A stretch of 32,705 nucleotides of DNA from Bacillota bacterium (GTDB lineage Bacteria; Bacillota; SHA-98; Ch115), in contig DUSO01000131.1 in the NCBI GenBank assembly GCA_012842565.1, positions 1 through 32,705 of the forward strand, given 5' to 3'. Both the position numbers and the translations under genes were made by a program. Positions 1 to 32,705 of the stretch are shown in pieces (the first letter of the stretch is position 1; every line of letters begins with the position of its first letter). The notes beneath the pieces are model-generated. The model had not been told where the DNA came from. It searched no databases and saw only the letters and a list, made by a program, of their open reading frames with translations.

Positions 1-67
1 ATATGTAGTTCACCCTTTCTCAACAGGTACGTTAGGGTTCTAGACATCTGACGCTCACTCCTTTCAG

Positions 68-123
68 GCACATTTTTGATATGAGGCAACGAATCGATTT
101 CAAGCACATTTTTGATGAGGCAA
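68..123. repeat. Imperfect direct repeat upstream of tRNA operon
   Basis: Two copies of GCACATTTTTGAT followed by GAGGCAA lie at 68-89 and 104-123. They differ only by an AT dinucleotide inserted at 81-82 in the first copy. The repeat sits just upstream of the tRNA promoter at 133-161. Function is unknown; an upstream element or a local duplication are both possible. Confidence 0.6.
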
Positions 124-132
124 TTCGTGGTA

Positions 133-161
133 TTGACGAAAGCGGCTGTATAGGCTATACT
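133..161 (+). promoter_or_regulatory. Sigma-A promoter for the tRNA-Val/tRNA-Asp unit
   Basis: TTGACG at 133-138 and TATACT at 156-161 are separated by 17 bp, a near-consensus housekeeping promoter. Transcription would start near 168 and run into tRNA-Val at 231, leaving a leader of about 60 nt to be removed by RNase P. No other gene lies between. Confidence 0.75.
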
Positions 162-230
162 AGGTGTTGCGCGGATGTGTTACGCAAACCAAGTGAGGCA
201 ATGCCGGGAGGATATAGACCGGCGGTATTT

Positions 231-306
231 GGGCGAATAGCTCAGCTGGGAGAGCACCTCCCTTACAAGGAGGGGGTCGGCAGTTCAACTCTGCCTTCGC
301 CCACCA
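231..306 (+). tRNA. tRNA-Val (anticodon TAC)
   Basis: The cloverleaf folds completely. Acceptor GGGCGAA pairs with TTCGCCC, the anticodon stem is CCTCC/GGAGG, and the 7-nt loop at 262-268 carries anticodon TAC at 264-266. The T-loop is TTCAACT. Discriminator A303 is followed by a genome-encoded CCA at 304-306. It is the first gene of a two-tRNA unit and lies 31 bp before tRNA-Asp. Confidence 0.95.
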
Positions 307-337
307 TGACAAACATATATAGAAAACCAGGTTTAGC

Positions 338-414
338 GGAGGCGTGGTGCAGTGGTCTAACATGCCTGCCTGTCACGCAGGAGATCGCGGGTTCGACTCC
401 CGTCGCCTCCGCCA
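338..414 (+). tRNA. tRNA-Asp (anticodon GTC)
   Basis: Acceptor GGAGGCG (338-344) pairs with CGCCTCC (404-410). The anticodon stem is CCTGC/GCAGG with anticodon GTC at 372-374. The T-arm is GCGGG-TTCGACT-CCCGT. Discriminator G411, the known Asp identity base, precedes an encoded CCA at 412-414. It is co-transcribed with tRNA-Val and followed directly by a strong hairpin. Confidence 0.95.
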
Positions 415-423
415 TATATTTTT

Positions 424-449
424 AGGAGGGGGTCACCACCCCCTCCTTT
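424..449 (+). terminator. Hairpin terminator after the tRNA unit
   Basis: A perfect 10-bp stem (424-433 with 438-447) closes a 4-nt loop 9 bp after tRNA-Asp. The downstream T-tract is poor (TTTGAGTTT), so it resembles a GC-rich terminator without a classical U-run. It also separates the plus-strand tRNAs from the convergent cotJ operon. Confidence 0.65.
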
Positions 450-518
450 GAGTTTCCTATCATGCTGGAACCGCCGCCTGCCTGCCGGAATTGCTGCCTG
501 ACTGGAATATTTTTCTAA

Positions 519-1091
519 CTAGAAGACCTTTCTCTGTTCCATATACTCATGCAATAAATTAAGGGTCTCGCCAAATCGCTGGAAGTGCACTACTTCCCTT
601 TCCCTCAAGAACCTGAGCACATCCGTGACATCCGGGTCATCCGACAGCCGGATCAGGTGTTCGTAAGTGGCCCTGGCCTTCTGTTCAGCGGCCATATCCT
701 CGTGAATGTCGGCGATGGGATCCCCCTTAGACTGGATGTAGCTCGCAATCCACGGTGCCCCGTCTGCATTGACGAAATACAGTGCTCGGTCGTGGTCTGC
801 ATAGTATGGATCGAGGCCCGCCCTGATTATCTCGTCGATCGGCGCATCCTTGATGAGGTTGTAGACCAGTGCGGCCACCATCTCCATGTGAGCCAGCTCT
901 TCGGTGCCGATGTCAGTGAGCACGCCCTTTGCCTGTGGAATGGGCATGGTATATCGCTGCGTAAGATAGCGGAGCGAGGCAGCCAGTTCCCCGTCCGGGC
1001 CTCCATACTGGGTTATTATGTCCTTTGCCAGCCGGGGATTCGGATATGACACTCTAACTGGATACTCCAGAGTCTTCTGGTATACCCACAT
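519..1091 (-). CDS. cotJC: CotJC, manganese-catalase-like spore coat protein
   Basis: The 190-residue protein has the length and sequence pattern of CotJC, the last product of the cotJABC spore-coat operon. It has a four-helix ferritin/Mn-catalase fold. Candidate dimetal ligands are visible as E35, E65-x2-H68, E136 and E166-x2-H169. In Bacillus, CotJC is made in the mother cell and deposited in the coat with CotJA; peroxide removal is inferred from the fold. An SD-like GGAGG lies upstream of the ATG, and the gene follows cotJB with a 6-bp gap. It is the last gene before the convergent tRNA unit. The family call is confident; catalase activity is inference. Confidence 0.93.
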   Translation of the reverse strand: MWVYQKTLEYPVRVSYPNPRLAKDIITQYGGPDGELAASLRYLTQRYTMPIPQAKGVLTDIGTEELAHMEMVAALVYNLIKDAPIDEIIRAGLDPYYADHDRALYFVNADGAPWIASYIQSKGDPIADIHEDMAAEQKARATYEHLIRLSDDPDVTDVLRFLREREVVHFQRFGETLNLLHEYMEQRKVF

Positions 1092-1097
1092 CTCCGA

Positions 1098-1364
1098 TCA
1101 ATCCTCCGCCCTGAAAGTGATTTCCCACGGCCACGGTTCTTCGATCCAACGCCACGCCTGAGGGCTTGGAGATAGTCCATAATTCAAGATGGGACCGTAA
1201 CGTGATTCGTAGGCCATCTTTGCGGCCATGAGTTCCTGTACAGTAGCGTTATAGTCGCCGAGGGCGCGCTGGTCCCCCGGGTGTGTATCTAGGAAGAGGT
1301 TCAGGTCTATGGCGGTAAACTCCAGCTCCATGATCCGTAATAGAGCCTGGTGTTTCGGGTCCAT
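1098..1364 (-). CDS. cotJB: CotJB spore coat protein
   Basis: This 88-residue acidic protein lies between cotJA and cotJC, as in the Bacillus cotJ operon. It has the CotJB pattern: an N-terminal helix (ALLRIMELEF), 'AIDLNLFLDTHPGD' and 'YESRYGPIL' in the middle, and a C-terminal 'PWPWE' motif. A GGAGGG Shine-Dalgarno lies 7 nt before the ATG. It has no enzymatic motif; it is thought to help assemble the CotJ coat proteins. Spacing to cotJA (44 bp) and cotJC (6 bp) indicates one transcript. Confidence 0.92.
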   Translation of the reverse strand: MDPKHQALLRIMELEFTAIDLNLFLDTHPGDQRALGDYNATVQELMAAKMAYESRYGPILNYGLSPSPQAWRWIEEPWPWEITFRAED

Positions 1365-1408
1365 GATTCAACCCTCCGTCATGACAATGGTTCTATACCG
1401 GACTCTAT

Positions 1409-1597
1409 TCAACGGCCGCTATACGGGTAGGGCCTCACGAGCTCGGGGAAGATGGTCCCCTGCCTGAGTCCTTCGGCCGGGCTGAACCTTTCGCCATAGA
1501 CCTGCGGAGGCACATAGGCACGGGCCAGCTCGCCAAAATAGTATAACGGCTCCAGCCGGTCTCCTCGTTCAGGATTCTCCTGGGTTCCAGGAACCAT
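1409..1597 (-). CDS. cotJA: CotJA spore coat-associated protein
   Basis: A 62-residue protein, first gene of the cotJ operon. The core 'LARAYVPPQVYGERFSPAEG' followed by 'LRQGTIFPEL' matches the CotJA pattern (Y-x-P-P-Q-x-Y...F-x-P-x-E-A-L-x-x-G-T-L). An in-frame TAA lies 11 codons upstream, so the ATG at 1597 is the only plausible start; GGGGGAG lies 5 nt before it. In Bacillus the operon is sigma-E dependent. I could not identify a convincing sigma-E promoter here. A longer overlapping frame (1435-1683) is rejected as non-coding. Confidence 0.88.
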   Translation of the reverse strand: MVPGTQENPERGDRLEPLYYFGELARAYVPPQVYGERFSPAEGLRQGTIFPELVRPYPYSGR

Positions 1598-1663
1598 AAG
1601 AGCTCCCCCTTTTGTATCTCCCGGTGTTTAGAAGGTGTCGCTCCAGGACAAGAGATGTCCCTT

Positions 1664-1691
1664 CCGGCAGGTGACCATGGCAACCTGCCGG
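1664..1691. repeat. 9-bp inverted repeat upstream of cotJA
   Basis: CCGGCAGGT (1664-1672) and its exact complement (1683-1691) flank a 10-nt spacer. It lies in the 279-bp divergent region between cotJA and the small plus-strand gene at 1877. It could be an operator or a transcript hairpin. Nothing else recognisable was seen in 1692-1860. Confidence 0.5.
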
Positions 1692-1876
1692 CTGGCTAGC
1701 TATCTTCAGTATATTCGAGGAATAGCCGAGGTGTCCCGGGAGGTCCCCGGCAACCGTTGCACACTCTTCAGTAACGTCTGGAACAGGATCCGCGTATCAT
1801 AATAGCGGCTATCACAGGGCCGGTAGGTCCACTGGTGGTAGATTCATGATCCCCATGATGAAAGGAGAGATCTATC

Positions 1877-1990
1877 GTGGCAGAAGCCAAGTGGGGTATA
1901 TGCGGCGACGGATGGTGGTGGATCATAGTGATCCTCCTGATATTCTTCTTCTTTTTCTTTGTCTTCCCCGTAAAAAGAGACGTGACGTAG
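1877..1990 (+). CDS. Tiny hydrophobic sporulation-type membrane protein (37 aa)
   Basis: A GTG start with GGAG 9 nt upstream opens a 37-codon frame ending in TAG. The product begins 'MAEAKWGICGDGWWWIIVIL' and continues with a run of six Phe, then 'VFPVKRDVT'. It is one transmembrane helix (about residues 13-31) preceded by three Trp and followed by a basic tail. This is the architecture of the small YjcZ/YtrH-like hydrophobic sporulation proteins, but I cannot assign a named family. A paralogue lies at 23657-23755 (+). It is divergent from the cotJ operon and ends 54 bp before a 14-bp hairpin. Reality is supported by the SD, the membrane pattern and the paralogue. Confidence 0.75.
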   Translation: MAEAKWGICGDGWWWIIVILLIFFFFFFVFPVKRDVT

Positions 1991-2044
1991 ATAGATCGCC
2001 GCTCGGGAAAGCACTAGCAAAGAATAGTTGGACCCCGGCATATG

Positions 2045-2076
2045 CCAAATCAGGAGGGACTCCCCTCCTGATTTGG
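2045..2076. terminator. 14-bp perfect hairpin between convergent genes
   Basis: CCAAATCAGGAGGG (2045-2058) pairs exactly with 2063-2076 across a 4-nt loop. It lies between the small plus-strand gene (ends 1990) and the convergent acylphosphatase gene (ends 2156). No T-run follows on either strand, so it is a bidirectional or U-less terminator candidate. Confidence 0.6.
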
Positions 2077-2155
2077 CCCTGAAGCATCATGGCCTGCGCC
2101 TTACGTGACCATTTTCATATCAAGGCCTTTTCATCATGAGAACGTCGGGAAACGG

Positions 2156-2434
2156 TCAGCGAATCTGGAAGCTTACGAACTCACCCCGAAACTCCTCCCA
2201 TTCAACGTCTACTCTCTCCACAGAAGCAAACCTCGGGCCCGCCCTCAGATCTGAAATGAACGCCTGGATGTCTTCCCGAAACCCCTCAGCACAAGCTTCC
2301 ACGGAGCCGTCTGAAAGGTTTCTTACATAACCGGTAAGGCCGCGGGCCAGGGCCTTTCCTCGCGCAAAGACCCTGAAGCCCACGCCTTGTACACGCCCAT
2401 ATACCCTGACCCGCACCCTCGCCAGCCTGTCCAT
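2156..2434 (-). CDS. acyP: Acylphosphatase
   Basis: A 92-residue protein of normal length for acylphosphatase (EC 3.6.1.7), which hydrolyses carboxyl-phosphate bonds such as acetyl phosphate in the cytoplasm. Both signatures are present: 'GRVQGVGFR' with the phosphate-binding Arg21 and 'GYVRNLSDGSVE' with catalytic Asn39. GAGGG lies 9 nt before the ATG. It appears monocistronic, flanked by hairpins at 2045-2076 and, in its leader, at 2473-2494. Identification is secure; the physiological substrate is not shown by the sequence. Confidence 0.95.
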   Translation of the reverse strand: MDRLARVRVRVYGRVQGVGFRVFARGKALARGLTGYVRNLSDGSVEACAEGFREDIQAFISDLRAGPRFASVERVDVEWEEFRGEFVSFQIR

Positions 2435-2812
2435 GTCATGACGCCCTCACAGTCAGATTAGAATGATGCCCTTGCAGGCGCATAACGGCCTGCAGCGTAT
2501 GGAATATAAAGGAATTATTGCCAACAAATAATATGTCCCGGAGAGCGGCATAATCCGTCTACCATGCAAAGGAATGTACATACTATTAATGCCGACGGAT
2601 GACAGTCACCTAGCAGGGGATACGGCTCCGGCCGTTATCTTAAGGAGAGCACGCCTAACTCTGTGTGGACGTTGGCTCTCTCACCTCGTGGCTGGTCCGT
2701 CGGCCCGTCTTATGTCCTGCGGGCCCATTCCCCCAAAGCAGGACGAGGATAACAAATGATACCGAGGACCGCTCCCAGGTAATGCGGGGATGCGCCGCAA
2801 GAGCAAAATAAA
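2435..2812. other. Intergenic region between acyP and tRNA-Pro
   Basis: No gene is supported here. It contains a 7-bp hairpin in the acyP leader (2473-2479 with 2488-2494) and a second 7-bp inverted repeat (2714-2720 with 2738-2744). On the minus strand, TTGGCA is followed 17 bp later by CATACG, a weak promoter candidate for acyP. Short frames across it lack SD and homology-like content, and one runs through the tRNA. Confidence 0.5.
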
Positions 2813-2890
2813 TGGTCGGAGCGACTGGACTTGAACCAGCGACCTCTTGCACCCCAAGCAAGCGCTCTAGCCAACCTGAGCTACGCCCCG
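2813..2890 (-). tRNA. tRNA-Pro (anticodon GGG)
   Basis: Read on the minus strand, acceptor CGGGGCG pairs with CGCTCCG (one G-T wobble). The anticodon stem CTTGC/GCAAG holds loop TTGGGGT with anticodon GGG (complement at 2853-2855). The T-loop is TTCAAGT. Discriminator A is followed by an encoded CCA (2813-2815). It stands alone behind its own promoter at 2942-2970. Confidence 0.95.
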
Positions 2891-2941
2891 ACGCAACGTG
2901 TTAGCATATGTTAGCATGCCGTTGATCTCGACTACAAGGCC

Positions 2942-2970
2942 ATTATATCAGACCTGATGAGCCTTTGCAA
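2942..2970 (-). promoter_or_regulatory. Sigma-A promoter for tRNA-Pro
   Basis: On the minus strand TTGCAA (2965-2970) and a perfect TATAAT (2942-2947) are separated by 17 bp. Transcription would begin about 45 nt before the tRNA 5' end at 2890. The short leader includes the duplicated octamer GTTAGCAT (2900-2907 and 2910-2917). Confidence 0.75.
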
Positions 2971-3042
2971 CCATCTATGGAGCCTTGTGAGCCTCCCCGG
3001 AAGCCACTCCCGCGGAGCCGCGGTGTCGCCCGCAAAGCCCGT

Positions 3043-3363
3043 CTACAGGCCTCTCCGCTCGATATACCGGGGGCGATTGATGCGCCTTGCCGCCCTTACG
3101 GCATCCGCCAGGCCATATACGAGAAATACGGCAGCGACGATGGCAAGCCGGTTGTCCACCGGAATAGCAGCTTGCCTGTGCAGAATAATCAGCACAAGCC
3201 TCTCAGGCAGCCCCGACAGTCCTAAAAAAACGCCCTGTACAAGCAAGAATAAAATGCCGCGGGCGATATACCCCAGATAGATCTGCCCGAGTCCCGGCCA
3301 GATAAGAGAGAGCAAGCAGGCCGCAAAGACGCTCTTGCGCCTGCGATAAACTGTTCTTCGCAC
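3043..3363 (-). CDS. Small TM2-like membrane protein
   Basis: A 106-residue protein starting with GTG, with GGAGG 4 nt upstream. A basic N-terminus (RRTVYRRRK) precedes a hydrophobic helix containing 'PGLGQIYLG'. This is the hallmark of TM2-like small membrane proteins in which a Pro-Gly-x-Gly-Gln-x-Tyr turn links two helices. Further hydrophobic stretches follow (about residues 35-50, 55-65 and 70-85), and the tail is Arg-rich. Function is unknown. It is flanked by tRNA-Pro and HU and is probably its own unit. The family is recognised from the motif; membrane location is inferred from hydrophobicity. Confidence 0.75.
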   Translation of the reverse strand: MRRTVYRRRKSVFAACLLSLIWPGLGQIYLGYIARGILFLLVQGVFLGLSGLPERLVLIILHRQAAIPVDNRLAIVAAVFLVYGLADAVRAARRINRPRYIERRGL

Positions 3364-3467
3364 CAGGCCTCCACTCCCGTTAAGAGACTTTTTCAGTTTA
3401 CTTATTCCCCATCTCTTTGTCCTTTCCTCCTAATAGCAAAATGTGCCTTAAAATAGGGGAATAGAGA

Positions 3468-3488
3468 AGCGTAGCCATAAGCTACGCT
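3468..3488 (-). terminator. Terminator hairpin downstream of HU
   Basis: AGCGTAGC (3468-3475) and its exact complement (3481-3488) enclose a 5-nt loop, 46 bp after the HU stop codon. On the minus strand the stem is followed by pyrimidine-rich TCTCTATTCCCCTATTTT, a weak U-tract. Confidence 0.55.
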
Positions 3489-3534
3489 CGACCACCGGTC
3501 TACTATCATCCTCGCCGTTTCTCATGCACCTCGA

Positions 3535-3807
3535 TTATGAAACAGCATCCTTGAGGGACTTGCCTGCCCTGAAGACGGGCACCTTGCGCGCCCCGATCTT
3601 AATCTCCTGGCCGGTCCTGGGATCTCGCCCGGTCCTCGCAGCCCTCTTTCTGACCTCAAAAGAACCAAAACCTACTAGCGTCACCTTATCCCCGGCTTTC
3701 AGGGCCTCGGCAACCGAATCAAGCATTGCGTCAAGGGCGGTCGCAGAATCCTTCTTGGTCATGCCCGTCTTGGCAGCGATCCTGTCAACAAGCTCGGCCT
3801 TAGTCAT
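3535..3807 (-). CDS. hup: DNA-binding protein HU
   Basis: A 90-residue HU-family histone-like protein that bends and compacts DNA as a dimer. The N-terminal helices start '[20 protein letters not shown]'. '[19 protein letters not shown]' and '[20 protein letters not shown]' form the beta-saddle and DNA-binding arm. I chose the ATG at 3805-3807 rather than the GTG three codons upstream, because GGGAGGTGA lies at proper distance before the ATG and the protein then has the typical HU N-terminus and length. A TATAAT at 3855-3860 and a 6-bp leader hairpin (3832-3837 with 3843-3848) lie upstream. Identification is secure. Confidence 0.95.
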
Positions 3808-3854
3808 TCCCCTCACCTCCCTTAATAGTAGCTTGTCCAGAAGACAAGGCTATT

Positions 3855-3860
3855 ATTATA
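3855..3860 (-). promoter_or_regulatory. Candidate -10 element for HU
   Basis: A perfect TATAAT on the minus strand lies about 50 bp upstream of the HU start. No good -35 hexamer is visible 16-18 bp further upstream, so this is only a half-site call. Confidence 0.35.
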
Positions 3861-3882
3861 GAAGGCCCGAGAAATGTGGCTT

Positions 3883-3950
3883 TGCGGCGACGCCGGGCGA
3901 CCGTCCAAGATCAATCCGCCATTGCCGCCTCACCCATGGCGCCGCCGCAA
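3883..3950. repeat. Long-loop inverted repeat between spoIVA and HU
   Basis: TTGCGGCG plus CGCC (3883-3895, one mismatch) is complementary to GGCG plus CGCCGCAA (3938-3950) across a 42-nt loop. It begins 2 bp after the spoIVA stop. It may act as a terminator or RNA 3'-end structure for spoIVA. No U-tract follows. Confidence 0.4.
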
Positions 3951-3952
3951 GA

Positions 3953-5434
3953 TCAGAGAATGATGCAGATGAGCCCGCCGCTTCCTTCGTTGATGATCTT
4001 GCTCAGGGTCTCCTGGAGCTTTTGTTGGGCGTTTTCGGGCATCCTGACAAGTTTGCTTTCTATGCCATCCTGCACGATCTCATAGAGGGACTTCCCTAAG
4101 AAGTCAGTCTCCCATATCCGGCCGGGATCAGATTCAAATTCGCTGGATAGGCGCCGGACAAGTTCTTCGCCCTGTTTTTCCGTACCCACCATCGTGGTGA
4201 CCTCGGTCCTGATGTCGGCCCTGATCATGTGAATCGAGGGGGCATTGGCTTTTAGCTTTACGCCGAACCTGTTCCCCTGGCGGATGAGCTCAGGCTCCTC
4301 GAAGACGATCTCGTTTATCAGCGGGGTTACGATGCCATAACCGGTGTTGCGTACCTGCTCCAGCGCCTCCGCCACCTTGTCATATTCCCTCTTCGCAACG
4401 GCAAGTTCTCTCACGATTCTCAAGAGGTCGTGATCACCCTGGATGGCAAGTCCGCTCACCTCGTTGAGAACGTTCATAAAGAGCGATCTCGGGGCGTCCA
4501 GGCTAATCTCGGCCTTCCCCTCACCGAGGTCGACCGTCGCCAGCTCGGCTTTGGCGACAAAGTCCTTCGCGCCAAGCTCAGCTTTCACATCATAGACGTG
4601 CCGTACCTTCTTGACCGCCTGGACGGACTCCACCACGCTCTCCTCAAACTGTCTTCTTATACTATGGTCTGCCGGCAACTCCCCAATCCATACCGGCAGA
4701 CTGACCTTGATCTCCCGCACAGGAAATTCATATAGGACCTCTTGCAACACATCAGCAACATCTTTGGCCTCCATCTCCGCACAATTGAGGGGCACCACCT
4801 TCACACCATATTCGCCTTCGAGCTCGGATGCGAGCGCACGCGTCGCCTTGCTCTCGGGATGCGTCGAATTGAGGATCACGATAAAGGGTTTGTCGAGTTC
4901 CTTGAGCTCGGAGATGACACGCCGCTCGGCGGGCACATAGGCCTCACGAGGGAGCTCGGTGACGGAACCATCGGTGGTGATCACCAGGCCTATCGTCGAA
5001 TGCTCGGAGATTACCTTGCGGGTTCCTATCTCCGCCGCCTCCTGGAATGGGATCTCATGATCAAACCATGGAGTGGCGACCATGCGTGGGCCATCTTTTT
5101 CCTGGTACCCCAGCGCACCATCCACCGTATACCCGACGCAATCCACTATCCTTACGTTAAAGCGGACGCCCTCCGCAACCTCGATTTCCACCGCATCGCT
5201 GGGTATGAACTTGGGCTCGGTGGTCATGATGGTCTTGCCGGCGCCTCCCTGAGGCAACTCGTCAATTGCCCGTTGTTTGTCATAGGTATTCCTGATGTTG
5301 GGCACGACGAAGAGCTCCATGAAACGCCTTATAAACGTAGACTTGCCCGTTCTAACCGGCCCTACAACCCCCAGGTACACATCGCCGCCGGTACGCTCTT
5401 TTATGTCTCTGAAAATATCGAACCTTTCTATCAT
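3953..5434 (-). CDS. spoIVA: SpoIVA, spore coat morphogenetic ATPase
   Basis: A 493-residue protein, almost the length of Bacillus SpoIVA (492). It is an ATPase that polymerises on the outer forespore membrane to form the coat basement layer. 'GVVGPVRTGKSTFIRRF' is the Walker A (about residues 22-38, Lys31), 'IVDCVGYTVDGA' follows, and the C-terminus is the characteristic 'GGLICIIL', needed for membrane targeting. The start is the ATG at 5434, with GGAGG upstream and the family N-terminus 'MIERFDIFRDIKERTGGDVY'; 35 extra in-frame codons upstream lie in the promoter. A sigma-E-like promoter is at 5507-5534. It follows folE by 101 bp. Identification is secure. Confidence 0.97.
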   Translation of the reverse strand: MIERFDIFRDIKERTGGDVYLGVVGPVRTGKSTFIRRFMELFVVPNIRNTYDKQRAIDELPQGGAGKTIMTTEPKFIPSDAVEIEVAEGVRFNVRIVDCVGYTVDGALGYQEKDGPRMVATPWFDHEIPFQEAAEIGTRKVISEHSTIGLVITTDGSVTELPREAYVPAERRVISELKELDKPFIVILNSTHPESKATRALASELEGEYGVKVVPLNCAEMEAKDVADVLQEVLYEFPVREIKVSLPVWIGELPADHSIRRQFEESVVESVQAVKKVRHVYDVKAELGAKDFVAKAELATVDLGEGKAEISLDAPRSLFMNVLNEVSGLAIQGDHDLLRIVRELAVAKREYDKVAEALEQVRNTGYGIVTPLINEIVFEEPELIRQGNRFGVKLKANAPSIHMIRADIRTEVTTMVGTEKQGEELVRRLSSEFESDPGRIWETDFLGKSLYEIVQDGIESKLVRMPENAQQKLQETLSKIINEGSGGLICIIL

Positions 5435-5506
5435 TGCATCCCCCTCCGTCGCGAACCGGGTGGAAAATCCTACCCGGCATACCGGGCTTATCCGGCCTTC
5501 ACATAA

Positions 5507-5534
5507 TATATATGAAGGGGGGGGACGAATATAA
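5507..5534 (-). promoter_or_regulatory. Candidate sigma-E promoter for spoIVA
   Basis: On the minus strand TTATATT (5528-5534) resembles the sigma-E -35 element and CATATATA (5507-5514) the -10 (consensus ATA, 16-18 bp, CATANNNT). Here ATA to CATA is 15 bp, and the last -10 base is A instead of T. Eight consecutive C residues fill most of the spacer. In Bacillus spoIVA is sigma-E transcribed, which fits. The -35 lies at the folE stop codon. Confidence 0.5.
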
Positions 5535-5535
5535 C

Positions 5536-6099
5536 TCAACGACCCTTGATAAGGCTAAATGCCTCGGCCCGTGCAGCGACATCCTTGCGGAAGAAGCCTC
5601 TTACCGCCGATGTGACCGTGATACTTCCCGGTTTCTCGACGCCGCGCATGGTCATGCACAGGTGTTCGGCCTCAATTACGACGAGGACGCCGTGAGGCTT
5701 GAGTGCGTCCATTATCATGTCGGCGATCTCGGCCGTGAGCCTCTCCTGCATCTGAGGCCGCCGCGCCAGGATCTCCACCACGCGGGCGAGTTTGCTCAGG
5801 CCCACGATGCGACCGCCCTTGGGGAGATAGGCCACGTGCGCCTTGCCAAGAAATGGAAGGAGATGATGTTCACACATGGAGTAAAAGGGAATGTCCCTTA
5901 TCAAGACCATTTCCTCGTGCTCTTCTGTAAAGACGGGCTGGAGCTCTTCCCTCGGGTCCTTGCCAATCCCGCAGAAGAGCTCCTCCAGCATACGGGCTAC
6001 ACGCCCCGGTGTTTCCCTCAGTCCCTCCCTCGTGGGGTCTTCTCCTATTGCCTTCAGGATAGTCAATACCGCATCCTCAACCTTTTTACGGTCCACCAT
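5536..6099 (-). CDS. folE: GTP cyclohydrolase I
   Basis: A 187-residue type I GTP cyclohydrolase (EC 3.5.4.16), converting GTP to dihydroneopterin triphosphate, the first step of tetrahydrofolate and pterin synthesis. Zn ligands are visible: Cys76 and His79 in '[11 protein letters not shown]', and Cys148 in 'EHLCMTMRG'. '[13 protein letters not shown]' and the C-terminal 'TSAVRGFF' are family hallmarks. GGAGG lies 8 nt before the ATG. Its start overlaps the end of the upstream exonuclease gene by 14 bp, so the two are translationally linked. No other folate genes are in the window. Identification is secure. Confidence 0.97.
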
Positions 6100-7075
6100 T
6101 GTCTATGCCTCCCGACGATTGTGTAAGCAGCTCCGATAGTAGCTCGAGTGTTAAAAGGTCCATTATATTGTGTTCGAGCACCGGGCGAATTGTATCTGCA
6201 CACCGCGTATCTATAAACCGATAATATATCTCGGGTACCATCCAGCCCGGTATGTCGCCATCGCGCCGCAGCCCCATGAGATATGTCCCAGCCGTAGAAA
6301 GCCGGCAGTCGGGTAGGAGGCCACGGTACCTTCTCCGGACCGGCATCAAGAGGTCGATCTCGTGAAGGTTGAGCCTCCCTCCGGTTCCCATCATGGCAGC
6401 CCTTGCACGAAGGTAAGGAATATCGAATCTCCTTCCGTTGTAAGTGATGGCCGTCTTAAAACCCGAAAGCCTGTCCATGGCGGCCTCGAGGATTGCGCCT
6501 TCTTCTTCGGGCGTCCTGGCGAGGTATTGCTCCACCATGATGAGCCCCTCCCCTATCCTGTAGAGCATGCCGATCAAGAACAGGGGAAGGGTGAAATAGA
6601 GGCCGGTCGTCTCTATGTCCAAAAAGACGGCGTCACCGGGATTGACGGTCGCCAGGAGCTGATCGTCTTTAGCCCCCATCGCCCTGAGCCCGCTTATATC
6701 GCCGGCGTCAAATGCCTCCAGGACGAAGGCCGCCCGCTCGCTCCACCTCGGGTGAGAAGCAAGCGAGGGTATATCACGATAGCCCAGGTCCTTGAGCCTG
6801 GCCTCGGTCTTTGGGCCTATCCCCCTCACCAGCTTGAGATCCGAGGCAAGGGCCCCGCCGCCCGGGCCCAAGGAGCCGCCCTGCTGCAGGGGGTCACCCG
6901 GCCGCAGAGGCCCCCCAGGCCTCAGAGGTCCGCCTGGCTGCGAGACGGCCTCGTTGGAGAAGCCCCCCGCCGGAGAAACATACAGCCGCTCCAGACGGCA
7001 GTACGAAGTCTGCCCGGATATCGCTTCACCGATATCACAGGCCTTTATGCAATGTGGCCAGTCACAGCTATACAC
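6086..7075 (-). CDS. YprB-like RNase H-fold exonuclease
   Basis: A 329-residue protein with an RNase H-like DEDD exonuclease domain (YprB type). '[13 protein letters not shown]' carries Asp153 and Glu155, followed by '[13 protein letters not shown]' and a C-terminal '[14 protein letters not shown]' with the His and Asp of the last motif. Before it, '[18 protein letters not shown]' (about residues 82-99) is a helix-hairpin-helix-like DNA-binding segment. The N-terminal part has four cysteines (C4, C9, C13, C26), then a low-complexity linker of repeated GGPLRP units (about 47-75). The GTG at 7075 is the first usual start after an in-frame stop at 7151-7153; no clear SD is present, so the start is uncertain. 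Nuclease role is inferred. Confidence 0.82.
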
Positions 7076-7150
7076 ACCAGGAACCCTGCCCCAGAAATGC
7101 GCCCTGCATTTTCGATGCTTCGATGGTGGTGACGCGGACCGGCATAGCGA

Positions 7151-8641
7151 CTACCCGGATACTTTTACCCGGTAGAGTATCTCTACTTCCTTATCTTTGG
7201 GGACTTTCAGCCTGAATTCCACTGTCGAGGCATCGATCTTCTTCCAGGGGAGCGGGCTCGAAAGCGTCCAATCCCCCATGAAGCGCTGCAATACAACTAC
7301 CTCCACGTCTTCACCCTTGCGGTTCCGGAGCTTGATAGAACACGCCTCCTCATAGGAACGAGAAGAAGTCCTACGATAATCGGTTACGGTCTTCTCCCCT
7401 ACTATATCAAACGCTCGGCCTATGAGAAGCCTGACCTTCTCGTCCTTTGCAGTCTCCGGGATCACGTCTTCCCCGACCAGCTCAAGACTTCCTGACGCAT
7501 CGTAGCGGTATATGCTGACCTTGCCCCGCGGCAGTGGCCCGCTGTCTGACCCGGTGTTGCTGAATTCCAGCACCACGTTTGCCGAAAGCTGCTGTTTCAT
7601 CCCGGTAAATGGCTCAACGCCCCCGTAGCCCGGCCCCTCGAACATAAATACCTTCTTGACCGCAAAATTGCGCGCCCCCATCAATTGCACGTGTTTTGAC
7701 GTCCTTGCAGGCAGGGAGACCGGGCGAGGAAGCGTAAAGGAATGGTATTCGAAAAGAGGGGTCGCCTCAGGCAATTCGGAGGGACCGCCGGCCATAGCAG
7801 GAGCTTCGGGCATGACTTGGAGTGCCTTCCTCGTCTGCTGAACGCTGCCGGCCCGGGAGACCATTATATCCCCGGCTACCAGTTTCACTCCTGCGCCTTC
7901 ATACGACAGGTCTGTCATGTTAGATATGGTAGCCCAGGCTGACAGGGCCAGCCTGGTATCATCCCTGTCGAGCACCCCGAAGTAATTTGCCCCCCACGAC
8001 AGGTTGCCAACCCTGTAACTGAGCTCCGCCTCCCTGGTGCCGGAGATCGAGGAACGCACCTGAAATCTGAGGCAATTGGGGTTCACCATGTCATCCGGAC
8101 CCAGGGGCAGTATCAACGTACCAGGGGGATCTACGACGAGGGAATCCCCCCTCCGGACAACGATGCTGTCTCCTGTAGCCGATACAAGGACGCAGCGATA
8201 TGTAGTACCGTTCTCGGAAATCTCGATCTCCCGGCCCACAAACCTCCGTATGAGAGAAGGACGCGACAACATGTCGCTCTCCACGTAATAGCTCAGCACC
8301 AAAGGCAGCGGATCAGACTGGGATACAGGCATAAAACGCAGGTTAACAGAGGATACATCTATATCCCCGGGAATGTCGGTTATCCCGAGGAAATTCTCGC
8401 CCGAAACCAGCGGGACATCACGAATTTCGCGCACGACAGCAATGTTGTTCTGATAGATGGAGAGCGAAATATTTCGCCCCGGCGGCAGCATCGTGAGGTG
8501 CTGGCCTCCGGGCCCCCTGGAGGCGGGCGAGTCGGCGCTTGCGAGCGAGGGCATAAGGGCCATGCATATGAGCAGAATAGAGACAAGGCAGGAAGTCATA
8601 TCCCCGGCCCGTTTGTTGATGAGGTAACCATTACCCCTCAC
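7151..8641 (-). CDS. Secreted DUF4139-type protein
   Basis: A 496-residue exported protein of the DUF4139 type. A hydrophobic signal sequence (TSCLVSILLICMALMPSLA) ends near 'ASADS'. The beta-rich body has the typical 'IYQNNIAVVREIRDVPLVSG' opening, 'LSYRVGNLSWGANYFGVLDR' in the middle and 'RLLIGRAFDIVGEKTVTDYR' followed by a C-terminal beta-sandwich. I prefer the GTG at 8641 because AGGGGG lies 8 nt upstream, while the ATG at 8599 and the ATG at 8665 have no SD. Biochemical function is unknown. It lies 75 bp upstream of the yprB-like gene and follows the speD terminator hairpin. The call is on sequence pattern only. Confidence 0.8.
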   Translation of the reverse strand: MRGNGYLINKRAGDMTSCLVSILLICMALMPSLASADSPASRGPGGQHLTMLPPGRNISLSIYQNNIAVVREIRDVPLVSGENFLGITDIPGDIDVSSVNLRFMPVSQSDPLPLVLSYYVESDMLSRPSLIRRFVGREIEISENGTTYRCVLVSATGDSIVVRRGDSLVVDPPGTLILPLGPDDMVNPNCLRFQVRSSISGTREAELSYRVGNLSWGANYFGVLDRDDTRLALSAWATISNMTDLSYEGAGVKLVAGDIMVSRAGSVQQTRKALQVMPEAPAMAGGPSELPEATPLFEYHSFTLPRPVSLPARTSKHVQLMGARNFAVKKVFMFEGPGYGGVEPFTGMKQQLSANVVLEFSNTGSDSGPLPRGKVSIYRYDASGSLELVGEDVIPETAKDEKVRLLIGRAFDIVGEKTVTDYRRTSSRSYEEACSIKLRNRKGEDVEVVVLQRFMGDWTLSSPLPWKKIDASTVEFRLKVPKDKEVEILYRVKVSG

Positions 8642-8715
8642 TTTCAATACCCCCTGAAATATCATCGGTCTGACAGATCAGGCCGACCGGTCTCTCAAGC
8701 CAGGTGGGAATAAGC

Positions 8716-8761
8716 GCGAGGGCCGGTCCTCCTCTTGCTTTATGCCCGGACCGGCCCTCGC
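8716..8761 (-). terminator. 14-bp hairpin downstream of speD
   Basis: GCGAGGGCCGGTCC (8716-8729) pairs perfectly with 8748-8761 across an 18-nt loop, beginning 3 bp after the speD stop codon. Downstream on the minus strand there is only CGCTTATTCC, so it is a strong GC hairpin lacking a U-tract. Confidence 0.6.
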
Positions 8762-8764
8762 CAT

Positions 8765-9148
8765 CTACCCCGAAGCCACTTTTTGCAGCCCATGCTGCTG
8801 GAGGATCCCCCTTCTGACCAAAGACGCCACCATATCCTTTGCCCTGAGCCTTTCCCGGATATACTGGCAGGCGACCGTGGGATCAACATGCTCCCCACAG
8901 GTAAATACATCCACTGCAGCATATGAGTATTCCGGCCAGGTATGGATAGTAAGGTGGGACTCGGAAATCACGACAACGCCGCTCACTCCTTGCGGGCTAA
9001 ATTTATGAAACGCTACCTCACGGACATCTGCGCCTGCCCGCAAAGCAGCGTTGACCATGATCTCCTTGATGGTCTCTACGTCGTTCAGTACTTCAGGGTC
9101 ACACCCGTACACCTCGCACAAGATATGACGACCCAAAGCATTTTCCAT
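8765..9148 (-). CDS. speD: S-adenosylmethionine decarboxylase proenzyme (SpeD)
   Basis: A 127-residue class 1B SAM decarboxylase proenzyme (EC 4.1.1.50) that supplies decarboxy-SAM for spermidine synthesis. It cleaves itself between Glu63 and Ser64 in '[20 protein letters not shown]', and Ser64 becomes the pyruvoyl group. 'FTCGEHVDP' carries the catalytic Cys. GGGAGG lies upstream of the ATG, and a very strong promoter is at 9213-9240. The gene ends in TAG next to a 14-bp hairpin, so it is monocistronic. No spermidine synthase (speE) gene is in the window. Short pyruvoyl-type SpeD is frequent in thermophilic bacteria. Confidence 0.97.
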
Positions 9149-9212
9149 CCAAAGTCCCGCCTCCCTTCAGAGTGAGAACCCATCGCCGAGCCCAGCGTCT
9201 CGGTCAATACCG

Positions 9213-9240
9213 ATTCTAGCAGATCGCCCCCAAATGTCAA
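9213..9240 (-). promoter_or_regulatory. Strong sigma-A promoter for speD
   Basis: A consensus TTGACA (9235-9240) and TAGAAT (9213-9218) are spaced 16 bp, with TG one base before the -10 (extended -10). Transcription starts near 9206, leaving about 58 nt of leader. The -35 lies in an inverted repeat, CCAAAT (9230-9235) and ATTTGG (9244-9249). Confidence 0.8.
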
Positions 9241-9249
9241 GGTATTTGG
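9230..9249. promoter_or_regulatory. Inverted repeat overlapping the speD -35
   Basis: CCAAAT and its complement ATTTGG are separated by 8 nt; the -35 hexamer is in the centre and one arm. The position suits a repressor operator, but a 6-bp repeat can arise by chance. Confidence 0.35.
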
Positions 9250-9274
9250 AGGGCCAAGTAGGACGGTTTCAGGG

Positions 9275-10567
9275 TCATATGAGCCCATCTTTCCTCATAC
9301 GATCAACCCCCATGATTACACCAAGGGCCACCTGCTCCCACGCTACCCCGCCCTGTAGATAACAGGCATAAGGCTCCCGGAGGGGGGCGTCGACGCTCAG
9401 CTCAGACGAGGCGCCCTGGATGAATGTACCGCCCCCCATGACTATCTTATCGCCATACCCGGGCATCTCCCCTGCTTCGGGCAACACCATGCTGTTGACA
9501 GGCGACGCTGCCTGAATGCCGTGACAAAAGCTTATGAGCCGCTCCGGACGCCCCAGGAGGATGCCCTGTACCGAGTCGGCCCGGCGATCCCCGGGACGTG
9601 GCATCGTGTCAAACCCGAGAGTCTCGAGAAACCAGGATGCGAATATGGCCCCTTTGATGGCCTCAGAGACGACGAACGGTGCCATGAAGAAACCCTGAAA
9701 GAGAAGCCGGTTCAGCCCAAGGGTAGGCCCTATCCCGGCACCCTGCCCGGGTGCGGTGAGCCTCGCCGCTACCCGATCGAGGTATTCCCTCTTGCCTGCT
9801 ATGTAGCCGCCGCAGGGGGCAATGCCACCCCCGGGGTTTTTGATGAGCGAGCCGCATACAAGGTCACAGCCCCGTTCTCCCGGCTCCTCCTTCTCGACGA
9901 ATTCGCCATAACAATTGTCAACGACGATAATGGCTCCGTCATTTGCCCTCCGGACAGCCTCTACGATCCAACCGACCTCGTCTACAGGAAGGGCGCGTCG
10001 CCACGAATACCCCATTGACCTCTGTATCAGGACTGCCCTGGTATTGGCGCCCACGGCCCCCTCTATGGCTTCGAGGTCAGGCGTCCCGCCCGGCAGGAGG
10101 GGGACCTCCTTTACCCTGACCCCGATCTCTCGTAGAGACCCTACATCTCCCGGGCTGCGGCCGATTACCCTGGCTACCGTGTCATATGGCGGTCCCGTGG
10201 CAACAACCAGCTCATCGCCGGGCAGGAGGATTCCAAACAGGCAGGCGGACACTGCCTGAGTACCGGAAGATATCTGGTGTCTCACGATAGCCCCTTCGGT
10301 GCCAAATACCTCGGCATAGACAGATTCCAGCGCCTCCCGGCCCAGGTCCCCGTAGCCATACCCGGTTGTACCGGCAAAGTGGTGATCACCCACCCCTGCA
10401 GCCTGGAAAGCCTTCAAGACCTTCAGGTAGTTATGCCGGCGTGTGTCTTCGGCCCTCTCCCATTCGGGACCGGCCTTAAGGGCGGCGTCCTGCGCCAGCG
10501 ACAAAAACGCATCATCGATGCCGTAGAGTCCTGAGATACGCCCGAGAAAGTCATCGAGCCCTGTCAA
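9275..10567 (-). CDS. ynbB: YnbB/aluminium-resistance family PLP protein
   Basis: A 430-residue fold-type I PLP enzyme of the methionine gamma-lyase-like 'aluminium resistance' family, known as YnbB in Bacillus. '[18 protein letters not shown]' binds PLP phosphate, 'VVDNCYGEF' holds the ring-stacking Asp, and '[21 protein letters not shown]' contains the Schiff-base Lys243. The true reaction is not established for the family. The start is TTG at 10567, overlapping the dapL end by 17 bp, with AAGGCAGG upstream. It is the last gene of the spoVK-dapF-dapL run. In Bacillus this gene also lies near hfq and miaA, so the neighbourhood is ancestral. Confidence 0.9.
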
Positions 10568-11729
10568 AACGGATGCCTGCCTTCTTAAGACGTTCTAAGG
10601 CTTCCTGGATACGATGGTCCGGGGTGGTCAGGGAGATCCTGAAGTACCCCTCGCCGTGCTGGCCGTATCCTATACCCGGTGTCAGGAAGACCGCGGCCTT
10701 TTCAAGCACGTAGTTGCTGAATGCTATGGAGGTAAATCCGGGCGGCACGGGCGCCCAGATATAGAAGGTGCCCTTTGTGGGCTTTATATCCCACCCGAGG
10801 CTGTTGAAGCCCGAGATCACCATATCCCGTCTCTTCTGGTATGTCTCGCAGGCCCGGGCCGTGTGCTCATCGGGCCCGGTAAGGGCGGTAACGCCTGCAT
10901 ATTGGATCGCCTGGAATACCCCTGAATCGATGTTGGTCTTGACCCTGCCCAGCGCCTCAATCACCCTGGCCGAACCGCAGGCCCATCCCAGCCGCCATCC
11001 GGTCATATTGTAGGTCTTGGACAACGAGTGAAACTCTATGCCGACCTCTTTTGCTCCAGGCACTTCAAGGAAGCTTGGAGCCTTATATCCATCGAATGTC
11101 ACTTCGCTGTAGGCCGCATCGTGGCAGACTACGATATCATATTCACGGGCAAATTCGACGACCCTTGCGAAGAATTCCTTTGTAGCCACAGCTGCCGTCG
11201 GGTTATTTGGGTAATTTATGAACATCAACTTTGCCCGCCGCCGTACCTCCACGGGGATGGCATCGAGGTCCGGGAGAAACCCCGCTTTCTCATCAAGCGG
11301 CATCATGTAGCTCGTCCCGCCGGCGAGGAGGGTACCTATGGAGTAAACCGGGTATCCTGGGTCCGGCACCAGATTGATGTCGCCGGGGTTTACATAGCAG
11401 AGCGAGATATGGGCAATTCCCTCCTTTGAACCTATCAAAGACACGACCTCGGTGTCCGGGTCCAGCTCGACGCCAAAGCGCCGTTTGTACCATTCCGCCA
11501 CAGCCCGCCTGAATGCTGGCAGGCCCTCATAAGACGGGTAACGGTGATTCTCTGGGTTTCTTGCCTCTTCCACAAGACGATCCACTATGTAGGAGGGCGT
11601 AGGCAGGTCAGGATCGCCAATCCCAAAGCTTATTACGTCCTTCCCCTCTTGCTTTGCACGCGCGATCGCCTTGTCGACTTCTGCAAAGAGATAAGGTGGC
11701 AGGTTCTTGATTCTTTCCGCTTCTTCCAC
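10551..11729 (-). CDS. dapL: LL-diaminopimelate aminotransferase
   Basis: A 392-residue class I/II PLP aminotransferase (EC 2.6.1.83) that converts tetrahydrodipicolinate directly to LL-diaminopimelate, bypassing the acylated intermediates. Motifs: '[18 protein letters not shown]', '[11 protein letters not shown]', and '[15 protein letters not shown]' with PLP Lys238. I choose GTG at 11727-11729, as GGGAGGG ends 9 nt before it and the N-terminus '[20 protein letters not shown]' fits the family. The ATG six codons upstream overlaps that SD, and longer starts run into intergenic DNA. It lies 52 bp after dapF, which acts next on its product, a direct functional pairing. Confidence 0.93.
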
Positions 11730-11781
11730 TGGACATAACCCTCCCATATAAAGCCTGAAATTCGTCTGCGGCCGGCCCGGA

Positions 11782-12642
11782 CTAGACCCAGATACACCCG
11801 CGGAACACCTCTTCCGCCGGGCCCGACATGTAGATATGGTTGTCGGTAGCCCATCGGATATCCAGCTTACCCCCGGGCAGGATAACGCTGCAATTGCGGG
11901 AAAGAAGTCCCATGATAGCGCCTGCCGCCACGGTCGCACATGCCCCGGTACCGCAAGCAAGGGTTGCGCCGGCCCCACGCTCCCAGACCTTGACCCTTAC
12001 TCTGTCTCTGGCCTCGATTTCCGCAAATTCCACATTGACCTTGTCGGGGAACATTCCATCGTTTTCGATCAACGGACCCAGGGTCGCAAGAGGCACAGAA
12101 TCTACATCGTCCACGAAGATGACACAGTGGGGGTTCCCCATGGAGACGCAGGTGATGCGAAACTCGCGGCCGCCAAAGGTGCGGGGGGCATTGACAACCT
12201 CTTTCTCCCCAAAGACAACGGGTACCCTGGCCGCATCAAACACAGGCACTCCCATGTCAACAACGACGCCGGACACCCGGCCGTCTTCCAGCACTACGGA
12301 AGGCCTGACTATCCCGGAAGGGGTCTCCAGGGTGATCTCTTTCTTCTCCACCAGGCCGTGTTCATACGCGTACCGGGCGATACACCTTGTGGCATTTCCG
12401 CACATCCTGGCCTCACTGCCGTCCGGGTTGAAAATACGCATCCGGAGATCGGCGTGTTGCGAAGGCAGTATGAGGACCATCCCGTCAGCACCGATACCAA
12501 AATGGCGGTCGCATACCCTGACCGCCATGTCCGGCAGGTCTTTGTCCGGCAACTGGCAGCCGCTCGTGAAGTCAAATACTGCGAAGTCGTTGCCTATTCC
12601 CTGCATCTTGATAAACTCTAGTGGTTGTCGGATAGTCTCCAA
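11782..12642 (-). CDS. dapF: Diaminopimelate epimerase
   Basis: Diaminopimelate epimerase (EC 5.1.1.7) interconverts LL- and meso-diaminopimelate for lysine and peptidoglycan. The two catalytic cysteines are seen in '[18 protein letters not shown]' and '[17 protein letters not shown]'. '[15 protein letters not shown]' is the N-terminal substrate-binding strand. I prefer the TTG at 12642 (286 residues) since AAAGGGG lies 8 nt upstream; a GTG 8 codons earlier (12666) has no good SD. It precedes dapL by 52 bp. Together they form the end of the DapL-type lysine pathway. Family call secure, start moderately so. Confidence 0.93.
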
Positions 12643-12690
12643 AATGGCAACCCCTTTCCGCGACACCGTAAACCCAATCTGCCTTAAGAT

Positions 12691-12921
12691 CTAATCCGCG
12701 TTGCGACAACCGGTGTCCCCCACGGCTTCACTTTGGGTTACCCCCCGTACCGGGGCCCCGCAGATCACACACCTGCCGCGTTCAAGGGTCCTTCTCCTTA
12801 GCTCGATCGGGGAAAATACGGCTCCGTGCCTGTATCCTTCGATGACTCCCAGCCTGTGGCCCATGATATACCCTATCAGGAATGCCACGACCAGTAACAG
12901 GGCCCATCCCTCAACGGACAT
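12691..12921 (-). CDS. Small membrane protein with C-terminal CxxC
   Basis: I do not recognise the family. With the start at 12921 it is 76 residues: 'MSVEGWALLLVVAFLIGYIM' forms one N-terminal transmembrane helix. A basic cytosol-facing stretch follows (SPIELRRRTLERG), then 'CVICGAPVRG' and a last Cys near the end, suggesting a small metal-binding knuckle. GGTGA 8 nt upstream supports this ATG. An upstream ATG at 12963 would overlap the UbiA-like gene by 38 bp. The gene lies 4 bp after the UbiA-like stop and ahead of dapF, so it is co-transcribed. Function unknown. Confidence 0.7.
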   Translation of the reverse strand: MSVEGWALLLVVAFLIGYIMGHRLGVIEGYRHGAVFSPIELRRRTLERGRCVICGAPVRGVTQSEAVGDTGCRNAD

Positions 12922-12925
12922 GGTG

Positions 12926-13528
12926 TCAATCACCGCCCCTGTGGCGCGACCGGCTGCCGACATAGAATGCGGCGAGCATCACGACCGGCGCGCACATGAG
13001 GACCAGGAAGGCCCTTGACCGGTCCAGGATAAGCCCCAGTAAAAAGAGGCATATGGCCAGGAGAAGAGTCTCACCCTTGCCGAGGAGGTTCACGAAGTTT
13101 TTGCGGTTGCCGCCGTGTTCCTTCGAATAGTCTACCAAATCATCCGCAAGCTGTAAAGAAAACATGAGAGCTACCGACGATAGCGTTGCTCTCGCCCCGA
13201 AGAGGAAGAATGCGGCCGCGGATACCAGCGCAGCCTCACATGCGGCCGTAAGGCCGCTGGGGTATCTCGCGCCAGATTCACGAGCCATCCCTGCAACATA
13301 AGCGCCGAGGACGAGGGGACACGCGACCTGGACCGAGAGCGCACATCCCAGTGAGGTTGCGATGATGGCGTACGGCAGGATGGCATCGCCCAAGAGCTCA
13401 TAGAGGGAAGGCTTCTGCCATATGCGGTCCATGTCATGGTCCAGGTAATCGTCCATGAGCTTTATGGCAAATCCCGCGAGGAGGGTTGCGGCCAGGCTCC
13501 TCAGCCAGTCAAAGCTGGCTCCCGACAT
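12926..13528 (-). CDS. Short UbiA-like polyprenyltransferase-fold membrane protein
   Basis: A 200-residue, highly hydrophobic protein with about seven predicted helices. Two Asp-rich motifs sit where UbiA prenyltransferases bind Mg-pyrophosphate: 'KLMDDYLDHDMDRIW' (Asp26, 27, 30, 34) and 'LQLADDLVDYSKE' (Asp129, 130, 133). It is clearly shorter than typical UbiA enzymes (about 290 residues, nine helices), so it may be a reduced or divergent subfamily. The start is well defined: ATG at 13528 with GGAGGTGAG upstream. It overlaps the GTPase gene by 20 bp. Substrate unknown; prenyl transfer is inference from motifs. Confidence 0.75.
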   Translation of the reverse strand: MSGASFDWLRSLAATLLAGFAIKLMDDYLDHDMDRIWQKPSLYELLGDAILPYAIIATSLGCALSVQVACPLVLGAYVAGMARESGARYPSGLTAACEAALVSAAAFFLFGARATLSSVALMFSLQLADDLVDYSKEHGGNRKNFVNLLGKGETLLLAICLFLLGLILDRSRAFLVLMCAPVVMLAAFYVGSRSRHRGGD

Positions 13529-14120
13529 ATGTCCTCACCTCCAGGATGCCGCGTCGCCTGAGTGCCGACACCGGGAAGACCCTGACCCCCGGGGGCAGTG
13601 TCTGGACAAGCTGTTTTAAGCCCTTATCGGCGCCCGGGATATCCATCTTGTTGGCAACTATGCAGTAGCCTCCACGGAGCCGCGCGTAGTTACATATCTC
13701 CTGGTCGACCTCGCCTACAGGAGGCTCATCCATTCCACGGCCGGCAGCGGCGGCATCTATGATATGGACTATCAGGTCAGAGGATTGGAGGGCCGCCAGG
13801 GTCTGCGCCATGCTCTTGCGCACGCCAGGGTCCCGATGGACGCCTTCCGAGAGGCCTGTTGTATCTATGATCTCCACCCTTTTACGGCCCTTGCCGGCCG
13901 GCAGGTCCAGTATCACCGACTGAAGGCAGCGTGTGGTATGTGGTGCCGGGTCGACGAGGTGTCTCGCCGCTTCTCTTATGTCATAGCTCACGGCCATCCT
14001 CTTGCCGTCGGGGAGTTCACGCAGGAGCGATATATTCTTCACCCGCAGGGATTCGGCAAGGGCGAGGAGGAATAGGGTCTTACCCACGTTGGGCTTGCCG
14101 ACAATTATACAGCGTCTCAT
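13509..14120 (-). CDS. Small Era-like GTPase
   Basis: A 203-residue single-domain P-loop GTPase with all main motifs: G1 'GKPNVGKT' (about residues 8-15), G3 'DTTG' (in 'IIDTTGLSEG'), G4 'NKMD', and G5-like 'SAL'. It lacks the extra domains of Era, Der or Obg, so I cannot name it. 'Era-like GTPase' is the safe call. The ATG has GAGGGG 9 nt upstream and lies 22 bp after spoVK, while its end overlaps the UbiA-like membrane gene. The tight linkage suggests the GTPase works with that membrane protein or with SpoVK. Function unknown. Confidence 0.8.
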   Translation of the reverse strand: MRRCIIVGKPNVGKTLFLLALAESLRVKNISLLRELPDGKRMAVSYDIREAARHLVDPAPHTTRCLQSVILDLPAGKGRKRVEIIDTTGLSEGVHRDPGVRKSMAQTLAALQSSDLIVHIIDAAAAGRGMDEPPVGEVDQEICNYARLRGGYCIVANKMDIPGADKGLKQLVQTLPPGVRVFPVSALRRRGILEVRTYVGSQL

Positions 14121-14142
14121 AGCTTACGGCCCCTCACCGAGG

Positions 14143-15150
14143 TCACGGCCCTTCGCTGATGTCTTCCCTCCGGATGAGCATGAGTTCCTCCCTTGAAAGG
14201 TCAGGCTTATCGGCAAGGCGAAGGGCCTGCCTCCTGACGGCCCGTTCAATGATGTTGCGCACCAGCCGCGCATTGCCCGTATTGTCCTCATTCTTCGCTA
14301 TCTTTGATACGAGGATCCCGCGCAGCTCGAAAAGCGCCTCCGGGTCTAACTTATATTCACGCCTTTTCAACATAAGTTGTGCGATCTTTATGAGTTCTTC
14401 GATGGTATAGTCGGGAAACTCTATATGAACCGGAAACCTGGACCTAAGGCCGGGATTGGACCGGATGAACGAAGCCATCTCCTCCCGGTAGCCGGCCAGG
14501 ATGAGGATAAGCCGGTCCTTGTAGTCCTCCATCGCCTTCACCAGGGTATCGATCGCTTCCTTCCCGAAGTCCTTTTCTCCTCCCCTGGCAAGGGAATATG
14601 CCTCGTCAATGAAGAGTATTCCTCCCATGGCCCTTTTAATCTGCTCCCTTGTCTTCTGCGCAGTGTGGCCTATATACTCCCCCACCAGGTCCGCCCTCTC
14701 GACCTCCACCAGGTGCCCCTTTTCCAGGACCCCCATCTCCTTGAATATCTTGCCGAGAATGCGGGCGCACGTGGTCTTGCCGGTCCCCGGGTTGCCGCTG
14801 AAGATCATGTGTAGCACCAACGGGTCAGAGGCAAGAAGCCTCTGGGCCCTTATCCGCTGGATTCTCACATAGGCGACTATCTCCCTGACGAGGGACTTCA
14901 CCTTTTCCAGCCCCACAAGACTGTCTAACTCGGCCATAGCCTGGTGAAGGGGCCAGGTACCCTCGTGTGCCGCCTGGCAACCGCGCTCGTCAGCCGGAGG
15001 GAGGCCAGGAGGGCAAACGGCCTTCCCGGATCTGCCGGCACCCCCGCATGATACGTCCCTCAAAGCCTCCAGCGCCTGAGAGGGAGTCAGCCTGCCATTC
15101 TCTACCCCTGCCAGCACTGAGTTTATGTCACCAGGGTCGAAGGCCAGCAT
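14143..15150 (-). CDS. spoVK: SpoVK/CbbX-type AAA ATPase
   Basis: A 335-residue AAA+ ATPase of the SpoVK/CbbX family. An N-terminal helical region (about 1-75) precedes the AAA core: 'DSLVGLEKVKSLVREIVAYV', Walker A 'IFSGNPGTGKTTCARILG', pore-loop 'LVGEYIGHTAQKTREQI', Walker B 'GGILFIDEAYSLARGGEKDF', sensor 1 'LILILAGYREEM', and arginine-finger/sensor-2 region 'GNARLVRNIIERA'. SpoVK is a mother-cell sporulation protein in Bacillus (stage V). The start is the ATG at 15150 with AGAGGTGG upstream; the open frame to 15381 is non-coding leader. It heads the run through ynbB and has a candidate sporulation promoter at 15241-15248. Confidence 0.88.
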   Translation of the reverse strand: MLAFDPGDINSVLAGVENGRLTPSQALEALRDVSCGGAGRSGKAVCPPGLPPADERGCQAAHEGTWPLHQAMAELDSLVGLEKVKSLVREIVAYVRIQRIRAQRLLASDPLVLHMIFSGNPGTGKTTCARILGKIFKEMGVLEKGHLVEVERADLVGEYIGHTAQKTREQIKRAMGGILFIDEAYSLARGGEKDFGKEAIDTLVKAMEDYKDRLILILAGYREEMASFIRSNPGLRSRFPVHIEFPDYTIEELIKIAQLMLKRREYKLDPEALFELRGILVSKIAKNEDNTGNARLVRNIIERAVRRQALRLADKPDLSREELMLIRREDISEGP

Positions 15151-15240
15151 ACCGGGCGAACCACCTCTCGACAGACAGTGTGAAAACTCGGGGCGGGACA
15201 AAACGGACTGGTGAAGCAACGCTGTCGGCCGGGACTTTAT

Positions 15241-15268
15241 ATTATATGCGAGACGCATGGAGATTCGT
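15241..15268 (-). promoter_or_regulatory. Candidate mother-cell promoter for spoVK
   Basis: CATATAAT on the minus strand (15241-15248) fits the shared sigma-E/sigma-K -10 CATANNNT. An AC dinucleotide at 15267-15268 is 18 bp upstream, one more than typical for sigma-K. No sigma-E ATA at the right place. The same bases contain TATAAT but no good sigma-A -35. Confidence 0.35.
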
Positions 15269-15387
15269 GCTCCGGCTCGCAGAGTAACCGGGAGACGGGG
15301 TGGGGCCGCCGGTCTCGTCCTCCTTTCATGGTGGATGCACCGCGGCCCCTCGAATACGATAGTGCCCGGGTCGACCGGCACCGGCGA

Positions 15388-15945
15388 CTAGGCATTGGAG
15401 CCAAAGGGCCCAGGAGAAGTAGCCCTGCGGATACCGAGGGCCTTTTCAAGCTCTATAGCATGATTCTGTTCCACGACGACGATATTCCGGATCTTCTGCG
15501 CCGAGTCATAGAGTCCGGCGCTTTCGAGTTGCTGGATCCGTGTCAAATAGCGCTTGATCGCGTTATACTCAGCCTGCAGGTCCTGGCGAAGCATCTCCTC
15601 ATTGTCCAGCGAGGTCAGACGCTCCGCTACCTCAATGGTAGGAATTCCCCCAAGATACTGGATGAGGTCACTCAGGATTACGGCGTGCTCATGCTCGTCC
15701 TGGGCGTGCTGCAGTTCCTCCTGGATGATAGCCACGTATTCCGGTCCGGTGAGCATGCTGGCATGCTGGATATATTGTACCATCGCAGCATATTCCCACA
15801 TCAGGTCCAAGTTGAGCCCGCTCAGTATCTGCTCCCTCTGCCGCGCCGATACGCTGTAGACCTCAACCACGCTGGGCCGCTCGCCAGTCGGCAACGAGAC
15901 CACCTCCCCCGGATTCTTGTGATCCAACGGTCTCCCGTGATCCAT
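15388..15945 (-). CDS. Ferritin-like diiron protein
   Basis: A 185-residue four-helix ferritin-like protein. A complete diiron ligand set is visible: Glu51 (in 'MWEYAAMVQYIQ'), Glu77-x2-His80 (in 'IQEELQHAQDEH'), Glu126 (in 'LQAEYNAIKRYL') and Glu159-x2-His162 (in 'VEQNHAIELEK'). It resembles bacterioferritin/DUF-type ferritins; roles in iron storage, peroxide handling or a diiron oxidase are all possible. The ATG at 15945 has no clear SD; TATAAT lies 8 bp upstream of it (15951-15956), raising the possibility of a leaderless transcript. It lies between hfq and spoVK. Exact subfamily not recognised. Confidence 0.8.
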   Translation of the reverse strand: MDHGRPLDHKNPGEVVSLPTGERPSVVEVYSVSARQREQILSGLNLDLMWEYAAMVQYIQHASMLTGPEYVAIIQEELQHAQDEHEHAVILSDLIQYLGGIPTIEVAERLTSLDNEEMLRQDLQAEYNAIKRYLTRIQQLESAGLYDSAQKIRNIVVVEQNHAIELEKALGIRRATSPGPFGSNA

Positions 15946-16029
15946 AACCCATTATATTCGCCCGGAGGAAGGAGGTGACGCAGGGGGGCAGGAAGAAGTA
16001 CACGCGGACCACCGACAGGGGGTGACAGG

Positions 16030-16329
16030 CTATTCCCCAGGTGTCCCGGACGCCCCCGGTGTTGCAGGCCCGTGAGCGCCGCCCAAAGTGGAGAGCGAAG
16101 AGCCCAGGCTGTCGGGACAGCGCCCGGGAGAGATGGTAGATATGGCGTGCTTGTAAATGAGGTCGAGCTTCCCCTCGTTTTCTATGACGATGGTAAAATT
16201 GTCGAAGCAGCGGACAAAGCCCTTCAGCTGGTACCCATTGACAAGGTATACGGTAACCATCACCCTCTCCTTACGCACCTGATTGAGGAAAAGGTCCTGC
16301 ACCGCCTGTGGTGACTTGTCTTTCGCCAT
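16030..16329 (-). CDS. hfq: RNA chaperone Hfq
   Basis: A 99-residue Sm-fold RNA chaperone that forms a hexameric ring and pairs small RNAs with mRNAs. The Sm1 motif '[20 protein letters not shown]' and Sm2 'YKHAISTI' are intact ('[18 protein letters not shown]' is the N-terminal helix). The last ~25 residues form a Gly/Ser/Pro-rich, likely disordered tail, longer than in Bacillus Hfq. AGGCAGGA lies 8 nt before the ATG. It follows miaA by 201 bp, the classical miaA-hfq order. Identification secure. Confidence 0.95.
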
Positions 16330-16530
16330 ATTGTCATTCCTGCCTTACAATGCTGGCAGTGGCGTTGGCGCCAGCAAAGAATAATGCCCGCGTCAGCAGA
16401 AATCAGCAGAAAATCAGGAGAGCCCCCGCACAATTCCCTGGCCAGTAATCTATTCAACATGCCCCAGCCTTTTCCTCTATCATCCGCAAATATCCAGGCC
16501 TCAATAGAGCTGGGCCGTCCACATATCGGA

Positions 16531-17493
16531 TTACCGCCCCCCGCCAGAAAGCCTCTCGTTGATAAAACGCCCTATGTGATCGCAGGCCTCTCTTGCTGAC
16601 CTATACTGATCTAAGTCAAACCAGACAATGCCAGGTTCATGCTTAAACCATGTCATCTGTCTCTTCGCATAACGCTGGTTATTGCGTTTCATCAGTCGAA
16701 TCGACTCTTCCAGGGTACACCTGCCATAAAAGAAATGCACCAGCTCCTTATAACAGAGGGCCTGCCCGGAGGTCAGCCGCCGCTCATAGCCCATTTCTAA
16801 AAGGCGCCGGGTCTCCTCCACCAGTCCGGCTGCAATTTGAGCATCCACCCTGGCCCGTACTCTCTCATACAGGCTGGGTCTCGGCCGGCAGAGGCCGATC
16901 AGCACCAGGTCGTAGATGCTGCGATCTCCGGGGTGTTCCCCCTGCAGCTCCGAAATAGGCCTCCCGGTGTGGTGATAAACCTCGAGGGCGCGTACCAGGC
17001 GCCGGGTGTCATTGGGATGCAGCCTCCTCGCGGCAACCGGGTCTACCTCCTTGAGGCGTGCGTGGAGGTAGCCCGGGCCATGCTCCGCCTCCATTCTCTC
17101 AAGGGCCTCCCGGTATTCGCGATCCGCCCCTGGCATGGGGAATAGATAATCCCTCACCGTAGCCCTGAGGTAAAGCCCCGTTCCGCCAACCAGCATCGGG
17201 AGCTTTCCCCTTTCGTGGATTCCCGCTATTGCTTGCCTTGCAAGCCTCTGGTACTCTGCGACATTGAAATCCTCCGACGGGTCCACAATGCTGATCAAAT
17301 GGTGGGGGACTCTTGCCATATCCTCGGGGGATGGTTTCGCTGTCCCTATGTCCATGTAACGATAGACCTGCATGGAATCACATGAGACTATCTCGGCGTC
17401 CAGCCTTTCCGCCAGTATAAGGGATAATTCTGTCTTCCCGACAGCCGTAGGCCCGACGATAGCGGCAACAGGGATATCGGGTTGCCCGGTCAT
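16531..17493 (-). CDS. miaA: tRNA dimethylallyltransferase MiaA
   Basis: A 320-residue tRNA dimethylallyltransferase (EC 2.5.1.75) that adds the isopentenyl group to A37 of UNN-decoding tRNAs, the substrate for MiaB. The P-loop is 'AIVGPTAVGKTELSLILAER'; 'SCDSMQVYRYMDIGTAKPS' and 'LVGGTGLYLRA' are family signatures; 'TSGQALCYKELV' has Cys where Gly is more usual; 'RNNQRYAKRQMTWFKHEP' is near the C-terminus. The ATG overlaps the mutL stop by 4 bp (translational coupling). It shares an operon with miaB, the next enzyme of the ms2i6A pathway. Secure. Confidence 0.97.
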   Translation of the reverse strand: MTGQPDIPVAAIVGPTAVGKTELSLILAERLDAEIVSCDSMQVYRYMDIGTAKPSPEDMARVPHHLISIVDPSEDFNVAEYQRLARQAIAGIHERGKLPMLVGGTGLYLRATVRDYLFPMPGADREYREALERMEAEHGPGYLHARLKEVDPVAARRLHPNDTRRLVRALEVYHHTGRPISELQGEHPGDRSIYDLVLIGLCRPRPSLYERVRARVDAQIAAGLVEETRRLLEMGYERRLTSGQALCYKELVHFFYGRCTLEESIRLMKRNNQRYAKRQMTWFKHEPGIVWFDLDQYRSAREACDHIGRFINERLSGGGR

Positions 17494-19427
17494 TCGCTCC
17501 CGCGCCCCTTTCCCGCCGGGCGCCTGAACCGCCTCTCGAGCTCGTCAAGGGGCAAAGAGATCATGGTGGGCCTCCCGTGGGGGCACAATAGGGGGTCACG
17601 CGTGCTCAGGAGATCGGACACCAGCCTCTTCATCTCTTCATGGTGCATCCGGTCCCCCGCTTTCACCGCCAACCTGCAGGCTATGGTCGCTGCAAGCCCG
17701 TGAAGGTCGAGTCGCACGTTGCCGGGGCCATCCTCTCCAGCGGCATGCCCTATCGCCTCCCTCAGCATGCCCTCTATTTCAGCACCCGGTCGCTCTGCCA
17801 GCAGGGCGGGGACGGAACGTACCAGGAAGGCATTCTGGCCAAAGGGTTCCAACTCGAAGCCTATCCTCTCGAACAAATATCTCTTACCCTCCACCTCGTG
17901 GGCAAGACGCGGCTCGAGCTCGAGGATCACAGGCACCAGGAGCATCTGGCATGACGCTGAATCGTGGTCGAACGAATCCACAATGCGCTCATAGAGGACT
18001 CTCTCATGAGCGGCATGCTGGTCGACGATATATAGGTTCCCGGGTCCTTGGACCAGGATATAGGTATCTGAATACTGGCCGATGACGGACACCTGGTGCC
18101 CGGCGGGCACGGGGTGTCCGGGCGTGGCATCAGGGCCGGGGGACATTATGCCCGCAGGCGCCGCAATATCAATTGACATGGGGGCAGGGGAAGGTGTACC
18201 GGCACCCGGCACCCTACCACTGGAGCCCTCAAAACCCGAGTCAAAAGACTCGGCCAGGAGCATGCCGAGGGCGGTGGTGCTATCCCGGGCGATCTCGCGC
18301 CTCCGGACTGCCAAATGTTCCTTGATTGCCCCATAATCCCGGGCTGTCGCGCGGTCCTGCGCTGCTCTATCGGTAAGGTCAGCCGCGGTGCGTTCAGGAG
18401 GGCAGGTGCCCCCCTCAACCTCCAGGGTGACCATCGTGGGCTTCTGGCGCAGGGCCTGCTTTGCTGCCTCAAAGGTTATTCTGTACAGGTCACCCTCCCT
18501 GGCAAAACGCACTTCGCGCTTGGCCGGGTGGACATTGACGTCCACGGAAGCGGGGTCAACGGATATCCAGACAAAGGCTACAGGGTGCCGGCCCCTCGGC
18601 ACGGCTCCGCCGAATGCCTTCTCAATGGCTGCGATAATGGTCCTGCTTTGAATGGGCCTGCCATTTACGAAAAACTTCAGCCCCTCGCGCCCTGACCGGG
18701 CGAGGTCAGGCTTGCCAATAAGGGCGAATATGCTTATGTCCGCAAGGCCGAGGGATACCGGGACGAGCCCCTTCGCGAGTGAATTGCCATATATCCCTGT
18801 GACGGCCCCGAGGTAATCCCCGGTGCCATCTGTAGACAACACAAGCCTGTCCTCCCGGTAGAGCAGGAACGAAATCTCGGGATGGGAAATGGCAAGAGAG
18901 CTCACTACATCGTAGACGTGGCCGATCTCCGTACTCACACTCTTGAGGTACTTCCGGCGGGCGGGTGTATTGAAGAATAGGTCCCGCACCACCACAGAAG
19001 TGCCTTCGGGCCCGCCGGATTCACCTACAAAGGTGCGCTCGCCGCCCTTTAGCTGGATACGGGTCGCCGACCCACCCCCCTTGGGCCTTGAAACCATCTA
19101 CACCTGCGACACTGCGGCAATACTTGGCAGTGCCTCACCCCTGAACCCGAGGGTCTCTATATGAAAGAGGTCTTGCGGGTCGCGTAGCTTACTGGTGGCA
19201 TGCCGTTCGAATGCCAGAAGCACGTCATCCTTCCCCATCCCGCAGCCGTCGTCAGTCACCTGGATGAATTCTGACGGGTCACCCCCAAGCTTGACCGTGA
19301 TCCTCTCCGCGCCAGCATCAATGGAATTCTCGATCAGCTCCTTGACCACGGAGGCAGGCCTCTCGATAACCTCGCCGGCAGCTATTCTATTGACCAACTC
19401 CTCACCAAGGATCATGATCCGGCTCAT
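17490..19427 (-). pseudogene. mutL: mutL interrupted by an in-frame TAG
   Basis: The two collinear parts together encode a full MutL mismatch-repair endonuclease (about 645 codons). The first 109 codons hold the GHKL ATPase motifs ('[20 protein letters not shown]', '[10 protein letters not shown]', '[14 protein letters not shown]'). A TAG at 19098-19100 then stops translation, and the same frame resumes with 'MVSRPKGGGSATRI', 'DLFFNTPARRKYL', and the C-terminal endonuclease motif 'DQHAAHERVLYE' and 'CPHGRP'. TAG may derive from GAG by one change. The ATG right after the stop could allow reinitiation, giving a split protein. It overlaps mutS and miaA by 4 bp each. Recent inactivation, sequencing error, or reinitiation are all possible. 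Confidence 0.85.
19098..19100 (-). other. Premature TAG codon in mutL
   Basis: Codons around it read CAG GTG TAG ATG GTT TCA in frame with the rest of mutL. Other genes in the window (speD, murJ and both tiny membrane-protein genes) end in TAG, so the codon is a normal stop here and not obviously reassigned. Confidence 0.9.
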
Positions 19428-22102
19428 ACCCTCGCGTCACCCACCCTGCCCGGGATCACGCGAATTCCCAGAGTCCCTTCCTTGAGCCTTTCCTGAAGTT
19501 CCTTGAGTCTTGCCAGGGCTTCGAGCGGCGTCATGTTCAAGAGATCCATCTCCAGAAGGTCTCTGATTACCGCATCCTCAGCCTTTTCAAACAAGGAAAG
19601 TTGTGCGGCATGTTTGCAGGTAGATGGCACCTGGCCCCGGGCATGCCTTTTCTGTGGAGGAGACTGCCCCTCTCCCTCTTTCTTTAGCTCAGCGAGAATC
19701 TCGCTCGCGCGTTTGATCACCTCGGGCGGCAGCCCTGCCAGCCGGGCCACGTCAATCCCATAGCTCTCCGTCGAACTTCCCGGCTCTATCTTATGGAGGA
19801 ACACGATATCCTGACCTTCCTGGCGCGCAGTCATACAATAGTTCTTGACGCGCGGGAGGGCTTTTTCAAGGCTTGTAAGTTGGTGGAAGTGTGTTGCAAA
19901 AAGGGTCTTGGCCCCCACTTTTCGCCTGTCATGAATGTACTCCACTGTAGCCCTCGCTATACTGAGCCCGTCCAGCGTCCCGGTGCCGCGGCCAACCTCG
20001 TCCAGCAGGATAAGGGTCCGCCTGTCTGCATGGATCAATATCCGCGCCAGTTCAAGCATCTCAACCATAAAGGTGGAAAGGCCGAGGGCGAGGTCATCGG
20101 TCGCTCCGATTCGCGTCATGATGCGGCTTACGATGCCGATCCTGGCAGACTCGGCGGGCACGAAGCTCCCGATCTGGGCCATGATGACTATGAGCGCGCA
20201 TGACCGCATGTATGTGGATTTCCCTGCCATATTCGGGCCCGTTATTATGGCTATCTGGTTCCGGGACCCGTCAAGCATGATGTCATTGGGCACATACACG
20301 GACCCTTTCAGGGATTGCTCTACAACCGGGTGTCTCGCCGCCTTTACCAGGATCTCGTCTCCACTGGTGACCTCCGGCCTTACGTAATTATTCAGCCGGG
20401 CCACCTCCGCCAGAGCAGAAGCCACGTCTACCTCGGCCACAAGTGCGGCGGCCTTCTGCAGGCGAGATGCTTCCCCTGCCACACGGTCTCTCAGCCGACA
20501 GAAAAGCTCGTATTCCAGCTGCAATTGCTCCTCTTCGGCCCTTGTGATCAGGACTTCCTTTTCCTTGAGCTCCGGGGTTATAAACCTCTCTCCGGATGCC
20601 AGGGTCTGTTTTCGTATGTAATCGGGAGGCACGAGCGGGAGGTTGGGCCGGGTAACCTCGATGTAATAACCGAAAACCTGGTTATATCCAACCTTCAGGG
20701 ACTTGATCCCCGTCCTCTCCCTCTCCCTGGACTCGAGCTCCACAAGCCATGCCCTGCCGGATGACCTTGCCTCTCGCAGTCTATCCAGTGTCTCATCAAA
20801 GCCCGGCCGGATGATCCCGCCCTCCTTCGGACTCGTGGGGGGGTCATCGACCAGGGTTTGCCTTATCTCTCTCGCAATATCCTCGAGGCAGTCAATTGCC
20901 GACCCATCGCCCCGGACCGGCCAGCCGGCCAGCACCTGCCATAATTCAGGCAAGCGCTCAAGGGACAGGCCCAGGGTATAGATTTCTCTCGGATTCGCAA
21001 GCTTCATCGCCGCCCGTGCGGTAAGCCGCTCAATGTCGTAGATGCCTTTCAGTAGGTCCCGCACCGAATTACGCAGTACCTGGTCGTCAAAGAACCTCTC
21101 TACCAGGTCCTGGCGTCTCCGTATCTCTGCGAGATCCAGGAGGGGCTCCTCCAGCCACCTCCGGAGCAGTCGCCCGCCCATTCCGGTAATCGTACGGTCT
21201 AACACCCCAAGCAGGCTGCCCTTTTTCGTCCCGTCCCGCAGCGAGGCGAAAATCTCGAGGTTACGCTGTGTCGTCTCATCAATGGCCATGAAACCATCAA
21301 TGGTATATGTCCTCAGACGACCTACATGAGCCAGGAGGGATCCCTGTGTCCCGGAAAGGTAGGAGATACATGCTCCGGCCGCTCCAATTGCAAGGGGCAG
21401 GCGTTCGCATCCGAAGGCCTCAAGTGAGGCTACTCTGAAGTGCCTCAAGAGATACTCGCGTGCCCTCTCAGGCCGGAAGGCCTCAGCATCATACAGTGAG
21501 ATATTAATCCCGGGCACGGAGCTCAGTCTGCTTCGCACGGGGTCCCCGGGTCCCACATTGTCCGGGACTAGACACTCCCTCGGCCCCCTGCGGACGATCT
21601 CGGTGACGGCGCGTTCATGGGAAAAGTCGCCGCGAACTTCGGTCGCCAGGAATTCGCCTGTCGAGAGGTCGCATAAGGCAATCCCGACATCCCTTCCGTC
21701 GGAAAAGACAGAAGCCAGGTAGTTATTGGACTTCGCCTCGAGGAGCGCAGGCTCCATAACGGTCCCCGGCGTGATTATCCTGACTACTTCCCTCCTGACG
21801 ACCCCCTTAGCGAGCTTGGGGTCCTCCATTTGCTCACAGATGGCCACCTTATATCCCTTTGTGACAAGCCGGCCGATGTAGCTATCGGCAGCATGGTACG
21901 GCACCCCGCACATCGGCATCCGTTTGCCTTTCCCCGCCTCACGGGATGTAAGGGTGATCTCCAGTTCTCTTGCAGCAATCTCAGCATCTTCATTAAACAG
22001 CTCGTAAAAGTCGCCAAGCCGGAAGAAGACCAGCTTGTCCCTGTGCTGAGCCTTTATGGACTCATACTGTCTTAGCATCGGGGTCATCAGGCTGTCGGTC
22101 AT
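19424..22102 (-). CDS. mutS: DNA mismatch repair protein MutS
   Basis: An 892-residue MutS that recognises mismatches as a dimer and recruits MutL. Mismatch-reading Phe32-Tyr-Glu34 lies in '[10 protein letters not shown]'. Walker A '[14 protein letters not shown]' is at about 621-629, Walker B and signature '[18 protein letters not shown]' near 695-712, and the C-terminal dimerisation helices contain '[20 protein letters not shown]'. The signature has Gly where MutS normally has Ser (GRGTS); that Ser contacts ATP across the dimer. GAGGTGG lies 4 nt before the ATG, which overlaps the miaB stop by 4 bp. Its end overlaps mutL by 4 bp. Identification secure. Confidence 0.97.
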
Positions 22103-23421
22103 TTTACCACCTCAGCCCCAAGGGTCCAAGTCTTCGCTGACGTGATCTTTACCGTGACGAGCTTCCCCTCGAGCGCGGCCCTGTCGCCCGGGAAGTGTAC
22201 AAGCTTATTGGTCCGCGTCCGCCCTTCGAGCATGTCGGGGTTTCCCTCGCTTGGACCTTCGACCAGCACCTCCTGGGATGTCCCGACCAGCGCCTGGTTC
22301 TTACGGAGACTTATGGCATTCTGCACCTCTATTAGCCGCTGGATGCGTTCATGTTTCACATCTTCCGGCACCTGGTCAGGCATCTCTGCCGCCCTTGTCC
22401 CGCGGCGCGGCGAGTAGATGAATGTAAATGCCGAGTCAAACTCGATCTCCTCCACGGCCTCGAGTGTCCTTTGGAAGTCTTCATCGGTCTCTCCGGGAAA
22501 GCCCACTATCAGGTCTGTAGTGATGCTCGCCCCGGGGATCCTGGCCCGGATATCGTGGACAAGCCCAAGATACCGCGCCAGGGTATACCCGCGCCCCATC
22601 CGCTTTAGTATCTTATCAGAGCCTGCTTGCAGGGGCAGGTGGAAGTTCTCGCAGACCTTCTCCGCGGTGGCAACGGTCTCAATGAGTTTTTCCGAAAAGT
22701 CCCTCGGGTGACTCGTGGTGTAGCGGATGCGCTCTATCCCCGGCACATCGTTTAGCATCAACAATAGGTCGGAAAAGTCCACCCCGGGCTCGAGGCCCTT
22801 GCCATAGGCGTTTACATTCTGGCCGAGAAGGGTTACCTCTTTGTACCCCTCACGCCCGAGTTGTGTCACTTCTCGCACTATGTCCTCGGGCTTCCTCGAG
22901 CGCTCGCGCCCCCTTACATATGGCACGATACAGTAGGCGCAGAAGTTATTGCACCCGTACATGATGGTAACCCATGCCTTGAGCTTACCCTGCCGTCTCA
23001 CCGGGAGATCCTCGAGGATCTCCTCCTCCCGCTCCCATATCTCGAATGCGCGCCTCCCTGCCCTCGCCTCTTTCAGAAGCTCCGGCAGGCGGTGGATGTT
23101 GTGTGTACCGAAGACGATGTCCACATGGGGTAGCTTCTCCCTGATCCTCTCCGCCTCGCCGGGCTGTTGCGGCATGCACCCGCATATGCCTATTATGAGG
23201 TCCGGGTTTTTCCTCTTGAGGGCCTTCAAGTCTCCAACCTGGCCATACGTCTTTCTTTCAGGGTTTTCGCGCACACAGCAGGTATTATATATGATCACAT
23301 CTGCCGACTTGATGTCGTCAGTCCGGGTATAGCCCTCCCTTTCGAGCAGGCCGGCGATAACCTCCGAGTCATGCTCGTTCATCTGGCAGCCAAGCGTGAC
23401 TATGTGATATCTTCCCGGAAT
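22099..23421 (-). CDS. miaB: tRNA-2-methylthio-N6-dimethylallyladenosine synthase MiaB
   Basis: A radical-SAM methylthiotransferase (EC 2.8.4.3) that thiomethylates i6A37 of tRNA, acting after MiaA. Fe-S ligands are Cys12, Cys48 and Cys82 for the auxiliary cluster, and Cys157, Cys161, Cys164 in 'CNNFCAYC' for radical SAM; a C-terminal TRAM domain follows. The first ATG (23382) would begin at 'MNEHDSEV' and lose Cys12. The frame upstream encodes 'PGRYHIVTLGCQ', the conserved MiaB start, and reaches a stop without ATG, GTG or TTG. ATT at 23419-23421 has GAGGGGAGG exactly 9 nt upstream, so I propose an AUU start (440 residues). It overlaps mutS by 4 bp. Confidence 0.9.
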   Translation of the reverse strand: MPGRYHIVTLGCQMNEHDSEVIAGLLEREGYTRTDDIKSADVIIYNTCCVRENPERKTYGQVGDLKALKRKNPDLIIGICGCMPQQPGEAERIREKLPHVDIVFGTHNIHRLPELLKEARAGRRAFEIWEREEEILEDLPVRRQGKLKAWVTIMYGCNNFCAYCIVPYVRGRERSRKPEDIVREVTQLGREGYKEVTLLGQNVNAYGKGLEPGVDFSDLLLMLNDVPGIERIRYTTSHPRDFSEKLIETVATAEKVCENFHLPLQAGSDKILKRMGRGYTLARYLGLVHDIRARIPGASITTDLIVGFPGETDEDFQRTLEAVEEIEFDSAFTFIYSPRRGTRAAEMPDQVPEDVKHERIQRLIEVQNAISLRKNQALVGTSQEVLVEGPSEGNPDMLEGRTRTNKLVHFPGDRAALEGKLVTVKITSAKTWTLGAEVVK

Positions 23422-23430
23422 GGCGAGAAT

Positions 23431-23439
23431 CCTCCCCTC
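23431..23439 (-). promoter_or_regulatory. Shine-Dalgarno that fixes the ATT start of miaB
   Basis: GAGGGGAGG on the minus strand lies 9 nt before ATT (23419-23421). It is nearly 50 nt upstream of the first ATG and so cannot serve that codon. Confidence 0.65.
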
Positions 23440-23504
23440 AGCCTTGAGTCCGGTACCAAGCTGGCATAATCAGTCTATATGAATCCAGCCTTGATCCAGT
23501 TTTA

Positions 23505-23510
23505 ATTATA
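23505..23510 (-). promoter_or_regulatory. Candidate -10 for the miaB-mutS-mutL-miaA operon
   Basis: A perfect TATAAT on the minus strand lies about 85 bp before the miaB start. The -35 region 17 bp upstream reads TGGTAT, a weak match. No better promoter was seen between here and miaB. Confidence 0.4.
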
Positions 23511-23546
23511 GCCTACAGCCTGCATAAATACCAGCGCCGCGCCTGC

Positions 23547-23573
23547 ACCTCGGCCGGACGGCACGCATAACAT
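23547..23573 (+). promoter_or_regulatory. Candidate sigma-K promoter for the second tiny membrane gene
   Basis: AC at 23547-23548 is followed after exactly 17 bp by CATAACAT (23566-23573), matching the sigma-K pattern AC-N17-CATANNNT. Transcription would start near 23580 and the gene begins at 23657. This would place expression late in the mother cell. The match is short and needs experimental support. Confidence 0.45.
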
Positions 23574-23656
23574 GTATCGCTCCCACCTGCATCGTCCGAA
23601 TAACTCGGGCGAAGAAGGCGGCAGGAACGACAACCGTATAGAGAGGAGGGCCCACA

Positions 23657-23755
23657 ATGCCGGTTGCTTCCAAGCAGTGGGATTTCTGGTGGATTATCAT
23701 CGTAATCCTCCTGGTCTTCGTCTTCTTTTTCTTCCTTTTCCCGCTCAATGCATAG
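23657..23755 (+). CDS. Tiny hydrophobic sporulation-type membrane protein (32 aa)
   Basis: An ATG with GGAGGG 6 nt upstream starts a 32-codon frame ending in TAG. The product starts 'MPVASKQWDFWWIIIVILLV', then continues as a Phe-rich helix ending 'FPLNA'. It is a single transmembrane segment with two Trp at its head. It is a paralogue of the 1877-1990 product: both have Trp residues then (I)IVILL and a Phe-rich run ending in FP. Both are plus-strand genes in a minus-strand region. A sigma-K-like promoter lies upstream. Probably a spore-envelope membrane peptide; exact family not recognised. Confidence 0.75.
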   Translation: MPVASKQWDFWWIIIVILLVFVFFFFLFPLNA

Positions 23756-23820
23756 TGCCTAACCCGAGAACTGATATCTGACCCTGGCTCATGACCTCAC
23801 GGCATCTCAACCCTATCCCG

Positions 23821-23856
23821 GGTTCCCCGGACCCCCCTATTGGGCGCCGGGGGACC
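23821..23856. terminator. Hairpin downstream of the tiny membrane gene
   Basis: GGTTCCCCGG (23821-23830) pairs with CCGGGGGACC (23847-23856) with one G-T wobble. The inner bases can extend it. It lies 66 bp after the small gene, in the convergent gap. No U-tract follows. Confidence 0.45.
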
Positions 23857-23872
23857 TACCTTATTGGTGGAA

Positions 23873-23901
23873 GTGGGCTTCCCTATTTGCGGGAAGCCCA
23901 C
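23873..23901. terminator. 11-bp hairpin between convergent genes
   Basis: GTGGGCTTCCC (23873-23883) pairs perfectly with 23891-23901 across a 7-nt loop, 14 bp beyond the stop of the minus-strand hydrolase gene. No clear U-tract on either strand. Confidence 0.55.
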
Positions 23902-23915
23902 GAGCGTTCCGTCGC

Positions 23916-24950
23916 CTAGCTCAGGCTCTCCTGGTAATCGTACACGATGCGTGATATACTGGCGATATTGGCAAAACCTTGATCGACATCGTACGCTCCC
24001 CTGGAGAGCACCACAAGAATATATGGACGGCTTGCAAAGACTATCCCGACGTCATTTGCTACACCAGAGACATCGCCCTCTTTATGCGCCACGATGAGGC
24101 CGGGCGGCAGCTTTCCGGGCAGGCCTACATGGTAGATGGGGTTTGCCATATCGTCCAGCAAGCGCTTCCCTTCCTCCGGGTGCTTTTGGGCGAAGTCCAG
24201 GACGGCTTCCATATATGCCGCCATATCTCTCGCCGTCGTCACGTTCTGACCGCCCGGATAGACTGTCTTACCCCCGATCTCCTTCATGAAGGCGATGATG
24301 TTATCGCGCCCCAGGTGCCTCATGAGCATCCGGTTGGCGATATTGTCACTGATGGTTATGGCCAGGTTCGCAAGCACCCTGAGCGAGAAGCTATCCCCGT
24401 CCCTCGCCGTAAACTGGAGTATCCCGGCCCCATCCTGGTAATCAGTTGCGCTGTTGTAAGTTACCCTCGTCCTCCAGTCCTCCTTGCCCTCGGCTACCAG
24501 TGTATTGAGATAGAGGACAACCGGCACCTTCACCGTGCTTGCGGCTTCAATCGGTTCTTCCGCGTTGATCTCAACCGTCTTCTGGGACTTGAGGTCCTTG
24601 AAGTATATTCCAAAGACTGCATCCTGGCCCTGCAGGTATTCCAGGAGTTCCTGCCTCAGTGCCTCGTAATCGGGAGCGGCGGCGCTATCCACCGCCGGGC
24701 GCGAAGACCCCGGAGCCGGAGCAGTCCCGGCGGTGCTCCTCTCCCATGGCGCCCCAATGCGCCAGTACCCGCCACGGGCCACCACGAGCCCCAGCGGCGT
24801 GAGCACCATAATCAGCAACAATACGGCGACGACAGGCCTCTTGTAATTGCTACTCCTCAACCTGAAGTTACCAAACCTTGACCGTAATCTGTTTGATATC
24901 GATCCAATAAGCGCAGATAGCGCTTTAGTGCCTTTCTCCAGCCTTGTCAT
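23916..24950 (-). CDS. Membrane-anchored serine hydrolase, class A beta-lactamase fold
   Basis: A 344-residue penicillin-recognising serine hydrolase. A cytosolic basic N-terminus and one transmembrane helix (about 37-58) anchor it outside the membrane; a Pro/Ala/Ser-rich linker (about 70-93) follows. Catalytic motifs are S138-T-V-K141 (SxxK), S201-D-N203 (SDN), and K290-E-G292 in place of the usual KTG. I do not see the omega-loop Glu of true class A beta-lactamases, so a peptidoglycan or peptide hydrolase is as likely as antibiotic resistance. A GGGAGGGG lies about 12 nt before the ATG. It follows the PIG-L and MurJ genes, in an apparent cell-envelope group. Confidence 0.85.
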   Translation of the reverse strand: MTRLEKGTKALSALIGSISNRLRSRFGNFRLRSSNYKRPVVAVLLLIMVLTPLGLVVARGGYWRIGAPWERSTAGTAPAPGSSRPAVDSAAAPDYEALRQELLEYLQGQDAVFGIYFKDLKSQKTVEINAEEPIEAASTVKVPVVLYLNTLVAEGKEDWRTRVTYNSATDYQDGAGILQFTARDGDSFSLRVLANLAITISDNIANRMLMRHLGRDNIIAFMKEIGGKTVYPGGQNVTTARDMAAYMEAVLDFAQKHPEEGKRLLDDMANPIYHVGLPGKLPPGLIVAHKEGDVSGVANDVGIVFASRPYILVVLSRGAYDVDQGFANIASISRIVYDYQESLS

Positions 24951-25240
24951 ATGGCTGTATGTCCCTCCCCTCCCACCGCCTTTGGCGGCCTACAATCCGC
25001 AGCTATGGTATTCCGGAACATTGCCCTCGGGACCGCTCTCAATGCCGCCCCGAGAGCCTCGTCACCCCGGTATCAGTTAGCTGCTATCAATACAAGACCC
25101 CAAGGACTTATCGCCCTCGGGGTCCGTTCACTACCCGCTTTAACGTGAGTATACCAACCACACCAAGCGGCTGTCAGGTGAAAAGTGGAGGAAAACCTGG
25201 CATCTTGACCCTTGCGAAACACCAGCCCTTGCCAGGCCGG

Positions 25241-26809
25241 TCATGGGCACAGCCGCAGCAACTGCCAACCTGTCTGGTCCACCCTGATGTCCCCGACTCT
25301 GCTTTCAATGTTAATCAGGATTGTCCGGGAAGTACCCAAAATCTCAACCGGCACGCCCAACTCCAGTGTCCGCCCGCTTGCCCAAAACCGGACCATTGCT
25401 CGAGGTGACGTCCCTAATTGTCCGTCGCCCGCCGGAGTTCCCCCGCGCCCGTCATCCCGGGCCACCACCCGGACATACCCCGGAGGCTTTAGCTCGAGAT
25501 CGTATCTCAGGCGCACACCGGGAGGGCACCCACCGACCGGGTGTAAGTGCACCCGGTACGTCACCCGGCTTGTCGAATTCCCCCTGGTATCCACGCGCAC
25601 AAGAAGGCAGGCTTCATCCCTTGCAACATAAAACCTGGCTATATCGGCCGGAGCTTCAACCCTGCGAATCAGTGCATCGCCCACGGTATTGTTGAACGAC
25701 CCTATACCTCCCGGCCAATCCCGGGCGGATCCGTCAATGACGATGGAGCCGTCGGCGACGCGTTCCGCCTTTATGACAGGTATCTCGCCGTAGAATTCAT
25801 TGGACCGGGCGAAACTCACCATGTACCTGCGCATGATGGCAGTCTGACTCTTATATTCCAGGATGGCAAGGAGCTTCTTGCGTGCGAGGATTGGATCCAG
25901 GGGCAATTCAACCCAATTTGTATCGGTTCGCAAGAGCCCCGCTGGCGGGACGAGCCCCCTCTTGATATTCAAGCCCTTTGGAGCCGGCCAGTTTCCCCTG
26001 TGAACCACGTAGGTGAAGACCTTGACCCCATTTGGATCCAGCACGCCGTGTTCCTCAAGACATTGCAACGCATATGTGACAAAGCAATAGGCCGTGGAAT
26101 GGTCCGGGTGGGCATCATTCGGGTGCGGCAGGAATATGAGGCTCGGCCTGACGTTGGCAATAATGGTCATCAGGTCCCCCGCCAGCGACTCGCCCGCGTA
26201 GCGAGTACCGGGCCGGAAGCACCGCTCATACGGAGAAGAAGACACTCGCGTATATCTCGAGGTGTACGGGTGTTCCTTGTCCCAGTGATCCTCCCACAAA
26301 TGAGACAGCCCCCGGTCGGGATAACACAGGAAGATCACGTGATCCTCAGGGACTCCCAGCGTTCTGAGGGCGCGTAGGGATTCTTCCTGTCTCACGCGGC
26401 CCAATTCTATGAGCTTTTGAGGGGTTACTCTCAGCGAATGGAACCTATCCTCTGCGGCAAGCGTAAAGCCGTCGCCATTGGTAACTATGACTGTCGTCAC
26501 CGGGATGCCCCTTGAGCAAGCCTTGGCTATCAGCCCACCTGTTGCCAGGCTCTCGTCGTCGCAATGTGGCGCAACGACCAGAATACGATCGGAGGCCGAT
26601 AACGAGAGGACCCTGTCGAAACTAAACCGCGGAGGGGTGGGAAAGGTGTACTGAAAGCCGAAAACCACCACCATTACCGCCGCGATAGTCAGCGCCGTTC
26701 TCTTTAAGTAAAAGGTGACTCCACCCCTCGACCGCGCGGGCCGGCGGACCCCCGGCTGGTAAGTCCCGAGCCGGCGATTCCTGGGAAGCTGGATCTCCGC
26801 GAAGGCCAC
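25241..26809 (-). CDS. Membrane-anchored PIG-L deacetylase with C-terminal beta domain
   Basis: A 522-residue protein. An N-terminal basic stretch and a transmembrane helix (about 36-55) precede a PIG-L/LmbE de-N-acetylase domain (about 73-340). Zn ligands are in 'VVAPHCDDES' (His82, Asp84, Asp85) and 'PHPNDAHPDHSTA' (His229-His237). The C-terminal ~170 residues, starting 'VADGSIVIDGSARDWPG', look like a beta-sandwich carbohydrate-binding (CBM9/DOMON-like) module. It likely deacetylates an amino sugar of the envelope or an exopolysaccharide. The GTG start has AGGGGGT 9 nt upstream, overlapping the MurJ stop, so it is coupled to murJ. Substrate unknown. Confidence 0.85.
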   Translation of the reverse strand: MAFAEIQLPRNRRLGTYQPGVRRPARSRGGVTFYLKRTALTIAAVMVVVFGFQYTFPTPPRFSFDRVLSLSASDRILVVAPHCDDESLATGGLIAKACSRGIPVTTVIVTNGDGFTLAAEDRFHSLRVTPQKLIELGRVRQEESLRALRTLGVPEDHVIFLCYPDRGLSHLWEDHWDKEHPYTSRYTRVSSSPYERCFRPGTRYAGESLAGDLMTIIANVRPSLIFLPHPNDAHPDHSTAYCFVTYALQCLEEHGVLDPNGVKVFTYVVHRGNWPAPKGLNIKRGLVPPAGLLRTDTNWVELPLDPILARKKLLAILEYKSQTAIMRRYMVSFARSNEFYGEIPVIKAERVADGSIVIDGSARDWPGGIGSFNNTVGDALIRRVEAPADIARFYVARDEACLLVRVDTRGNSTSRVTYRVHLHPVGGCPPGVRLRYDLELKPPGYVRVVARDDGRGGTPAGDGQLGTSPRAMVRFWASGRTLELGVPVEILGTSRTILINIESRVGDIRVDQTGWQLLRLCP

Positions 26810-26815
26810 CCCCGT

Positions 26816-28411
26816 CTACCCCCTGGCCGGCGACCTTGCAAGCCTGGACTTAATTCGCGCGACGGCGCCGGTTGCGACGCTCCTCGCAAGATGAAGATCT
26901 TCGATGCGAAGGAACATGGCGCACAGGCCATAGATAAATGCGCCTATGAGTGCCGACAGGACAACCCCTCCAATAACCTCCAAGAGACCCCCGGCAATAT
27001 GCCTGGAAAGGTATAGCCACATACGGGAAACACCCAGCGCCATTATCACGGTCCCGACGCCGCACTTTCCGATTTCAAGCCATAGGCCGAGCCCCGCTAC
27101 CCTAGAAAAACCCGGAAGCCTCCGGTAGAGCGACCAGATCAGCAAAAGCGCCCCTACCCAACATGAAATCGCCGTGGCGAGAGCCAGTCCCCTGGCCCCC
27201 AGTACCCGCACCAGGGCCAGGTTGAGTCCTATATTCACCACCACTGCGGCTATTCCGGTCCAGAGCGGCGTAATCGTATCCTGCATGGCATAAAAGGCCC
27301 GGCTGGCTATATCCCTCCAGCAGATGGCGACTACCCCGAGGGCATACATGGCCATTACCCCGGCGGTAAGGGTCGTAGCCTGCGGGTTAAACGCCCCGCG
27401 CTCATAGACGACCCTAGTGATGGGAACGCTTAGGACCACAAGGCCTGCGGTCATCGGGAGAAGCCCGAATGCGGAGAATCTCAACCCTCTCATGATGCTG
27501 TGTGCCATCCCGGCGTTGCTCTTCTCCGCCGCAAACTCCGTCATGGTCGGGTAAAGCACCGTGCTTATGGCCGAACCAAAGAAAACGAGGGGAAGCGTGT
27601 ATATCCTGGTTGCGTAGTTCATTGCGGCTATATTCCCGGCCGGGAGCCCTGACGCCAGCATCCTATCCACAAGGGCGTTTATTGTGCCAACGCTGCTGCC
27701 TATGATGACGGGTATGGCCAGCACCCACATTCGCCGTAGTTCGGGGAGTCGCCAGTCTATCTCAACCCCCAGGCGAAATCCCCGCCTCACTAGCGCAGGC
27801 AATAGCATGAAGAGCTGCATCCCCATGCCGATCAGGGTGCCGATGGCTAGCCCCCTTATGCCAAGCCAGGCACCAAGGGTTAATACTGAACCAATCACGA
27901 TGATATTCTGAGCAGGATCAGCGAAGGCGGGCGTAGAAAAGTGCTGGAGCGCATTAAGCATGCCCCGGGCGAGAAGTCCTACGCCGGTGAAAAGTACGGC
28001 AGGCATCAGTATACGAGCGAGCACAACCGACTCGAGGAAGATCTGACCGGTAAACCCAGGTGCCACGACGCGAATAACCCAGGGCGTTGCCAGTTCGCCT
28101 GCAACCACCACTAAGAGCGCCAGCAACACCACACTATTCCAGATCGTTCGCGCCATCCTAAATGCAGCTTCGTCTCCTCCGGATACGCGCCGGGCAGTAA
28201 ACATCGGGATGACGACGGTTCCAAGGGCGGCCCCGACGGTGGCAAAAAGTAATCCCGGCAGCCCCTGAGCAACTACATAAGCATCCACATGTGACGATGC
28301 TCCAAACCGCGAAGCGATTACCATCTCCCGCAAGAAGCCCAGGCATTTGCTCAGCACGGCCCCGGCCGCAACAACGAAAGATGCCCTGGCTAGCGCTGCT
28401 TTTCTGCTCAA
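26816..28411 (-). CDS. murJ: Lipid II flippase MurJ
   Basis: A 531-residue MOP-superfamily polytopic protein, the usual length and pattern of MurJ, which flips undecaprenyl-linked peptidoglycan precursor across the membrane. About 14 hydrophobic helices are visible. Signature segments: 'GFLREMVIASRFGASSHVDAY' at the start, 'LARGMLNALQHFSTPAFADP', and 'YERGAFNPQATTLTAGVMAM'. The start is TTG at 28411 with AAGGG upstream. A sigma-A promoter is at 28480-28508. The stop overlaps the SD of the PIG-L gene, so both are co-expressed. Family secure; MurJ versus another MVF-type exporter (e.g. polysaccharide) is not settled by sequence alone. Confidence 0.9.
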   Translation of the reverse strand: MSRKAALARASFVVAAGAVLSKCLGFLREMVIASRFGASSHVDAYVVAQGLPGLLFATVGAALGTVVIPMFTARRVSGGDEAAFRMARTIWNSVVLLALLVVVAGELATPWVIRVVAPGFTGQIFLESVVLARILMPAVLFTGVGLLARGMLNALQHFSTPAFADPAQNIIVIGSVLTLGAWLGIRGLAIGTLIGMGMQLFMLLPALVRRGFRLGVEIDWRLPELRRMWVLAIPVIIGSSVGTINALVDRMLASGLPAGNIAAMNYATRIYTLPLVFFGSAISTVLYPTMTEFAAEKSNAGMAHSIMRGLRFSAFGLLPMTAGLVVLSVPITRVVYERGAFNPQATTLTAGVMAMYALGVVAICWRDIASRAFYAMQDTITPLWTGIAAVVVNIGLNLALVRVLGARGLALATAISCWVGALLLIWSLYRRLPGFSRVAGLGLWLEIGKCGVGTVIMALGVSRMWLYLSRHIAGGLLEVIGGVVLSALIGAFIYGLCAMFLRIEDLHLARSVATGAVARIKSRLARSPARG

Positions 28412-28479
28412 TGGGTTCCCTTGCTCCTCTCCCGACCCCAGCCTTGGTAATCGGCATCAGGGCGTCATTCGCCCGTATT

Positions 28480-28508
28480 ATCTTACCATCCCGGGGGACA
28501 CAGGTCAA
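28480..28508 (-). promoter_or_regulatory. Sigma-A promoter for murJ
   Basis: On the minus strand TTGACC (28503-28508) and TAAGAT (28480-28485) are 17 bp apart. Transcription would start near 28473, 60 nt before the TTG start of murJ. Confidence 0.55.
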
Positions 28509-28748
28509 ACGGCCCATCTCGCCCACCTTGCGAAGTACGCCGTATGCGTTTTCAGGGTAGCCGCGCCACCTCCTTACACCGGGGTCAGGGGAACCGATGG
28601 CAAATCTAGGATTTTTGCCAGTCTCTCCGTCCTACTCACACGGAAACAGGGGAAACGGCAAACCGGTTGCCGGATTCTCCGCAAACCAGACAAAATTCTT
28701 ACCAGTCGCCCATGCCAACCTTCCATGGGAATAGAGTACTAGCAACCA
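28509..28748. other. Intergenic region between the dipeptidase-like gene and murJ promoter
   Basis: No gene is supported. It carries a 6-bp hairpin with 5-nt loop (28656-28672) followed on the minus strand by TTTCCCCTGTTT, a possible terminator for the carbohydrate operon. The remainder shows nothing recognisable. Confidence 0.45.
28656..28672 (-). terminator. Possible terminator of the carbohydrate operon
   Basis: CGGCAA and TTGCCG enclose a 5-nt loop about 80 bp after the dipeptidase-like stop. On the minus strand a pyrimidine-rich TTTCCCCTGTTT follows. The stem is short, so support is moderate. Confidence 0.4.
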
Positions 28749-29774
28749 TTAGCCCCATACCGAACGGAAAACCTGGAGCAGGTTCCCTCCCAACACTTTT
28801 TCGATCTCCGAGTCAGAATATCCTCGCCTTACGAGACCGCGGGTGATCCCGACTATATCCGCCGCTTTGCTAAGGCCGTCAACTGTGCCCCATGGGTTCT
28901 TCAGCTCATCATAACGCTTGTTCCAGCGCACATGCTGCCACTGGGCAAATCCCTCAAACAGATCTGTACCAAGGCTCACATGGTCTATCCCCACCAGCCT
29001 TATCATGTAGTCCAAGATATCCAGGTAATCGTCAAGGGTAGGTCGACGCCCGGGGCTTAAATTGCAGAGGGCTGGGTGAGCATTAGCGCCGATGCACCCG
29101 CCAGTCTCCGCAACCTTCTTCAACAGCTCGTCGGGAACATTTCTTTTGTTAGCACATAGAGTATATGGATTGGAGTGCGAGAGGATTACTGGCCGCGTTG
29201 AAAGAGACGCAGCATCCATAGCCGTCTTCCATCCCACATGAGAAAGATCGACCACCATACCGAGTCTATTCAATTCCCGGACCATTTGCATCCCATAATA
29301 AGTCAGGCCCTCGTCCCGCGGCTCATAGCATCCATCTCCTACTAGGTTGCGCCCCATATATGTCAGTTGCACGATACGCACGCCCACGGCTTTGAAGATG
29401 GCCAGGTTGGTGAGGTCCTCCTCGACTGGAGCGGCGCTTTGAAATCCCAGTATAAGGCCAAGCTTTCCTTCAACTTTGGCCCGGACAATATCATCAGCCG
29501 TCCGAACAAGTATTAACTTATCGGGGTGGGCATCCAGAGCTGCATAGTAATCCTTGATGAATTCCATGGCTTTCACAAAAGACTCGTTATGCGCTGCGAC
29601 CGTTACATGTGCTGCGGTCAGACCAGCCTCGATCAAAGCATCGAAAGCAAACGTCGTCCCCGCTAAACCATCGATTACGATTGATCGTGCATGAAGCCCC
29701 TCCGCGCGGCGGGCCTCCTCGGCAGTTATCGTTTCCGCCAAGTCCTCCAACCTCCATTCACATATCATGGCCAT
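28749..29774 (-). CDS. Peptidase M19 (membrane dipeptidase) family protein, divergent
   Basis: A 341-residue TIM-barrel protein of the renal dipeptidase M19 family. The later motifs are conserved: 'VVDLSHVGWKTAMDA', 'RPVILSHSNPYTLCANKRNV', and 'DHVSLGTDLFEG'. The N-terminal H-x-D metal site is missing ('VIDGLAGTTFAFD' replaces it), and the bridging Glu position reads Gln ('LILGFQSAAP'). It probably has a changed metal centre and substrate. It is the last gene of the permease-kinase operon. The ATG at 29774 has no clear SD; TTG at 29741, with GGAGG 9 nt upstream, is a good alternative. Activity as a dipeptidase is doubtful. Confidence 0.85.
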   Translation of the reverse strand: MAMICEWRLEDLAETITAEEARRAEGLHARSIVIDGLAGTTFAFDALIEAGLTAAHVTVAAHNESFVKAMEFIKDYYAALDAHPDKLILVRTADDIVRAKVEGKLGLILGFQSAAPVEEDLTNLAIFKAVGVRIVQLTYMGRNLVGDGCYEPRDEGLTYYGMQMVRELNRLGMVVDLSHVGWKTAMDAASLSTRPVILSHSNPYTLCANKRNVPDELLKKVAETGGCIGANAHPALCNLSPGRRPTLDDYLDILDYMIRLVGIDHVSLGTDLFEGFAQWQHVRWNKRYDELKNPWGTVDGLSKAADIVGITRGLVRRGYSDSEIEKVLGGNLLQVFRSVWG

Positions 29775-29800
29775 TCTATTGAAAATATCGACCCTACCCT

Positions 29801-31318
29801 TTAGTGCGCTGAGCGTTGTTCTTCGTACTTGGCCACCGCCTCCATAAGCGGCTTCAAATGATGGTAGGTCTCGATATATTGACGGTAATAAAAGTCGTAA
29901 ACCCTTCCAACCTTTTCGTCTGGGGTTAACACCATGCCGTGACGTACCATACGCCCGGCTGCCTCAAAGTAATCCCTGAAGATTCCAGCCCCGATCCCAG
30001 CCCAGATAGCGGCACCCAAGGCAGTAGGCTCGTCGGTTGTTGAGAGCTGCACGGGCCGGCCACTCACATCGGCGTGAATCTGCATCCATAGCCTGCTTTT
30101 CGCTCCCCCTCCCGCCGCCAAGAATCGTTCCACGTGATAGTCATGCTCCTCCAGGTTATCCACAATTGCTCGCGTTCCATAAGCGACTGCCTCACAAAAT
30201 GCCCTGTAAATATGTGGCAAACCGTGTCTTAAGGTCAGCCCCCAGATTGCCCCGCGCGCAAGAGGATCCTTGAATGGGGTACGATTCCCCTGGAAGAAGT
30301 CCAGGGCTACCAACCCTTCGCTCCCGGGTGGGATGCGCGAGGCCAGTTCATCCATCTGCTGATATGAAACATGCCCGCATCCGACATTCTCCACCAACCA
30401 TTGAATGATACTGCCGGTTGTGGACTGTCCGCCTCCCAGGGTGAAGATGCCATCGGCCACCGCCTCAGGATAAGGTCCCCACACATCAGCGAAAATAGGT
30501 GTGGAGGATTGTGCCATATGGCAGGTTGAAGTCCCGATTATCAATGCCATGTCACCCTGCCGGACCGCTCCGACCCCGACCATAGCCGCGTGCGAATCTA
30601 CCCCGCCTTGCACGACCAGTGTCCTTGGGGATAACCCTGTAGCCTCTGCAAAGGCTTTGGAAACCGGCCCTAGAGGAGTCCCCACCGGGAGGACTTCCGC
30701 TGGCCATTTGGCCATAAGTACTTCGAGGCCTAGATTTCGGAGCAAGTCATATGGCCAGCCCCCAAGGGGCGTGACGTAATGCCATTTGGCGGCAGCATTG
30801 CTCCGGCTTATGGTAAAACGTCCTGTCAAATGGTAGGTTAGGAGGTCCGTTTGTTCGACTATCCACCGGGCCCGTCTGAAGACTTCCGGCTCATTTTCAG
30901 CAAGCCACATGGCCTTCGGCAACATCCACTGTGGCGATTCCTTGCCCCCGGCATAACGGAGCACGGGATGCCCGGAGGCGGAGACCCTCTCTGCTTGCCT
31001 CCACGCCCGCTCGTCCATCCACATTATGGCCGGGCGTAACGGCCGGGCTCCATCGTCAAGAGCCACTACAGTACATGACGTGCACGCATACGAGAGTGCC
31101 ACGATATCTTCAGCCCGGACTCCGCTCTCGCCTATTGCCCCCGCTACCGCAGCCGTAAGAGCATCAAGCCAGTCTTGGACATTTTGTTCAACCCACCCAG
31201 AGCGCGGCTGGTAGGTCGGGTATGCTTGCGAAGCCCTCCGAATCAACCTGCCCTCAAGATCGAAAAGGCAACACCGGAGGCTCTGGGTGCCGGCATCTAT
31301 TCCCATCAGGTAAGGCAT
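29801..31318 (-). CDS. FGGY-family carbohydrate kinase
   Basis: A 505-residue sugar kinase of the FGGY family (xylulo-/ribulokinase type) that phosphorylates a pentose or polyol with ATP. The first phosphate loop is 'MGIDAGTQSLRCCLFDLEG', the substrate region contains 'YACTSCTVVALDD', and the second ATP domain has 'LIIGTSTCHM', 'GGGQSTTGS', and 'FLAAGGGAKSRLWMQIHADV'. 'FFQGNRTPFKDPLARGAIWG' is typical of the family. I start at the ATG 31318, with GGGTGG upstream; 24 further codons upstream would overlap the permease gene. It lies 13 bp after the MalG-type permease. Substrate not determined from sequence. Confidence 0.92.
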   Translation of the reverse strand: MPYLMGIDAGTQSLRCCLFDLEGRLIRRASQAYPTYQPRSGWVEQNVQDWLDALTAAVAGAIGESGVRAEDIVALSYACTSCTVVALDDGARPLRPAIMWMDERAWRQAERVSASGHPVLRYAGGKESPQWMLPKAMWLAENEPEVFRRARWIVEQTDLLTYHLTGRFTISRSNAAAKWHYVTPLGGWPYDLLRNLGLEVLMAKWPAEVLPVGTPLGPVSKAFAEATGLSPRTLVVQGGVDSHAAMVGVGAVRQGDMALIIGTSTCHMAQSSTPIFADVWGPYPEAVADGIFTLGGGQSTTGSIIQWLVENVGCGHVSYQQMDELASRIPPGSEGLVALDFFQGNRTPFKDPLARGAIWGLTLRHGLPHIYRAFCEAVAYGTRAIVDNLEEHDYHVERFLAAGGGAKSRLWMQIHADVSGRPVQLSTTDEPTALGAAIWAGIGAGIFRDYFEAAGRMVRHGMVLTPDEKVGRVYDFYYRQYIETYHHLKPLMEAVAKYEEQRSAH

Positions 31319-31331
31319 CGTATACCACCCT

Positions 31332-32159
31332 TTAACCCTTGACGGCTCCGCCAGTAAGGCCCTGCACAAAGTACTGTTCGAGGAAGACATAGACCAGTAT
31401 CGTCGGGACAGTGGCCAATAGCGCAGCAGCCATCATCTCGTTCCAGGCGATCCGGAACTCCCCCATCATTGCTCCAAGTCCCACTGATATCGTGTACATG
31501 TTCTCATTGAGGGACAAAGCCAATGAGAACAGGTAATGGTTCCATGCTAGTAGGAAGGTAAAAAGGGAGGTAGCTCCAATGCCGGGGACCGCTAAGGGTA
31601 CCACTACCCGCACCATGGCCATCAAACGAGAACAGCCATCCACCATGGCGGCCTCATCAATTTCCTTGGGTATCCCGGCAAAAAAGCCCCTCAGCATCCA
31701 GGTACAGAAGGGTAAAGAGAAACTCGCGTAGGCTAAAACCAGGGCCAGGTGTGTATTGAGAATCCCAAAAGTCCGCATCAGGGTAAAGTAAGGAATGATC
31801 AGGATGACCGATGGAAGCATCTGGGTAAGCAAGATGAAAGACAGCATTCCTTGTGCCCCGCGGAACTTGAAACGGGCAAAGCCATAGCTGGCTGGCACCG
31901 ACAGCAAGAGTGAGAGAGCCGTCGCCGTTATGGATACAATGGCTGTGTTAAAGAAGTAGCGGGCGAAATTCTTTATCTTCCACATGTTCAGATATGGGCT
32001 AATGGTCGGCTTGAGGGGCACCCAGGTGGGGGGCATGCGAAAGGTCTCAGGTTCGGTCTTTAACGAGGTTGACAACATCCAGGCTACTGGAAATAGTATA
32101 ACAATAGTAACGGACGCGAGGATCATATAGATCAACGCCGTCCTAAACTGTTTTCTCAT
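31332..32159 (-). CDS. ABC sugar transporter permease, MalG type
   Basis: A 275-residue inner-membrane permease of a carbohydrate ABC importer (MalG/CUT1). Six hydrophobic helices are apparent. The EAA loop that docks the ATPase is 'IPKEIDEAAMVDGCSRLMAM' followed by 'VVPLAVPGI'. 'FSLPFCTWMLRGFF' lies just before it. I prefer the ATG at 32159 because GGGAG lies 8 nt upstream; an ATG nine codons earlier (32186) has no SD. It follows the MalF-type permease by 31 bp and precedes the FGGY kinase by 13 bp. Binding protein and ATPase genes are not in the window. Confidence 0.93.
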   Translation of the reverse strand: MRKQFRTALIYMILASVTIVILFPVAWMLSTSLKTEPETFRMPPTWVPLKPTISPYLNMWKIKNFARYFFNTAIVSITATALSLLLSVPASYGFARFKFRGAQGMLSFILLTQMLPSVILIIPYFTLMRTFGILNTHLALVLAYASFSLPFCTWMLRGFFAGIPKEIDEAAMVDGCSRLMAMVRVVVPLAVPGIGATSLFTFLLAWNHYLFSLALSLNENMYTISVGLGAMMGEFRIAWNEMMAAALLATVPTILVYVFLEQYFVQGLTGGAVKG

Positions 32160-32190
32160 TCTGTTAGTCTCCCGGCCTCTACCCATACAT

Positions 32191-32705
32191 CTAATCCTCC
32201 GGCATTACGATCCTGGTGTAAACCAGGCTAAAAGTCAGGACCACCAGAAGCATCAAGATTGCTATCGCTGAGGCATACCCAAACTCATAATACTGAAACG
32301 TGGTTCTGTAAACCAATATCGAAAGGAGCTCAGTAAGACGCATAGGCCCGCCGTCAGTCATAATCTTGACGAGGTCAAAGGCCCTAAAGGCCCAGATAAA
32401 GTCCATGAGTGACGTTACAAGTATAACATGCCTCAGGTTGGGGATAGTCACATAGCGGAAGACTTGAATCCCGGTAGCCCCGTCGATTCTCGCCGCCTCG
32501 TATTGCTCCTGAGGAATCGTCTGAAGTCCGGCATATAGCATTATCATGGCGAATGGGACGCACTGCCATGCATATGCTAGCACGATGGAAGTCTGCGACA
32601 GCCTTACATCCGCGAGCCACGGAAGGGAGTCTCTGACCAAGTTGAGTTTCACAAGGACAGCATTCGCCACCCCATACTGAGCATTCAGAATCCAGCGCCA
32701 AATAA
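32191..32705 (-). CDS. ABC sugar transporter permease, MalF type (partial, 5' end outside window)
   Basis: The C-terminal 171 residues of a MalF-type sugar permease; the frame stays open to the window edge. The preceding codons read 'IWRWILNAQYGVANAVLVKL', typical of the middle of such permeases, so the GTG at 32670 is internal and not the start. The EAA loop is 'IPQEQYEAARIDGATGIQVF' followed by 'YVTIPNLRHVIL'. Helices continue to the stop at 32191. It forms the heteromeric channel with the MalG-type partner 31 bp downstream. Confidence 0.92.
   Translation of the reverse strand, partial: IWRWILNAQYGVANAVLVKLNLVRDSLPWLADVRLSQTSIVLAYAWQCVPFAMIMLYAGLQTIPQEQYEAARIDGATGIQVFRYVTIPNLRHVILVTSLMDFIWAFRAFDLVKIMTDGGPMRLTELLSILVYRTTFQYYEFGYASAIAILMLLVVLTFSLVYTRIVMPED

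Follow-up and report, generated by a model that had tools for sequence, protein, structure and literature searches.

The window analysed here, 32,705 nt of contig DUSO01000131.1 from a Bacillota bacterium assembly (GCA_012842565.1), carries a miaB-mutS-mutL-miaA operon on its minus strand, with miaB as the first gene. Read from an ATT codon at 23419-23421, the miaB coding region spans 22099-23421 (440 codons plus stop), and its product contains the UPF0004, Radical_SAM and TRAM domains (Pfam). It is followed by mutS (19424-22102), mutL (17490-19427) and miaA (16531-17493), each overlapping the stop of the preceding gene by 4 nt (ATGA at every junction), and mutS is itself preceded by purine-rich sequence. 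The mutL frame is interrupted by an in-frame TAG at codon 110 (19098-19100, minus strand), with an ATG directly after it, which splits the gene into 109 and 535 codons.

Codon-by-codon reading showed that the miaB frame is closed upstream by a TGA (23470-23472, minus strand), after which it runs TTA TGC CAG CTT GGT ACC GGA CTC AAG GCT GAG GGG AGG ATT CTC GCC to the ATT at 23419-23421 and continues CCG GGA AGA TAT CAC ATA GTC ACG CTT GGC TGC CAG to the first in-frame ATG (23380-23382, minus strand). Neither ATG, GTG, TTG nor CTG occurs in this frame between the TGA and that ATG, confirming the initial annotation, which had reported that the frame reaches a stop without meeting any of the first three. 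Its accompanying claim, that conserved MiaB sequence including the first cluster cysteine extends upstream of the first ATG, also held: the conserved sequence (YHIVTLGCQMNEHDSE) begins at 23409, and the residues YHIVTLGCQ, encoded in frame ahead of the ATG, are MiaB sequence. The ATT-started protein scored 569 bits against TIGR01574 (cut-off 355), placing it in the MiaB equivalog family with an alignment across profile positions 1-437, while the ATG-started protein scored 549 bits and aligned only from profile position 11.

The cysteine at stake is residue 12 of the ATT-started protein (codon 23386-23388, minus strand) and lies in the motif GCQMN; it is conserved in all 110 MiaB homologues compared, and in 109/109 relatives a canonical start (ATG, GTG or TTG) lies upstream of it. 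In this genome it enters the product only if translation begins upstream of 23388. Since MiaB enzymes hold an auxiliary [4Fe-4S] cluster with three N-terminal cysteines (PMC5372745), a protein truncated to the ATG at 23380-23382 is probably inactive. A functional MiaB initiated at 23382, one of the outcomes that the initial annotation had named as refuting an ATT start, is disfavoured, as this ATG both lacks a Shine-Dalgarno (SD) sequence and drops the invariant cysteine.

Direct reading of the region upstream of the ATT identified the SD sequence GAGGGGAGG (23431-23439, minus strand), whose GGAGG ends 9 nt before the ATT, in agreement with the spacing given in the initial annotation. In 70 genes of this genome that have both orthologue support and a GGAGG, spacing peaks at 8-9 nt, and a GGAGG ending 7-11 nt upstream is expected by chance at ~1% of all positions (genome sample). 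No near-cognate codon of the frame other than the ATT at 23419-23421 is suitably spaced from this SD: the ATT at 23430 abuts it (spacing 0 nt), and the ATA at 23403 has no SD and falls inside conserved sequence. The locus combines an SD at the proper distance with a conserved frame that has no canonical start, two of the features expected of an AUU start. Because conserved coding sequence precedes the first ATG, the SD spacing is modal and no alternative codon is available, the position of the start, as read from sequence, is well supported. SD placement fixes this position, but by this criterion alone a true ATT and a misread ATG would look alike.

A nine-codon ORF (MPAWYRTQG, 23467-23438, minus strand) lies just upstream of miaB, with its TGA beside the SD; its ATG at 23467 has no good SD, and the ORF has no homology to the upstream region of the sister genus. 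No Rfam family reached its gathering score in the leader, the predicted leader fold was no stronger than those of shuffled sequences (z -0.67), and a promoter scan returned no consensus promoter.

To place the ATT in a lineage context, we compared 0.73 Mb of this genome with 1.2 Mb of its nearest relative (another genus of the same family), a survey of orthologues that covers ~29% of the genome. Among 185 orthologues, miaB was the only gene clearly lacking a start that the sister genus has; the other solid start-less match was prfB, which is accounted for by its programmed frameshift, and two further matches came from weak alignments, located at ends that were spurious or short. When 212 conserved frames were compared from stop to stop, miaB and prfB came up again together with one further genuine case, a HAD-family phosphatase gene. 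One further apparently start-less gene (L242, near 6065) was dismissed on account of an apparent GTG behind GGGAGGG. The sister-genus miaB, the closest relative at 79% identity, starts with ATG a few codons upstream and has a different leader. One scan of genome contigs returned relatives of at most 64% identity and viral contigs contained no same-species sequence; the ATT start is known from one genome and one assembly. In the comparison of orthologues at this codon, which the initial annotation had proposed as a check, all 109 relatives place a canonical start before the first cysteine, and the sister genus has its ATG a few codons upstream.

Non-canonical starts do occur elsewhere in this lineage. 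The infC gene starts with ATC in this genome and throughout the class, with ATT in an outgroup; in this genome the ATC lies 9 nt after GGAGG within an extended SD (GGGAGGTGA). The HAD-family phosphatase gene (L243, 8913-8185, minus strand; counterpart L273 in G001) has a CTG start behind an SD in two genera, with ATG or GTG at or beside the same position in all other relatives, and its CTG is a better-supported non-canonical start than the miaB ATT. Together, the infC and phosphatase starts indicate that the lineage does use non-canonical initiation codons.

The TAG in mutL is a warning sign for the miaB ATT, since its presence in the same operon indicates that this contig carries single-base lesions, be they real or artefacts. 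At the corresponding site fifteen relatives have Glu (GAG or GAA) and the sister genus has Thr (ACA); given the latter, we dropped the reading of the TAG as a certain G to T change, the class that would convert ATG to ATT. The TAG is either a real nonsense mutation, which would make the strain a mutator, or a consensus error. Across ~196 orthologues, the only convincing in-frame stops or frameshifts of this genome were those in mutL and a transposase, the latter an in-frame TAG (L235, near 1564, plus strand) where the relative has Gln. By eye, a DapA-like remnant (L237, near 3465, plus strand) also contains a stop and an internal deletion. A codon-bias scan for in-frame stops in the genome sample was abandoned, as the bias was too weak and the signals fell mostly at gene boundaries.

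We consider it reasonably probable, though well short of assured, that miaB is translated from the AUU at 23419-23421 to give a 440-residue MiaB. The initial annotation had proposed this start, and its position stands, given the modal SD and the lack of an alternative codon; that the organism truly has ATT rather than ATG there is likely, and falls short of proof because the sister genus starts with ATG. In favour of an AUU start, the core genes of this assembly carry few interrupting lesions. Counting against it are the ATG start of the closest relative, an SD that is not extended, unlike those of infC and the S. aureus cases discussed below, the mutL TAG within this operon and the reliance on a single assembly.

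Several other readings of the locus need to be weighed against this one. A one-base consensus error or minor allele, with the organism itself having ATG at 23419-23421, is unlikely but carries real weight: the ATT is a single base (G to T) from ATG at the best-spaced site, the unexpected mutL TAG lies 4.3 kb downstream of the miaB start on the same contig, and the assembly is in 199 contigs. If the mutL stop is taken as a consensus error, however, the error rate that follows (1.6e-4 per base) would produce just ~0.07 start-codon losses in 185 genes, making error a minority but not negligible explanation, more so if the contig is locally poor. With mutL and the transposase set aside, the ~196 orthologues contain no convincing in-frame stop or frameshift, and the genuine non-canonical starts elsewhere in the lineage also speak against an artefact. 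Initiation at another site is improbable. It could involve the ATG at 23382, which is the first canonical codon, the ATT at 23430, the ATA at 23403, or the short ORF beginning at 23467 by way of an indel or a +1 shift. The TGA of this ORF immediately precedes the SD, and translation shifting by +1 at that point would continue in the frame of miaB; yet each of these sites suffers from the defects of SD, spacing, conservation or homology described above for that site.

A somewhat more credible possibility, though still a tentative one, is that both lesions are real, recent and strain-level, with ATG changed to ATT in miaB and a sense codon to TAG in mutL, leaving a hypomorphic miaB and a broken mutL. 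The operon would then be of a natural mutator type and not an example of evolved regulation, though the AUU would still be used, making this mechanistically a sub-case of the AUU start we favour. Both lesions fall in the same operon and affect usually dispensable genes, and the remainder of miaB and mutL is intact, as recent changes would leave them. ATT and ATA start mutations arise readily in Listeria rsbW, and the AUA start of S. aureus citZ is restricted to one strain lineage. From one genome, however, a recent mutation is indistinguishable from a fixed ATT or an error. Should the two changes be genuine and recent, they would point to damage of the operon, not to its regulation.

Under the favoured reading, that miaB is translated from AUU 23419-23421, the codon would be selected by the strong SD GAGGGGAGG 9 nt upstream and read as fMet by the ordinary initiator tRNA. 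The AUU probably lowers miaB output, with initiation at perhaps a tenth of that from AUG by analogy with the AUU and AUA starts of S. aureus. Given the ATGA overlap at each junction, lowered miaB translation could reduce mutS and the rest of the operon by coupling, and the 4-nt overlaps may hand part of this reduction to mutS, mutL and miaA. IF3 discriminates against AUU, as established in E. coli. It is conceivable, though we regard it as very doubtful, that an evolved AUU heads the translationally coupled miaB-mutS-mutL-miaA genes, so that both tRNA methylthiolation and mismatch repair would respond to IF3 or to the stringency of initiation.

The closest parallel is infC, which like miaB has a near-cognate AUN start (AUU, AUC or AUA) and a strong SD at ~9 nt. 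As infC encodes IF3, its start autoregulates, whereas the miaB product is not IF3; moreover, the infC start is conserved across the class, while the miaB ATT occurs in one genome and its SD is not extended. The statement in the initial annotation that AUU starts are known almost only from infC goes too far: AUU is also the initiation codon of E. coli pcnB and S. aureus cvfC1, and non-canonical starts are fixed in six conserved genes of Listeria. The pcnB start (Binns and Masters 2002, cited in PMC13009471) is, as cited, one in which AUU limits how much is made of an enzyme that acts on RNA, as it may for miaB, though the pcnB start was shown by experiment according to the same citation and that of miaB is known here from sequence. 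In S. aureus, non-canonical starts include cvfC1 (AUU) and ccpN and citZ (AUA), and AUU and AUA starts yield ~10% of AUG output (PMC13009471). Like miaB, cvfC1 is first in its operon, and the citZ start is specific to a strain lineage (PMC13009471); the S. aureus cases differ from miaB in having extended SDs and evidence from ribosome profiling and reporters (PMC13009471). In Listeria, ATT performed worse than ATG and ATA, yet protein was still made (PMC13068326). Changing the rsbW ATG to ATT or ATA, a single-base loss, lowers but does not abolish translation, akin to our reading of miaB, although the rsbW variants are selected laboratory mutants with a known phenotype (PMC13068326), unlike miaB. 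A targeted search of titles and abstracts found no report of an AUU start in miaB. On the sequence evidence from this one assembly, miaB is probably a further case of the already known AUU starts outside infC.

Genuine AUU starts are rare outside infC, and annotating with ATG, GTG and TTG alone would set the miaB start 13 codons late, losing a cysteine of the catalytic cluster. If real, the miaB AUU would be a further instance in which a weak start determines how much of a tRNA-modifying enzyme is made. Comparison of start positions with a sister genus can reveal starts of this kind in uncultured genomes, as the infC ATC shared across the class and the phosphatase CTG conserved in the family indicate.
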